Source: a virus
Direction: 5' to 3' (one strand)
DNA length: 37,839 bases
IMG/VR virus record: IMGVR_UViG_3300030098_006363
Coordinates: 1-37,839 of that record
Within the stretch, counting starts at the first letter, position 1; every line of letters starts with the position of its first letter. The translations under genes were made by a program, and so were the position numbers. Shown here piece after piece: positions 1-37,839 of this stretch. The notes below the pieces were generated by a model that searched no databases, was not told where the DNA came from, and was given only the letters and a program-made list of their open reading frames with translations.

Positions 1-98
1 CCGACACCACACGTTTCATGTCCTTCAGTGCATTTATATACTGCCAAGACCTCGCCTTCATCAGCGACAAGTTCGGTAATTAATTGATCTTTATTCAT
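1..98 (-). CDS. Lysozyme (GH24), 5' fragment cut by window edge
   Basis: This encodes the first 32 residues of the endolysin that is complete at 37286-37726, and the protein sequence is identical there. The segment already contains the catalytic triad residues E14, C23 and T29. The start codon overlaps the holin stop as ATGA, so the two genes are translationally coupled. Truncation comes from the window boundary, not from mutation. The four base differences from the right-hand copy are all silent. Confidence 0.9.
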   Translation of the reverse strand, partial: MNKDQLITELVADEGEVLAVYKCTEGHETCGV

Positions 99-211
99 TT
101 GCTAACCCCTTTGTACTTTTCAAAAGATCTAAGACCGCCAAGTCCAAGCATCCCCATTAAGACCGGCATCATCTCGCTCATGTCCATAGCTGGCAATTCA
201 ACCAAGTATCC
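1..211. repeat. Terminal direct repeat, left copy
   Basis: This stretch matches 37629-37839 without gaps, with 15 mismatches in 211 bases (about 93% identity). The mismatches are at 27, 72, 78, 81, 110, 131, 133, 152, 158, 160, 161, 164, 197, 205 and 209. Translated on the minus strand, every one is silent in the lysozyme start or the holin end. The simplest reading is a circular or terminally redundant phage genome whose two ends come from slightly different strains. Confidence 0.95.
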
Positions 212-499
212 TGTCTGTGCCATGATGAATTGTGTGATTGGCATAAAAACATATGACCAGCATAAGGCCACACCACACGACCAGCCGATGAAGGGTCGCC
301 ACCCAGCTACAAAAGTAGACCGGTGCGCTGCTTCGGTTTTGTTGATATCCAACTGGGCAAGGTCAATCTTTGCCAAATGTGTTGTAAGTTGAGCTTCAAT
401 CTCACGCTCGGCCTTTGCTCTAGCTTCTTTATCCTCTGGCAAAAACCGACCAGCTACTTTCATTACTGACGGTAAAACCGCACTGATTAACCCTATCAT
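95..499 (-). CDS. Holin, GTA/3-TM holin family
   Basis: This 134-residue protein should permeabilise the inner membrane at the end of infection so that the lysozyme encoded next can reach the cell wall. The N-terminus (1-19) is amphipathic and is followed by a charged helical segment (21-60). The sequence FVAGWRPFIGW (63-73) leads into a membrane segment to about 93, and a second hydrophobic stretch spans 108-122. The HR-x-FVAGWRPFIGW signature is typical of the holin_3TM family (GTA holins). A good ribosome site, AGGAG, sits 6-7 bases before the ATG. The stop overlaps the lysozyme start (ATGA). The lysis role rests on family likeness and position. Confidence 0.88.
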   Translation of the reverse strand: MIGLISAVLPSVMKVAGRFLPEDKEARAKAEREIEAQLTTHLAKIDLAQLDINKTEAAHRSTFVAGWRPFIGWSCGVALCWSYVFMPITQFIMAQTGYLVELPAMDMSEMMPVLMGMLGLGGLRSFEKYKGVSK

Positions 500-508
500 T
501 ACATTCTC

Positions 509-724
509 CTATTTTAGAATAAGTTTTTTTATGTGTTTTTCGCCCATATATAATTCTAATTCTGCTTTGGACTTCAGGCACTCAAAGCGTGTACTACTGT
601 TTGACTTCATTTGCCTCATCGCAATTCGTTTACCCTTTAAACAGGCAGACATTGAGGACTGGATACGATGTTCTTGGATCTCGTTATCCATTATCATTAG
701 TAGTGCTATTACAGTTTCAATCAT
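509..724 (-). CDS. Small lysis-region protein, unknown
   Basis: This is a 71-residue protein of unknown function between a coiled-coil membrane protein and the holin. The first 12 residues are hydrophobic and could be a weak membrane anchor. The rest is rich in Lys and Glu with two Cys (28 and 49) and ends with the basic tail HIKKLILK. The start follows the upstream stop by two bases, so translation is probably coupled. The upstream ribosome site is weak. The composition and position suggest a lysis-block accessory protein, but no domain can be named. Confidence 0.65.
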   Translation of the reverse strand: MIETVIALLMIMDNEIQEHRIQSSMSACLKGKRIAMRQMKSNSSTRFECLKSKAELELYMGEKHIKKLILK

Positions 725-726
725 CT

Positions 727-1083
727 TTAGTTTCCGTTCTCACGAACTTTGTCTTTCAGTTTTTCAATATCAGCTAGAGCCTTTTCTAGCTGTTTCTCTA
801 TGTGCGTCAGCATGACCTGGTTATGGATATTCTTATCCAGAAGCTCTTGATGCTTCTCCACCGTTTCATATATGTCTTCGAGCAGTAAAAATTGTTCTTT
901 GTCTACAGTCGTCTGCTCAGATGCTTTCAATAAATCAGCGTTCATAAGCTCACGGCTAGTTTCCAAGCTAGTCAGTCGTGCAGTAATCTCTGTATACGCA
1001 AAGATACCCATTGAAATCGCGATAATAATGCCCACCATGTTTTTGATTGGCATCGCTACGGCTGTTTCTGAACTTACCTTCAA
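727..1083 (-). CDS. Membrane-anchored coiled-coil protein (possible i-spanin)
   Basis: The 118-residue product has one membrane helix (about 14-31, rich in Ile, Val and Met) followed by a long heptad-like charged region (35-115). This is the layout of an inner-membrane spanin with a periplasmic coiled coil. It lies directly after a small lipoprotein gene and two genes before the holin, as expected for a spanin pair. No sequence motif proves the role. The longest reading begins at a TTG; an ATG at 1053 (MPIKNMVG) is an equally likely start and would put the membrane helix almost at the N-terminus. Confidence 0.7.
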   Translation of the reverse strand: MKVSSETAVAMPIKNMVGIIIAISMGIFAYTEITARLTSLETSRELMNADLLKASEQTTVDKEQFLLLEDIYETVEKHQELLDKNIHNQVMLTHIEKQLEKALADIEKLKDKVRENGN

Positions 1084-1093
1084 TTATTTGCTC

Positions 1094-1408
1094 TCATATT
1101 TTTTTAAACTCTTTCCAATTAATTTTATGAAATTCTGTACCGTGCATGGAGAGGCAAGCAACTTCTTTGGTTGTGTGAACCACCGTGAAAGTGTTTTTTG
1201 TGCTGATATAAATCACCATGACAATACCGCTCGATGTCATCCCTGCGTACCTAGGAATCTCGTTGTATTTATTTCTTAAATGAACAGTGATATCGATTGC
1301 AGGCGCACATCGTATAACTGGTTGTGTAATTTGCATTTGTTCTTTGCTCGTTGTCTGACAGCCCGACAACAGTATTAAAAAGATAAATACAACTACAAAA
1401 ATTTTCAT
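1094..1408 (-). CDS. Small lipoprotein in lysis block
   Basis: This 104-residue protein starts with a classic lipoprotein signal: a hydrophobic stretch (3-14) ending in the lipobox LLSGC, with Cys17 as the lipidated residue. The mature part has two further Cys (34 and about 87) that could form a disulfide. The start overlaps the upstream stop as ATGA, and a strong ribosome site (GGGGGAG) lies inside the upstream gene. Its place next to coiled-coil membrane proteins makes it an outer-membrane spanin candidate. However, it is longer and looks more folded than typical o-spanins, so an exclusion or envelope function is possible. Confidence 0.75.
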   Translation of the reverse strand: MKIFVVVFIFLILLSGCQTTSKEQMQITQPVIRCAPAIDITVHLRNKYNEIPRYAGMTSSGIVMVIYISTKNTFTVVHTTKEVACLSMHGTEFHKINWKEFKKI

Positions 1409-1746
1409 TTATCTCCCCCGTTCAAACCAACGCGAGATTCAATTTTATTCTGTGTTCTTTCCAAAACTTCCAAACGCGCCAGAACAGTAGCGGCTTCTCT
1501 TGCTCTTCTCTCCATTACTTCTGGACTCATCATTTTGGCAATAACATCTAAACGCTGTTGAGTTGTGCCTTGTGCATTTTCCAAAGAGTCTGTTCTGCCA
1601 TCGAACCCCCTCATACGAGATTCCATGTCTTTTAAGATTTCTGTTAATCGCTGTATTTGATTTTTTGCGACAGCCGCGGCCCCAGCCATAGAAACAATTA
1701 TGCCACCTAATGTAACCAGAAGTTTAATATCAACCGCACCATCCAT
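1405..1746 (-). CDS. Membrane protein with coiled coil, unknown
   Basis: I chose the ATG at 1746 (MDGAVDIKLL) because it overlaps the upstream stop (TGATG) and has AGGAAA six bases before it; an ATG 21 bases further upstream lies within the upstream gene. The product has 113 residues. It has an N-terminal membrane helix (about 5-27, Gly/Ala rich) and then a long Arg/Glu/Leu-rich helical region with heptads. This topology resembles i-spanins and the small membrane proteins of podovirus lysis cassettes. It could form a spanin pair with the lipoprotein encoded next. The function is not proven by any motif. Confidence 0.7.
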   Translation of the reverse strand: MDGAVDIKLLVTLGGIIVSMAGAAAVAKNQIQRLTEILKDMESRMRGFDGRTDSLENAQGTTQQRLDVIAKMMSPEVMERRAREAATVLARLEVLERTQNKIESRVGLNGGDK

Positions 1747-2309
1747 CAGCAATTTCCTGACATGCATCTGTTAATCCAGATTAAGTAACCGACACCACAT
1801 GCAGAAATAAGAACGATAGAAAGTTTCAGGATCTCAATAAAAATTTTCCAAACTTTATTCCAAATCTCCTCATTTTTTTCTTCTTGTTTTTGAGCTAGTT
1901 TTTTAGCTTTGCGCTTTTTTTCTTTACGTTCAGCCAGCATTTTCTCACGAGTTTCAAGTATTTCTGACCATGTGCCTTCGCCAAATTTGTTATCGATTCT
2001 AATACCAAGGTTTTCAATTTTGCGATCCAGTTTCTTTTGTTCAAGAACCATAGCCGCAACAGCTCCAACTGAAAGATCATCGTCCCCGTCCTCTTTGGTA
2101 ACTTTCGTAAATAACGCATGTAATTTACTCCGTGGTTTTGCTGGTTTTTTCTTAGTAACTTCTCTTTCTACCTGATCTTTAACCCGAAAGAGTTTGTCCA
2201 ATCCTGAATACAAACTTGTTGCGTTTTCTGCTGTATCAACAGCGGAACTAACGACTTCAATTGTTTTTTTGGCAACAGCAAATACTGCTAAAGATTCTGC
2301 AACTACCAT
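1746..2309 (-). CDS. Charged helical protein with C-terminal membrane anchor
   Basis: The product has 187 residues. An Ala/Val-rich N-terminus (1-35) is followed by a Lys-rich basic region, then a segment AVAAMVLEQKKLDRKIENLG (around 83-102). A highly charged KEKKRKAKK helix (about 128-145) and one membrane helix near the C-terminus (158-178) complete it. It follows the tail fibre and chaperone genes and starts the lysis block. Proteins of this shape are common in marine short-tailed phages near the fibre genes, where they are usually unannotated. It may be a virion-associated or lysis accessory protein. A ribosome site AAGGTG precedes the ATG. Confidence 0.65.
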   Translation of the reverse strand: MVVAESLAVFAVAKKTIEVVSSAVDTAENATSLYSGLDKLFRVKDQVEREVTKKKPAKPRSKLHALFTKVTKEDGDDDLSVGAVAAMVLEQKKLDRKIENLGIRIDNKFGEGTWSEILETREKMLAERKEKKRKAKKLAQKQEEKNEEIWNKVWKIFIEILKLSIVLISACGVGYLIWINRCMSGNC

Positions 2310-2318
2310 TTTTCACCT

Positions 2319-2612
2319 TTAGGTTGGCTCATCAGGCCAGGTAATTGTGCCTTTTACTGTGGTGTCATTGTATTGTGCAGGTAAATCCCTAAGTTGTTGA
2401 CGGTAAGTCTTCCAGTTGTCAGGCAAAGATACGTCACTGCAAGCCCTCCAATCACATTCAGATAATTTTTGGTCCCTAATCTGTCTGAGTGAAACCCAAG
2501 CTCTTGTATGCGCTTGGTCATTATATGCTTGTATTTCTGCGTCACGCGCAGTTTGTTCTGCATCGGTTAATTCAATTTCAGCACCATTTACAACTTTTTT
2601 ATCATTTGCCAT
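2319..2612 (-). CDS. Tail (fibre) assembly chaperone-like protein
   Basis: This 97-residue protein contains the pattern LRQIRDQKLSECDWRACSD followed by WKTYRQQLRDLPAQ. This is the signature of the phage tail assembly chaperone family (LR-x-x-RD...SDW...YRQALRDLPAQ), often found beside fibre genes. It probably helps fold or attach the tail fibre encoded immediately upstream. The N-terminus (MANDKKVVNGAEIELT) is acidic and polar. A strong ribosome site (GGGGAG) precedes the ATG, 12 bases after the fibre stop. Family assignment is fairly confident; the client protein is inferred from position. Confidence 0.8.
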   Translation of the reverse strand: MANDKKVVNGAEIELTDAEQTARDAEIQAYNDQAHTRAWVSLRQIRDQKLSECDWRACSDVSLPDNWKTYRQQLRDLPAQYNDTTVKGTITWPDEPT

Positions 2613-2624
2613 TTCAAGCTCCCC

Positions 2625-4898
2625 TTACGCATCTGCAATTCGGTAAAAATAGACAGTCCCGCTGGCGATATTTGAACCAGCAAAATAAATCTTAATTGCC
2701 GTGTTAGCTTCTGCCGTAGATCGAAAGCCAACAAAATTCTGCTCGATCATGTTACCGCCTTGTTCTTTTCCACCTACGTTGCCGTACAAATGAGTACGTC
2801 CTGTTGCAAGGGCAGGGTTTAATATTTGTATGTCACAGAAAAGTTGTTCACCCGTTGCAGTTCCACCACCTTGACCGACAACTCTAAACTGACTTGCAGA
2901 GGTTGATACCTCTTTAGTGTGAGAAGTACCCAAATACCCACCCACTAAATATTGATAACCAGATGTTGCATAACTTGGTCCGGACGTACCTATTTGTATA
3001 TAAAGGTCTTGGTTATTGCTCGCAGGAATTAAGTTACTTCCAATTAATCGATAATGATAGCCAGCCTCCATGCTTTCCAAAGCTACACTAGCAGTGCTAG
3101 AGCAAGTCGTTGCAGACAAAAGTTCATATCCACCGCCAGCTTCAACAGCTGCAAATACCGGAACGTTGCCAGCTCCTTGTGATTTCAGAAAGTGTCCACT
3201 TGTACCAGCACCTACAGTGGTTGGATTGCCACTAGCATCCCAGGTAATCAATTCTCCATCAGTACCACTTGCAATTTTAGCAAGAGATACTGCGTCATCC
3301 GCAATATTAGCTGTGGCTATCGTTCCATAACTAACGTCAGTACCATCAGATTTAAGAACTGTATTTGCGGAGCCAACTGCAAGTCTTGCTGTAGCATTAC
3401 TACTGTCGCGGACAATAATGTCGCCTCGGGTTGTCATTGGATCATCTAACGAGCCAGCATTACCTGATCTTGTAAATTGAACCAATACAGCATCACTATT
3501 CGAAAAACTTCCGGCACTATCCACATGAGTCAATGCCAACTTAACGTATCCTGATGCATCCGTGCTTGTTCCGCTAATTTTATAAGTTGCAAAATTTTGC
3601 TGTGCGGATTTTTTAACAATCGTCACCTGACCTCGGTCCGATGTATTGGTAGAGTCGTCCCATGTTAAGAGAAAAGCACTAACATCGGGATTGCCAGATG
3701 CAGAAGTTGTATCATCTATGTATGCGGCTGTAACCGATCCTAAAGTTGCATGATTCAGGCGTATGGTTCCAGCACCAGGATCGCTATCAGTTGTAGTGGT
3801 ACTAAAAGTATAAGGTAAGCCCCCAAATCCATCTGCTCCAGTTGCGCCCGTACTTCCTGTACTTCCTGTACTTCCAGTGCTTCCAGTGCTTCCAGTATCT
3901 CCTTTTAAACCAGTTCGTGTAAAAGTTAATCTGACTGCATCCGAGTCTGATAAAGATCCATTGGACGCGACATGCGTTACTGCAAGCTGACTCCAACCAG
4001 AATTGTCTGTCAGTCCCGTAATATTAAATATTGCAAATGTTGCCGGAGTTCCGACTTTGACAATTTGAAGCTGACCCTTAATTGTACTTGTAGAATCATC
4101 CCATGTAGCAATGTAAGCATTGATATCAGGATTTCCGGTATCCGCAGTTGAGTCATCAATTGCTATAGCTGTAACACTTCCGGTTGTTCCATGATTATAA
4201 CGCAGTCCTCCAGTAGAAGGATCTGCCATACTTGTAGAATTGCTCCATGTATATTTATGGGCAACCGCACCGACTTCAGATGCCGCTGTTGAAGCAGAAC
4301 TAGCAGAAGCAGTCGCAGAAGTTGCAGAAGCAGAAGCACTACTTGCAGAAGCGGTTGCAGAACTAGCCGCGGCAGTTGTCGAAGTTGTTAAATCATCAGG
4401 GTTAACAGAAGAAATTTCAATTCCCGCATCTGAAGATACTACAACACAACCAGGCGTTGTAGTTGCTCCATCCGGCCAGTTTAAAGAATAAGACTCGGCT
4501 GAAGTAAACGGCCTATTTAGAGAACGCCCAATTTTAGTTTCAAGCCATTGCCCGATAGCAAAAAGTTTATCAAGGGTAGTATTTAATGTTGCAATATTAA
4601 AAACACCAGAAGCGGGAAAATCAGTTGTTCTTTCAACAGCAACATCACGCTCAATAGTAACAACAATATTTGACTGTGCGCTTGTTGCGGAAACTGTTCC
4701 TCCGGAAAACCCGTCATCAACAGCAGTTCCCGAAATAGTATAATGAGTTGTAATTGTTTTTAATGTACCATCAAAATAAACTTTAATATCAGCATCCTGA
4801 AAATATGCCCAAGGAATTGTCCAAGGACCAGTAGTAGCTGATCCTCCTACTGTGTATTGAACCCTTGGCGTTGCGTCTGCAATTGTAATTTCAGCCAT
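2625..4898 (-). CDS. Tail fibre with T7-type N-terminal domain and collagen-like insert
   Basis: This 757-residue protein should recognise the host surface. Residues 1-140 resemble the T7 gp17 N-terminal domain that attaches fibres to the tail (MAEITIADATPRVQYTV, then FNIATLNTTLDKLFAIGQWLE). Next come an Ala/Ser-rich stalk (about 174-214), a first beta-rich module (about 231-325), a Gly-X-Y collagen-like run of GSTGST repeats (331-355), and a second module clearly related to the first (about 378-470). A repetitive TTRGDIIVRDSSNATARLAVG region and a C-terminal head follow. The start overlaps the previous stop (TAATG). Codon-level repeats in the stalk and collagen segments make these parts prone to slippage. 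Confidence 0.93.
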   Translation of the reverse strand: MAEITIADATPRVQYTVGGSATTGPWTIPWAYFQDADIKVYFDGTLKTITTHYTISGTAVDDGFSGGTVSATSAQSNIVVTIERDVAVERTTDFPASGVFNIATLNTTLDKLFAIGQWLETKIGRSLNRPFTSAESYSLNWPDGATTTPGCVVVSSDAGIEISSVNPDDLTTSTTAAASSATASASSASASATSATASASSASTAASEVGAVAHKYTWSNSTSMADPSTGGLRYNHGTTGSVTAIAIDDSTADTGNPDINAYIATWDDSTSTIKGQLQIVKVGTPATFAIFNITGLTDNSGWSQLAVTHVASNGSLSDSDAVRLTFTRTGLKGDTGSTGSTGSTGSTGSTGATGADGFGGLPYTFSTTTTDSDPGAGTIRLNHATLGSVTAAYIDDTTSASGNPDVSAFLLTWDDSTNTSDRGQVTIVKKSAQQNFATYKISGTSTDASGYVKLALTHVDSAGSFSNSDAVLVQFTRSGNAGSLDDPMTTRGDIIVRDSSNATARLAVGSANTVLKSDGTDVSYGTIATANIADDAVSLAKIASGTDGELITWDASGNPTTVGAGTSGHFLKSQGAGNVPVFAAVEAGGGYELLSATTCSSTASVALESMEAGYHYRLIGSNLIPASNNQDLYIQIGTSGPSYATSGYQYLVGGYLGTSHTKEVSTSASQFRVVGQGGGTATGEQLFCDIQILNPALATGRTHLYGNVGGKEQGGNMIEQNFVGFRSTAEANTAIKIYFAGSNIASGTVYFYRIADA
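3839..3905. repeat. 9-bp tandem repeats encoding collagen-like segment
   Basis: The plus strand shows consecutive copies of TTCCTGTAC and then TTCCAGTGC, each 9 bp. On the coding strand they specify Gly-Ser-Thr triplets. Exact tandem units of 9 bp can expand or contract in frame, which would change the fibre shaft length by three residues at a time. The unit changes type partway along, which suggests at least two rounds of duplication. Confidence 0.85.
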
Positions 4899-7800
4899 TA
4901 GTTTTCTGCTCCAACCAGTTTATCTTGTCCATAATCAAATAAGCCATCTGCCCAAAACACCCGATTTGCGGGAATTAACTGTCTTGCATAAGACGCGTCC
5001 CGTTTGCCCATTCGACCATCAGACAAACCTAATATTAGATTACTTATTGTTTTTCCCTGTTGCACAATTGGCCCACCAACAATTCCCGCTTTTCGAGACA
5101 TAGAACTTTTTCTCTGAGGTTCACCCAAAACTGGACCTAGGCCAAAACGTCCATCTGTTAAAGTTTCCAAAGCACCATTTGCATCGGAAAACCAACCAAT
5201 TATACCGCCACGTTCAATTCCTCGTTTAATCCATTCCCCTGTTGATTTAGGATGTTTGCGTCCTAACTGATCGTCCCTTACTTTATCAATCAACATCCCT
5301 AAACCTACCAGACCAGCCGCTCCAATAAGAAACTTGCTGTCAGGACGTTGCAAACCAGCAACCAGCACCCTTTCTGTTGCTGAAGCACCAAAAGTTTTAA
5401 ATTGAAGAAGCAATTGTGCCATTTGAGGAGACATAAATGTCTCTTCTATCTGTTCGGTTCCAGATAGTTTTTCACCGGATGCTTTTTTTGCTTCTCTTGC
5501 GGCTTTTCGTTTAGGCTGGAATTTTTCAAAACCACCTGAAAGAAACTTGGGAGTGTCACCAGCTCCAGGCGTTACAATAATCTGATTAATTTCTTTTCCT
5601 AAAGCACTTGTATAAACTTTTGCGGCTTCTTTATCCGTCCAGTTTTGTGTTCTGGCTATCATTACACGCCCATTACGCAAACCATGTTGTTCGAACTGAA
5701 CGCTAATCCGTGCCGCCATGTTTGCATCAATTCCGCTTTTTGCTAATGTAGTCTGATCGTAATCCTTAGAAACTTTTCCACGCACACCCATGCGTTTCAA
5801 TGCAATCTGGTTTATACGGTTTTCATAAGCACCTTTTGTCTCACCTTTAATTGGACGCACATCAGCATGAGCCAGCTCATGTTCGACAATAAAATCTTTC
5901 CATTCATCAAAATTCTTGAATTGATTTTCTGGAAGAGGATCAACATTTTTAATTTGGGGTTGTGTCCAGACTTTGTTTTCCCATCCTTTTCTTAACAATT
6001 CCAGATCAACCGTTACGGTATTGTTTTTCTTGTTTCTAAAAGCCATTAAGGAACTTCCAGAAGATGTTGTATTTTCACCATAAATTATTTTTGCTTTAGC
6101 ACTGTTTCGAAGAGGTGATGACCATTTGACAGATTCTTCGATAATACGAGATCCTGTAACCAGTGAAGCCATAGTTTTTACACCTACATTCCACGGGTTC
6201 ATCAAAGAAACATTAAAAAACTGCTGGGTTGCTACAGCCGCTACCCGTTCAAAAGCACTTGTTGTACTCTGTGCATCTGATAAATCTGCAAATAAAGAAG
6301 CTCGCATAGACATATACATATCAAGAGCTTCGCCAGCTAACTGTGCTTCTTGTTTTGACAAACGGGCAATGTTTGTAAAACCAGCTTTATAAGCATCAAA
6401 AATCGTGCCAAAAGAACGTTGCATTCCATCATACATTACAATCCGCATCATGTCGGGAACCGCCGCAATTGCTCCCGTAAGCATTGTTGTGGCGTTAAAC
6501 ATCTTTGCTACACGAATAGACCTGTTAGTCCATCCATCAGGGTTCTCCGGCAAACCATAAGTTCCCCTGATACGATCACGGACAACCCTTAAGTTTTCTA
6601 AATCTTCTTCTTTTTGTTTGGTAAATTTTATTTTTTCTGATGCTTTTTTAGTCTTTGCAATCTGTTCATCCCATTTGTCAGCAATAGCCCGTAATTGCTG
6701 GTACATATCTATACTTCCAAATTTTTTAGTAAGCTCAAGATCAGGCGCAACCCTTGTTGTATAGTATTTACCTACCGCAAATATGTTATGCTCCAGAAAA
6801 TCTTCCAGTTCCATGTCATCTATATCACCCAAAGAACGTTCCCGAAGAGAAGCCGCTTTGCCAGAACGCCCGACTATCATCTCCTCAGCGACTCCTGAGA
6901 GGTCGTCTTCTGCTCTCAAGGGGGTAGAGTCCAGAATTGATTCAATGACCTTTTCTGACTCATCCTCGGACCTTCCATGACGTAATAAAATAGCTTTAAA
7001 TCCATCACGGTTATTTTTAATAAGGTCTTTTCTGTAAATCCGGTTTAAAAACGTTGGACTTGGTTTTAAGTTGTCCATTTCTCGAATTTGTTTTCTAAGT
7101 TCATTTGCTTCGTTTTTAAAAGATGCAATCAATTCGTCGTCGCCACCCATTTTTTGGGCATTTCTCAAATCATCCATAACCCTGTTCAAGTCTCTGCGGA
7201 GTGCTTGAGAAAAGAGGCCAACTCTTGAAGCAGACTCACCCATTTTTCTATAAATATTTTCATGCCATAGATTTGACGCTTCCATGACTTCGGGAATATC
7301 ATCTGAACCGCGTCTTTTTGCCCTGCCTACCCTATCAAGAAACTGGCTAAAACTAAGATGCCCGTTTCGGCCCCCCAAATCTCTTAAATGCTGGCCTGCC
7401 AATGTATCTGCTGTAGAGAGATTTACCCTTTGCCGATATCTTAAATAAATATCTTCAGTTCCCATCATTGTACGAGCCAAAGGAGCAATCCAGTTTGTTT
7501 TAACGGCTCGATCAACAGCACTACCAGTTGCGTTTTTATTTATATTTCTTTCAAGAAGGTAAGGATGTTCGACCAGATCAGAAATTAAACTGCGTGCATA
7601 TACATTTCCTTTTGAAAGAATTTCTCTTACTGGACCAATAGGAAGTTTTTCAAGACCGAACGCCTTAACTATTCTGTCTCCTTCTTCTCCCAGCTCTTCT
7701 ATGTTTACTCGTTCCGGAGCAGGGTCAGGTTCAGGCGTTGCCATTTCATCGCCTTTTTCCGGTCTGCCTGCAGGACTAAAAGGTTCTTGATCCAGATCAT

Positions 7801-8608
7801 CTTTTAAGTTGCTTCTGTTTCTTTCCAATATAGATGCATTAAGGTCCTCGGCTTTTACTTTTGCAACGTTGCCTGTCTCGATGTTTACCAGATCATCAAT
7901 ATCGTCTTTAAAACTCTCGTTTAGAATTTTTGCTTCATATTCGGTATTTGCAAGTCTCCGGTTAACAACAGCTTTATTAATTTTTGAAGCCCCTAAAATA
8001 GCACCGCCTATTGAAGCAAAACCTCCTACAGCCATTAAACTTTGTTCTAATTGTCTTTCAGGCTGTAAGGTACTTAAAATTGCTTCATCTACTGCTACTG
8101 CACTAACAGCTCCAGCCAGACGTTTAGCCGTTCCAATTCTCATAATAGATAGAAGACTGCCTGGGTTGGCAATGGCTCCACCTAAAAGGCCAATCGATCC
8201 ATAAAGACCACTTTCAGCTCTTTTTGCTACCTCTGTCTGATGGCGTTCTACTCCGGTTGCATAAGCTAGTGCTTCTTGTTCACTCTCAAGATCATAAGCA
8301 AATTTTTGCCATACAGGGTCTAACTGTTGAATAATCGGATCTCTGGCCGGATTATAATCAGGATTAGCTGGGTGTTTTTGTCGCGCTTCAAAACGGGCAT
8401 TAGCTATATCATCGGTATAATGTGTACCCATAAATTTTTGTATTGCGACAGTTGGTATAAATTCATCTGAAAATGCTTCTGCAAATGCAGATACACCATC
8501 AGTAATATTACCTTTAAAATTTAAAAGACCTTCACGCGGTATACGGGTTCTAGGAATATATTGCGGATACTTGGGGCGTAAAAAATCATCTCTTTCAAAA
8601 AATCCCAT
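4898..8608 (-). CDS. Large internal virion protein (T7 gp16-like position) with HExxH motif
   Basis: At 1236 residues this is the longest product. By size and position between the tail fibre and two other internal proteins it corresponds to the T7 core protein gp16, which is ejected with the DNA and spans the cell envelope. Hydrophobic Gly/Ala stretches occur around 135-160, 190-206 and 1075-1095; the rest is charged and helical. The usual N-terminal lytic transglycosylase signature of gp16 is not visible. Instead there is HELAH at 910-914 followed by ADVR, a possible zinc peptidase motif. The ribosome site GGGAAG precedes the start, and the stop overlaps the fibre start (TAATG). Confidence 0.8.
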   Translation of the reverse strand: MGFFERDDFLRPKYPQYIPRTRIPREGLLNFKGNITDGVSAFAEAFSDEFIPTVAIQKFMGTHYTDDIANARFEARQKHPANPDYNPARDPIIQQLDPVWQKFAYDLESEQEALAYATGVERHQTEVAKRAESGLYGSIGLLGGAIANPGSLLSIMRIGTAKRLAGAVSAVAVDEAILSTLQPERQLEQSLMAVGGFASIGGAILGASKINKAVVNRRLANTEYEAKILNESFKDDIDDLVNIETGNVAKVKAEDLNASILERNRSNLKDDLDQEPFSPAGRPEKGDEMATPEPDPAPERVNIEELGEEGDRIVKAFGLEKLPIGPVREILSKGNVYARSLISDLVEHPYLLERNINKNATGSAVDRAVKTNWIAPLARTMMGTEDIYLRYRQRVNLSTADTLAGQHLRDLGGRNGHLSFSQFLDRVGRAKRRGSDDIPEVMEASNLWHENIYRKMGESASRVGLFSQALRRDLNRVMDDLRNAQKMGGDDELIASFKNEANELRKQIREMDNLKPSPTFLNRIYRKDLIKNNRDGFKAILLRHGRSEDESEKVIESILDSTPLRAEDDLSGVAEEMIVGRSGKAASLRERSLGDIDDMELEDFLEHNIFAVGKYYTTRVAPDLELTKKFGSIDMYQQLRAIADKWDEQIAKTKKASEKIKFTKQKEEDLENLRVVRDRIRGTYGLPENPDGWTNRSIRVAKMFNATTMLTGAIAAVPDMMRIVMYDGMQRSFGTIFDAYKAGFTNIARLSKQEAQLAGEALDMYMSMRASLFADLSDAQSTTSAFERVAAVATQQFFNVSLMNPWNVGVKTMASLVTGSRIIEESVKWSSPLRNSAKAKIIYGENTTSSGSSLMAFRNKKNNTVTVDLELLRKGWENKVWTQPQIKNVDPLPENQFKNFDEWKDFIVEHELAHADVRPIKGETKGAYENRINQIALKRMGVRGKVSKDYDQTTLAKSGIDANMAARISVQFEQHGLRNGRVMIARTQNWTDKEAAKVYTSALGKEINQIIVTPGAGDTPKFLSGGFEKFQPKRKAAREAKKASGEKLSGTEQIEETFMSPQMAQLLLQFKTFGASATERVLVAGLQRPDSKFLIGAAGLVGLGMLIDKVRDDQLGRKHPKSTGEWIKRGIERGGIIGWFSDANGALETLTDGRFGLGPVLGEPQRKSSMSRKAGIVGGPIVQQGKTISNLILGLSDGRMGKRDASYARQLIPANRVFWADGLFDYGQDKLVGAEN

Positions 8609-8611
8609 TTT

Positions 8612-11380
8612 TTACTTCCCTTTATTGGTTGGATTATAATTCAAAAATTCAGATAAATCTGAAACTTTGGAATTAATAAAACTTTCAGAAACAAAACTTC
8701 TTTCTTGCTGATTAGGAATCCATATTTTTGATAATTGAAAATGTTCTGTTTGATTGCCTAATCTTAGGAAAATTCTAAAACCCTGCTTATGATGAGGTTT
8801 CAAATAGATTCTTCCTTCTCCCAAAGCCTGTTCAAACCTGTCTTCGTCTTCAACCATTTCTATGAAAGTTCTGCCAATATCAGTCTGAAACCACAGTTCA
8901 TTGCTAGTCAAACGAGCAAATCCTTGGCCGCCAAAATCAAGACCTTGCAAATCCTGTTTTTTTAACTCCTCTTCCATTTCACCGCTTTTAATTAAATTAA
9001 CAAAGGCCCCTTGAAGATATTTGATTGGTCGCCCTTTAAATTGGTTTTGTGCTAAAAATCTTTCTAAGGTGCGATATGAAAACTGCTGTTCTTCCAGAAT
9101 TTCACCATCTGCATTTCTTTGTGGTTCAGCAAACTTAGTAAAACCACCACTGTGCCCCACATCTCTAAAAGCCATTTCCATCGCTTTTTCGTGATCGCCT
9201 ATTGCATCGCCAGCAAAGTGCTTCATATATGCCGCTCTTAATACTGGGATTGTATCAATTTCTATTTTTGAACCTGAAATATCTCTAAAAAAAGGACGCC
9301 CCTGAGCAGTTACCAGATCCGCACTAGCAGGGTTAAGATCTTGGTTAATCATAAAACCGAACATTGTTTGACCAAATAAATTTCTGCCAAAAAGTTCTAA
9401 TGCCGATGAATCTTTAGTAAGATTTCTTAGTTTTTCTTCCATCTCAACGGAAAAATTTGGAGAAACCGTAAAACGCGTTGCTATTGCTGTTAGCTCATCG
9501 CGTTCAGGGTCAATTACACTTATTAGTTTTTCTGAGTTTTTTGCAAAATCTTCTGGACGGCCTCTAAGAGCCGATTCTACTTGCATCAATTGTTGCGTTG
9601 TCATTCCAGGAACAGCAATACCCATATCACTTAATGATCTCGCTAAACCTGCAAGATTTGCAGTTGCCTCTCTGTCATGTAGAACCGTTTTCCAGTTAGT
9701 CAAAAAACGTGAGACTAATTTGGGTATATTTGCGGTTAAATCTGTCCTTATATTTTTTTGGGCATATTGAACAAAAGCATCAACATGAGTTCTGTCTCTA
9801 ATATCAAATTTTGCTTTACCTGTTTCTCTATGCAGAAAACGAGCAAAATGATCGTCCGGAACACCACCATCAGCCTTACGTTTAGAATACCCAAATTCAG
9901 TATCATTGGCTTTTATTAAACGGTTTATAACTTGGGGATTTTTTCTTAACCATCTGCCAAACGGATTGTCTTCTTTGGCCCAATTTTCAAATTTTTCTGG
10001 TGTTGCACCATCTGCCACAAAAATTCGTGCAAGGCGTGACATTTCCTCAGGATTACCCTCATCTTTAGCAAATTTTTCTATTATCTTTTTTTCAATTTTA
10101 TTTAATTTGTTTATTATTTGACGGGCTTGATCGGTTGAGTAAAAGTTATTTGCAATATTTTCTCTAATTTCTACAGGATTGTACCTGTTAAGATCTATAT
10201 CGCTTATTGTCTGAGCAAAATTTTTATTTTGTCGTTCTGCCAAAGCGTCTTTTTCTTGTTGCTCTTGAAGATTATAAGCAGCATTTATTGCGCGAACACC
10301 AGTCATAGTGCTGGGATTATCCAAGCCTAATTCTATTACTTTGGCATCTATTTCCGATTTGCTGATTACCGAGTTATTTTTTTGAGCGTTTCTTTCTTTT
10401 TCGCCCAGCCACATGCTAAAATCTATAATTTTATCTGTTTCGTTTTCTTTTTCTATACGTTTAGCTTCAGCTTTTATTTTTGCTGACATTTCAATAGAAC
10501 GAACCGCGTTTGCAGTAATCTGGGCTTTTGTTTCCGCATTTAAACCATCAATATCTTTTTCCATAAATTCGTCAATTACATTTAGAGCTTCAAACGCGGT
10601 TTTGCCTTTTACCTGATGCATTAACTGACCGCTTAATATGGCAGATCGAATACCTTCTGTGTATTTCGCTCCTTCTTCTGGACTTAACAAACCACTACTA
10701 ACAGACTGTTTTATTAATGAGTCCGTTAAGATTTCCAACGTGTCTGGCAAAGGAATATTTTCAACTGGCCCAGGGGTCTGTTCCAAGCCGTTGCTATAGG
10801 CTTCTTCAAGATTGGCTATGTTGGTTGATATAGCTTCTGTAATATTTTGTATCTGTTCTCTGCGTTCTCTTAATTCATGTTGTTCGGTAAAATAATTTGT
10901 TGTCCCCATTAGAAAAGAAGACGCTATAACACCGACTTGTCCCTGTATATCTTTCTGGGTATTGTCAATTAATGGAACAACATATTCTTCTTCAAAAACA
11001 CTTAACGCATCAAGAGCGTCCGGATTGTCTTTATTTAAGACTTGAAATTCTTCAAACTTTCCTTTCAAGCCAAGTTGTATTGAAGACAGAGCAGATGCTC
11101 TCTGGGCTTCAAGAAAAGCTTGCGTATACAATTCCCCAGCATCAGGAACGTCAGAACGCCTGATTGTACCTTCTGGTGTTAAAACAACAGAATTTGAGCC
11201 TGCTAATTCACCTTCTTTAACCGCTTTTTTCTTGGCTTTATTCCATAAACGCTGATTTATCTTGCTTATTTCATCAGCATAGGAAAAAAACCCTCTTGAC
11301 TGTTCTGCCATAGGATTTTCAGAGGATACTTCCCGAACAGCAATTCTTGAAGTTTTTTGATATTCTTCGTATGCACTCAT
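8612..11380 (-). CDS. Internal virion protein (T7 gp15-like position)
   Basis: This 922-residue, largely helical, highly charged protein has no membrane segment. Its size and place between the gp14-like and gp16-like genes match the second T7 ejection-core protein, which lines the periplasmic tunnel. Sequence features are limited to long heptad-like stretches (about 145-200 and 290-420) and Asn/Gln-rich linkers. The start overlaps the preceding stop (TAATG), so the internal proteins are probably made in a fixed ratio. The assignment rests on order and size rather than a recognised motif. Confidence 0.75.
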   Translation of the reverse strand: MSAYEEYQKTSRIAVREVSSENPMAEQSRGFFSYADEISKINQRLWNKAKKKAVKEGELAGSNSVVLTPEGTIRRSDVPDAGELYTQAFLEAQRASALSSIQLGLKGKFEEFQVLNKDNPDALDALSVFEEEYVVPLIDNTQKDIQGQVGVIASSFLMGTTNYFTEQHELRERREQIQNITEAISTNIANLEEAYSNGLEQTPGPVENIPLPDTLEILTDSLIKQSVSSGLLSPEEGAKYTEGIRSAILSGQLMHQVKGKTAFEALNVIDEFMEKDIDGLNAETKAQITANAVRSIEMSAKIKAEAKRIEKENETDKIIDFSMWLGEKERNAQKNNSVISKSEIDAKVIELGLDNPSTMTGVRAINAAYNLQEQQEKDALAERQNKNFAQTISDIDLNRYNPVEIRENIANNFYSTDQARQIINKLNKIEKKIIEKFAKDEGNPEEMSRLARIFVADGATPEKFENWAKEDNPFGRWLRKNPQVINRLIKANDTEFGYSKRKADGGVPDDHFARFLHRETGKAKFDIRDRTHVDAFVQYAQKNIRTDLTANIPKLVSRFLTNWKTVLHDREATANLAGLARSLSDMGIAVPGMTTQQLMQVESALRGRPEDFAKNSEKLISVIDPERDELTAIATRFTVSPNFSVEMEEKLRNLTKDSSALELFGRNLFGQTMFGFMINQDLNPASADLVTAQGRPFFRDISGSKIEIDTIPVLRAAYMKHFAGDAIGDHEKAMEMAFRDVGHSGGFTKFAEPQRNADGEILEEQQFSYRTLERFLAQNQFKGRPIKYLQGAFVNLIKSGEMEEELKKQDLQGLDFGGQGFARLTSNELWFQTDIGRTFIEMVEDEDRFEQALGEGRIYLKPHHKQGFRIFLRLGNQTEHFQLSKIWIPNQQERSFVSESFINSKVSDLSEFLNYNPTNKGK

Positions 11381-11994
11381 TATGCTAACCTTGACTCTTT
11401 TGCATCTTGGTAATCATCAAAGAAAGATCGAGCAACACCAAGACCGCCTTTAACTAAGGCACTTCGTGCTTGTGCTTTTGCTGATCTTGAATCAATGCCC
11501 AATAGATTCTGTTTTGTATAAGCATTTACCCGTATTCTGCTTACATCGTCTTCATAAAGACGGTCTTGCGCTTTTAAAAACGCCATAAAAGAGCGCGAGC
11601 TACTAATGTCTTTTCCTTGACTTGCGGCTTTTGCAATTGCATTGGCTTTAATTCTCTGTCTTTTTGCATCTGCATCCAGAATGAGCTGGTCTGCCTGCAG
11701 TTTTGCTAGACGTCTTTGTTGTTCAATTTGGTTTTGCTGAAACTGAGCAGATTTTCGGGCTGACAATCCCCCCATAATACTGCTTATTCCCCGAACGGCT
11801 GATAGACCGTGTTGCATTTTAAAACCGCTAAAAAGTCCACTAGCACCGCTAAAAGATGATCCACCGCCAGATGCTCCCAGAATAACCGAACCTGGCTTTA
11901 ATAACGCATTGGGTGTTGCCAGCATTCCAAAACCGCCTGTTGCTATTCCTAAACCTGTTAATGCTACCGCCGGAACAATCGCTTTTTTACCCAT
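11380..11994 (-). CDS. Internal virion protein (T7 gp14-like)
   Basis: This 204-residue protein has a Gly/Ala/Leu-rich, membrane-compatible N-terminus (5-65). A strong coiled coil with many Gln, Arg and Lys follows (about 82-120, QNQIEQQRRLAKLQADQLIL), and then a basic C-terminus. This layout is characteristic of gp14-type proteins that insert into the outer membrane during DNA ejection. The gene sits between tail tubular protein B and the gp15-like gene, as in T7 relatives. The start overlaps the previous stop (TAATG). Confidence 0.8.
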   Translation of the reverse strand: MGKKAIVPAVALTGLGIATGGFGMLATPNALLKPGSVILGASGGGSSFSGASGLFSGFKMQHGLSAVRGISSIMGGLSARKSAQFQQNQIEQQRRLAKLQADQLILDADAKRQRIKANAIAKAASQGKDISSSRSFMAFLKAQDRLYEDDVSRIRVNAYTKQNLLGIDSRSAKAQARSALVKGGLGVARSFFDDYQDAKESRLA

Positions 11995-13922
11995 TACGCT
12001 GTAACCTCCATGTAAAGTCCACGAATGCTTACTGGCAAAGGAACTGTCTGTGTTATTTCAACTGCTGGATCAAGCGACCAGCCAAGCATAAAAAATTCGT
12101 AATCCCCATCTACGGCTGTAGGGGGAACACTAAAATCATCATCTACCTGTGTCAGGATTAGCTGATTGCCGGACAACGACATGGATTGTGTGGAAAAAAC
12201 ACTGGCTACAACCCTGCTAATGCGTTTTTTCAAGCCAGTTATTGCACCTACATTTCTCATCATAGCATCAATAGGCATGGTTTTTAACGTCATGGTAAAA
12301 TCCAGACCAATTTCTATATTCGTAACTGCTTCATCCGTTGTGATGACACCGGAACCGTTAGAAGTATACTGACCTAAATACTGGGCATTGGTATTTGTTG
12401 TGGTTTTAACAGTGGTGTTTGGCAAGTGTGCCGCGGTCCAGCTATTTGTTGAAGAAGCTGTAGACTGAATAACCGCATCCATTGTTACATCAAAGTCAAA
12501 CTCTTCGAGCCAGTGAACCGTTGAAGAATTAATTGTGCGTGTGCAATAGGCAAACAGTTTATTACCGCACTGGGTTACAGATTTGTAACTGCCGTTTGTA
12601 TTCCACTGAACCCAACCTGCAAGCTCTTCATTTCTTACCGAATGAAAAACCGCGAGAGTCCCATCTGTATTAACAAAAAAAGCATATTGTTCCGGCCTCT
12701 GCGTTGTTCCCATTAAAAGAGCGGAATCAATCGCATTATTTATCAAGTGATTGGAAAGAATAGACACGGCATTTGAGGTATACGCCTGTTGAGTGTCTTC
12801 CCAGACATACTCGCGAATAACTTTACCAGTAGACTGCATATACAGCGTTGCACCATCAAATTTTAGAGGTGTAACCGCCTGACTTGTTCCATACGGTGTC
12901 TGAGGTACAAAACTTATACTGTTTGGAGTTAAAGGCGATGTTGTAGATTGCGGAACATACAGTTCCCCTGCATTGGTAAATATCTGAAGATTTCGGGTAG
13001 ATACCAAATGACGGATTTCCGAAATATTATCTGCGGCTACCGTAACATCAATGCCAAAGTTATCGCTGGCATCACCAATATCAAAATTAAAAAAGGCATT
13101 TACCTTGGAAGAAACTATACCGTCAGGCCGATCCGTTGAACCTGCCATAAAAAGTCTCTGCGAATGGAATACTCCGCATCTGGGATGACCACGGACAGCA
13201 GAAAACGCCTGTTCATCCCATTCGGTGCTTGCTGATGTTCCCGATAAAGTTTCCCTGATATTAACGACTGCAACCGTTGCGGATGTAATGCTTGTCACCA
13301 GCATTTCTTTGCCATCATACCTAAAAATAGTTCCCACATGGTCAGACTCAAAAATGCTGACCGAACAAGTCAGATTTCTGCCAGTTCCACTTGTTGCACT
13401 CGGAGTCATGGTGACACTATCCGCAGTAAATTTAAAATAAGGCTGATATTTTGGATAACCCGCAGAATTTTCTTCAAACACAAAATCGGCACTGGTAAAG
13501 GTGGAAGCTCCGGTGCGGGTTAACTGTCTGGGCCAGAAATCTTTGTGGAACACAATAATAGTGTCTGCTGAATCTGTAATTGTAAGATCATTCAAATGTG
13601 CTGTTTGCCACGGCTGACTGGTAAGTGTCTGCAAAAGACTTCCACTGCTGTTGAAAATCAGCAGTTTTGTATTCTGAAACGCCAGAATATAATCCTGTCC
13701 TTCTGTATAACTGTATTCATGTAAAACCGTTGCTTCTGAAAGGTTTGCCCGATAAATAGAACCTGGTCTTCTTCTTGCGCCCCCTTGAGCATACAATGCA
13801 ACATTTCTTGCTGTCTGCGCTCCTTTTGCATATGCCTTCAAGTCTGACCGCATCCGCATTAAAGGATCTAATTCACCTGATGTAAAAGATGTCTGCACAT
13901 TTCTTAAATTGCTATCGACCAT
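11994..13922 (-). CDS. Tail tubular protein B (T7 gp12-like, tail nozzle)
   Basis: The 642-residue protein is beta-rich. Its N-terminus contains the family pattern SFTSGELDPLMRMRSDLKAYAKGAQTARN (given in part: residues about 11-39), then GGARRRPGSIY, both hallmarks of podovirus tail tubular protein B. Later segments (HSQRLFMAGS, around 236-245; SFVPQTPYGTSQ, around 316-327) also fit the family. It forms the tail nozzle below the adaptor ring. GGAG lies seven bases before the ATG, and the start immediately follows the stop of tail tubular A. Confidence 0.93.
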   Translation of the reverse strand: MVDSNLRNVQTSFTSGELDPLMRMRSDLKAYAKGAQTARNVALYAQGGARRRPGSIYRANLSEATVLHEYSYTEGQDYILAFQNTKLLIFNSSGSLLQTLTSQPWQTAHLNDLTITDSADTIIVFHKDFWPRQLTRTGASTFTSADFVFEENSAGYPKYQPYFKFTADSVTMTPSATSGTGRNLTCSVSIFESDHVGTIFRYDGKEMLVTSITSATVAVVNIRETLSGTSASTEWDEQAFSAVRGHPRCGVFHSQRLFMAGSTDRPDGIVSSKVNAFFNFDIGDASDNFGIDVTVAADNISEIRHLVSTRNLQIFTNAGELYVPQSTTSPLTPNSISFVPQTPYGTSQAVTPLKFDGATLYMQSTGKVIREYVWEDTQQAYTSNAVSILSNHLINNAIDSALLMGTTQRPEQYAFFVNTDGTLAVFHSVRNEELAGWVQWNTNGSYKSVTQCGNKLFAYCTRTINSSTVHWLEEFDFDVTMDAVIQSTASSTNSWTAAHLPNTTVKTTTNTNAQYLGQYTSNGSGVITTDEAVTNIEIGLDFTMTLKTMPIDAMMRNVGAITGLKKRISRVVASVFSTQSMSLSGNQLILTQVDDDFSVPPTAVDGDYEFFMLGWSLDPAVEITQTVPLPVSIRGLYMEVTA

Positions 13923-14504
13923 CTAGGATCTCCGTATATTAACTAGTGTCGAAGCTCTTAAATGCCTTGTTGTCTGTGAAGCAGAATCCGCATTCTTAGC
14001 CTGTACAAAAGCTCTTTCTGCTTTCAATGTAAAATGATCTGCAAGATCACCGCGCATTGCCAGAGAACCAGCAAATACAGAAGCCATTTCAAACGTAAAA
14101 GCTCTTGTAAAATAAGGAGGCCAGTAAATAACCTTGGGACGATAGGTATAATCCATAACAACCACATCGTCTTCGTGAGTGTTGCAATATACTTTGTCTT
14201 CATAACGATCAAACGTAATAGGATCGTCATTTACCGTTAGTGCATTTACAAGTAAAACAGGAGGTGAAGTCGGTATTTGATAAGCCGCTTCCCATCTGGC
14301 AATAGGTTCAGCAACTAAACGAGATAATTTTGACTGACCTGTGGCAAACCGCCATCTTGTTCTTGTTAAAGCCGCTTCCAGCATAGGCTCATAAAGATTA
14401 TTTGCCATATTTGCCGGATTGTCACCTTGAGCAAAACTAGAAATTTCAGCGGCTCCGATTAGATTTAACGCCCTCGAAGCAATTGTTACGTCAGTTAAAG
14501 CCAT
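13923..14504 (-). CDS. Tail tubular protein A (T7 gp11-like adaptor)
   Basis: This 193-residue protein matches the gp11-type adaptor family. The N-terminus ALTDVTIASRALNLIGAAEI is followed by NMANNLYEPMLEAALTRTRW (41-60, with the conserved LY-x-x-x-x-x-x-L-x-x-x-RW spacing). A central YCNTHEDDVVVMDYTYRP region and an aromatic-to-helical C-terminus complete it. It forms the dodecameric adaptor between portal and tail nozzle. A hairpin at 14530-14560 lies between this gene and the upstream capsid-associated gene. AAGG precedes the start. Confidence 0.93.
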   Translation of the reverse strand: MALTDVTIASRALNLIGAAEISSFAQGDNPANMANNLYEPMLEAALTRTRWRFATGQSKLSRLVAEPIARWEAAYQIPTSPPVLLVNALTVNDDPITFDRYEDKVYCNTHEDDVVVMDYTYRPKVIYWPPYFTRAFTFEMASVFAGSLAMRGDLADHFTLKAERAFVQAKNADSASQTTRHLRASTLVNIRRS

Positions 14505-14529
14505 TAAATCAGCCTTACAAAAGGTATAA

Positions 14530-14560
14530 TCAGGGAGAGTCTTCGATCAGCCCTCCCTGA
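14530..14560 (-). terminator. Intercistronic hairpin after capsid genes
   Basis: TCAGGGAG and CTCCCTGA form a perfect 8-bp stem with a 15-base loop. On the transcribed (minus) strand the stem is followed by only a weak T-rich tract (TTATACCTTTTG). It may partly terminate or stabilise the 3' end of the abundant capsid message ahead of the tail genes. Confidence 0.6.
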
Positions 14561-14570
14561 CTATTATTTT

Positions 14571-14837
14571 CTAATCACTATCCGTTTCTGCTATGGCAGT
14601 GCCATCGCTGATATCAACGGTTGTGCCATCATTGCTTAAAACGGTTGTAAAGCTCGTTGTGGGAGCATTTGTATCCGAGATAATTATGATGTCACGAACA
14701 GCCAACATGTTAACGGCATCACCTGTGAAGTAACCTGCTGAGTTACAGGTTGCAATCGTATCTGTGGTACTATAGTGCCACAGGGTAAAGCCATTAGCTG
14801 TTGCCAAAACAGAAAGACCACTTGCTGTATAAGCCAT
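14571..14837 (-). CDS. Small capsid-associated (decoration-like) protein
   Basis: This 88-residue, beta-prone, Thr/Ser/Asp-rich protein lies directly after the major capsid gene. The pattern GLSVLATANGFTLWHYST, then AGYFTGDAVNMLAVRDII, is seen in small proteins encoded next to the capsid gene in many marine short-tailed phages. A role as decoration or minor head protein is likely but inferred from position. A strong ribosome site (GGAGG) implies high expression. The acidic C-terminus (AIAETDSD) is followed by a hairpin. Confidence 0.75.
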   Translation of the reverse strand: MAYTASGLSVLATANGFTLWHYSTTDTIATCNSAGYFTGDAVNMLAVRDIIIISDTNAPTTSFTTVLSNDGTTVDISDGTAIAETDSD

Positions 14838-14849
14838 TTTATAATCCTC

Positions 14850-15671
14850 CTATGCTTCTGAGATGCTGACTTCAATGATACCATTGGCATCAATCAAGCA
14901 ACTTCCCTGAGACATTTTGTTAACAACCAAGTGAGCCTGTTTTTTGCCTTCCCAAGTAACGTCCTGAGAAACATCTTTGCCAATTCCATGACCCATAGCA
15001 GTCGTGTGATAAGCAAAAGTTTTTCTGATATTGGAAGCAACGTCCAAACCAGAAAACGCAAAGAAAAGGAAACCATGCCAGCGTTTAGCAATCATGCCAC
15101 CCGCATACGGCAAGTTGTCAGTGCCTACAAAGTCTGAACTTGCAAACTCTGTAATGTCCATTAGATCATTCCATCCGGCATGAGAGACAACCCAGAAACG
15201 CTGATCGTCATCAGGGACATCATTGTTTCCTAGTGTTTCAAAAGCAGTATGGATTTTTGCTTTGGTCAAGCCAGCAGATCCATGAGCAATAGTCTGTGTG
15301 GTTGTGTCCATAGCAGTGGTAATCAATGAGTCAGTCTTACGCCCTAGAGCCGCGGCTCCAGCTTGAGCGGCAAGATTTTTTTCATCGATATTAAGTTTAA
15401 GCATATCCAGATCATCTATGTATTCTGCGGCATAGTAATCGGACATTGAACAATCGACAGTCGTGTGGCTGACGTTCATCAGTGGCACATCGCCATGTCG
15501 GGATTTAGTTGAAGCTGTTCCAGTTCCATACTTCTGGAAACGGACATCTTCACCATTCACAGATACTTTTCTGCGAATGGTATTCCGTAGTTTAGTTCCC
15601 ATGCGCTGATACGCAACATGCACATCGGATTCAAACTGACGGATAAATGCTGTATCAACTGAAGTTGACAT
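14850..15671 (-). CDS. Major capsid protein
   Basis: The 273-residue product fits the short HK97-fold capsid proteins of podoviruses. Recognisable parts are MSTSVDTAFIRQFESDVHVAYQ (1-22, in part), the helix AAQAGAAALGRKTDSLITTAMD (around 100-121) and the late domain PYAGGMIAKRWHGFLFFAFSG (in part). It is preceded by its own 185-base leader and a leftward terminator at 15857-15902. It may therefore be transcribed or processed separately from the scaffold gene. A GGAG ribosome site lies about eight bases before the ATG. Order portal-scaffold-capsid agrees. Confidence 0.93.
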   Translation of the reverse strand: MSTSVDTAFIRQFESDVHVAYQRMGTKLRNTIRRKVSVNGEDVRFQKYGTGTASTKSRHGDVPLMNVSHTTVDCSMSDYYAAEYIDDLDMLKLNIDEKNLAAQAGAAALGRKTDSLITTAMDTTTQTIAHGSAGLTKAKIHTAFETLGNNDVPDDDQRFWVVSHAGWNDLMDITEFASSDFVGTDNLPYAGGMIAKRWHGFLFFAFSGLDVASNIRKTFAYHTTAMGHGIGKDVSQDVTWEGKKQAHLVVNKMSQGSCLIDANGIIEVSISEA

Positions 15672-15856
15672 AAGATTTCTCCGATAAAAGTTGAACCAAA
15701 TTTGGACTTTCGGTTATGCCTTTCACCGGATGAATGCGATTAGAGCCTTTCGGGGTCGCGCACCAGTAATAGGGGCCATCTGTCTTAACTACGAATATTC
15801 GTTTATCAAAGAGACGGTACGCAATGCACAAAATGTTAAATTAGAAAAATTACTGC
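15672..15856 (-). promoter_or_regulatory. Capsid gene leader with 12-bp palindrome
   Basis: No gene is visible between the terminator and the capsid start. The leader contains the perfect palindrome ACGAATATTCGT at 15791-15802. It also has two similar GAAAGGC elements (in CCCCGAAAGGC and CCGGTGAAAGGC on the minus strand) that could form small hairpins. I see no convincing sigma-70 promoter, though TTGATA lies close to the palindrome. It may carry a late promoter, an activator site or an RNA-processing element that sets capsid expression. Confidence 0.45.
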
Positions 15857-15902
15857 AAAAAAAACCCCCTGCAACAATGACTGCTTTGTTTACAGGAGGT
15901 TT
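15857..15902 (-). terminator. Rho-independent terminator between scaffold and capsid genes
   Basis: On the minus strand AAACCTCCTG pairs with CAGGGGGTTT (one T-G wobble) around a loop of about 21 bases, followed directly by a run of eight Ts. It lies 28 bases after the scaffold stop and would cut or reduce transcription entering the capsid gene from upstream. Confidence 0.8.
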
Positions 15903-15929
15903 AATTTTCCCTGGGAGTGGGAGTTTTTT

Positions 15930-16709
15930 TCAAGAAACTAGCTGTCTAAATCCTTCTTCTACCTTTTTAATAAATTCTGGATCTTGTTTTGTTGGATGCC
16001 AGTACCGTTGATCTGCCTGCATGGATCTTAATCCTTCAAGAGTTGGCTTGTTATTTTCTCCAAAACTACTTCCAGGTGCAAATGCAGGTTCGCCCTGCAA
16101 CCTCATAATTTCTTCAAGCGCAACTGTATTCTGGGCTGTAATTGCAAAATCGGATAATGCTTGATAAGTAGGTTCGGAAAATGTTTTTTTAGCCCACATG
16201 GCAATATGATTAATGCGTTCATTTGCGTTTTCGCCAAGTTTAGATATTTCTTCATCATAATTAGGTACATCCGAAAAACTTGATTCAACGAACGCGGAAA
16301 TACCTTGTTCAAATTCTTCCTGACTAAAACCGTTTTCAAAAGCATGTTGTTTCCAGAAATTCAGCATAGGATCAGCTTCATTAAATTCAAAATCCATGCC
16401 TTCAGGCATTTGTTCTTTTAATGTATCCGGAACTCTTACAACATAATATTCTGGTGCTTCAGGTCGATCCGAATTTATTTGTTCTTCAATTTCAGCTAAA
16501 ATGTTTTCCCGCATGGTTTCATTTCTTGCACGACCTTTTTTTTCAATTTCCGTATAGGATTTGAAAACGTCTTCCATGCGTACATTGCCTGATTTTGAGT
16601 CCCAGAATTTTTCTGGTACATAATCCGGTCTTTCTGCAACTGTTGTTTCTGTAGCTTCTGACTCGGTTGTGCCAGCTTCCGCTGGGGCCGAACCTTCACC
16701 TTCACTCAT
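15930..16709 (-). CDS. Capsid scaffold protein
   Basis: This 259-residue, very acidic, helical protein lies just before the capsid gene. The N-terminus is disordered and rich in Glu, Ala, Ser and Thr (1-27). A conserved-looking YVPEKFWDSKSGNVRMEDVFKSY (in part, 30-52) follows, as in T7-type scaffolds where PEKFWD marks the start of the helical part. A helical middle leads to the C-terminal QADQRYWHPTKQDPEFIKKV (around 231-250), which probably contacts the capsid. It overlaps the upstream gene by eight bases, with AAGGAG as ribosome site. Confidence 0.9.
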   Translation of the reverse strand: MSEGEGSAPAEAGTTESEATETTVAERPDYVPEKFWDSKSGNVRMEDVFKSYTEIEKKGRARNETMRENILAEIEEQINSDRPEAPEYYVVRVPDTLKEQMPEGMDFEFNEADPMLNFWKQHAFENGFSQEEFEQGISAFVESSFSDVPNYDEEISKLGENANERINHIAMWAKKTFSEPTYQALSDFAITAQNTVALEEIMRLQGEPAFAPGSSFGENNKPTLEGLRSMQADQRYWHPTKQDPEFIKKVEEGFRQLVS

Positions 16710-16980
16710 CTGAAATCTCCTTCTTTGCGTTAAGTCCTAATTCAAATCTTTTGGCTATTACTGCTGTAATAAACCTCTGGCCTTCGAGGTGACGCAAATG
16801 TGCGTCCGTTACTTCTGGGCCAGCCGTTACATGGGTAGTAATTGATTTCAGGTAATTCAGGAAATATTCTCCATCTGCTTCTCGCAAACAGGAATAGACA
16901 GCGTTATTAATCCGTCTTTCTTGGGCTTGGCTTCGCTGTATTCCGTCTGGACCTAAAATCCCAGTTTCCTTACGCTTCAT
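16702..16980 (-). CDS. Small pre-scaffold protein, Bbp19-like
   Basis: The 92-residue protein has a basic N-terminus (MKRKETGILGPDGIQRSQAQ). A helical body contains YFLNYLKSITTHVTAGPEV and then HLRHLEGQRFITAVIAKRFELG (in part). The pattern of FL-x-YL and RHLEGQRF resembles small proteins encoded between portal and scaffold in many podoviruses (Bbp19-like). The exact role is unknown; a head assembly function fits the location. It starts one base pair after the stop of a tiny basic gene and overlaps the scaffold start. Confidence 0.7.
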   Translation of the reverse strand: MKRKETGILGPDGIQRSQAQERRINNAVYSCLREADGEYFLNYLKSITTHVTAGPEVTDAHLRHLEGQRFITAVIAKRFELGLNAKKEISDE

Positions 16981-16981
16981 G

Positions 16982-17104
16982 TTAGACGGACTTATAACCC
17001 TTGCCTAACAAACGAACAGGCGCAAGACCGCCCATATTCCTAGCTGTCTGTTTTCCAGCTTTAACAACTTTTTTAACTGCTTTTTTAACTGCTTTTTTTG
17101 CCAT
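16982..17104 (-). CDS. 40-residue Lys-rich basic protein
   Basis: This short reading frame has a start overlapping the preceding stop (TAATG) and a stop one base before the next ATG, so it fits exactly into the operon. The N-terminus is MAKKAVKKAVKKVVKAGKQ, an alternating Lys/Ala/Val pattern similar to histone-like tails. The C-terminus is NMGGLAPVRLLGKGYKSV. It may bind DNA or RNA inside the head, or act in assembly; no family is recognisable. The tight packing makes it likely to be real. Confidence 0.65.
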   Translation of the reverse strand: MAKKAVKKAVKKVVKAGKQTARNMGGLAPVRLLGKGYKSV

Positions 17105-17337
17105 TACTTCTTCCTCTTTTTTATCTTCCGTAGATGCGGAGATTCCGCTGTAGGAAAAAAATCTGGACCTTTAAGTTCTTTGACCAGTTTGCCCATATTC
17201 ATGTAATTATATTTTGATGAAAATCTTTCTTTAATTTTTTTTCCTATTTCAGGAAACAAACTTCTTGCTTTTTTAACCCCTTTTGGGGGTGTGTACTTAA
17301 ATGATTTTCTGTTTCCATATCCAATACCTTCAGGCAT
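17104..17337 (-). CDS. Small basic protein with MPxGxGYG N-terminus (third paralogue)
   Basis: The 77-residue product begins MPEGIGYGNRK, the same signature as the two genes transcribed before it. The remainder is strongly basic (about one residue in four is Lys or Arg) and ends LRKIKKRKK. Function is unknown. The shared N-terminus with otherwise different bodies suggests a sorting or binding tag, or a start region spread by recombination. The start overlaps the upstream stop, with an AAGGAG ribosome site. Confidence 0.7.
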   Translation of the reverse strand: MPEGIGYGNRKSFKYTPPKGVKKARSLFPEIGKKIKERFSSKYNYMNMGKLVKELKGPDFFPTAESPHLRKIKKRKK

Positions 17338-17738
17338 TACTTTCTCCTTTTTCTAAGTGTGCCACTTGCTACGGCTTTTGGTTGAAATAAAGACATTGCT
17401 ACACCTACAGGAGTAAGACGGAAGCCAGTTTTGACAACTTTGCCAACTGTTTTCATTTTTTTGGCCGCAGAACGCATTTTTTTTGCATCTAGTCTTTCTA
17501 GTTTTTTTGCATTTATACTGAAACGATTGCCTTTTCTTTGTTGCATTGACTGCATTTTAGTTTCAGTACGATTACGATCTGCTATAGCTTGGTCTAATTT
17601 TGGTGAATCGCCCACACCAGCAAAACCTTTTTTTGATAATATTTTCATTGTGCCAGAATGAAATTTCCTTATTGTTCTTTTGTTAGCTTTAAATTCTTTT
17701 CTTAATCTGGCTTTTCCATATCCAACACCTTTAGGCAT
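17337..17738 (-). CDS. Basic protein with MPKGVGYG N-terminus (second paralogue)
   Basis: The 133-residue, Lys/Arg-rich protein begins MPKGVGYGKARLRKEF. It has a helical basic region (about 85-105, KKMRSAAKKMKTVGKVVKTG) and a short, more hydrophobic segment (RLTPVGVAMSLFQ) before the basic tail TLRKRRK. Its ribosome site and first seven codons lie in a 34-bp repeat shared exactly with the gene before it. It probably binds nucleic acid in the head, as an inference from composition and its place between portal and scaffold. Confidence 0.7.
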   Translation of the reverse strand: MPKGVGYGKARLRKEFKANKRTIRKFHSGTMKILSKKGFAGVGDSPKLDQAIADRNRTETKMQSMQQRKGNRFSINAKKLERLDAKKMRSAAKKMKTVGKVVKTGFRLTPVGVAMSLFQPKAVASGTLRKRRK

Positions 17739-17751
17739 TACATTCCTCCTT
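17718..17751. repeat. 34-bp direct repeat at gene start, copy 1
   Basis: This is identical to 17973-18006. It covers the ribosome site AAGGAGGAATGTA, the ATG and the codons for MPKGVGY. Recombination between the copies would remove or duplicate exactly the 79-residue gene at 17754-17993 while keeping a working start for the next gene. Confidence 0.9.
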
Positions 17752-17753
17752 AT

Positions 17754-17993
17754 TTAATCTTTCCACTGATTTTTTCCTGTGAATGGGTTTTTTACACGCA
17801 AATCACCTGATCTTATTGCTCTTCTAATTGCCGCTTTTTCTGATATTGAAAATTTCGCTTTGCCAAATGTAACAACATTTTTTAGCTTTGCCGTTTGAGC
17901 TTTAGCCGCATCATTCATTCGCTCAAAAGTACTTCGTTTTTTAATCTTTGTTGCTTTAACTCGATTAGGTTTATATCCAACACCTTTAGGCAT
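17754..17993 (-). CDS. Small basic protein with MPKGVGY N-terminus (first paralogue)
   Basis: The 79-residue product begins MPKGVGYKPNRVKATKIKKR, followed by a helical region (NDAAKAQTAKLKNVV) and ISEKAAIRRAIRSGDLRVKN near the C-terminus. It is strongly basic. The start overlaps the portal stop (TAATG), with the ribosome site AAGGAGGA inside the last portal codons. The start region is part of a 34-bp repeat shared with the following gene. Unknown function; probably a head-associated nucleic-acid-binding protein. Confidence 0.7.
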   Translation of the reverse strand: MPKGVGYKPNRVKATKIKKRSTFERMNDAAKAQTAKLKNVVTFGKAKFSISEKAAIRRAIRSGDLRVKNPFTGKNQWKD

Positions 17994-18006
17994 TACATTC
18001 CTCCTT
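17973..18006. repeat. 34-bp direct repeat at gene start, copy 2
   Basis: This copy spans the last codons of the portal gene, its stop, and the start of the 79-residue basic protein. It is identical to 17718-17751. Confidence 0.9.
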
Positions 18007-19528
18007 GTGGGTTGCCTTGTGTTGCGGCTTGAGCCGCGGTTTCCTGAATTGCCTGAATGATCTGCTGACGTTCAGCTTCATCGCGAATAAGTTCTTCAGG
18101 TATTCCGATTTCCTGACCAGTATAAACTGCCGCTTCTTCCGCTTTCACAACCACATTGGTCATTTGAGGTCCAAAGCCTGCATTCAGAAGTTCCAGCCAT
18201 CGAGCAATCCGCCCGACATTCTCGTTGTGCTGTGCCTGAGCTAACGGAGATACATTAACAATTTTAACTTCTCTGTTATTTACTTTCGGAATTTCAATTT
18301 TGCCCTGTTTCTTCAGGATATGAACAACCCTGCGAAGAAGAGGAGTAACAAGTTCAGTATGCAAACGTCCGTAAGCTGATCCAATAACTCTGCTGAGATC
18401 AGCCATGCGTTCATGCACTTCTGTTGCTGACATTGGAGTACCTTCTGGCGCACCAAGGCTTTCGTTGTATAACGCTTTCTTGATATTGTGACGCATTTCT
18501 CCAATAAGAAACTGTGCTGTTTCCATGCGACCTGGGGGTGTCAAAGGCTCTAGCCCCCTCGAACCCATTGTTCTGGGTATAATAGTTCCAGGTACTAACT
18601 CAATAGTATCTGGATTAATAATGCCGTCATCATCTGCCTGCCACATGCCTGTAATGCTCATAGCGGCATTTTCCAATCCCAGACGCACAACCTCGTTTAA
18701 AGTTTTTATGTCAGCAAGACTGTTCAATAACGGTCCTCTTCCATAAGTTTCAGAAGCGGTCTTGGACCACCTGAAAGCAATAAACGGATTTGCCCCGTCC
18801 CCTTTAAATTCCCCCTGAACTATAATAGCTTTGGGATCTCGGATGACGACATTAAACTCATGGCGTTCTGCCTCTTTATGAGTCCAGTCCCGCCAAGTTG
18901 TTTCAATAATTTCAAATCGATGTTCGGGATCTCTCTGAGCGGTTGCATTTACATCAACCGGAATTTCTGCATTAGGCCAGACCACATTGATCTCGCGCAT
19001 TCGCATTTTCCTTACGCGGTATACTGCATCAATCAAACCGTAAGGACCGCTATCCAGAATAACCTGTGACTGGGGTATAGCGGACACACGAATAGGAAAC
19101 TCCGCATCGCCCTCTTCCACCAAAAGAACGCCTGTGCCAACGGCCAGATCAAGATAGGCTTCATGCAACTCCTGATTAATATTGGAGGATTGCAAAATGT
19201 CCCAGACATACATGCCGACATTTTCAAGCTGTTCGTTAACTTTTTTGACTTCGTTTTTGGGAACTTCGGAACCCGCTTGAAACTCATACCATTTAGCGAA
19301 GGAAGGTGTTAATCCAGCCTGCATCCGGCTTGCAAATTCCTGTGTAGCCTGAACCGTGCTTGAATCAAAAAGATCATCTGTATTGCTTTGTCCACTTACC
19401 TTGCCGTAAAAGCCGGATCTTTGTGGAAACGCATAATCATAACAGTCTTGCCAGCGGTCAACCCAGTTGTCACGTTCATCAGACGCTCGTTTATAACGTG
19501 CAAGAATCTGATCTACTTTTGTGTCCAT
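17993..19528 (-). CDS. Portal (head-tail connector) protein, T7 gp8-like
   Basis: The 511-residue protein belongs to the podovirus head-tail connector family. The N-terminus contains RWQDCYDYAFPQRSGF (25-40), then LFDSSTVQATQEFASRMQAGL (in part, 53-73) and LTPSFAKWYEF, all characteristic. It forms the dodecameric ring through which DNA enters and leaves the head. The C-terminal part (about 430-511) is helical, Gln/Ala-rich, and includes the barrel. The start overlaps the upstream stop (TGATG) without a good ribosome site, so translation is probably coupled. Confidence 0.95.
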   Translation of the reverse strand: MDTKVDQILARYKRASDERDNWVDRWQDCYDYAFPQRSGFYGKVSGQSNTDDLFDSSTVQATQEFASRMQAGLTPSFAKWYEFQAGSEVPKNEVKKVNEQLENVGMYVWDILQSSNINQELHEAYLDLAVGTGVLLVEEGDAEFPIRVSAIPQSQVILDSGPYGLIDAVYRVRKMRMREINVVWPNAEIPVDVNATAQRDPEHRFEIIETTWRDWTHKEAERHEFNVVIRDPKAIIVQGEFKGDGANPFIAFRWSKTASETYGRGPLLNSLADIKTLNEVVRLGLENAAMSITGMWQADDDGIINPDTIELVPGTIIPRTMGSRGLEPLTPPGRMETAQFLIGEMRHNIKKALYNESLGAPEGTPMSATEVHERMADLSRVIGSAYGRLHTELVTPLLRRVVHILKKQGKIEIPKVNNREVKIVNVSPLAQAQHNENVGRIARWLELLNAGFGPQMTNVVVKAEEAAVYTGQEIGIPEELIRDEAERQQIIQAIQETAAQAATQGNPQGGM

Positions 19529-19722
19529 CAGGAGAGATATCCTGATCCTGGATTTTCTTCACTTAATAAAGATCGTCTGCCTCGTCTATTTAATTTTCTT
19601 TGAGCTGTTTCTTCTTCCTCTTTGCGTTTACGCTCGGCTTCGGCTTCTTGTGTTCTCCTCATTGCCGCTAATTCTGCTTCGGAAGGACCCATTGGTTTAG
19701 GGGACTTAAACATCGAACCCAT
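19528..19722 (-). CDS. Small charged protein before portal
   Basis: I chose the ATG at 19722 (MGSMFKSPKPMGPSEAEL) because GGAG lies eight bases before it; the longer reading would overlap the gene before it. The 64-residue product has a Pro-rich N-terminus and then a charged single helix (AAMRRTQEAEAERKRKEEEE), ending RRSLLSEENPGSGYLS. Similar small proteins lie between terminase and portal in marine podoviruses, without known function. A head assembly or connector accessory role is possible. Confidence 0.65.
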   Translation of the reverse strand: MGSMFKSPKPMGPSEAELAAMRRTQEAEAERKRKEEEETAQRKLNRRGRRSLLSEENPGSGYLS

Positions 19723-19741
19723 AATTTTACTCCAATTAAAA

Positions 19742-20146
19742 TTAAATCGGAATAAACGTCCTCTTTCCTCCAGCTTTGCACAATGCACAAAATAAACGCC
19801 ACGGGGTTAATGGAAAGAGATCCAGACCTACCAGATAGGCAATTTGGGATACGCAGGTCAGCATAAGTCTGGATTTTCGCATTGGACCATTTTTTTTGAT
19901 CTGGTGAATAATCGGCCCTTCTTCCTGAGCTTTCATAATCCAAGGTGTAAACTCGTTTTCGTTGAAAGCCCTGATTACCAGATGAGTCCAAGTCGGTTCG
20001 ACAATCAGCCAGCATTTTCCTGTTGGATCGTATCCGAAAGCCCAGCAATGTCTGAAACCGCGTTTAAGAAATTTTTGCCACCATTTATCTGTGCCGTCAG
20101 AAAAGCACACATGCCAGTCAATGGGATGTTCAAAATTGACTCGCAT
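19742..20146 (-). CDS. Conserved-looking Trp-rich protein between terminase and portal
   Basis: The start is taken at MRVNFEHPIDWHVCFSDG; a longer in-frame version would reach further into the terminase gene. The 134-residue product is rich in Trp and Cys (DKWWQKFLKRGFRHCWAFGY, around 19-38, and WLIVEPTWTHLVIRAF). A basic middle (KKNGPMRKSRLML) and a hydrophobic C-terminus (about 95-120) follow. The location suggests a packaging or head-related role. I recognise the pattern from phage neighbourhoods of this type but cannot assign a function. Confidence 0.7.
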   Translation of the reverse strand: MRVNFEHPIDWHVCFSDGTDKWWQKFLKRGFRHCWAFGYDPTGKCWLIVEPTWTHLVIRAFNENEFTPWIMKAQEEGPIIHQIKKNGPMRKSRLMLTCVSQIAYLVGLDLFPLTPWRLFCALCKAGGKRTFIPI

Positions 20147-21641
20147 GAATCCGTTTTTTCTTTTTAAAAGGGGACCATCCTGTTTTTGCAACAAACGCCC
20201 TTAAGGGTTTTCCACTTCGAACAATATCCCGTCCCTCTCCCGCACCGATCACCGCATATTGCAACGCATCGGCAACGTGTGAGAATTTGTTTTTATTTGG
20301 CTTATCGTCATAACGCTCTCCAGTGGTCTGGATGCGTCTGTAATGATATCCCCCTTCAAAGCCTGTTGCCAGCACTGGGCATTTCTGGCGGTCAATCAGA
20401 AATCCAGGTTCGCCTTCTACCATTCTTGAAAGCAGGGAATTAACCGCCTCGATGCGGATAACAGGATCATTTGAAGGAGCTGGCTTACAAGGTATGCCAT
20501 TGGCGTGTAAAATCTGGAATGGCGTTGTTTCATCGGTATGTGCGCGAAAATCTCCGCTTGGATCGCCATAAAAATAAAACGTCTGGTCTTCAAATTCTTC
20601 GGCACAGAATCTTTTTAAAACTTCGGAAAACCGAATTGCACCCATGTCCGCGCAAACCAGTTCCCTCACACAAAACCATCTGCCGTTTGGCATCCTTTGC
20701 AAAAAAGCTGCGGCTGGTGTCAGGCCGAAATCTATTCCGCAATAGACAGGCATGGGGCCAATTTCCAGAGGCTCCTTGGAAATATGTGTCTTTTCGACGA
20801 AACCGGAATAAACAGGTTTTCCCTCTGCTGTCGATCCCAGTTTATTTAATACATAAACATCGATCCAGCTTCGCAACTTGCCACGGATCATGTTGTCGTA
20901 ATAACTCTTAGGTAAATTTTTTAAATTTTCCGCTTCAGGGTTAATCTCGTAACCCGTGAGGTTTCGATTTTCATCGCGAACCTCTCTCATCCCTCCAGGC
21001 TGTGTAAAAAACTCCCAGTTGTCGGGCTTTATCAGCATGAGGGCTTCTTCGTGTCCAATGTGGTCAGGCAATGGTGCGTCTCCACTCATAATAGGCCACC
21101 AGTGATCCGTATCGGGGGCATTGGTATCCATAATGACCCCGTGCCACGTTGGACCCACTCCATCCTTCATCGAAGGAAACCTTCCACACCTGCTGGTTGC
21201 CGCATCCACAATGGATTTTGGGATTTCGCGGGCTTCATTAATCCAGCAACCTGTTAATTCTAAAGACAAAAGTTTTTTAATGTCTTCGGGAGTATCCAAT
21301 GGAATAAAAAGCACTTCCAGTTCAATATCGCCTTTGTGAATTTTATGGGTGAAAGGAGGCGACCATCTAAACGCTCCCCATTCGTTCTCCGGAAACCATT
21401 GCAACCAAGTTGCGATTGTTGTTGTTCGCAGTTCCGGATTGGTATTTCTGATAACGGCCCATTTGGTGCGTCTGATGCCGTCATTTGATGGCTCTTGAGC
21501 GCAAGCTCTTCTGAATATTTCTATGCAACAGGAAACGGATTTGCCGGAACCAACAGGTCCGCGAATACCGCGAACAAACTTGTCGGATTTCATAAAATTT
21601 TTTGCCTGAATGCCACTTGGTTTATAGTTTAAGTCTGCCAT
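20130..21641 (-). CDS. terL: Terminase large subunit
   Basis: This 503-residue DNA packaging motor has a Walker A motif GPVGSGKS at 28-35 and a Walker B-like ELTGCWINEARE (about 128-139). The C-terminal RNase-H-like nuclease shows acidic residues in CGIDFGLTPAA (around 296), YGDPSG (around 361) and HVADALQYA (around 463). It cuts concatemeric DNA and drives it into the head through the portal. The Trp-rich gene at 19742-20146 overlaps its end by 17 bases. Length and order (small subunit, large subunit, portal) fit tailed phages. Confidence 0.95.
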   Translation of the reverse strand: MADLNYKPSGIQAKNFMKSDKFVRGIRGPVGSGKSVSCCIEIFRRACAQEPSNDGIRRTKWAVIRNTNPELRTTTIATWLQWFPENEWGAFRWSPPFTHKIHKGDIELEVLFIPLDTPEDIKKLLSLELTGCWINEAREIPKSIVDAATSRCGRFPSMKDGVGPTWHGVIMDTNAPDTDHWWPIMSGDAPLPDHIGHEEALMLIKPDNWEFFTQPGGMREVRDENRNLTGYEINPEAENLKNLPKSYYDNMIRGKLRSWIDVYVLNKLGSTAEGKPVYSGFVEKTHISKEPLEIGPMPVYCGIDFGLTPAAAFLQRMPNGRWFCVRELVCADMGAIRFSEVLKRFCAEEFEDQTFYFYGDPSGDFRAHTDETTPFQILHANGIPCKPAPSNDPVIRIEAVNSLLSRMVEGEPGFLIDRQKCPVLATGFEGGYHYRRIQTTGERYDDKPNKNKFSHVADALQYAVIGAGEGRDIVRSGKPLRAFVAKTGWSPFKKKKRIHASQF

Positions 21642-21642
21642 G

Positions 21643-21903
21643 TTAATTCAAAATACTTTTATCTTTTTTATCTAGACTCGAAACTTCGTTCGTTGACAGA
21701 CAAACCTCTGCAAGCGTAGTTGTTATTTCATCTTGATCCAGCACATCCCCAGTATTTGAGAAAAACCAGTTCCCTTTTGGGTCAATCGATATAATCAAGA
21801 CATGCACCAGATTATCCTGATGGAACTTGGCATGCTCTGCAATAGCAGAGGGAATATCTTCAATGACTTCTTCGTAGCCGGCTTTTTTTTCTTTTCTATT
21901 CAT
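21643..21903 (-). CDS. Small acidic protein before terminase, unknown
   Basis: The 86-residue product starting MNRKEKKAGYEEVIEDIP is chosen at the ATG; an in-frame TTG 21 bases upstream would add a short hydrophobic run and looks less likely. Central residues LVHVLIISIDPKGNWFFSNTG suggest a beta-strand pair, and the C-terminus is Ser/Asp-rich. It ends one base before the terminase large subunit ATG. No good ribosome site is visible. Function unknown. Confidence 0.6.
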   Translation of the reverse strand: MNRKEKKAGYEEVIEDIPSAIAEHAKFHQDNLVHVLIISIDPKGNWFFSNTGDVLDQDEITTTLAEVCLSTNEVSSLDKKDKSILN

Positions 21904-21974
21904 AAAAAATAATATGAATATCAATTTTATAAAGACAAGCGATAGAGCAACCGTTCTGGTTACTTAGCGACAAA

Positions 21975-22529
21975 TCAGTAACTATTATGGCTACTACAGT
22001 TTTGCGTTGGTGCGTACCTTGCCCAACTGTCATTCATGTCTTTTATTTTGAAGAAATTTTTCTGCCTTTTTAAATTTTTAATATCCTGAAAATATCTGTG
22101 TAATTTTTTTTCTGCTTTTTTGGTTCCGTAAATGCGTGTTCGTTTTCCGATTTTTCCGTCATTTACTAAGGTAATCATTCCATTTCCTTCCCATATTTTC
22201 AATTTTCTAACCATACTTGTTCTGGGAATTGACAGAAAATAAGAAAGGTCTTCAATGCAGACTTCCTGATTATGGTATCTGGCATTTATCAGGTAAAGAC
22301 ATGATGTCACTAACGCAGTCCTATATGGCAAATCAGGCCAGTAATTCTTTTGTATTTCAATTGCTTTTGTCCAGAAACATGCAAATCCATTCCAAGCAAC
22401 TAATTCATCTTCTTTCATAAGACTGTGGTAGAGTTTTACCACTTCCTTGATGCATGTTGGATTTTCTGGTGGTGATGTAATTTTACAGCTACGCTTTGTC
22501 ATAGGTAGCTTACGGCCCGTTTCAGTCAT
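21975..22529 (-). CDS. Winged-helix DNA-binding protein (MarR-like fold)
   Basis: The 184-residue protein contains a helical segment (TALVTSCLYLINARYH, about 71-86). Next is a typical winged helix: EDLSYFLSIPRTSMVRKLK (about 92-110) as helix-turn-helix, then WEGNGMITLVNDGKIGKRTRIYG as the wing. The C-terminus is Lys-rich and basic. It could regulate the late operon in which it sits, or help terminase recognise DNA. GGAG eight bases before the ATG supports this start, which is three bases after the preceding stop. Confidence 0.75.
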   Translation of the reverse strand: MTETGRKLPMTKRSCKITSPPENPTCIKEVVKLYHSLMKEDELVAWNGFACFWTKAIEIQKNYWPDLPYRTALVTSCLYLINARYHNQEVCIEDLSYFLSIPRTSMVRKLKIWEGNGMITLVNDGKIGKRTRIYGTKKAEKKLHRYFQDIKNLKRQKNFFKIKDMNDSWARYAPTQNCSSHNSY

Positions 22530-22532
22530 CTT

Positions 22533-22724
22533 CTAATCTCCGAATTTCGAATCAACAGCAACTTTAAGCATCTTCTGAGCAGTCTCCGGCCCGATACTTT
22601 CAATCAACTTGTCTATTTCATAATTTGTAATATGACGATCTGCCCAATGCTTCATGTGAACAGTCTTCACCACATTACGCAAACGATTTAGGTCTTCTAG
22701 TGATATTTCTGTAAAAAAACTCAT
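22533..22724 (-). CDS. Small conserved-looking protein at head of late transcript
   Basis: The 63-residue, mostly helical product contains RHITNYEIDKLIESIGPET and AQKMLKVAVDSKFG, a pattern I associate with small hypothetical proteins of marine phages. Function unknown. It is the first gene after a probable leftward promoter (TTGACT, -10 TATTTT). The -10 ends about six bases before the ATG, so the message may be leaderless or nearly so. An operator-like repeat overlaps the -35, suggesting repressor control. Confidence 0.7.
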   Translation of the reverse strand: MSFFTEISLEDLNRLRNVVKTVHMKHWADRHITNYEIDKLIESIGPETAQKMLKVAVDSKFGD

Positions 22725-22729
22725 GCCTC

Positions 22730-22759
22730 AAAATAAAATACATGCACAAGTGCAGTCAA
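22730..22759 (-). promoter_or_regulatory. Leftward promoter with operator-like repeat
   Basis: On the minus strand, TTGACT (22759-22754) is followed after 18 bases by TATTTT (22735-22730). The -35 overlaps ACTGCACTTGTGCATG (22756-22741), which matches ACTGCA-N4-TGCAGT at four of the six second-arm positions and fully in the first arm. This is the same element seen in the 28.0 and 29.77 kb promoters. Confidence 0.6.
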
Positions 22760-22990
22760 GTTTTTTTAAAAACTGCAATTATTCTAAAAAACACAGGCTT
22801 TTATCACCAAAAAGAACCAAATGCAGTTGAAAGCACTTTAAACAGAAAAAAAAATATTTCAAACTGCACTTGAAAACTTCATGTCGTGTGTGCGAAGGAC
22901 GTTATATTCATATAACAAAGGGGTTTTTAACCCCCCCCTGTGCGGTGAGCGAAGCGAACCAAACATACCCCCTTGGGGGGCATCAGAAAC
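22760..22990. other. Non-coding gap with hairpins and operator half-sites
   Basis: No gene is visible. Half-sites ACTGCA or TGCAGT occur near 22772, 22822 and 22866. GTTATAT-TC-ATATAAC (7-bp arms, near 22902-22917) and G/C-run hairpins (GGGG/CCCC near 22920-22938 and CCCCC-TT-GGGGG near 22972-22980) lie just after the terminase small subunit stop. The latter may end that transcript. The region could also hold a packaging recognition site. Confidence 0.45.
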
Positions 22991-23398
22991 CTAGGATAAG
23001 TCTATGGTTACGTTAAGTTCACCTTTAACGGCAACCATACTTCTGTCTATGGGTTTATGACCAGCCCTATCCAAGGTATCCTGTGCGGCTTGTAGCCTCA
23101 CATATGGACTATTAGCGGACTCGCTTAGTTCAACCACCACCTGAGCCGCACGGATAGCTGAGAGTTTCATACCATGATTTACGCATGCATCTAAGTAGTC
23201 CATAACCTTGGGATACCGGAGGATACGGCTTGCCGCCACATGTGCAGATTTCTCCGCATAGCCTGCGGATATGGCCGCTTGTTTTTGAGTAATACCAGGT
23301 ATAAACAAGTTATCAATAAACATACGCTGTTGATCTGTGATCAACTGACCTGCTTCTTCGATAGCGGATTTATCTGCCTTCGTTAGTGCATTCTTCAT
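22991..23398 (-). CDS. terS: Terminase small subunit
   Basis: The 135-residue product begins MKNALTKADKSAIEEAG. It contains LITDQQRMFIDNLFIPGITQKQAAISAGYAEKSAHVAASRILRYPKV (in part, about 19-65), the hallmark helix-turn-helix of the Terminase_2 family (QAAI-x-AGY...A-x-ASR-x-L-x-x-P-x-V). It binds the packaging start site on phage DNA and recruits the large subunit. A longer reading adds 15 residues, but the chosen ATG has a GGGGG ribosome site at a suitable distance. A promoter-like TTGACA/TTTTAA pair lies upstream. Confidence 0.9.
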   Translation of the reverse strand: MKNALTKADKSAIEEAGQLITDQQRMFIDNLFIPGITQKQAAISAGYAEKSAHVAASRILRYPKVMDYLDACVNHGMKLSAIRAAQVVVELSESANSPYVRLQAAQDTLDRAGHKPIDRSMVAVKGELNVTIDLS

Positions 23399-23424
23399 TA
23401 GGAAAAACCCCCTCTTACTCCCCC

Positions 23425-23453
23425 TTAAAAAGCATTTTTCCAAATGTTGTCAA
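23425..23453 (-). promoter_or_regulatory. Likely promoter of terminase small subunit
   Basis: A perfect -35 hexamer TTGACA (23453-23448) is followed after 17 bases by TTTTAA (23430-23425). The transcript would start near 23418, some 20 bases before the terS ATG. The -10 is weak, so activity may need an activator or supercoiling. Confidence 0.5.
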
Positions 23454-23862
23454 TGCACAAACAGAAGCCATTGATTTTGTTTTAGTTTTTCACTTATGCA
23501 GTACTCTACTCATGACGGCCTTCCTTGAGGAAGTCCTATTCCTTAAATGCTAGCGGATGTCTGAGAACCCAATTTGCTCTGCTACGCATACGCAAATGTT
23601 GCTGTTCAGCCTGAGTTACATAAATCATGCACATCTCTCCTGACTCTATCTCTCTCTCTGATTTGGTCTGGTGCGCCTATCGGTAACATGCTCGTTCACT
23701 TGTCAAGGACGATAACAATCCCAAGGGGGATTCTGATCGCCAGCAGAGCTGGTCTTCGATCCCTGACAGCTCACTAACACATGTTGTAACGCACACCATT
23801 TAACAAATCAGTAAGAGTTGTACACGGGGTACGACGGCTGATTGAAAACAATGGAGAATAAC
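23454..23862. other. Divergent intergenic region with several hairpins
   Basis: This 400-base gap separates leftward late genes from rightward genes, and I see no convincing gene in it. It has clear hairpins: CTTCC-TTGA-GGAAG (23520-23533), AATCCC-AAGG-GGGATT (23717-23732), and GATCG/CGATC enclosing CCAGC-AGA-GCTGG (23735-23761). A CT-rich run lies near 23650-23660. Lying just upstream of terS, it could hold the packaging site (pac or cos), a non-coding RNA, or both. A TGCAGT half-operator occurs near 23488. Confidence 0.5.
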
Positions 23863-24036
23863 ATGCCTACACAATTTATGAGTCTAAACGCGCTAGACAA
23901 CACAGTAACCTTCACAAATGAAAATGGTGACGTAGTAGTTACGGATATAGAAAGTTGGAATGACATAAGTGTTTATGAAGAAAACACAGATGATACATGG
24001 AAAGAAAAATACAACAATTCAACCGTATACGCTTAA
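23863..24036 (+). CDS. Small acidic protein, unknown
   Basis: I chose the ATG preceded by GGAG at six bases (MPTQFMSLNALDNTVTF). The 57-residue product is acidic, with a beta-like segment (NTVTFTNENGDVVVTDIESW). It is the first gene of the rightward accessory block and is followed after 14 bases by a two-membrane-helix protein. No domain is recognisable. Confidence 0.65.
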   Translation: MPTQFMSLNALDNTVTFTNENGDVVVTDIESWNDISVYEENTDDTWKEKYNNSTVYA

Positions 24037-24050
24037 AGGAGGAATGACTA

Positions 24051-24314
24051 ATGAATACGAACTTTAACACACAATACCTGGTTACAACTGCTAAGAAAAT
24101 TGAGTTTGATAAGATCTGGTCTGACTTCAAAGAAGAATGCAGTAAAGCATTTACATTGCATAACATCCTGACAGGTTGGTTCATCTTTTCAATTATTTCC
24201 CTTTTACTTCTTGTAGGATGGAAAACCTTACTCATCTGGCTGTCTATTTCAGTTGGTTTGATTGTTGGACCTATTTATTTTGCAGTAGTTTCTGCAATTA
24301 AGAGGCTGACATGA
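24051..24314 (+). CDS. Small membrane protein, two TM helices
   Basis: This 87-residue protein has a charged N-terminus (1-36) and then two hydrophobic helices (about 41-57 and 60-78). It ends IKRLT. A ribosome site (GGAGG) lies eight bases before the ATG. The stop overlaps a tiny membrane-protein gene (ATGA). The run of small membrane proteins here suggests host-envelope modification or superinfection exclusion, as an inference. Confidence 0.7.
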   Translation: MNTNFNTQYLVTTAKKIEFDKIWSDFKEECSKAFTLHNILTGWFIFSIISLLLLVGWKTLLIWLSISVGLIVGPIYFAVVSAIKRLT

Positions 24315-24385
24315 GTATTTCAACGTTAATAATAATACTTATTATGATACCTGTTTTCGTAACATATTTCGTAACACGAAAATAA
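24311..24385 (+). CDS. 24-residue single-TM microprotein
   Basis: A short frame overlaps the previous stop as ATGA and encodes MSISTLIIILIMIPVFVTYF plus VTRK: one membrane helix with a basic end. Translational coupling and the perfect helix length support a real gene, but there is no independent ribosome site. It may act with the two-helix protein before it. Confidence 0.5.
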   Translation: MSISTLIIILIMIPVFVTYFVTRK

Positions 24386-24391
24386 GAAAAA

Positions 24392-24423
24392 CCCTGTGGA
24401 GTTACTGGAATAACTCTACAGGG
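24392..24423. terminator. Strong hairpin, best read as a leftward or bidirectional terminator
   Basis: CCCTGTGGAGTTA and TAACTCTACAGGG form a 13-bp stem (one mismatched or wobble position) with a 6-base loop. The minus-strand side runs straight into TTTTTCTTATTTT, a good terminator tail. On the plus strand the T-run comes six bases later, so rightward termination would be weaker. Confidence 0.7.
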
Positions 24424-24467
24424 CTAGACTTTTTGAACTAGAAAATGTGAAACATGGAGAAAATACA

Positions 24468-25055
24468 ATGGAAAATACAACTATGCAAGAACAACTCGTT
24501 GAGCATCAGGCAAACCAGGCAAAAATGGTTGCTAACTATGCAAGGAACGGAGAAGGCAACTCAGAAAGTAATTCGGAGTTTGTTGAATTCATGGCAAAAC
24601 AAATCAAGACTGTTGCACAGTTCTGGAGTGATGCAATGATTGAAGGACTGGAGAATAATGAAGTTCAAAACCTGTTAAGTGATTTTCAGGGAAATGAATA
24701 CAATGTTCCTTATAGTGTAAGAGCTTATTTGCAACAGCAGTGCAAATTTGGACATTGGAGAGTAAAATCTACCAACACTTTAATTACACAAAAAGCAAGA
24801 TACTTGGCTGTTCTAAAACGGCAAGCACAAGCGGAGTGTGATGATACAAAAATTGTCGAATTAATAGCACAAATCAGACAACTTGAATCACAGAAAGAAT
24901 TTGATACTTGTTATTATGAAGCATCAAAAAAGGTGTATAAAGAAATCATAGAAGAAGAGTTCAAAATCTCAAGCACCGAAAGAAAACCTGAACCTGTACG
25001 TCATATCACTGCTGGAACTCAGGAAGCAGACGAAATTATCAAAAAATATCTTTAA
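24468..25055 (+). CDS. Hypothetical helical protein
   Basis: The ATG at 24468 is preferred (MENTTMQEQLVEHQ) because GGAG lies eight bases before it. The 195-residue product is helical and Gln/Asn-rich at the N-terminus. It has a VRAYLQQQCKFGHWRVK segment (around 88-104) and a charged C-terminal half that ends EADEIIKKYL. It lies alone between two terminators, so it may form its own transcript. Function unknown. Confidence 0.7.
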   Translation: MENTTMQEQLVEHQANQAKMVANYARNGEGNSESNSEFVEFMAKQIKTVAQFWSDAMIEGLENNEVQNLLSDFQGNEYNVPYSVRAYLQQQCKFGHWRVKSTNTLITQKARYLAVLKRQAQAECDDTKIVELIAQIRQLESQKEFDTCYYEASKKVYKEIIEEEFKISSTERKPEPVRHITAGTQEADEIIKKYL

Positions 25056-25075
25056 CTCTACCAGTTAACTCTATG

Positions 25076-25107
25076 CGGAGGGGCTTCAACGCCTCTCCGT
25101 TTTTTTT
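25076..25107 (+). terminator. Rho-independent terminator
   Basis: CGGAGGGGC pairs with GCCTCTCCG (one G-U) around TTCAAC, followed by a run of eight Ts. It ends the transcript of the hypothetical protein at 24468-25055. Confidence 0.9.
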
Positions 25108-25152
25108 GTTCGCCTTACGGTTATGGCTACTTAAGCGAAGGAGATATAAATA

Positions 25153-25488
25153 ATGATTATATTTGCAGGCATAATTTCAGCATTAGCTATTTTATTTGTT
25201 CTTTTTAAATTTGCTGCAGTCAAAAGAGTACTGGCATTTGAAAAATGGATAGATATAGGTGCAACTGCACTTTTGACATTTTTATTTTTCGGAACTCTAG
25301 GAGGAATGGTTGCCGCCATCATAGGAGGTGCGGTCATTTCTATTATTCTTTGGGCAATGCGAAAAACAATAGGCTGTGACAAACTGACTATCAGAGGATG
25401 GAAAAAAGGTGACAAACCACAATTACAATTAAAGGGAGCGAGTAAATGGAAACAGGTACTCTCATACTGGCAGTCTCTATACCAGTAG
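25153..25488 (+). CDS. Membrane protein, unknown
   Basis: The 111-residue product has an N-terminal membrane helix (2-22) and a hydrophobic pair in 33-69 (GATALLTFLFFGTLGGMVAA, then IIGGAVISIILWAM). A cationic C-terminal tail of about 40 residues (TIRGWKKGDKPQL) is probably cytoplasmic. A GGAG ribosome site lies upstream. It starts a row of overlapping small membrane-protein genes. No family is recognised. Confidence 0.7.
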   Translation: MIIFAGIISALAILFVLFKFAAVKRVLAFEKWIDIGATALLTFLFFGTLGGMVAAIIGGAVISIILWAMRKTIGCDKLTIRGWKKGDKPQLQLKGASKWKQVLSYWQSLYQ

Positions 25489-25631
25489 CAGTCATAATAT
25501 TAATGGTCGCTATTATTAAATGTGCAATTACGGAGTGGAAAATATGGAAAACTTATTCCGATATGCAAATAAGATTACAGAAACAGCGAAGGACACTGGA
25601 TCTTTTGCCAAAAAGACCATCCCAACAATAA
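25446..25631 (+). CDS. Small single-TM protein
   Basis: This 61-residue protein has one N-terminal membrane helix (5-27, LILAVSIPVAVIILMVAI) and a basic, helical tail (QIRLQKQRRTLDLLPKRPSQQ). It starts inside the end of the preceding gene with its own ribosome site (GGGAG seven bases before ATG) and overlaps the next gene by 88 bases in another frame. The ribosome site and ideal membrane helix support it despite the overlaps. Confidence 0.55.
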   Translation: METGTLILAVSIPVAVIILMVAIIKCAITEWKIWKTYSDMQIRLQKQRRTLDLLPKRPSQQ

Positions 25632-25831
25632 AATGGATGCAATACGCGGCTTTGCGTCTTGGGACATTCATTATGAGTTATGCCGCGATAATTGGCATCA
25701 CAGTCATTTTATTTGCAATTAGCGGTATCATGCTCAGTTTCGGAGCAATCATTGCATTAGTTCCTGTAGCAATTTTCATTGCTATACGAATTTCTGGTGC
25801 ATTGACTCAAAAAACAAAACCAAAAGAATAA
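25544..25831 (+). CDS. Membrane protein, two or three TM helices
   Basis: I start at MENLFRYANKITETAKD, with CGGAG eight bases upstream; a longer in-frame ATG has no site. The 95-residue product has a charged N-terminus (1-40) and then a hydrophobic region of two helices (about 42-86, IIGITVILFAISGIMLS and FGAIIALVPVAIFIAI). The tail is basic. Unknown function in the small membrane-protein block. Confidence 0.65.
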   Translation: MENLFRYANKITETAKDTGSFAKKTIPTIKWMQYAALRLGTFIMSYAAIIGITVILFAISGIMLSFGAIIALVPVAIFIAIRISGALTQKTKPKE

Positions 25832-25841
25832 GGAGAAAAAC

Positions 25842-26018
25842 ATGATTCATAAAAGTATGAATGAATTTCGAAATAACTGGCCTGAAGCTGTTCGCCAAGT
25901 AACAGAAGCCATAAAAATATCAAAAGAATATATCGTAAAAAAAGGTAAAAATACAAAAGAAGCTCATGCTATGGCAAAAAAACTAGACGACGCATGGCAA
26001 CGTATTTTGCAGGGATAA
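25842..26018 (+). CDS. Small helical protein, 58 residues
   Basis: This short frame has an excellent ribosome site (AGGAG) and encodes MIHKSMNEFRNNWPEAVRQ followed by a basic, helical stretch (KISKEYIVKKGKNTKEAHAM) and AKKLDDAWQRILQG. It fits between neighbouring genes with gaps of 10 and 6 bases. The function is unknown; it is too short for a domain call. Confidence 0.65.
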   Translation: MIHKSMNEFRNNWPEAVRQVTEAIKISKEYIVKKGKNTKEAHAMAKKLDDAWQRILQG

Positions 26019-26024
26019 AAACAA

Positions 26025-26273
26025 ATGGTTAATCAAAAAACATTTCTTGTCACAGAATATTATGCAAACTGCGAGCCACCTGTAGAGCGAGAAACTAAAA
26101 TTAAGGCTACAAGTGCTGTTGAAGCAATCCGCAAGGTTGAGCATTGGAAATACGCAGAAAATTTTACGCACACAGTTTGGGAAAATTTTAATACCGATAG
26201 AAAATCGGAGGCTTACACGCAAGATGGTAACGGCATGAGCGGATGCCACGCTATTATTTTAAATGAAACATAA
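26025..26273 (+). CDS. Small hypothetical protein
   Basis: This 82-residue protein has a beta-alpha look: KTFLVTEYYANCEPPVERET, a helix SAVEAIRKVEHWKYAENFT, and a beta-rich end (GMSGCHAIILNE). The pattern resembles small alpha/beta phage proteins that modify host enzymes, but nothing specific can be claimed. AGGGA lies upstream, and the gene is followed after 12 bases by the DUF932-like gene. Confidence 0.6.
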   Translation: MVNQKTFLVTEYYANCEPPVERETKIKATSAVEAIRKVEHWKYAENFTHTVWENFNTDRKSEAYTQDGNGMSGCHAIILNET

Positions 26274-26285
26274 AGGAGAAATACA

Positions 26286-27242
26286 ATGAATGTAATTCCA
26301 TTATATAAAAATGAAATTAATACATTTGAAAATATGGACATTTCAAAAATTGATTTTCCAATTGCAAAAGGTAATATTTTCGGAGTTAGGGAATATGAAT
26401 CTAATCATGATGGAGTATCCTTTCGACCTCAAGAAATTCCAGACAAAGTTGAATATTATCGAACCGATACAGGAAAAACTTTAGGCGTTCATTCCAAAAC
26501 TTACCACAACGAAGGATATGTTAAACCTGTTCAGCATATTCGCGAAGCAATTCAGGAAATGAGCAACAAAGGTTTAATTAACATATCAGACGCAATTGTC
26601 GATTTTCAGGTATTCGAAGAAGGACGCAAACTTGATCTAAAAATACAGTTTCCAAACCAGACCATTGAACCTGAAATCGGTGACATCACACGACTTGTTT
26701 TAAATCATCAGAACTCTTGGGACGGTAAATGGGGAATGAGAAATAAAATGACAGGATTGCGTTTATTCTGTCTTAATGGTCAGGACTCTCCTTCCTTCAA
26801 AATGGCATTTTATGCAAAACACACAAAAGGCATAAGTTCAGACGAAACCATAGCGCGTATGATTCAATCAATGAGTATTATGGTTGCAGATTTTAAACAA
26901 AACGAAGAAAGGTTTAGAAGCTGGATGGATAAAAAAGTTTCAAGAGGAGAAGCATTAGAACTTTTCTCAAAAACAATTGCTTTCCAGAAAGAACCTGTTG
27001 AATTAAATTATAAATACGTCAATTATTCAATCAATAAAATGAATGATCTGGAAAAATTGCTAGATGCAAATTTCAAATCTTGCGGACATAATTTATACAG
27101 CACTTATAATACTGCTACAGAATGGGCAACACATGTTGATTTGAAAAAAACAAAAGGCTTAATTCACAATGTCAAGAAGAACCGTGAGTTAGCACTCAAT
27201 AAAATGTTTCAATCCAGTTATTGGAAAACTTTATCAGTTTAA
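26286..27242 (+). CDS. DUF932-like phage/plasmid protein
   Basis: The 318-residue protein shows features of the DUF932 (phage/plasmid-like TIGR03299-type) family. An N-terminal VSFRPQEIPDKVEYYRTDTG precedes a beta-rich core with LRLFCLNG. The C-terminal STYNTATEWATH is the family's typical Y-N-A-x-T-E-W/Y-x-x-H element. The biochemical role of the family is not established; members occur on phages and plasmids, often beside DNA metabolism genes. GGAG precedes the ATG. The end overlaps the stop of the convergent repressor gene by four bases. Confidence 0.75.
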   Translation: MNVIPLYKNEINTFENMDISKIDFPIAKGNIFGVREYESNHDGVSFRPQEIPDKVEYYRTDTGKTLGVHSKTYHNEGYVKPVQHIREAIQEMSNKGLINISDAIVDFQVFEEGRKLDLKIQFPNQTIEPEIGDITRLVLNHQNSWDGKWGMRNKMTGLRLFCLNGQDSPSFKMAFYAKHTKGISSDETIARMIQSMSIMVADFKQNEERFRSWMDKKVSRGEALELFSKTIAFQKEPVELNYKYVNYSINKMNDLEKLLDANFKSCGHNLYSTYNTATEWATHVDLKKTKGLIHNVKKNRELALNKMFQSSYWKTLSV

Positions 27243-27832
27243 CGCAAATCACGAATAGATTGTACCACAATACCCATAACATCAACGGAATCAACATCGA
27301 TGGGCTGTCTTTCTGCATTACTGGAATGTGGCATGACATAAGGGGGCAGATACTTGCCAGCAGATATTGTTTTACCATCTCTATAGACAATAATATGTCC
27401 ATGCCTTCTCGGTAACGATTGTTCCGGCTCACAAATTAACCTGTCACCTGGCAACAAACCTGCCAAAGTCATGGAATCCGTATCTAAAGTAACAGTAAAT
27501 GCTTCTGCGCTTACATCTACATTTACATTGTATGAACCATGAGGCATCAGTTTTCTGACTTCGGCCATATTTTTATCCTTTGCTGTAACAATTGGAATAG
27601 ATACACAATACTGATCGTTAGAAAAAACATTAGGATTTGATTTAGCCGCTTCTGCTAAACTGAAAATCGTTGCACTATTTGGCAAATGCGCTCTTTTTGA
27701 TAAAAATCGTGTGATATTTGTAGGCGAAGTTTGTGCTTTTTTGGCCCAGTCCTGTGCTGTCCAATTATTCATCTTTAAAACACTTTCCATCCATTGAGCA
27801 ACTTGTTCAATAGCTGGTTCCTTTTTTTTCAT
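27239..27832 (-). CDS. Phage repressor, HTH plus S24/LexA-type C-terminal domain
   Basis: This 197-residue repressor has an N-terminal helix-turn-helix (about 23-64, NWTAQDWAKKAQTSPTNITR). The C-terminal domain is S24-like: TLDTDSMTLAGLLPGDRLIC carries the catalytic Ser120, and ISAGKY the probable Lys160, a spacing of 40 as in LexA/CI proteins. The linker (70-105) has no obvious Ala-Gly or Cys-Gly cleavage site, so RecA-triggered self-cleavage is uncertain. It should bind the ACTGCA-type repeats upstream and hold lysogeny. No ribosome site is visible before the ATG. Confidence 0.9.
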   Translation of the reverse strand: MKKKEPAIEQVAQWMESVLKMNNWTAQDWAKKAQTSPTNITRFLSKRAHLPNSATIFSLAEAAKSNPNVFSNDQYCVSIPIVTAKDKNMAEVRKLMPHGSYNVNVDVSAEAFTVTLDTDSMTLAGLLPGDRLICEPEQSLPRRHGHIIVYRDGKTISAGKYLPPYVMPHSSNAERQPIDVDSVDVMGIVVQSIRDLR

Positions 27833-27892
27833 TTAAAACAAACTTTATAAATCAAAATAAGACCCCTTTAAAAAAAATATATATATTTAAAA

Positions 27893-27908
27893 ACTGTTTT
27901 TTTGCAAT
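27893..27908. promoter_or_regulatory. Candidate repressor operator (degenerate)
   Basis: ACTGTT-TTTT-TGCAAT matches ACTGCA-N4-TGCAGT at four positions in each arm. Its centre is 31 bp from the next site, three helical turns. The sequence is T-rich, so on its own it is weak evidence. Confidence 0.4.
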
Positions 27909-27923
27909 CATCTTATATATAAG

Positions 27924-27939
27924 ACTGCATATATGCCAT
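27924..27939. promoter_or_regulatory. Candidate repressor operator
   Basis: ACTGCA-TATA-TGCCAT matches the repeat fully in the first arm and at four of six positions in the second. Its centre lies 62 bp from the site at 27986-28001. It overlaps AT-rich TATATA sequence that could be the -10 of the repressor's own leftward promoter. Confidence 0.55.
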
Positions 27940-27982
27940 AAATAAAGAGTATTTTTTTTTAAATGCAAGTAAAAAATATTTC

Positions 27983-28011
27983 TTGACTGCATTTTTGCAG
28001 TTATGCATACT
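27983..28011 (+). promoter_or_regulatory. Early rightward promoter with operator in spacer
   Basis: TTGACT and CATACT are separated by exactly 17 bases. The perfect inverted repeat ACTGCA-TTTT-TGCAGT (27986-28001) fills the spacer, so bound repressor would block RNA polymerase. The expected transcript start, seven bases past the -10, falls on the ATG of the Cro-like gene. Confidence 0.8.
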
Positions 28012-28017
28012 GTGTAA

Positions 28018-28218
28018 ATGAAAACTCAACACATAGAAACTTATCTTAACCAGTTGAAAAATATAGCGAAACAGACTGGTTGGAAATTATTAGATGGATG
28101 CATAGATGCAGGTGTCTCAAATTCCACTTATTATCGATGGGTTCGAGGAACATCCTCTCCACGAATCCACCAGGCAACAAAAGTTGCCGAATACATGCTT
28201 AAATATTCACGCAATTAA
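28018..28218 (+). CDS. Cro-like HTH regulator, probably leaderless
   Basis: The 66-residue protein has one helix-turn-helix: TGWKLLDGCIDAGVSNSTYY, then RWVRGTSSPRIHQATKVAEY. Its divergent position opposite the repressor gene makes it the Cro counterpart that opposes lysogeny. There is no ribosome site, and the promoter's -10 ends six bases before the ATG, so the message probably begins at the start codon. A second HTH gene follows in another frame. Confidence 0.8.
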   Translation: MKTQHIETYLNQLKNIAKQTGWKLLDGCIDAGVSNSTYYRWVRGTSSPRIHQATKVAEYMLKYSRN

Positions 28219-28274
28219 AAAGCTGAAAAGCAGCAATGCCAGATTTGCAACTGAACTAATTTCAACTTTTATAA

Positions 28275-28459
28275 TGCGTAGACAAGAACTGGGTTTATCC
28301 CAAATGGCACTAGCAGAAAAAATAGGTGTCAGCGACTATTTAGTCAGTAAATGGGAAGTAGGCATGAGAAGACCCAGTGGATTTTTATTTTTTTGTTGGG
28401 CAATGGCTCTAGGAATGGAATTAAAGGCGGTATTAATAGATGGGGAAGAAAAGTCGTGA
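28275..28459 (+). CDS. XRE-family HTH regulator, start uncertain
   Basis: The frame encodes a clear XRE helix-turn-helix: MRRQELGLSQMALAEKIGVS, DYLVSKWEVGMRRPSG, then FLFFCWAMALGMELKAVLID. The domain begins about here, and the ATG at 28275 gives a 61-residue product, but no ribosome site precedes it. The open frame extends back to 28106, inside the Cro-like gene; non-ATG starts (ATT, CTG) between 28205 and 28223 are possible. It overlaps the following nuclease gene by 20 bases. It may be a second early regulator, for example a CII-like activator. Confidence 0.65.
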
Positions 28460-28730
28460 TAAAGGAGCCAGAATAGAAAGAGAAGTTACCCATTTATTTA
28501 AAGAAGCAGGGTTTAAAACAATAAGAACAGGAACCCTGCAAACGTACAAACCTAATGATGCTCCTGACATTATCGCAGACCAATACCGCATCGAAGTAAA
28601 AGCCAGGGCGAACGGCTTTAAACAAATTTACCAATATCTAGAAGGAAATGATTTGCTTGTTTTAAGAGCCGACAACAAGGAACCACTTGTAGTGCAACCA
28701 CTATCGCAATGGTTTAACGATAAAAAATAA
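28440..28730 (+). CDS. PDDEXK endonuclease, Holliday-junction-resolvase-like
   Basis: The 96-residue protein starts GKKSRDKGARIEREVTHLF (conserved basic segment and Glu13 or Glu15). It continues with NDAPDIIADQYRIEVKARAN, giving Asp43 and the E52-x-K54 pair of PDDEXK nucleases. The later GFKQIYQYLEGNDLLVLRAD resembles phage and archaeal Hjc-type resolvases. It probably resolves branched DNA in replication or recombination. It is encoded in the early operon and overlaps the preceding regulator gene by 20 bases. Confidence 0.8.
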   Translation: MGKKSRDKGARIEREVTHLFKEAGFKTIRTGTLQTYKPNDAPDIIADQYRIEVKARANGFKQIYQYLEGNDLLVLRADNKEPLVVQPLSQWFNDKK

Positions 28731-28742
28731 AAGAGGGGAAAA

Positions 28743-29384
28743 ATGAGTAGATTTGGCATCATACCAGCTTCAGCTTTTGATGCAGATTTAAAGCCTGCAC
28801 AAATAGCATTGTTAAGCCTGCTTTCAACGTATGCAGACAAAAGTGGGTATTGCTGGCCTAGCCGTGAAACATTGGCTGACAAGCTCAATATGTCGCCAGC
28901 TTGGGTTACTTCTAACATGCAAGAATTGCAACGTTCTGGTTTTGTGAAAATTACAAGGCATAAAGGACGAAAATACGGTTTTTTTATCAACTACGACACA
29001 AAATCCTATCGTCAGAATACTAACCTTAATGGTCAGAATACTGACCTTAATGGTCAGCGGGCTGACACTAACAATACCATTAACAGTAATAAAAAAAGGA
29101 AGGGACAGAAAACTTCTATTCCAGAAGACTTCAAACTAGAACCTCAGACCATAAAATACTGTACAGAAAAATTTCCTGAAATAAATCTGAGCGAATTTAC
29201 TGAACATTTTGTACTTCAGTGTCAAAGCCACGACTACAGATACGTGGATTGGCAAGCAACTTTCAAAAATTGGATCAGAAGAAGTGAAAAACAAGGAAAA
29301 AGTAATGTCACAAAATTTAAAACAAAACCAAGACTTCGCGATATCAACGACACCTTCGACCAGTGTCTACGAGATATCAAGTAA
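28743..29384 (+). CDS. Replication initiator-like winged-helix protein (lambda O type)
   Basis: The 213-residue protein has an N-terminal winged helix (about 16-88): KPAQIALLSLLSTYADKSG, CWPSRETLADKLNMSPAWV, then RSGFVKITRHKGRKYGFFIN. A polar Asn/Thr/Gln linker (about 90-122) follows, then a basic helical C-terminal part (VDWQATFKNWIRRSEKQGK) that may contact helicase or loader. The linker is encoded by iteron-like repeats at 29010-29072, as in lambda O where the origin lies inside the gene. It therefore probably starts phage replication. GGGG lies seven bases before the ATG. Confidence 0.85.
   Translation: MSRFGIIPASAFDADLKPAQIALLSLLSTYADKSGYCWPSRETLADKLNMSPAWVTSNMQELQRSGFVKITRHKGRKYGFFINYDTKSYRQNTNLNGQNTDLNGQRADTNNTINSNKKRKGQKTSIPEDFKLEPQTIKYCTEKFPEINLSEFTEHFVLQCQSHDYRYVDWQATFKNWIRRSEKQGKSNVTKFKTKPRLRDINDTFDQCLRDIK
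29010..29100. other. Candidate replication origin: 21-bp iteron-like repeats and AT-rich tract
   Basis: Near-identical units of about 21 bp lie in tandem: GTCAGAATACTAACCTTAAT (29011-29030), GGTCAGAATACTGACCTTAA plus T (29031-29051) and a third, GGTCAGCGGGCTGACACTAA plus C (29052-29072). The core GGTCAG-AATA-CTGACC has 6-bp inverted arms. The AT-rich run TAACAGTAATAAAAAAAGG follows. Repeats in the linker of a replication initiator gene, next to an AT-rich unwinding-like stretch, match the lambda ori arrangement. Confidence 0.7.
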
Positions 29385-29769
29385 ACCTTTAACTGAACAA
29401 AAGCCTGACGAACGAAAAAAAACGCTGGATGCTTGGAAAAAAAGAGATATCGAAAAATTACAAGCAAGCACACATGAAAACGTGGTACGAAACCTAAAAG
29501 TTGTTGCGGGTTTTTTGCGTTGCGATTTACCCGAAAATACCATTTTAAAGGAATATATAAAATTCCTGGCAGACTACCCAAATGATTTGCTCGAATATGC
29601 ATGCGAACAAGTTGTCAAATCCTACAAATGGAGTGATTTTCCAAAAATCGCCGATTTCGTTCAGCATATGGAGAGCGAATTTCAATTTAGGAAAATCTCT
29701 TACAAAGAAACCTTGAAAGCACGTGAAAGATGGCTTGGTGAAAGTCAACCATCCAATAATAATGCTTGA
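29305..29769 (+). CDS. Putative helicase loader / lambda P-like protein
   Basis: I choose the ATG with AAGGA seven bases before it (MSQNLKQNQDFAI); a longer reading extends 96 bases further into the initiator gene. The 154-residue product ends with a domain FLADYPNDLLEYACEQVVKS plus SDFPKIADFVQHMESEFQFR. The YP/A-rich helix and the F-P-x-I/L-x-D/E-F element are common in phage loader proteins encoded after an initiator. The overlap with the initiator (80 bases) and operon order support this. The role remains inferred. Confidence 0.7.
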   Translation: MSQNLKQNQDFAISTTPSTSVYEISSKPLTEQKPDERKKTLDAWKKRDIEKLQASTHENVVRNLKVVAGFLRCDLPENTILKEYIKFLADYPNDLLEYACEQVVKSYKWSDFPKIADFVQHMESEFQFRKISYKETLKARERWLGESQPSNNNA

Positions 29770-29794
29770 ACGACTGCATTTATGCAGTTATACT
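29766..29794 (+). promoter_or_regulatory. Rightward promoter with perfect operator in spacer
   Basis: TTGAAC and TATACT are separated by 17 bases, and the inverted repeat ACTGCA-TTTA-TGCAGT (29773-29788) occupies the spacer. The stop of the preceding gene lies within it. This second copy of the operator-promoter arrangement would put the recombination operon under the same repressor. Confidence 0.85.
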
Positions 29795-29822
29795 TACCAT
29801 TAAATCAAATAGGAGGCAAAAT

Positions 29823-30029
29823 ATGCAGGCAAATTACCCTATATCTGCCCGTGAGACTGCACACAAGCATTCTAACGAATATCGGTACATGCAGGCCATC
29901 AAAAACATCAATCAAGTTGCTCGCGTAAATATGGGCAAATTTTCAGACGTTGCAATTCAGCAGATCCTCGAAATTACAAGCAACATCATTAATAGCGAAG
30001 ATGCATCAAAAATAAAAAATGGGAGATAA
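29823..30029 (+). CDS. Small early protein, unknown
   Basis: The start (MQANYPISARETAHK) has AGGAGG at a good distance; a longer version would run through the promoter. The 68-residue product is helical: AHKHSNEYRYMQAIKNINQ and FSDVAIQQILEITSNIINS. It is the first gene after the operator-controlled promoter and precedes the exonuclease by two bases. It may be a recombination accessory protein, but there is no domain evidence. Confidence 0.7.
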   Translation: MQANYPISARETAHKHSNEYRYMQAIKNINQVARVNMGKFSDVAIQQILEITSNIINSEDASKIKNGR

Positions 30030-30031
30030 AT

Positions 30032-30904
30032 ATGGTACAAGCGACTGAGCTATACGATCAGATCATGTCCGGTATTGGCCTAACGTCCGAACAATTAGCA
30101 GAAAAAAATACATATGTGGGTGGTTCATCAGCCCATATGCTATGGAATGGTCATTGGTCCGATTTATGGAAGCGATTAAAAGGTCTGGAAAAAACAAATT
30201 TCAATAAATTTAATATTCAGCTTGGCAATGTAACAGAAAAATTCAACATTATCTGGCAAGCTAAAAACAAAAACTGGGATCTGGAGTTTCCAACCGAAGT
30301 CATTCGTCACCCCGATGTATCCTGTATAGGAGCCTTGGTAGATGCCATAGGAGAAGATCGACTCGGAAAATTTGTCATCGATGCAAAGCATACCCATCCC
30401 TACCGCGGAGATTATGCCAACATTGAGTCCCGTCTTGAGGATAGTTACTACTGGCAAGCGCAGAATAATATGCTCGCCACTGGCATAGGCAGATTTTGTT
30501 TAACTGCAATTGCAGGTAACAACCTTATTGAGCCTATTTTTATTGATGCGAACTGGGAACATCAAGAAAAATTAGTAGAACTTCACAAGGAATTTTGGTG
30601 GCATATGGAGGGTGATGATCGCTGTCCGGCGGATCCAGCTTCCCTTGGAAAACCCAAAATTAAAAGCACACTTTTAAAAGTGATTGACATGAGCAAGAAC
30701 AATCTTTTTGTCGATCTTGCCAATGATTTTCATGAACTTCATCCTGCTGAACAAAAGTTCAAAGCAATCAAAGAAAAACTTAAAAAACTAGTGCCTGACG
30801 ATGCAAAAGAAGTGCATGGAGGTGGTTTGAAAATTGTACGCAATAAAGCTGGATCACTAACCATCAAAACAGAAAAAACAGAAAAGAAAAAGGACGCGGC
30901 ATGA
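30032..30904 (+). CDS. YqaJ-like phage exonuclease (PDDEXK)
   Basis: The 290-residue protein matches YqaJ/lambda-exonuclease-type nucleases. GGSSAHMLWNG (30-40) forms the first motif, QLGNVTEKFN supplies Glu69, CIGALVDAI gives Asp104, and KFVIDAKHTHPY gives D117-x-K119. Then YYWQAQNNMLATGIGR (about 139-154) shows the Q-x-x-x-x family helix. It degrades one DNA strand to create single-stranded ends for annealing. The C-terminus is Lys-rich. Its last bases overlap the next start (ATGA). Together with the possible annealing protein and SSB it forms a recombination module. Confidence 0.88.
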   Translation: MVQATELYDQIMSGIGLTSEQLAEKNTYVGGSSAHMLWNGHWSDLWKRLKGLEKTNFNKFNIQLGNVTEKFNIIWQAKNKNWDLEFPTEVIRHPDVSCIGALVDAIGEDRLGKFVIDAKHTHPYRGDYANIESRLEDSYYWQAQNNMLATGIGRFCLTAIAGNNLIEPIFIDANWEHQEKLVELHKEFWWHMEGDDRCPADPASLGKPKIKSTLLKVIDMSKNNLFVDLANDFHELHPAEQKFKAIKEKLKKLVPDDAKEVHGGGLKIVRNKAGSLTIKTEKTEKKKDAA

Positions 30905-31194
30905 CAGAAGCATACAAACTCGTTCGAAAAAATGCTCCTTCCACAAGCGTAGAAGCGGCTGAAAACGTCAACACCATGAAACTGGAAAATACAGTTTTAC
31001 AAGTTATTAAAAAGTTTGGAAGAGATGGATGTATTTCTGACCAGGTTCAACAAATATTGCACTGGCTTCCTTATTCAAGCGTAACAGCTCGATTTTCAGC
31101 TCTTTCGAACAAAGAACTAATTTATTTTACTGGTGAAAAACGAAAAGGACGCTCCGGTAGGAATCAAAGAGTAATGACTGCAAGAGGAATATAA
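30901..31194 (+). CDS. Winged-helix protein in recombination operon
   Basis: The 97-residue protein contains LENTVLQVIKKFGRDGCISD then SSVTARFSALSNKELIYFTG, a typical winged helix with wing KRKGRSGRNQRV. The S-S-V-T-A-R-F-S-A-L pattern is familiar from small phage DNA-binding proteins. It starts by ATGA overlap with the exonuclease. Possible roles are regulation of the operon or loading of recombination proteins; no partner can be named. Confidence 0.75.
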   Translation: MTEAYKLVRKNAPSTSVEAAENVNTMKLENTVLQVIKKFGRDGCISDQVQQILHWLPYSSVTARFSALSNKELIYFTGEKRKGRSGRNQRVMTARGI

Positions 31195-31196
31195 AT

Positions 31197-31799
31197 ATGG
31201 GAAACCCTGTAATATCACAAACCATAAAAGAAATTTTGGAAGAGTATGAACTAGATCCAAAAGAAGCGTTATGGCCTTGTCATAAGAATTATATTATCAG
31301 ACACAAAGCTGTCGAAGAACTTGCTCAAAAAGCAAATATTACAACGGAACTTGTTCAGGTCGTCAGGTCTGATGTCAATAATGTGGCTCTTCACGTTATT
31401 GGTAAAAAAGGAGATGTTGTTGAATGGAGCATAGGAGAAGCAAGTCCGCAGAATTGCCAAAATAATTACTATTTTGCCATGGCTGAAAAACGGGCAAAAG
31501 ACAGAGTTATTCTTAAACTTATAGGTCTTGCCGGACATGTCTATGCTGATCCGGACATTGCAGATGCAGAGAACACAAACGAAGAAGGCGAAAGAGATGT
31601 TTTCAATACATCCAAAGAATATCAAGCATCACGCCAACTAATTGAGAAATTTGAAGAAGCTAAAAACATTATTGATTTAGATAATGCAAGAGAACGCAAT
31701 ATGGGATTCATAGAGCAGTTAGTGAAAAAGGATGACCATCAGAATTTGTCTTTAATCAATAGTGTTTATGACAGAAGACGTGAACAATTAAGTTTATAA
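31197..31799 (+). CDS. Possible single-strand annealing protein (Rad52/Erf-like)
   Basis: This 200-residue protein sits between exonuclease and SSB, exactly where phages keep a single-strand annealing protein. Residues 30-110 alternate strands and helices, with VVRSDVNNVALHVIGKKGDV then YYFAMAEKRAKDRVILKLIG. The AEKRA-x-DR-x-x-LK-x-xG helix resembles the A-x-x-RA-x-x-RA helix of Rad52/Erf-like annealing proteins. An acidic linker (DADIADAENTNEEGERDV-like, around 120-140) and a helical C-terminus follow. The evidence is position plus this weak motif, so confidence in the function is moderate. Confidence 0.7.
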   Translation: MGNPVISQTIKEILEEYELDPKEALWPCHKNYIIRHKAVEELAQKANITTELVQVVRSDVNNVALHVIGKKGDVVEWSIGEASPQNCQNNYYFAMAEKRAKDRVILKLIGLAGHVYADPDIADAENTNEEGERDVFNTSKEYQASRQLIEKFEEAKNIIDLDNARERNMGFIEQLVKKDDHQNLSLINSVYDRRREQLSL

Positions 31800-31813
31800 A
31801 AAGGGAGAAAAAA

Positions 31814-32227
31814 ATGTATCTTAATAAAGTTCAATTAATAGGTCGTCTTGTTGATGACCCAGAAGCAAAAACTTTACAAAATGGAAACCAGTTTTCCAAA
31901 TTTCGTTTTGCAACCAACAAAAAAAGAAAAACCGCCGAAGATATTTCTCAATTCTACAATATTGTTGTCTGGGATAAATTTCATGCAAGTTTTGCAAATC
32001 AATACCTTAAAAAAGGTGACTTGGTTTTTCTTGAAGGCGAATTGGTGTTTAAAAACTTTCAAGATAAAAACGGTGAAAACCGTCAAAGTACAGAAATTCA
32101 CATCAACCAAGGAGTTGTGCAGAGTCTTAAAAACAATCAAGGAACTCAAGCTGGATTGCCTCCCCGCCAGAGTTCTAACGTGAGGGACGCTGATACAGAG
32201 AACCACGGTTCCTATTCAATATCCTAA
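31814..32227 (+). CDS. ssb: Single-stranded DNA-binding protein
   Basis: The 137-residue protein has a clear OB fold: MYLNKVQLIGRLVDDPEAK, FSKFRFATNKK, FYNIVVWDKFHASFANQYLK, KGDLVFLEGELVFKNFQDKN. It protects single-stranded DNA during replication and annealing. The C-terminus (PPRQSSNVRDADTENHGSYS) lacks the usual acidic DDDIPF tip that recruits host repair proteins, so it probably does not dock the host set in the usual way. GGGAG precedes the ATG, and a strong terminator follows. Confidence 0.93.
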   Translation: MYLNKVQLIGRLVDDPEAKTLQNGNQFSKFRFATNKKRKTAEDISQFYNIVVWDKFHASFANQYLKKGDLVFLEGELVFKNFQDKNGENRQSTEIHINQGVVQSLKNNQGTQAGLPPRQSSNVRDADTENHGSYSIS

Positions 32228-32233
32228 ACGTGG

Positions 32234-32276
32234 GAGGGGCAGTTTTAGAATCTCCATTGTACTGCCCCTCTTTTTA
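32234..32276 (+). terminator. Rho-independent terminator after ssb
   Basis: GAGGGGCAGT and ACTGCCCCTC form a perfect 10-bp stem with a 17-base loop, followed by TTTTTATTT. It ends the recombination operon; the next gene must use read-through or a separate promoter. Confidence 0.93.
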
Positions 32277-32294
32277 TTTCGGAGGTTTTTAGTT

Positions 32295-32894
32295 ATGAGC
32301 ATCAGACCTTTAGTGAAAAAATTTGATGAAATTATTTGCGATCATATTTTAGAATTAATAGCGCAAAAACATCAGGTTGAAATTTTTGACATTATATCAA
32401 TGAAAATGAAAACTCATCAAATGTCTCGCATCCGGTGGGAAGCATGGTGGCTTGCTTCCAAGTATACCTCATTCTCACGATATGCTCTTGCTAATATTTT
32501 TTCCTGTGATGCTTCGAGCATCTATCATGGAAATCAAAAAATCGAAGAAGCAAGAAAAGATAAAAAGTTTTCCTTTGAAATGGAAAATATTCAAACAAAG
32601 ATTTTACATTTTATACAAACTAATTTTCCACAATTCAAAAAATCATACATCGGAAGCAATCAAAAAATAGAACGTTCTTTTGACCAGTATGTAAAATATC
32701 AATTAAAAGCAACACGACATGAAAATATTAAATACTGGGCCGAAAAGAAAAAAGAACATCTTCAAACAAAACGGAAATGTTTACATTGCCAGAAAGAATT
32801 TGGTGCAATCGGAAAATTTAACCGTATCTGCGAACATTGTAAAAGCAGCGCAAATTTTTATGATGGTTTTAATGACACAACGGTGTCGTTATGA
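32295..32894 (+). CDS. DnaA domain IV-like protein with C-terminal zinc ribbon
   Basis: The 199-residue protein has an N-terminal helical region (1-28). Next is a part resembling DnaA domain IV: RIRWEAWWLASKYTSFSRYA, then LANIFSCDASSIYHGNQKIE (about 45-84), where host DnaA has the A-R-x-x-A-M-Y-L...G-x-x-F-x-x-x-D-x-S-T-V-x-H signature. The C-terminus has C162-x2-C165 and C179-x2-C182, a zinc ribbon. It could bind DnaA boxes or the phage origin. A GGAGG ribosome site lies nine bases upstream, just after the terminator. DNA-binding is likely; the precise role is inferred. Confidence 0.75.
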   Translation: MSIRPLVKKFDEIICDHILELIAQKHQVEIFDIISMKMKTHQMSRIRWEAWWLASKYTSFSRYALANIFSCDASSIYHGNQKIEEARKDKKFSFEMENIQTKILHFIQTNFPQFKKSYIGSNQKIERSFDQYVKYQLKATRHENIKYWAEKKKEHLQTKRKCLHCQKEFGAIGKFNRICEHCKSSANFYDGFNDTTVSL

Positions 32895-33280
32895 CAAAAT
32901 TATCGATAGAGCTTTTTACTCTGGAAGAAATTCTAAAAGAAATAAATAATAATAAAATTATTGTTTCTGAAAAAACGCTTAAACAAATTTCACAAGAACT
33001 TGGCTTTAGAAAAGGTCGAACAAAAGTAAATGTTTATAATCGCAATCAGGTAAACCTAATTGTTGGAGAAATAATTTGCCAACGTTTTACAAACCAGGAC
33101 AGAGAAAACAAAACTCGACTTATAGAGTCAGGGGTTCAATCCGCAACCAAGAGTACGAAATCACTACGCGCACGACTAACAAAAGACTTGCACAGGCAGA
33201 GTGGGACGCTTTCAAAGAACAAGTCAAAAGCACAGGTCGTGTCGTTAAAGAGAAACACTGGACCTTTTCAGATGCAGTAA
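32891..33280 (+). CDS. Excisionase-like small DNA-binding protein
   Basis: The 129-residue reading frame starts by ATGA overlap with the preceding gene. Residues 8-70 (LFTLEEILKEINNNKIIVSE, LKQISQELGFRKGRTKVNVY, NRNQVNLIVGEIICQRF) look like an HTH_17/MerR-type Xis domain with wing. The Ser/Lys/Arg-rich tail overlaps the integrase gene by 205 bases in another frame. This long overlap, with a low-complexity tail, is common for Xis-like genes before integrases in alphaproteobacterial phages. It probably directs excision. Confidence 0.7.
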   Translation: MTKLSIELFTLEEILKEINNNKIIVSEKTLKQISQELGFRKGRTKVNVYNRNQVNLIVGEIICQRFTNQDRENKTRLIESGVQSATKSTKSLRARLTKDLHRQSGTLSKNKSKAQVVSLKRNTGPFQMQ

Positions 33281-34092
33281 ATCATTACGAGATGATTGAT
33301 AATCGCTCGAAAATGCAAATGAATTACGCAAAAAAAATAGAAAGTGTTATTGGTGATTTTTTACTAGAAACAATTAAACCTGGCACGATTAAAAGTCTTT
33401 GCAAAGAATTGTATCCCAAAAACAAAGCAAGTTCTTGGAACCGATCTGTCATAAGAGTTGCTTCAGCTATTATTAACTGCGCGGCAGAAGACGAACATTG
33501 TTCCCATATAAGAATATCTACTTTCAAAGAAGAAGAAGTGCCAAAAAAATTGCCTTCAGATAAAGCTGGAGAAATCCTTTTACAAAACACAGAAGGAATC
33601 AAACAGCTTTATATTGCTGTATTGCATTATCATGGCTTACGGCCTTCAGACGCTCTGTCGATTTCTTGGGATAACATTAATATGAAAGAGCAGACTTTTC
33701 AGGTTGTTATTCCAAAAGCAAAAAAGAACAAAGAAATAGTAATGGATCAGGATTTTTTTGTTTTACTGGCAAACGTTCCAAAAAAAAATCAAACTGGCAA
33801 ACTTTTTCCGTGGAAAAACCGAAGTAGTTTAACTTGGTTAAATGATCTGACAAAAAAACTTGGTGTTACTTTTGCCGCAAGGAAAGCAAGACATAAATTT
33901 GCAACTGATTTGGCCGCAGAAGGGGCATCTGAATTTGATCTCGTAAACTGCGGTTCTTGGACAAGTACAAGATCAACTAAAACATACGTTACCCTTCAAC
34001 CAGAAAGAGCAAAAGAAATGCTCAAAAGACGTAAAAATGCACAGATTGTGCAAAAAACACGGGTAAAAACACGGGAAGAAACAGGTAAGTAA
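33076..34092 (+). CDS. int: Tyrosine site-specific integrase
   Basis: The 338-residue enzyme should recombine attP with a host tRNA gene. TTG is used as start: GGAG lies seven bases before it and the N-terminus MPTFYKPGQRKQNSTYRVRG matches this integrase type. The SAM-like core-binding part is about 60-155. Catalytic residues in order are R189 (HGLRPSDAL), Lys214 or Lys216 (IPKAKK), R272-H273 (ARKARHKFATDLA; the usual first His of H-x-x-R appears as R269), W295 (GSW) and Y304 (TKTYVTL). The C-terminal tail is basic. ACACGGG arm-site repeats overlap its last codons. Confidence 0.93.
   Translation: MPTFYKPGQRKQNSTYRVRGSIRNQEYEITTRTTNKRLAQAEWDAFKEQVKSTGRVVKEKHWTFSDAVNHYEMIDNRSKMQMNYAKKIESVIGDFLLETIKPGTIKSLCKELYPKNKASSWNRSVIRVASAIINCAAEDEHCSHIRISTFKEEEVPKKLPSDKAGEILLQNTEGIKQLYIAVLHYHGLRPSDALSISWDNINMKEQTFQVVIPKAKKNKEIVMDQDFFVLLANVPKKNQTGKLFPWKNRSSLTWLNDLTKKLGVTFAARKARHKFATDLAAEGASEFDLVNCGSWTSTRSTKTYVTLQPERAKEMLKRRKNAQIVQKTRVKTREETGK
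34065..34083. repeat. 19-bp direct repeat, left attP arm
   Basis: AAAAACACGGGAAGAAACA, exact copy at 34288-34306. It overlaps the end of the integrase gene. Confidence 0.85.
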
Positions 34093-34116
34093 TTGTTATT
34101 AAACAATACTTGACCT

Positions 34117-34157
34117 CCTTAGCAGGGGAGCGCCTTCAGCCACTCGGCCAACTGCCC
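34117..34157 (-). other. tRNA-Ser(GCU) 5' half embedded in attP
   Basis: On the minus strand this begins GGGCAGTTGGCCGAGTGGCT and continues GAAGGCGCTCCCCTGCTAAGG. It has an acceptor 5' strand, T8-G9, the D arm GCC...GGC, then CTCCC and the anticodon loop CTGCTAA (anticodon GCT). It closely matches tRNA-Ser(GCU) 5' halves, for example the E. coli one, up to two bases past the loop, after which similarity stops. The rest of the tRNA is absent. After integration the host would supply the 3' half. Confidence 0.85.
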
Positions 34158-34165
34158 GCAAGTTT

Positions 34166-34194
34166 TGTATACTCTTCTAAATCCCAGAGAACAA
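34166..34194 (-). promoter_or_regulatory. Promoter aimed at the tRNA-Ser half
   Basis: TTGTTC (34194-34189), 17 bases, then TATACA (34171-34166) on the minus strand. The predicted transcript start lies about two bases before the first base of the tRNA half. The phage seems to carry a ready-made promoter for the tRNA gene it would rebuild. Confidence 0.7.
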
Positions 34195-34287
34195 GGGCTT
34201 TTGAGAGGTTTAATGTCATATATTATATATAAAAGCGAACCTTCCGCATACCCTGAACGTACCCTGAACATACCCTTCAAAGGCTCC

Positions 34288-34306
34288 AAAAACACGGGAA
34301 GAAACA
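34288..34306. repeat. 19-bp direct repeat, right attP arm
   Basis: Exact copy of 34065-34083. Confidence 0.85.
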
Positions 34307-34347
34307 CGGGAAAAGTTCATTTTTTGTTCTATTAAGGAGAAAAAACC

Positions 34348-35013
34348 ATGAAAGTATTAGTAGGCTGTGAAACAAGTGGAACAGTTCGAGATGCTTTTTT
34401 AAACAAAGGGCATGATGCATGGAGTTGTGATTTACTTCCAAGCGATATCCCTACTAATAGACATATACAAGATGATATACGCCATGTGCTTCAAAATGAA
34501 TCGTGGGACATGCTTATGGTGGCACATCCACCCTGTACCCGTCTATGCAACAGCGGTGTCAGGTGGCTTTCTAAAGCCCCTCCTAACAAAACCTTAAAAG
34601 ATATGTGGAAAGAGCTTGAAGAAGGGTGTGAATTATTCAGTTATGTTCTTAATGCTGATGTACCTCTTAGGGCAATTGAAAACCCTATCATGCATAAATA
34701 CGCAAAAGAACGTATTAAAAACTTTACTGAGCCTGAACAAAAAATCCAGCCCTGGCAGTTTGCTCAATCAGAACAGTCTGAAGATAACGTAACTAAAAAG
34801 ACATGTTTCTGGTTACGAGGTCTGCCTCCATTAATACCTACTGGCAAAGTTGACGGTTCAACTGCCAGAGATGAATGTCACAAAACTCCTCCAAGCAAAG
34901 ACCGATGGAAAATCCGAAGTAAATTTTTCAAAGGTGTTGCAGAAGCTATGGCAGAGCAATGGGGCAATATTGAATTAAATCAATTCCCACAACAAATATC
35001 TATGAGGTTTTAA
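34348..35013 (+). CDS. Short cytosine-methyltransferase-like protein
   Basis: The 221-residue protein resembles the catalytic half of C5 cytosine methyltransferases. MKVLVGCETSGTVRDAFLNK is a motif-I-like SAM site, WDMLMVAHPPCTRLCNSG holds the P-P-C catalytic Cys63, and RAIENPI corresponds to the E-N-V/P motif. WLRGLPPLIPTGKVDG follows. It is shorter than standard enzymes (over 300 residues) and has no visible target recognition domain. A methylating role, for example protection from host restriction, is therefore likely but not certain. AGGAG precedes the ATG. The last nine codons lie in the 28-bp repeat. Confidence 0.75.
   Translation: MKVLVGCETSGTVRDAFLNKGHDAWSCDLLPSDIPTNRHIQDDIRHVLQNESWDMLMVAHPPCTRLCNSGVRWLSKAPPNKTLKDMWKELEEGCELFSYVLNADVPLRAIENPIMHKYAKERIKNFTEPEQKIQPWQFAQSEQSEDNVTKKTCFWLRGLPPLIPTGKVDGSTARDECHKTPPSKDRWKIRSKFFKGVAEAMAEQWGNIELNQFPQQISMRF
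34986..35013. repeat. 28-bp direct repeat at gene end, copy 1
   Basis: Identical to 35577-35604. It encodes the C-terminal PQQISMRF-stop and contains TATGAGG, the ribosome site for the next gene. The repeats bracket the XF1762-like gene exactly. Confidence 0.92.
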
Positions 35014-35604
35014 ATGGGAATTTTAAGAATCCTAGATATAACTACCGAAGAAGCAAATCAATATGTAAAAAAATGGCATCGACATTGCGACCCAGTACCA
35101 AAAGTACAAGTTCGTTTTGCTGTAAAACTTGTAGAAATTAATATTCCTTTTAAAATTTTACGAGTTGTTGGCGTTGCTATAATTGGCAACCCATGTGGAA
35201 GACCTCATTCAAAAAACGTTATTGAAATCAGACGAATTGTTTTTAATCCAGAAATAAGTTTTGGACATATAAGAAGACATTATGACAATACTCTTCATAA
35301 TAAATCTCATCCAAGCAGAAGAATTCTACCAATTATAGTTCAAACAAAAGATATTTATCTTTGTTATGTTATTGAAGCACGAAAAGTGCCATCTGAATTT
35401 CTTAAAATTATTGAAAAATTAATAAAAATAAGATTTCCCAACATGCATACAATTTGGACATATGTGCATGATTACGAGAAAGCTATTTATATAGAACACG
35501 CTAATTATGATTGTGACCATAGATTTATCAGAAGAGGAATAGCAAAAAGAAGATATTCAAGACCTTTAACTAATCACCCACAACAAATATCTATGAGGTT
35601 TTAA
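35014..35604 (+). CDS. XF1762-like phage protein
   Basis: The 196-residue protein has the family pattern EANQYVKKWHRHCDPVPK (N-terminus), VGVAIIGNPCGRPHSKNVIE (about 52-71) and IRRIVFNPEI, as in XF1762-type proteins of phages and prophages. These are predicted to be GNAT-like or small-molecule enzymes; the true activity is not known. His-rich segments (HIRRHYDNTLHNKSHPSRR) follow. The start lies directly after the upstream stop with GAGG as ribosome site. The last nine codons match those of the upstream gene because both end in the 28-bp repeat. Confidence 0.7.
   Translation: MGILRILDITTEEANQYVKKWHRHCDPVPKVQVRFAVKLVEINIPFKILRVVGVAIIGNPCGRPHSKNVIEIRRIVFNPEISFGHIRRHYDNTLHNKSHPSRRILPIIVQTKDIYLCYVIEARKVPSEFLKIIEKLIKIRFPNMHTIWTYVHDYEKAIYIEHANYDCDHRFIRRGIAKRRYSRPLTNHPQQISMRF
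35577..35604. repeat. 28-bp direct repeat at gene end, copy 2
   Basis: Identical to 34986-35013; supplies the GAGG ribosome site for the gene at 35606. Confidence 0.92.
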
Positions 35605-35605
35605 C

Positions 35606-35893
35606 ATGAGAACAATTAATGTAGATATCAATTTAGATTTAGAAGTTTCTGAAGAATTTTATAAAAAATGGCAATTTGATAAAAACAAAAAAACGTTTGC
35701 TCATGCAACTGAAAATCGTAAAGCACATTTATTTCCAGAAGTAATTGACGGACCAGAATCTTTATTAGATTTAGTAGCCACAAATGTTTTTAGAAATAAT
35801 ACTCGAAGAATAAATTCAGTCACAGCAAAAGAAATTCCAGAATCTTTATTAGATTTAGTAGTTGGAAAAATAAGGAGGGCTTGCCATGAGTAA
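35606..35893 (+). CDS. Hypothetical protein with internal duplication
   Basis: The 95-residue protein begins MRTINVDINLDLEVSEEFYK. It contains PESLLDLV twice, at residues about 50-57 and 78-85, encoded by a 25-bp exact DNA repeat spaced 84 bp. The rest is charged. The repeats are in frame, so it looks like a recent partial duplication. The end overlaps the next gene by eight bases. Function unknown. Confidence 0.65.
   Translation: MRTINVDINLDLEVSEEFYKKWQFDKNKKTFAHATENRKAHLFPEVIDGPESLLDLVATNVFRNNTRRINSVTAKEIPESLLDLVVGKIRRACHE
35753..35777. repeat. 25-bp intragenic direct repeat, copy 1
   Basis: Exact copy at 35837-35861, offset 84 bp (28 codons); encodes PESLLDLV in frame. Confidence 0.9.
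35837..35861. repeat. 25-bp intragenic direct repeat, copy 2
   Basis: Exact copy of 35753-35777. Confidence 0.9.
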
Positions 35894-36068
35894 GCAATAT
35901 AGTTGTGTAATTAATGTTTATGCTACCCCAGTAAGGGTTGCCTCAAGCAAAGTAGAGTTCATTGAGAATATATTAACTGAATACAACAATGCACTAGATG
36001 GGCTTGTTACTTTATCACCAAGCGACATTCGTGAAGTCAGTATTGAATGTGAAGAGAAAATACTATGA
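35886..36068 (+). CDS. Small hypothetical protein
   Basis: The 60-residue product begins MSKQYSCVINVYATPVRVAS. It is beta-alpha-like and acidic at the end (EVSIECEEKIL). A strong ribosome site (AAGGAGG) lies inside the preceding gene. Unknown function, part of the accessory cluster. Confidence 0.65.
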   Translation: MSKQYSCVINVYATPVRVASSKVEFIENILTEYNNALDGLVTLSPSDIREVSIECEEKIL

Positions 36069-36253
36069 CATCAATTATTGAAGATTTAGGGGATCTTTGT
36101 TTAGAATGTCGCAAAGACACTTCATTTGGCAGTGGTAAATTTATTAATCGCATACCATGCAGTAGAGCAGATAACTGCTTTAAAACTGAAGAAGGTTATC
36201 TATGCGAAGATTGTTACACTCAACTATTACTTTTTGATATTTCGGGGAAATAA
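36065..36253 (+). CDS. Small Cys-rich zinc-finger-like protein
   Basis: The 62-residue protein has C12-x2-C15, C32, C38 and C47-x2-C50. It probably binds one zinc through the two CxxC pairs. The motif DLCLECRKDTSFGSGKFINR is notable for its conserved-looking centre, recalling small uncharacterised marine phage and bacterial proteins. It starts by overlap with the previous stop (ATGA). It could be a small host-takeover protein; this is an inference. Confidence 0.7.
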   Translation: MTSIIEDLGDLCLECRKDTSFGSGKFINRIPCSRADNCFKTEEGYLCEDCYTQLLLFDISGK

Positions 36254-36254
36254 T

Positions 36255-36506
36255 ATGAATGATAAAGACAATCCTGACGCTACAGAAGAAGCATTTAATT
36301 TAGGAAAAGAAATAGCATTAAATGCTTTAGCTGAGTTTGATAAAAAAATAAAAAACCACGCACCAAATAAAGTTTTTGCAGGCATACTGACAACATTAAT
36401 TACGGCTATGTATTTTGTGGCCCCTACTGAAGAGTCCGCAGAAGAAGTGATTGCTTTTTCCGCTAAAGCCGGATTAGAGGATTTTTATAAAGAAAACAAA
36501 AATTAA
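36255..36506 (+). CDS. Small hypothetical protein with one hydrophobic helix
   Basis: I chose the ATG after GGGGA (MNDKDNPDATEEAFNLGKE). The longer frame would overlap the Cys-rich gene. The 83-residue product has a charged N-terminal helix and one hydrophobic segment (VFAGILTTLITAMYFVAP, about 42-59). An acidic tail follows. Function unknown. Confidence 0.65.
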   Translation: MNDKDNPDATEEAFNLGKEIALNALAEFDKKIKNHAPNKVFAGILTTLITAMYFVAPTEESAEEVIAFSAKAGLEDFYKENKN

Positions 36507-36588
36507 TTGTGCATTTTATAAAATAATTCCTCTTATTAACCTCATTAATTCACGTTCTTACTCATATATATATGTGAAAGGGAGAATT

Positions 36589-36732
36589 ATGTCTTATGCA
36601 CTTGTTTTTTTTCTGGAAAACCATACTGAAATTATCAATACCTTTCATACTTTACAAAACTGCTTAAATGAGTCTGCAAAAATTAATGGTGTTTGCATCG
36701 AAATTTCTCTTCTGAACTTGTTACATAAATAA
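36589..36732 (+). CDS. Small hypothetical protein, 47 residues
   Basis: This short frame has a clear ribosome site (GGGAG) and encodes MSYALVFFLENHTEIINTFH plus TLQNCLNESAKINGVCIEIS. It ends four bases before the next start. The alpha/beta pattern with two Cys is all that can be seen. Real by ribosome site and spacing. Confidence 0.55.
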   Translation: MSYALVFFLENHTEIINTFHTLQNCLNESAKINGVCIEISLLNLLHK

Positions 36733-36735
36733 GTT

Positions 36736-37059
36736 ATGGAAGGAAAAAAATATGATAACGGAAAACCTCTTGTCGGTTTAATGCTTCATGATTTTGCAAA
36801 TGCTTTAATGGCTGTTGCTGAAGTATCGACTTATGGCGTTAATAAATACGGTTCGCCTTCCGGTTGGAAGTATGTACCCAACGGAAAAGAAAGATACGCC
36901 AACGCAAAAGCTAGGCATATGATTATGCAGGCTATCGAAAAAAAAGACGAAGAAAGTAATTTGCTTCATTTGGCACATGAAGCCTGGAATGCTCTTGCTT
37001 TACTTGAATTAGAATTGACAAAAGAACAAGAACCCTATGACGGGTTTCAGGAATTATAA
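36736..37059 (+). CDS. DUF5664-type protein (dATP/dGTP diphosphohydrolase N-terminal-like)
   Basis: The 107-residue protein matches the DUF5664 family: KKYDNGKPLVGLMLHDFANA, then VSTYGVNKYGSPSGWKYVPN, RYANAKARHMIMQ and EESNLLHLAHEAWNALALLE. The K-Y-D-x-G-K-P start, the G-x-x-K-Y-G-x-x-x-W element, and E-S-x-L-x-H-L-A-H are the family signature. The family is annotated as dATP/dGTP diphosphohydrolase N-terminal, so nucleotide-pool control is plausible, but this is the domain only. GAAGG lies upstream. The end overlaps the next start (TAATG). Confidence 0.75.
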   Translation: MEGKKYDNGKPLVGLMLHDFANALMAVAEVSTYGVNKYGSPSGWKYVPNGKERYANAKARHMIMQAIEKKDEESNLLHLAHEAWNALALLELELTKEQEPYDGFQEL

Positions 37060-37289
37060 TGTTAAAATATATAATTCTGATTCAAATGTTTTGGTTTAAT
37101 CCAGAAAATAATGATTTTAGAAATTTAGAAATCACGCATTACAATGGAATACCCTTGCAATTTGCCAATCAACAAGATTGCTTTTTACACGTTGCGGAAC
37201 ATTTTGACGAATTAAAAAAATACATTGAAAATTTTCATCGTAATAAAGCAACGATTGGTCAAATTACTTGTATTATTAAAAAAGATTAA
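37059..37289 (+). CDS. Small hypothetical protein, secreted or membrane-anchored
   Basis: The 76-residue protein starts with a hydrophobic segment (MLKYIILIQMFWF) that may be a signal or anchor. The rest is alpha/beta with two Cys and ends ATIGQITCIIKKD. It overlaps the preceding stop and ends four bases into the convergent lysozyme gene. Unknown function; last rightward gene before the late operon. Confidence 0.6.
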   Translation: MLKYIILIQMFWFNPENNDFRNLEITHYNGIPLQFANQQDCFLHVAEHFDELKKYIENFHRNKATIGQITCIIKKD

Positions 37290-37726
37290 ACAGCTTCCAT
37301 CCGATCAATCAATCGACCACTTCGCTGGGGCAACTGTCTATGCCATCGACTGTCACGCATTTGGATTGCCGCTTCTTGCCAATCGCCCTCCTTCACAGCC
37401 GTTATAAACTTCACAAACTTTTCAAAACGTGGCCTTCCTAGGTTGAACATCATGTTCGCCACAATTAATTGTACCTCTTCTGGAAAATCATCAAAGTCAT
37501 CGAAAACCCAGGCACAGTCAGCAAGTACAATTTTTAGGTCCTTGCGTAGTAGTTCATCGCTCCGCTCTTTTGTTATGGGAGCATCCAGAGGCCAACCATA
37601 TTCGGGATCAGCTTCAGTGATCATGTGGCCGACACCACACGTTTCATGTCCTTCGGTGCATTTATATACTGCCAAGACCTCGCCTTCATCAGCGACAAGC
37701 TCGGTGATCAATTGATCTTTATTCAT
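37286..37726 (-). CDS. Lysozyme / endolysin (GH24, T4-type)
   Basis: The complete 146-residue endolysin cleaves peptidoglycan at the end of infection, once the holin opens the membrane. The catalytic triad reads E14, then C23, then T29 (E-8aa-C-5aa-T), in DEGEVLAVYKCTEGHETCGVG. The usual Asp20 of T4 lysozyme is thus Cys; that replacement is known to keep activity in T4. The C-terminus contains VQLIVANMMFNLGRPRFEKF and RMRDSRWHRQLPQRSGRL-like elements (QMRDSRWHRQ), as in GH24 endolysins. No signal peptide is visible, so holin-dependent release is likely. The start overlaps the holin stop (ATGA). Confidence 0.92.
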   Translation of the reverse strand: MNKDQLITELVADEGEVLAVYKCTEGHETCGVGHMITEADPEYGWPLDAPITKERSDELLRKDLKIVLADCAWVFDDFDDFPEEVQLIVANMMFNLGRPRFEKFVKFITAVKEGDWQEAAIQMRDSRWHRQLPQRSGRLIDRMEAV

Positions 37727-37839
37727 TTGCTAACCCCCTTGTACTTTTCAAAAGATCTCAAACCGCCAAGTCCAAGCATACCCATCAGAACAGGCATCAT
37801 CTCGCTCATGTCCATAGCTGGCAACTCAACCAGGTAGCC
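37629..37839. repeat. Terminal direct repeat, right copy
   Basis: Homologue of positions 1-211, with 15 silent mismatches. It supports a circular map of about 37628 bp. Confidence 0.95.
37723..37839 (-). CDS. Holin, C-terminal fragment cut by window edge
   Basis: This encodes the last 38 residues of the 3-TM holin (GYLVELPAMDMSEMMPVLMG onward), identical in protein sequence to the complete gene at 95-499. Eleven base differences from that copy are all silent. The fragment is cut by the window end, not by mutation. Confidence 0.9.
   Translation of the reverse strand, partial: GYLVELPAMDMSEMMPVLMGMLGLGGLRSFEKYKGVSK

Follow-up and report, generated by a model that had tools for sequence, protein, structure and literature searches.

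The region at about 34054-34313 of the window is very probably a phage attachment site (attP), integration at which would create a hybrid tRNA-Ser(GCU) gene, with its promoter and 5' half from the phage and its 3' half from the host. The window is the whole stretch of DNA analysed, an IMG/VR virus record of 37,839 bases of metagenomic origin, obtained without culture. Its genes include those for podovirus-type structural proteins, for replication, for a CI/LexA-like repressor and for a tyrosine integrase. The explanation as a whole, in which we have high confidence, takes the phage to be temperate and podovirus-like, with a marine Rhodospirillales host. The tRNA half, its identity to the host gene, the adjacent integrase, and the hybrid and displaced genes in relatives were established at the level of sequence.

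In the proposed mechanism, the integrase would bind repeats in the attP arms and recombine within the anticodon loop of the host tRNA-Ser(GCU) gene, and the window phage itself presumably integrates in this way. Because attP carries the 5' half, the promoter and 5' half of the host gene would be displaced to attL. At attR, the gene would be rebuilt from the phage 5' half and the host 3' half. Transcription of the rebuilt gene would have to come from phage DNA, and the phage promoter would probably serve it. After decay of the prophage, the promoter and half at attR would stay under selection as parts of the one tRNA-Ser(GCU) gene that was found, leaving the host with a phage-derived tRNA promoter.

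Architecture of the attachment site

The features of the region are as follows; G001 is a decayed relative described below.

33076..34092, plus strand: tyrosine integrase gene (PF00589, E=2.5e-13; phrog_1 integrase, E=6.5e-21), its 3' end facing the attP core
34057..34063 and 34069..34075, plus strand: ACACGGG repeats, candidate integrase arm sites, a pair 12 nt apart
34083..34116, minus strand: imperfect hairpin just past the core (repeat I3), fold of -13.8 kcal/mol for a 58-nt piece
34117..34157, minus strand: tRNA-Ser(GCU) 5' half, nucleotides 1-41, the identity block of the attP core; exact in three MAG tRNA-Ser genes, with an Rfam tRNA match
34119..34125, minus strand: anticodon loop CTGCTAA, the likely 7-bp overlap (crossover) region; host identity ends 2 nt beyond it, at 34117
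34166..34171, minus strand: -10 element TATACA, ending 8 nt upstream of the tRNA; the G001 remnant has the same hexamer
34189..34194, minus strand: -35 element TTGTTC, 17-nt spacer to the -10 element; identical in the G001 remnant
34235..34247, minus strand: weak terminator-like hairpin upstream of the tRNA promoter, GCGGA/TTCGC followed by T/A-rich sequence
34292..34298 and 34304..34310, plus strand: ACACGGG repeats, candidate integrase arm sites on the opposite side of the core, a pair 12 nt apart
34348..35013, plus strand: DNA methyltransferase-like gene (phrog_757, E=3.7e-55), divergent from the tRNA promoter

The minus strand from 34157 to 34117 reads GGGCAGTTGGCCGAGTGGCTGAAGGCGCTCCCCTGCTAAGG, 41 nt that stop two bases past the anticodon loop. 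The first-pass annotation had placed a tRNA-Ser(GCU) 5' half at the att region, and the exact copies in three MAGs and the Rfam match bear this out. The Rfam tRNA model aligns to precisely 34157-34117 (19.6 bits, covering model positions 1-39 of 71), with E=0.048 for this piece of a truncated gene. ARAGORN found no complete tRNA in the window, and no 3' half is present in attP; the 5' half alone is carried. The core sites of tyrosine integrases have a layout that is matched by the 7-bp anticodon loop plus its stem (PMC8371274). Sequences of relatives also diverge at the anticodon-loop breakpoint.

Paired ACACGGG repeats on both sides of the core had been described earlier, and they are indeed present, starting at 34057/34069 and 34292/34304. 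The motif has five copies in 37.8 kb, where 1.57 would be expected, and four of the five make up the two pairs around the core. A role as integrase arm sites is plausible; the G001 remnant has not kept the repeats.

The integrase stop codon is 24 nt from the core. The core therefore lies outside the gene, which is intact. An IMG/VR search for close relatives of this integrase found none. In the free phage, the tRNA promoter points antisense into the 3' end of int, and the hairpin at 34083..34116 would sit in any transcript that runs from this promoter into the gene. A consensus terminator between core and integrase, sought by eye across phages of this layout, was not consistently found.

Directly after the methyltransferase-like gene is a gene for a Mom-like DNA modification protein (phrog_1384, E=2e-7; window 35014-35604). 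The two 208-nt ends of the contig (1-208 and 37629-37836) are 93% identical, which would fit a circular or terminally redundant genome assembled from two variants.

The half matches intact host tRNA-Ser(GCU) genes

A search of 84,980 species genomes for the 41-nt half, which had been proposed as a check, returned exact copies in three stretches, all from Rhodospirillales MAGs. In all three, the 41-mer forms nucleotides 1-41 of an intact tRNA-Ser(GCU) gene. Since all 41 nt are exact in these genes, the identity is not due to chance. The 5' strand of the acceptor stem in the phage half, GGGCAGT, pairs with the 3' strand of the hosts, ACTGCCC; the hybrid would therefore fold as a normal tRNA. The G001 assembly contains a single match to a 20-nt GCU arm when up to 2 mismatches are allowed. 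An exact 38-nt search of viral contigs gave no match, and the sole match of the window att region among isolated phages is a Salmonella record with tRNA-Ser.

Hybrid and displaced genes in integrated and decayed relatives

The predicted hybrid gene was recovered in three relatives: G325, an intact prophage with both junctions; G060, a decayed one with both junctions; and G001, a decayed relative of the window phage. Mapping of attL and attR, also suggested beforehand, placed both ends of the first two at tRNA-Ser, with a displaced 5' fragment upstream and a rebuilt gene downstream.

G325 carries a 56-kb prophage on a single 3.74-Mb contig. At its attL, the displaced half and the host promoter lie beside the integrase. 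At attR, 56 kb away, an intact tRNA-Ser gene consists of the phage promoter and half joined to the host 3' half. Between attL and attR, the half is identical at 41/41 positions, the last 18 nt before the tRNA are identical, and the -35 element and spacer agree at 6/6 and 11/17 positions. Beyond -60, identity is only 10-13%.

In G060, a 2.25-kb remnant separates a displaced half with one mutation from an intact tRNA-Ser gene. The phage contig L073 matches it at 88.4% over 250 nt on the attR side and at 87.5% over 208 nt on the attL side. The sequence preceding the displaced half resembles, by eye, the promoter region of an uninterrupted relative, G059, and the sequence upstream of the intact gene is identical to L073 at 44/50 positions. 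As judged from these alignments, G060 is a full replacement of the promoter by phage sequence.

G001 is one of the three MAGs with the 41-mer. Over about 256 nt, the sequence upstream of its tRNA-Ser gene is 75% identical to the phage attP arm. This homology runs on to the Shine-Dalgarno sequence and the opening codons of the phage gene for the methylase, a segment that identifies the remnant as derived from a phage. A C-terminal integrase fragment (~60% amino acid identity) lies 1.7 kb upstream in the order and orientation expected of a prophage. The most fitting reading of this region is an attR scar: the gene is a hybrid, and most of its prophage has been lost. Alternatively, the upstream region could be ancestral host DNA that the phage captured, which would make G001 a donor. 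Some capture did occur, as phage promoters resemble the host tRNA-Ser promoters of the group (AAAAGCCCTTGTT is common to the window phage and G050). However, a donor is improbable given that the homology extends through the phage arm into the methylase start, that the integrase fragment stands in prophage order, and that the G001 relatives G002 and G003 have no arm homology, methylase start or integrase fragment. A point against our account is that a tRNA half is no longer visible at the attL end of the remnant.

G309 supplies the other end. Its tRNA-Ser half breaks at CTGCTAAG and is directly followed by an integrase remnant with 59% amino acid identity to the window integrase; by this arrangement it is an attL end. 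For the close kin of the window phage, only an attR end (G001) or an attL end (G309) was seen. No integrated copy of the window phage itself was found, the nearest being G001 at 75% nucleotide and G309 at 59% protein identity.

No Pfam match was obtained for a 342-aa ORF within the G001 remnant. A tandem second prophage was considered as the explanation of G001 sequence at L011 16627-16662 and was rejected as too weak (E=0.03). The GGGTACATCAAGGGTACA repeats 3' of the rebuilt G001 tRNA (L002 7644-7668) are similar to GGGTATGTTCAGGGTACG repeats at 34247-34281, in the attP arm of the phage; they are possibly sites for recombination proteins or belong to another element. In the viral contig L076 (13690-13936), an intact tRNA-Ser(GCU) gene follows TTGTCA-17-TACATT and phage-like repeats, which is likely a provirus attR.

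The phage-borne promoter

A TTGTTC-17-TATACA promoter had been noted just upstream of the half, and its coordinates hold. It is weak by the E. coli consensus (7/12 matches) and falls under the cut-off of the promoter scan, with p=0.086 on shuffles when taken alone. Scored with a matrix derived from the tRNA-Ser promoters of related hosts, it ranks in the top 1.45% of sampled phage positions. We also tested the promoters as a group, using 15 dereplicated loci: 14 viral contigs including the window phage, and the G309 attL. The mean -35/-10 score was 2.99 against 0.31 (sd 0.70) for shuffles, was reached in 0/500 shuffles, and peaked at the expected position.

The weak consensus match and the modest p value leave room for another explanation, in which the half is attP but the hexamers arose by chance, and the rebuilt gene depends on read-through from a farther phage promoter or is transcribed inefficiently. 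Four other half-bearing lineages (L072, L073, L081 and L084) have no recognisable -35/-10 pair at the site, which is in its favor. The L073 upstream sequence nonetheless matches the G060 attR, a gene in current use by that host. Chance hexamers are hard to reconcile with the group test and with G001, where both hexamers and the 17-nt spacing are identical to the phage though the arms have diverged. In G325, the -35 and -10 elements are identical between the phage and host copies amid unrelated flanks. Read-through is opposed by the methylase gene, which is directed away from the tRNA, and by the terminator-like hairpin in between. We therefore consider chance hexamers unlikely, and favor a functional promoter on the phage.

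The -35 region of the window phage shares its AAAAGCCCTTGTT context with the host G050. Matches between phage and host sequences upstream of tRNA-Ser included window-G050 (30/50), L092-G595 (28/50) and RHph-G002 (29/50), each with p=0.003 against shuffles, values that are guides since they are uncorrected for common promoter composition. Because phage upstream sequences beat shuffles against host tRNA-Ser promoters in several cases, comparison of these sequences suggests that the phage promoter is a captured copy of a host-type tRNA-Ser promoter. 'Control' of the tRNA by the phage, as proposed in the first-pass annotation, is something we only infer; what the phage supplies is a promoter. Since this promoter often resembles the host tRNA-Ser promoter, maintaining an essential gene fits better than regulating it. 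The hairpin at 34235-34247 may shield the tRNA promoter, and the G001 remnant has a similar hairpin and T-run at the equivalent place.

Distribution among phages and integrase clades

Two half-only pattern scans identified 20 viral contigs with the 5' half and without a complete tRNA. In nearly every one, a tyrosine integrase lies no more than ~1.6 kb away; L079, the exception, is truncated by its contig end. In one of the two layouts seen, which is that of the window phage, the integrase faces the core; in the other, it shares the strand of the half and lies upstream of it. The tRNA-Ser(GCU) 5' half also occurs in at least 14 further phage or prophage lineages, among them the Rhizobium isolates RHph_TM3_3_3 and RHph_I1_23. 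Like the window phage, these isolates have a promoter (TTGATC-17-TATCAG) before the half, an integrase facing the core, and an integrase in the same clade. Unlike it, they are larger (43-54 kb) and have different hosts, and their integrases are ~23% identical to that of the window.

This association bears on whether the half could instead be a leftover, or else the source of a tRNA fragment that functions in infection, such as a decoy or anti-defence RNA. In favor of this, the promoter before the half would lead to its transcription in the free phage. However, nearly all carriers have the half beside an integrase and broken in the anticodon loop, prophages are flanked by displaced and rebuilt copies, and no toxin, defence or decoy evidence was found. 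We regard an RNA-fragment role as highly improbable, and attP as the identity of the half.

In the integrase tree, the window phage groups with G325, the RHph phages and other half-carriers with support 100/97, and nine half-carriers fall in this clade. A single integrase clade for 5'-half carriage was considered and rejected: half-carrying integrases are spread over three tree groups, and the sisters L042 and L043 lie by the 3' end of another tRNA. These two (G078, G079), whose integrases are sister to that of the window, adjoin the 3' half GGTTCAATCCCAGCCGCGCCCACCA; the carried half can therefore switch within a close integrase group.

Comparison with known systems

Elements that use a tRNA 5' half are already known and uncommon. 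In the Islander report, 159 of 3919 islands have a 5' tDNA fragment (PMC4383910), and in S. meliloti 9 of 88 elements use the 5' end (PMC11476347). The earlier view that 5'-half carriers are a minority with a crossover in the anticodon loop stands (PMC4383910); carriage is not unique to the window phage, given the lineages above and the cyanophages below. In the Islander elements, as in the window phage, the 5' part on the element rebuilds the gene and a displaced 5' fragment marks the other end; in the window phage group, the promoter on the element was identified in addition, and its retention after prophage decay was seen. The window phage has the features of this class: a tyrosine recombinase by the core, a core equal to the 5' end of the host tRNA, and rebuilt genes in relatives.

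Two other systems differ. Archaeal pTN3-type integrases use the 5' half of a tRNA gene as attB, with transcription of the rebuilt gene coming from the element (PMC8371274). Their integrase gene is split on integration and its promoter drives the tRNA, whereas in the window phage int is intact, lies on the opposite strand and does not contain the core, and a separate promoter precedes the tRNA half. In tRNA-dependent lysogeny of mycobacteriophages, the phage supplies an essential host tRNA that its own integration disrupts (PMC10865867). These phages combine a ~10 bp core with a complete tRNA gene, whereas the window phage has no complete tRNA, and its 41-nt half rebuilds the host gene (PMC10865867).

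According to a FEMS review, citing Williams 2002, rebuilt bacterial tRNA genes keep the original host promoter with very few exceptions (PMC8371274). The window phage and its relatives look like clear exceptions. What they add is the promoter on the element, with its likeness to those of hosts and its persistence once the prophage has decayed. In two decayed prophages, G001 and G060, the host may keep a phage-derived promoter on what is apparently the sole tRNA-Ser(GCU) gene it has. This would give mobile elements a simple way of rewriting the regulatory DNA of essential RNA genes. A broader proposal is that a widespread set of alphaproteobacterial phages, on integrating, swaps the promoter of the essential tRNA-Ser(GCU) gene, which is single, that differing promoters such as that of G060 alter the strength or regulation of AGC/AGU decoding, and that the viral promoter becomes permanent after decay. 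We offer it tentatively, as possible but rather doubtful.

The T7-like marine cyanophages P-SSP7 and S-TIP37 have an attP that matches the first half of tRNA-Leu, and their integration was shown by PCR (PMC8776855). They differ from the window phage in using tRNA-Leu instead of tRNA-Ser, in having the integrase upstream of the half on the same strand, and in infecting another host phylum. The sole use of the word promoter in that paper refers to a cloning construct (PMC8776855). In the P-SSP7 attP (L109 5830-5900), a perfect TATAAT lies 19 nt upstream of the tRNA-Leu 5' half. Because this element precedes the half, the arrangement of a promoter plus a half may extend to cyanophages.
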